A DNA stretch of 6,993 nucleotides from the NCBI GenBank assembly GCA_934503275.1, contig CAKSVD010000046.1, positions 1-6,993 of the forward strand, given 5' to 3'. The translations under genes were made by a program, and so were the position numbers. Of the stretch, positions 1-6,993 are shown in pieces (positions within the stretch are counted from its first letter, which is position 1; each line of letters starts with the position of its first letter). Below the pieces are notes generated by a model. The model ran no database searches and was not told where the DNA came from. It was given only the letters and a program-made list of their open reading frames with translations. This DNA comes from an uncultured Faecalibacterium sp. GTDB taxonomy: Bacteria; Bacillota; Clostridia; Oscillospirales; Ruminococcaceae.

Positions 1-402
1 AACTGCGGCAACCAGATCAGCACCCTGATGGTGCGCGGTCTGGCACTGGGCGAGGTAGAGCCCGCCGACTTTGTGCGGGTGCTGGGTAAGGAGCTGCGGG
101 TGTCTGCCATCGTGGGCGCAGTGCTGGGCATCGTGAACGGCCTGCGCATCTACCTGATGTACACCTTCCTCTTCCCCGGCCAGTACGCCAACGTGATGGG
201 CTACGCCATCGTGGTCAGCGTGTCGCTGTTCTTCAGCGTCATTCTGGCAAAGCTGGTGGGCGGTATGCTGCCGCTTGCCGCCAAAAAGCTGGGCGCCGAC
301 CCCGCCATCATGGCTACCCCCTTCATCACCACCATCGTGGACGCCTGCAGCCTGATCCTGTATTTCCAGATCGCACAGCTGGTGTTCCGCAATATGATGT
401 AA
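1..402 (+). CDS. mgtE: Magnesium transporter MgtE, C-terminal part (5' end outside window)
   Basis: This is the end of an MgtE-family Mg2+ channel of the inner membrane. The frame is open from base 1 and gives 133 visible residues to the TAA at 400-402. The first residues (NCGNQISTL, then RGLALGE) match the strongly conserved MgtE stretch between the second and third transmembrane helices. Three hydrophobic segments follow: about visible residues 34-58, 66-92 and 107-129. The last begins PFITTIVDA; its Asp (visible residue 114) corresponds by position to the pore Asp that binds Mg2+ in Thermus MgtE. That residue match is inferred from family knowledge. The cytoplasmic N domain, the CBS pair and the first two helices lie outside the window. 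A terminator follows 10 bases after the stop, so this gene ends its transcript. Confidence 0.93.
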   Translation, partial: NCGNQISTLMVRGLALGEVEPADFVRVLGKELRVSAIVGAVLGIVNGLRIYLMYTFLFPGQYANVMGYAIVVSVSLFFSVILAKLVGGMLPLAAKKLGADPAIMATPFITTIVDACSLILYFQIAQLVFRNMM

Positions 403-412
403 AGAATAAAGC

Positions 413-451
413 AATGCCGGACAGTCTGCGGACTGCCCGGCATTACTTTTT
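413..451 (+). terminator. Intrinsic terminator of mgtE
   Basis: The outer stem AATGCCGG (413-420) pairs with CCGGCATT (437-444). The inner stem CAGTC/GACTG (422-426 with 431-435) closes a TGCG loop, with one A/C mismatch between the stems. TTTTT follows at 447-451. It lies just after the mgtE stop and fits a rho-independent terminator on the plus strand. Confidence 0.9.
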
Positions 452-485
452 ACAGGCACGGCTTTCCAATCACGCCCCACCCGTG

Positions 486-526
486 AAAAAGCAGAGCGGG
501 AAAATCCGCAGATTTTCCCGCTCTGC
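486..526 (-). terminator. Perfect 16-bp hairpin, terminator-like on the minus strand
   Basis: Positions 491-506 and 511-526 are exact inverted copies around a CGCA loop. On the minus strand the hairpin is followed directly by TTTTT (486-490 read in reverse), the layout of an intrinsic terminator. On the plus strand only A/T-rich sequence follows, with no T-run. No minus-strand gene or convincing minus-strand promoter was found in 527-1176, so what it would terminate is unclear. It could also be a dispersed intergenic palindrome, or a barrier against antisense transcription into mgtE. Confidence 0.6.
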
Positions 527-641
527 AAATTATAAAATATCCTTTCCGCGATGGATGCGCAGAGCAAAGCGGAGCGCATTCAAAATCGTCTTTTCCCCGG
601 GATGCTGCACACAAAGCAGTGTGCAGCAGTCCCGCACTTTT

Positions 642-683
642 CCGGTGTGGAAAACCACAGTTTGTGTCCGTTTTCCACACCGG
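642..683. repeat. Perfect 14-bp inverted repeat holding two opposed DnaA-like boxes
   Basis: CCGGTGTGGAAAAC (642-655) is the exact reverse complement of 670-683. The 14-base loop can form a further CACA/TGTG pairing. Each arm contains one complete 9-mer box. A TTTTT run follows at 685-689, so the element also resembles a plus-strand terminator. Either the DNA acts as paired protein-binding sites or the RNA acts as a hairpin. Confidence 0.75.
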
Positions 684-1082
684 GTTTTTCTCTCCGGTGG
701 TTTGTGGAAAACTGCCCGGGATAAGATTCCAGATTGGAAAAAAGCAAATCCGTAAGCCGGAGTGAACTGTAAAAACAAAAGAAAAACCTTCGACTTTCTT
801 TTTTATAAAAGGCAGAATGCCCACATTTTAGCCCACAAATTTCCAGAATGCGGCGGTATCCATTACGGCTTGTATAGGGCTTTCCTCTATCAGATGTGGA
901 AAACTATGTGGAAAAGGTGGAAAACACCGTTGGAAACTGCGCTTCTTTTTCACAAAAACAGTGGAAAACCCGGTGGAAAAAGTGAAAAGTTCATTCCAGA
1001 ACGGATAGTCCATACAATTTTCGGTTGTCGTTTTGGGACTTAAAACCCGCATGAATGCTGTGCTTTTCCCGCTTTTTCCACA
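646..1082. promoter_or_regulatory. Cluster of DnaA-box-like 9-mers (TTTTCCACA / TGTGGAAAA)
   Basis: Exact copies lie at 646-654 (minus), 671-679 (plus), 703-711 (minus), 895-903 (minus), 907-915 (minus) and 1074-1082 (plus). One-mismatch copies (GGTGGAAAA or AGTGGAAAA) lie at 916-924, 960-968 and 972-980. TTTTCCACA agrees with the classical DnaA-box consensus TTWTNCACA. In random sequence of equal base composition, about 0.003 exact copies would be expected on both strands over this length. The boxes form a left group containing an inverted pair and a right group containing close tandem copies spaced 12 and 9 bases apart. An AT-rich stretch (about 762-843) lies between them. DnaA binding is inferred. 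The role could be a replication origin, a DnaA-titrating cluster, or regulation of the downstream holB unit. Both flanking genes point the same way, and dnaA/dnaN are not in view. Confidence 0.7.
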
Positions 1083-1138
1083 CCCCGGAGGCTTCGGGGG
1101 GTAAAAATCGGTTTTCAACGCCTTCCGCGTGGATTTTC

Positions 1139-1167
1139 TTGAATGCAAGGACCGGTCATGGTAAAAT
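1139..1167 (+). promoter_or_regulatory. Promoter of the rhomboid-like gene and holB unit
   Basis: The -35 element TTGAAT (1139-1144) and the -10 element TAAAAT (1162-1167, 5 of 6 matches to consensus) are separated by 17 bases. A TGn extended -10 lies at 1159-1161. Transcription would start near 1174, only a few bases before the ATG at 1177. That supports the later ATG at 1216 as the real start. The nearest DnaA-like box (1074-1082) ends 56 bases upstream of the -35. Confidence 0.75.
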
Positions 1168-1215
1168 AGAGGTAACATGAAACTGGCGGGGCATCCCGCA
1201 ACGGAGGCGAAACAC

Positions 1216-1860
1216 ATGAACAACTGGCTGAACAAGCTGGAACGCAAATATGGCCGCTACGGCATCCCGAACCTGACCAATATTCTGGTGGCGGGGCAGA
1301 TCTTAGTGCTGGCCATCGAGCTGTTTGTTGACCGCACCATCCCCTTCTGGCTGGGGCTCAGCCGCAGCCTGCTGCTGCAGGGGCAGATCTGGCGGGTAAT
1401 CAGCTTTATATTCATCCCCTTTTCCGGCGGCAGCATCCTCAGTGTGGTGCTGGGCATCTACTTCACATGGTTCGTCGGCACGGCGCTGGAACGGGAGTGG
1501 GGCGATTTCCGCTATACGGTGTATCTGCTGTCCGGCGTGCTGGGTACGGTGCTGGGCTGTCTGCTCACCGGCGTGACCGCCAGCACCTACTGCCTGTCCC
1601 TCTCGCTGCTGCTGGCCTTTGCCATGCTGTACCCGGAGGTGCAGCTGCTGCTCTTCTTCGTCGTCCCCATCCGGGTGAAGTACTTCGGCGTTTTCGCGGC
1701 AGTGCTGTGGGTGTTCAGCTTTCTGGGCGCTTCCCTGCCCGGCAAGCTGGACTACCTGCTGTCCATGCTCAACGTCTGGCTCTTCTTTGCCCCCATGGCC
1801 TACCGCGCCCTCCGCGCATGGGTGCGCCGGGAACAGTGGAAGAGGAAGAACAGGAGATAA
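1216..1860 (+). CDS. Rhomboid-fold membrane protein, catalytically inactive (pseudoprotease)
   Basis: This is a 214-residue integral membrane protein with about six hydrophobic segments and a basic C-terminal tail (WVRREQWKRKNRR). Rhomboid-family features are visible: GQIWR (56-60) in the first loop, GTALEREWGDFRY (88-100), and LLLAFAMLYPE (131-141), which matches the family stretch after the active site. Aligning that stretch puts STYC (123-126) where active rhomboids have GxSG, so Tyr125 replaces the nucleophilic Ser. The protein contains no histidine, so the catalytic His is missing too. It cannot be a normal rhomboid protease; a chaperone or membrane-quality-control role like that of other pseudo-rhomboids is only a guess. 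The ATG at 1216 is chosen because GGAGG (1203-1207) lies 8 bases upstream. The ATG at 1177 sits almost at the predicted transcription start with no ribosome site. It is probably cotranscribed with holB. Confidence 0.8.
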   Translation: MNNWLNKLERKYGRYGIPNLTNILVAGQILVLAIELFVDRTIPFWLGLSRSLLLQGQIWRVISFIFIPFSGGSILSVVLGIYFTWFVGTALEREWGDFRYTVYLLSGVLGTVLGCLLTGVTASTYCLSLSLLLAFAMLYPEVQLLLFFVVPIRVKYFGVFAAVLWVFSFLGASLPGKLDYLLSMLNVWLFFAPMAYRALRAWVRREQWKRKNRR

Positions 1861-1862
1861 GA

Positions 1863-1902
1863 GCCCTCTCAGTCAAAGCCGACAGGCTTTGACTGAGAGG
1901 GC
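1863..1902 (+). repeat. Perfect 18-bp hairpin without T-tract between rhomboid-like gene and holB
   Basis: Positions 1863-1880 and 1885-1902 are exact inverted copies around a GACA loop, beginning two bases after the stop codon. No T-run follows, so it is a poor intrinsic terminator. It may be an RNA stability or processing element that changes the rhomboid-like to holB ratio, or a dispersed intergenic palindrome. Hairpins beginning CCCTCTCAGTC are, as I recall, common between genes in Faecalibacterium; this was not checked. Confidence 0.8.
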
Positions 1903-1967
1903 GCAACCCGTAAGCAGCGGAAGCCATTTTAAATCGTCTTACGTCTCACAAAAGGAGTATCCCCATC

Positions 1968-2933
1968 ATGATGCTGAACCGCATGGAAGGCAACGCAGAA
2001 CTGAAAACCAGCGTGCAGCAGATGCTGGCCACCCGCCGGCTGACCCACAGCGTGCTGCTGGTGGGGGAAGCCGGCCTTGGCACCGGCTTTGCTGCCCGCT
2101 GCATCGCCGCCGACTACCTCTACCCGGCAGGCGGCGCCGCCGCCGAGGCGCTGCTGCGCGGCGAGTGCTGCCGCGCCGTGGCAAAGGCCGGTAAGCGCGA
2201 CAGCGGCACAGTGGAGACCGGCATCGTGCGGGAGGCCATCTCGGTGTCCGGCATGGGCAGCGGCGGAAAGTATCTGGTGGGTCAGGTCACCGCCATGCGC
2301 AGCGAGATCTTCAACACCAGCCTTTCCGCCGAGGGGCGCGCGGTGCTTTTGTACCATGTGGAGCGGATGAACGAGGAATCCGCCAACGCTCTGCTCAAGG
2401 TCATGGAGGAGCCCCCGGAGGGGGTGCTGTTCCTGCTCACGGCAGATTCGCTGGCCAGCGTGCTGCCCACCATCCGCAGCCGCTGCGTCAGCTTTGCGGT
2501 GGCGCCGGTGTCCCCCGCCGACTGTACCCGCTACTGCGCGGCACAGGGCGTGGACAAAAAAACAGCCGCACTGTACAGTGAGCTGTTCGATGGTCATATC
2601 GGCACGGTGCTGGTGGTCGCCCGGGACGAAGGGCGCACCGCACAGGTGGAAAAGGCGCTGGAACTTGCCCGCGCCGCTGCCGCCCGCGATAGCTACACCG
2701 CCGCCGTGCTGCTTGCCGCCTACGAAAAGGATAAAGCTGCCGCCGCCGCCCTGCTGACCGATTTCCGCGCCGTGGCAGCGGCAGGTCTGCGCAGCAGTCC
2801 CCGCGCCCCGGTGCAGGGTGCGCAGGCACGGCAGGCGGTGCGTCTGGCAGACGCCGCTTTGCAGCGGCTGGGCGCACAGGTGAACCCCAAGGTGGTGCTT
2901 TCGGTGTTCGCGGCAAAGCTGCGCACCCTTTAA
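1968..2933 (+). CDS. holB: DNA polymerase III, delta-prime subunit (clamp loader)
   Basis: This 321-residue protein has the usual delta-prime length. Delta-prime is the clamp-loader subunit that, with delta and tau/gamma, opens the sliding clamp onto primed DNA. An N-terminal AAA+ domain begins HSVLLVGEAGLGTG (27-40). The Walker A Lys is replaced by Thr, as expected for delta-prime, which does not hydrolyse ATP. ANALLKVMEEPP (139-150) and IRSRC (169-173) are family hallmarks; the SRC motif supplies the arginine finger to a neighbouring subunit. The zinc-binding region is reduced: only adjacent C67 and C68 remain where the family often has four spaced cysteines. The C-terminal part is Ala-rich and helical. 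AAAGGAG (1951-1957) lies 10 bases before the ATG at 1968; the ATG at 1971 is an alternative start. It is probably read from the promoter at 1139-1167, with no other clear promoter in the 107-base gap. Confidence 0.9.
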   Translation: MMLNRMEGNAELKTSVQQMLATRRLTHSVLLVGEAGLGTGFAARCIAADYLYPAGGAAAEALLRGECCRAVAKAGKRDSGTVETGIVREAISVSGMGSGGKYLVGQVTAMRSEIFNTSLSAEGRAVLLYHVERMNEESANALLKVMEEPPEGVLFLLTADSLASVLPTIRSRCVSFAVAPVSPADCTRYCAAQGVDKKTAALYSELFDGHIGTVLVVARDEGRTAQVEKALELARAAAARDSYTAAVLLAAYEKDKAAAAALLTDFRAVAAAGLRSSPRAPVQGAQARQAVRLADAALQRLGAQVNPKVVLSVFAAKLRTL

Positions 2934-3064
2934 AAAATAACGAAACAACAAGAAACCCCTTCGGCGCTTGCGGTACACCGGAGGGGTTTCTTGTTTGGGG
3001 TATTGCTTTGGTGTGAGGAGGAATCATGTGCGGGGAAGTGGTTGCGGCCCCACTGTCCCTGCAA
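2932..3064 (-). ncRNA. Possible small RNA (about 130 nt), minus strand
   Basis: A minus-strand promoter can be read at 3098-3070: ATGACT (4 of 6 to -35 consensus), a 17-base spacer, and TATACT (5 of 6 to -10 consensus). Transcription would start near 3063 and run into the hairpin at 2995-2947 and the T-run ending at 2932. No frame in between looks coding. The transcript would contain CCTCCTC (3021-3015), complementary to Shine-Dalgarno sequences, and a hairpin at about 3026-3053. Alternatively this is just the 3' untranslated part of the carbonic anhydrase transcript, which has no closer terminator. Confidence 0.3.
2947..2995. terminator. Terminator of holB, likely bidirectional
   Basis: A 14-bp stem (2947-2960 with 2982-2995) extends inward by a T-G wobble and three further pairs (2961-2964 with 2978-2981), leaving a loop at 2965-2977. 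The 3' arm is T-rich and followed by T at 2996. On the minus strand T-rich sequence follows the hairpin, including six Ts (2937-2932). It can therefore end both holB and leftward transcripts from the carbonic anhydrase side. Confidence 0.8.
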
Positions 3065-3183
3065 GATACAGTATACCCGATTTTACGAAAAAAGTCATTA
3101 CATTTTTGTGAAATATCAGGGAAGTTCTTGAAACTTTGTACCGCACTGCGAAAAAATTGCAAAAGAAAACGTTTGAGAAGCCC

Positions 3184-3702
3184 TCACCCGTTTTTCATCT
3201 GCTCCGCGTGCAGTTTTCCGTGCTCCACATAGTGCACGGCGTTGTGCAGGTTTGCTTCTATCTGCGCCGCGCTCACCTGCTTGATGACCCGGGCAGGCAC
3301 GCCCACCGCCACGGAATTGTCCGGGATGACCATGCCCTCCGGCACAAGCGCCCCTGCCCCGATGATGCAGTTTTTGCCCACCACGCAGTGGTTCAGCAGG
3401 GTGGCGTGCATCCCGATGAGGCTGCCGTCCCCTACGGTGCAGCCGTGCACCAGGGCGCAGTGCCCTACCGTGACGTTTTCGCCAAGGGTCACGCAGCCGC
3501 CAATGTCGCAGTGCAGCACCGCGTTGTCCTGCACGTTGCTGTTTTTGCCGATGGTCAGCGTGCCGTCATCGCCGCGCAGCACCGCGCCGTACCAGACGGT
3601 GGAGCCGGGCTTTAAGATAACATCCCCCTGCACGGTGGCGCTGGGCGCTACAAAGGCTGCACCTTCATCTCGGGGCATTTTTCCACAAAAGGACAAGAAC
3701 AT
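3184..3702 (-). CDS. Gamma-class carbonic anhydrase-like hexapeptide-repeat protein
   Basis: This 172-residue left-handed beta-helix protein belongs to the gamma carbonic anhydrase/YrdA family. Hexapeptide repeats run from about residue 15 to 140. Family marks include YGAVLRGDDG (38-47), NVQDNAVLH (56-64), TVGHCALVHGC (78-88) and GVPARVIK (134-141). His64, His81 and His86 are in the positions of the three Zn ligands that bind metal between subunits of the trimer. Many bacterial members show weak or untested CO2 hydration activity, so the reaction is inferred. A C-terminal helix (about 144-170) packs outside the beta-helix in this family. AAGGTGG (3718-3712) lies 9 bases before the ATG. The gene is divergent from the first carboxypeptidase gene, 117 bases apart, and convergent with holB. 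No terminator follows directly; the nearest is the hairpin at 2995-2947. Confidence 0.88.
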   Translation of the reverse strand: MFLSFCGKMPRDEGAAFVAPSATVQGDVILKPGSTVWYGAVLRGDDGTLTIGKNSNVQDNAVLHCDIGGCVTLGENVTVGHCALVHGCTVGDGSLIGMHATLLNHCVVGKNCIIGAGALVPEGMVIPDNSVAVGVPARVIKQVSAAQIEANLHNAVHYVEHGKLHAEQMKNG

Positions 3703-3732
3703 TGTTAAAAACCACCTTTCACTCTTTTTCTT

Positions 3733-3760
3733 TTGGCTGGTTTATGGTATTCTTTATAAA
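3733..3760 (+). promoter_or_regulatory. Promoter of the first carboxypeptidase gene
   Basis: TTGGCT (3733-3738) and TATAAA (3755-3760) are separated by 16 bases. Transcription would begin near 3767, giving a leader of about 53 bases. The -10 lies in the palindrome TTTATAAA (3753-3760), which on the minus strand also supplies TATAAA with TAGAAA (3780-3775) 16 bases upstream. The carbonic anhydrase gene may thus use the same bases divergently. Confidence 0.5.
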
Positions 3761-3819
3761 GACGGGTCCCGCCGTTTCTATTCTAGCAAGCTGACGCTTT
3801 ATCATCAAGGGAGAAGTTC

Positions 3820-4719
3820 ATGGATCTTCATAAAAACTGCCGCCGACTGGCGGCATGGGTGCTTACGCTGGCACTGGCTGCGACGCTGGCGCTGCCGGGC
3901 GGGGCGGTATACGCAATGCCCATTCAGACAGCCAATGCACAGGAAAGCGTTTACCTGATCAACGCTGTCACCGGTGAGGTGCTGCTGGATCAAAATTCCG
4001 GGCAGCAGCGCTGCGTAGCCAGCCTGACCAAGATGATGACCGCCCTGCTGCTGCTGGAAAGCGGCAAGAACCTTGACGAGACCATTACCGTGCCCGCCAG
4101 CCTGACGGAGGAGTTCCAAAATATCCGCAGTCAGAATGGCTGCACCATTCTGCTGACGGCGGGCGAACAGCTGCGCCGCATCGACCTGCTGTATGCGCTG
4201 CTGGTGTGCAGCGCCAACGATGCCGCCAGCGTCATCGCGTGGGACGTGGCGGGCAGCATCCCTGCCTTTGTGCAGCAGATGAACGCCCGGGCGGCGCAGC
4301 TGGGCTGCACCAGTACCCGGTTCTCCTGCCCGCATGGCCTGTACGACGATGGAAATGTTTCCACCGCACAGGATATGGGAAAGATCGCGATGGCCTGTGC
4401 CCAGTACGAACTTTACCGCCAGATCGCCGATACCCTGCAATACGAGATCCCGGCAACGAATCAGCACGCGGCGCGCAGCATCCATTCCACCAACAAGATG
4501 CTGGATCCGGAAAACAGCTGCTACCGCGCCTACATTCACGGCATGAAGACCGGGTTTACCACAAAAGCCGGGCGCTGCTATGTGACCGCCGCCCAGCAGG
4601 GCGACAGCATTTACGGGCTGGTCATTCTGGGCTCGGACCGGAAAAACATCTATGCCGAGGCCGCGGCCATTCTGGACTGGGCCTTTGCGGGCTGTCCGCA
4701 GCAGCAGGCTGCTGCCTGA
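3820..4719 (+). CDS. D-alanyl-D-alanine carboxypeptidase, peptidase S11, short form
   Basis: This 299-residue exported penicillin-binding protein would trim the terminal D-Ala from peptidoglycan pentapeptides. A Sec signal peptide is evident: basic start, hydrophobic 12-26, likely cleavage near AVYA/MP at 32. All three active-site motifs are intact: SLTK (Ser68, Lys71), SAN (131-133) and KTG (243-245, followed by FTT). The protein stops right after the catalytic domain with GCPQQQAAA. It lacks the C-terminal beta domain and membrane anchor of its downstream paralogue and of PBP5-type enzymes. The mature enzyme should therefore be soluble or released, unless the signal sequence stays uncleaved as an anchor. 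Only 72 bases separate its stop from the next start, and no remnant of the missing domain is seen there. AAGGGAG (3807-3813) lies 6 bases before the ATG. Confidence 0.9.
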   Translation: MDLHKNCRRLAAWVLTLALAATLALPGGAVYAMPIQTANAQESVYLINAVTGEVLLDQNSGQQRCVASLTKMMTALLLLESGKNLDETITVPASLTEEFQNIRSQNGCTILLTAGEQLRRIDLLYALLVCSANDAASVIAWDVAGSIPAFVQQMNARAAQLGCTSTRFSCPHGLYDDGNVSTAQDMGKIAMACAQYELYRQIADTLQYEIPATNQHAARSIHSTNKMLDPENSCYRAYIHGMKTGFTTKAGRCYVTAAQQGDSIYGLVILGSDRKNIYAEAAAILDWAFAGCPQQQAAA

Positions 4720-4791
4720 AAAAAAGCCGGTTTTCTTTTACCGGCATCTGTGATATGCTTTCACTGAAGAAGTTGATTAGGGGGTACGCTC

Positions 4792-6084
4792 ATGCTTTAC
4801 AACACGTTCGGCCGCCGGTTGGCGGCGCTGGTGCTCACATTGGCAGTGGCTCTTTCGGCAGTGCTGCCGGGGTTTGCGGCATACCCCATGCCCATCCAGA
4901 CCGCAACCGAGACCGAGGCGGTGTATCTGTTCAACGCGGACACCGGCAAGACCATCCTGAACCAGAACGCCGACCAGCAGAAATATGTGGCCAGCCTGAC
5001 CAAGCTGATGACCGCCCTGCTGCTGGTGGAAAGCGGCAAGGACCTGAACGGTGAGGTGACCGTGCCCACCGACCTGACGCAGGAGTTCAAGGATATCCAG
5101 AACGCCAACGGCACCACCATAGGGCTGCGCATCGGCGAGACCGTGCGCCGCATCGACCTGCTGAACGCCATGCTCATCGTCAGCGCAAACGACGCTGCCA
5201 GCGTTATTGCGTGGGACGTGGCGGGCAGCGTGGTGGGCTTTGTGCAGCAGATGAACGCCAAGGCGGCAGAGCTGGGCTGCACCGGCACGAACTTTACCTG
5301 TGCCCACGGCCTGTTTGACTACGGCAACGTGTCCACCGCGCAGGATCTGGCAAAGATCGCCGCCGCCTGTGCGGAGAACCAGACCTTTGCACAGGTGGCA
5401 GGCACCGCCAGCTATGTGCTCCCGGCCACCAATCTGCGCAAGGCGGAGCATACCATCAGCAGCTCCAACAGCCTGATGAACAGTGAAAGCGCCAACTACC
5501 GGGAATATGTCAAGTGGGTCAAGGGTGGCTTTACCACGCTGGCAGGCCGCTGCATCGTGGCCTTTGCCCAGCAGGACGGCCACAGCTACGGGCTGGTGAT
5601 CCTTGGCTGCGACACGCAGGACCATCTGTTTACCGCGTGTGATGACCTGTTCGACTGGGCGTTTGCCAGCTTTGCCGACCGGCCGCTGGTGGATACCAAG
5701 ACCGTGCTGACCACCGTAGACCTGACCAAGTGCCGCACCGAGCCGGTTGTGGAACTGTACGCTGCCGCCCCGGTCAGCGGCTACGGCCACAGCGACGATA
5801 AGGTAAGCTATTCCTTTGACCTGCCCGAGAGCGTCTCCGCTACCGTTAAGGATGGCCAGAAGCTGGGCACCGCCACCGTCTATCTGGACGGCTACGAGGT
5901 GGGACAGGTAGACCTTGTGACCCACCGGGAGTATGTGTCGGATTTCCGCACCGATCTCAAGGCCACCCTGCTGCTGCTCTGCGCCCTGATTTTGATTTTG
6001 TGTGCACTGGGCTTTGTCACCCTGCGCTGCGGCGGCGGGCTGACCCTCAACCAGCGCCGCCGTCAGATGAAGAAGAATAGATAA
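4792..6084 (+). CDS. D-alanyl-D-alanine carboxypeptidase-like protein (S11), membrane-anchored, KGG variant
   Basis: This 430-residue paralogue of the upstream gene is alignable from the signal peptide onwards (both carry ASLTK, SANDAASVIAWDVAGS and GNVSTAQD at the same positions). The layout is a signal peptide (1-30), S11 catalytic domain (about 40-292), C-terminal beta domain (about 305-385), a transmembrane helix (391-411) and a short basic cytoplasmic tail. Ser68, Lys71 and SAN (131-133) are present. The third motif reads VKGGFTT (243-249), so the KTG Thr, which helps bind the substrate carboxylate, is Gly245. Activity may be reduced or altered, or the protein may mainly bind peptidoglycan. 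AGGGGG (4779-4784) lies 7 bases before the ATG. No strong promoter is seen in the 72-base gap, so readthrough from the first gene is likely. A strong hairpin begins right after the stop. Confidence 0.9.
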   Translation: MLYNTFGRRLAALVLTLAVALSAVLPGFAAYPMPIQTATETEAVYLFNADTGKTILNQNADQQKYVASLTKLMTALLLVESGKDLNGEVTVPTDLTQEFKDIQNANGTTIGLRIGETVRRIDLLNAMLIVSANDAASVIAWDVAGSVVGFVQQMNAKAAELGCTGTNFTCAHGLFDYGNVSTAQDLAKIAAACAENQTFAQVAGTASYVLPATNLRKAEHTISSSNSLMNSESANYREYVKWVKGGFTTLAGRCIVAFAQQDGHSYGLVILGCDTQDHLFTACDDLFDWAFASFADRPLVDTKTVLTTVDLTKCRTEPVVELYAAAPVSGYGHSDDKVSYSFDLPESVSATVKDGQKLGTATVYLDGYEVGQVDLVTHREYVSDFRTDLKATLLLLCALILILCALGFVTLRCGGGLTLNQRRRQMKKNR

Positions 6085-6085
6085 G

Positions 6086-6135
6086 AAAGAATAAAGCGCC
6101 TGTCCGGCTTCGCCGGACAGGCGCTTTATTCTTTT
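6086..6135. terminator. Bidirectional terminator between the carboxypeptidase and biotin ligase genes
   Basis: Positions 6086-6108 and 6112-6134 form a perfect 23-bp stem with a TTC loop. The outer arms are A-rich and T-rich, so each strand ends in a T-rich tail after a GC-rich core. It lies between convergent genes, one base after the left stop and 8 bases from the right stop, and can end both transcripts. Confidence 0.92.
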
Positions 6136-6142
6136 ATTATAA

Positions 6143-6910
6143 TTACACTGCCCCGTAGATGCCGTGCACCGAAACCTCCCCGGTGAAAACGTGCTGCTCC
6201 CCGGCATCGGTGCGCACCACTAAACGCCCCTCGGCGTCCACGTCCACGGCCTCGCCTGCGCCCTGACTGCCGTCCGGCAGGTCAAAGGTGACCCGGCGGC
6301 CCAGATTGATGCAGGCGGCCTTGTATTCCTCCCGGAAGGGCACAAAGCCGTCCCGGGCAAAGGTGTACAGGTTGCGGTCAAAGCCGAAATCGGTCAGCCC
6401 CTCGGCCAGCCATGCAGGGTCGGTGGCAAGATCCACCGCAGCGCCCTGCAAGGCCAGCGAGGTGCCGTGGGGCAGGTCGGCGGCGTCAAAATAACTCTGC
6501 GGCTGGGCAAGGTTGATGCCGATGCCGCACAAAATGCCGCGCCCCTGCTGCTGGTAGCCGTAGCTTACGCTTTCGCACAGGATGCCTACGATCTTTTTGC
6601 CGCTCAGCAAAAGGTCGTTGGGCCACTTGATCTGGCAGTCCACGCCGTAGCGCAGCTGTAATTGGCGGCGCACCGCAAGGCTTGCCAGCAGCGGCAGGGT
6701 GGCGGGCTGCGCCAGCGGCTCCTTGATGGCAACTGTGTAGTACAGCGCCTTACCCTCGGCGTTTACCCAGCTGCGGCCAAGCCGCCCGCGCCCGGCGGTC
6801 TGGTTTTCGGTATACACCGCCGCCACCGGGCCGAACTCTTCAAAATGTTCCTTTACATAGGCGTTGGTGCTGCCGCATTCCGGCAGATAGCGCACCTCGT
6901 TGATGCTCAT
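6143..6910 (-). CDS. birA: Biotin-[acetyl-CoA-carboxylase] ligase, no DNA-binding domain
   Basis: This 255-residue cytoplasmic enzyme makes biotinyl-AMP from biotin and ATP and transfers biotin to a lysine of biotin carboxyl carrier proteins. Motifs in order are GSTN (13-16), TAGRGRLGRSW (38-48, the biotin/adenylate-binding loop), KWPND (95-99, with the catalytic Lys), KKIVGILCE (105-113) and GIGINL (129-134). A C-terminal SH3-like domain covers about 204-250 (GRRVTFDLPDG ... FTGEVSVHG). The N-terminal helix-turn-helix of E. coli BirA is absent, so this is the non-repressor type and any biotin-responsive regulation must come from elsewhere. AAAGAGG (6927-6921) lies 10 bases before the ATG. 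The ATG overlaps the stop of the preceding gene (ATGA, 6910-6907), implying translational coupling in one operon. Confidence 0.93.
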   Translation of the reverse strand: MSINEVRYLPECGSTNAYVKEHFEEFGPVAAVYTENQTAGRGRLGRSWVNAEGKALYYTVAIKEPLAQPATLPLLASLAVRRQLQLRYGVDCQIKWPNDLLLSGKKIVGILCESVSYGYQQQGRGILCGIGINLAQPQSYFDAADLPHGTSLALQGAAVDLATDPAWLAEGLTDFGFDRNLYTFARDGFVPFREEYKAACINLGRRVTFDLPDGSQGAGEAVDVDAEGRLVVRTDAGEQHVFTGEVSVHGIYGAV

Positions 6911-6993
6911 TGTTTGGGTACCTCTTTGTGCTCATAGGCGGTCACTGCGCCGTTTTCCAGCGTCAGCAGGCCGTAGGTGTCCGGGCCGGTGTA
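6907..6993 (-). CDS. Unidentified protein, C-terminal 28 residues (5' end outside window)
   Basis: On the minus strand a frame is open from the window edge to TGA at 6909-6907. Its last residues include GPDTYGLLTLENGAVTAYEH, followed by KEVPKQ. The alternating hydrophobic and turn residues (YGLLTLENGAVTAY) suggest a beta-hairpin, as at the end of some metallophosphoesterase-type proteins. There is too little sequence for a family call. The stop overlaps the birA start by four bases, and the birA ribosome binding site lies inside its coding sequence. This shows it is a real coding frame and the upstream partner of birA. Confidence 0.7.
   Translation of the reverse strand, partial: YTGPDTYGLLTLENGAVTAYEHKEVPKQ

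Follow-up and report, generated by a model that had tools for sequence, protein, structure and literature searches.

A conserved cluster of predicted DnaA boxes upstream of holB in Faecalibacterium, mostly near but separate from the dnaA-dnaN region, as a candidate DnaA sink

Gene content and predicted DnaA boxes of the window

The stretch of Faecalibacterium DNA analysed here (6,993 nucleotides, hereafter the window) carries the 3' part of mgtE and, beyond a region of gene-free DNA, a unit formed by the gene for a rhomboid-like membrane protein and holB (Table 1). These are the neighbours named in the original prediction (MgtE, a rhomboid-like protein and the delta prime subunit of DNA polymerase III), and they lie on the plus strand throughout, as stated there. 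The rhomboid-holB unit is preceded by a sigma-70-like promoter candidate; the promoter scan returned one site against a mean of 1.1 in shuffled sequences, which is no better than chance. Farther downstream is a tandem pair of D-Ala-D-Ala carboxypeptidase (Peptidase_S11) genes (3820-4719 and 4792-6084), of which the second alone has a match to the PBP5_C domain. No Rfam family reached its gathering score in the window, and a reading of the region as a structured RNA was rejected on this ground and on the consensus fold, in which covariation contributed a term of 0.9 and folding one of -30.89. A search for viral copies of the rhomboid gene confirmed none.

Within positions 646-1082, the gene-free region contains the six exact TTTTCCACA/TGTGGAAAA 9-mers that had been predicted, together with four copies carrying one mismatch, rather than the three originally counted. 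The AT-rich DNA described between the left and right groups of boxes is also present. When up to one mismatch is allowed, the window holds 13 matches, compared with a mean of 1.65 and a maximum of 5 in 200 shuffles.

Table 1. Coordinates of genes, predicted DnaA boxes and other features in the window.
Feature	Position	Strand	Remarks
mgtE, 3' part	1..402	+	Hairpins downstream at 408-449 and 491-526
DnaA box, exact TTTTCCACA	646..654	-	Left group; forms an inverted pair with box 671..679 (642-655/670-683)
DnaA box, exact	671..679	+	Left group
DnaA box, exact	703..711	-	Left group
Conserved non-box motif ATTCCAGATTGGA	726..738		Similar copy at 993-1005
AT-rich stretch, 25% GC	769..812		Holds block C-TCGACTTTCTTTT (788-802)
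Motif WTAC-N5-GTATA (TTACGGCTTGTATA)	863..876	+	18 bp ahead of box 895..903
DnaA box, exact	895..903	-	First in the phased right array
DnaA box, exact	907..915	-	+12 bp from box 895..903
DnaA box, one mismatch TTTTCCACC	916..924	-	+9 bp; GTGGAAAA core invariant in the nine rows of alignment A2
DnaA box, inverted, one mismatch TTTTTCACA	946..954	+	
DnaA box, one mismatch TTTTCCACT	960..968	-	
DnaA box, one mismatch TTTTCCACC	972..980	-	+12 bp from box 960..968
DnaA box, exact	1074..1082	+	Found in L001-L003, the three closest relatives; absent in L004-L008
Sigma-70-like promoter (predicted), TTGAAT-17-TAAAAT	1139..1167	+	Precedes the rhomboid-holB unit; kept in the alignment
Rhomboid-like membrane protein gene	1216..1860	+	Further in-frame ATG at 1177
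holB, DNA polymerase III delta prime subunit	1968..2933	+	
Seventh exact TTTTCCACA	3679-3687		Start of hexapeptide-repeat gene 3184-3702; outside the cluster

Genome-wide counts were taken from a complete relative, Faecalibacterium sp. I4-1-79 (G001), whose rhomboid is about 97-98% identical to that of the window. The exact 9-mer occurs 118 times in its 3.23 Mb (65 forward and 53 reverse, all positions being listed), and six of these copies fall within 437 bp (20,496-20,932), the densest such stretch on the chromosome, in keeping with the dense cluster originally described. The runner-up stretch contains four copies, and the Poisson probability of finding six copies so close together anywhere in this genome is about 8e-10. 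When one mismatch is tolerated, no box cluster scores higher than this one in any of the eight Faecalibacterium loci identified (L001-L008) or in either of the 400-kb regions around dnaA (G001 and G002).

The runner-up stretch of G001 (176,686-177,041; L038:16686-17041) belongs to a second DnaA-box cluster, observed in three Faecalibacterium genomes (also G002, at about 1,806,100, and G007, C13:252,442-252,573) upstream of a metal P-type ATPase-like gene, as read from sequence. It lies 107-177 kb from dnaA in these three genomes, and the small gene that precedes it in G001 encloses one of the four exact 9-mers found there. This ATPase-side cluster may be a further DnaA sink.

Conservation, spacing and link to holB

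When species genomes were scanned using the rhomboid alignment, eight Faecalibacterium loci (L001-L008, from genomes G001-G008) and one distant match were recovered, and the eight loci were aligned with the window in nine rows (alignment A2). The boxes are conserved in these related strains, as the original prediction had envisaged, and this holds for the weak boxes too: among rows that are not independent because they are related, 65 of 81 columns within boxes are invariant, compared with 74 of 260 elsewhere. The non-box blocks kept in the same alignment are C-TCGACTTTCTTTT, ATTCCAGA and WTAC-N5-GTATA, and all but one column of C-TCGACTTTCTTTT are invariant across the nine rows. C-TCGACTTTCTTTT and ATTCCAGATTGGA are strongly conserved in Faecalibacterium and partially conserved beyond it.

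The search with the rhomboid alignment was extended to 396 genomes of the family of G001, which we take to be the Ruminococcaceae; 173 matched, and a set of 30 loci among the best was taken for analysis. Every one of the 19 loci with holB next door on the same strand has 4-12 boxes within 700 bp of upstream DNA, a count that in each case exceeds the largest of 100 shuffles, while the 11 rhomboid loci lacking an adjacent holB all carry 0-2 boxes over the same distance. The 19 holB-linked loci include G001 and G007 again, and since their rhomboid identity to the window ranges from 97% down to 36%, most of them come from divergent relatives. Boxes were also found upstream of three holB genes with no rhomboid gene alongside (G089, G083 and G173; loci L184, L199 and L202), with the order cluster, holB and ricT-like gene read from sequence in G173. 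The presence of boxes before holB genes that lack an adjacent rhomboid gene indicates that the cluster goes with the place before holB and not with the rhomboid gene. In six further genomes (G216, G148, G012, G139, G059 and G235) no good holB match was obtained: the top candidates reach 27-40% identity, in part along a short segment, and the 1.5 kb preceding them contain only one to five dispersed boxes.

The boxes are regularly spaced. Across the 19 holB-linked loci, 50 of the 57 spacings of up to 40 bp between neighbouring boxes on the same strand measure 9, 12 or 21 bp, and the sum of 9 and 12, 21 bp, corresponds to two helical turns. Distances from the end of the WTAC-N5-GTATA motif to the boxes include 18, 30, 39, 83 and 95 bp in all nine Faecalibacterium rows. 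In the family search, the motif lies upstream in 11 of the 19 holB-linked loci as opposed to none of the 11 rhomboid loci without holB, and the gap to the first box in nine further motif-bearing loci is 18 bp (two loci), 19 bp (three), 21 bp (two), 11 bp (one) or 31 bp (one). Among the holB loci lacking a rhomboid gene, G173 shows the pattern 18-30-39 and G089 the pattern 19-31-82-94.

The arrangement of the motif followed by phased boxes was detected in five of 24 genome regions (1.15 Mb in all) and in neither of two controls. A pattern with fixed gaps between motif and boxes, which by design is blind to holB-linked clusters with other gaps, gave one match each in 16 of the 396 family genomes, a few of which may be due to chance, since the backwards control gave two. 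Seven of the 16 (G001, G007, G374, G336, G173, G022 and G065) lie at rhomboid-linked places or coincide with matches of model R1. The R1 matches themselves (146 of 197 family genomes, E <=0.001) were not counted as copies of the cluster, being mostly weak and perhaps reflecting any box-rich DNA.

Position relative to dnaA and the origin

The placement of dnaA and the cluster was checked in 38 genomes (G001-G008 and 30 more). A holB-linked cluster and dnaA are on one contig in 16 of these (G001-G008, G374, G020, G145, G313, G214, G354, G089 and G173), and the distance between them, worked out by hand, is 18.7-30.2 kb in every case; G006 and G374 keep this distance with the segment inverted relative to dnaA. 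In other genomes the two features fall on different contigs. The original description of the cluster as lying away from dnaA has to be qualified, since the separation in relatives is mostly just 19-30 kb. In G159, a nine-box holB-linked cluster sits on a 175.6-kb contig and dnaA lies 119 kb from the end of another; on a correct assembly, the two would be separated by about 200 kb or more. Proximity to the origin is thus not a strict rule.

Clusters near dnaA also occur in other gene settings. In G227 and G325, the rhomboid-holB unit lies 244 and 195 kb from dnaA and has no boxes upstream, and other clusters are found near dnaA (at +11.9 and -10.1 kb in G227, and at -7.0 kb in G325). According to gene names read from sequence, the near-dnaA cluster follows gyrA-like and transposase-like genes in G059, and is placed between recF and gyrB in G216 and between mnmG and mnmE in G012. 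Scoring was carried out on 15 of the 24 regions, and a cluster outside the dnaA region exceeded the largest of 30 shuffles in 11 of them; the remaining four (G148, G235, G083 and G139) had no near-dnaA cluster above that level.

A group of boxes was observed about 11 kb from dnaA in G059 (+11.9 kb), G173 (+10.8 kb), G227 (+11.9 kb) and G235 (+10.4 kb), with a gyrA-like gene ahead of it in G059, G173 and G235. The group in G235 scores 5 against a largest shuffle of 7, and a WTAC-N5-GTATA motif precedes its 12/9-spaced array of weak boxes.

The dnaA gene and its own boxes were located on the same contig as the cluster in all eight Faecalibacterium genomes, these boxes being in the dnaA-dnaN gap. 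From the 3' end of dnaA towards dnaN, the gap presents conserved boxes, then CCCC, then a repeat of the CTACTAC type; the origin of B. subtilis has the order boxes, GC-rich spacer and DnaA-trios, as given in an excerpt of PMC8287927. A relaxed trio scan (a box followed within 16 bp by CTACTA or CTATTA) was positive at all eight Faecalibacterium dnaA loci and at 25 of 30 family dnaA loci, and negative at the 19 rhomboid-holB copies of the cluster and in the window. A strict scan, demanding three or more uninterrupted trios, returned 22 of 30 dnaA-dnaN gaps, G001 being missed because its repeat is interrupted, versus none of the 19 cluster loci and no instance in the window. The commonest box steps in the dnaA-dnaN gaps are 21, 20, 11, 12 and 9 bp.

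GC skew was informative to differing degrees. Within Faecalibacterium it is too weak to decide: in G001, over +/-200 kb, the minimum falls at -67.9 kb from the record start at dnaA and helps neither reading, and in G002, over 400 kb, a flat minimum lies 2.3 kb downstream of the start of the dnaA motif and the cluster sits on the same plateau. Around the cluster and dnaA of G159 the skew gave no usable signal. In G089, which has a strong skew, the local minimum of the cumulative curve is at +1.9 kb from dnaA and the holB-linked cluster at +29.2 kb. Among nine regions chosen from the 24, six have minima at +1.5 to +2.9 kb from dnaA, and the other three at +11.7 kb (G012), -2.4 kb (G173) and -4.9 kb (G216).

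The suggestion that the cluster might be an unannotated origin was therefore not sustained as the main reading, since scans of the cluster yielded no trios and, in relatives whose skew is clear, such as G089, the turning point falls at dnaA; boxes as well as a trio-like repeat are present in the dnaA-dnaN gap some 20 kb off. That the cluster is the main origin is unlikely.

Possible roles of the cluster and comparison with known systems

Taken together, these data define a conserved cluster of predicted DnaA boxes that is mostly near, but separate from, the likely dnaA-dnaN origin, and its role is more probably than otherwise that of a sink for DnaA, the initiator of chromosome replication, limiting re-initiation. 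The alternative raised in the original prediction, a DnaA-titrating locus, is thus the better supported part of that proposal, given the conservation of the cluster, its location near yet apart from the dnaA origin region and its helically phased boxes, DnaA binding being predicted. The retention of weak boxes at 9- and 12-bp steps (21 bp) suggests that DnaA would bind the array cooperatively, and an array devoid of trios would presumably be incapable of opening the duplex. Being copied early, the cluster would double soon after initiation and could draw DnaA away from the two new origins. A second protein may bind WTAC-N5-GTATA and help to build the complex. Several observations weigh against the sink: a fixed second motif would be needless in a pure sink, the constant link to holB would fit transcriptional control equally well, and the strict second motif is absent from eight of the 19 holB-linked loci. 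We also entertain, as a speculative and rather unlikely proposal, that the cluster is a "blind origin", a family element resembling datA and DARS in which the motif-bound protein nucleates a phased DnaA filament that does not unwind DNA and resets DnaA after initiation.

Because the link to holB is so constant, the strongest rival to a sink is control of rhomboid-holB transcription, with DnaA bound to the array acting mainly as a transcription factor that ties the supply of clamp loader to the DnaA level. The cluster precedes holB in all 19 rhomboid-holB loci of the family set and in the three holB loci that lack a neighbouring rhomboid gene, promoter-like sites occur ahead of the rhomboid gene in 13 of the 19 loci with holB versus three of the 11 without, and DnaA of B. 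subtilis is reported, in the part of PMC4447404 at hand, to control genes beside its other binding regions. However, the array in the window stops about 160 bp before the -35 hexamer, L004-L008 lack the sole box closer to that hexamer, two relatives (G227 and G325) keep the rhomboid-holB unit without boxes, and the clusters that other relatives have near dnaA sit in different gene settings; on balance, we hold this possibility to be doubtful. The fixed geometry of motif and boxes in Faecalibacterium is also reminiscent of datA and DARS2, for which IHF or Fis is required (passages of PMC5295017), and the existence of a second motif speaks for a partner protein of some kind, as would suit an active switch of the datA/DARS type, in which a complex of DnaA and its partner alters the nucleotide bound to DnaA. 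Such a switch seems improbable, no regulator of DnaA-ATP/ADP conversion being known in B. subtilis according to the same passages.

Two further explanations can be set against the evidence presented above. A main or second chromosomal origin would account for the many boxes, the AT-rich stretch and the gene-free DNA, and the copy in G002 lies within the flat skew minimum; nevertheless, boxes with a CTACTA-type repeat characterize the dnaA-dnaN gap of all eight Faecalibacterium genomes and neither the 19 cluster loci nor the window, the skew minimum of G089 is well separated from its cluster, and that of G002 is close to the dnaA motif, so that an origin at this site is very unlikely. It would be harder still to regard the boxes as products of chance or base composition, an explanation of negligible probability: 9-mers within one mismatch of two box forms do occur every 1.3 kb or so around dnaA (G001 and G002), but the shuffle and genome-wide controls, and the fact that boxes and spacing are kept even in divergent relatives, argue strongly against it.

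The favoured reading of the cluster as a DnaA sink concerns a single defined locus, conserved and non-coding, of a genus prominent in the gut; this locus offers exact predicted boxes and a possible partner motif. If the cluster is a sink or a switch, DnaA control clusters linked to the origin would have been kept across a bacterial family, and the motif would point to a still unnamed partner protein. To our knowledge, little has been established on what limits initiation in Gram-positive bacteria outside Bacillus. Searches of the open-licence literature returned nothing on a Faecalibacterium replication origin together with the DnaA box and, among the matches listed for DnaA boxes with holB, DnaA-box clusters and the motif, nothing on this locus.

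Among known systems, an oriC of the dnaA-dnaN type with BUS, composed of boxes, a GC-rich spacer and DnaA-trios, shares with the cluster its box consensus and part of its box steps, and differs in its trios, none of which were found in the 19 cluster loci. The DnaA-box clusters (DBCs) of B. subtilis are likewise dense groups of boxes outside oriC. As reported in the sections of PMC5295017 consulted, they limit free DnaA and prevent early initiation, and removal of six clusters outside oriC leads to early initiation, the effect being strong only with all six gone; the same source also states that no B. subtilis cluster has a significant role. None of the eight main DnaA binding regions of B. 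subtilis is named at holB in Table 1 of PMC4447404, and the word holB does not appear in the main text of that article, within the portion seen. The 12/9-bp array and its 18-bp link to the motif are not described for the B. subtilis clusters in these partial sources, a comparison made by description only.

In layout alone, the cluster can be likened to datA, DARS1 and DARS2 of E. coli, which are non-coding DnaA-box clusters with sites for helper proteins. Different E. coli strains keep the relative distance that separates datA and the DARS elements from oriC (excerpt of PMC5010248), and E. coli boxes gather towards oriC, with single-molecule work supporting titration, according to an extract of PMC12371093.
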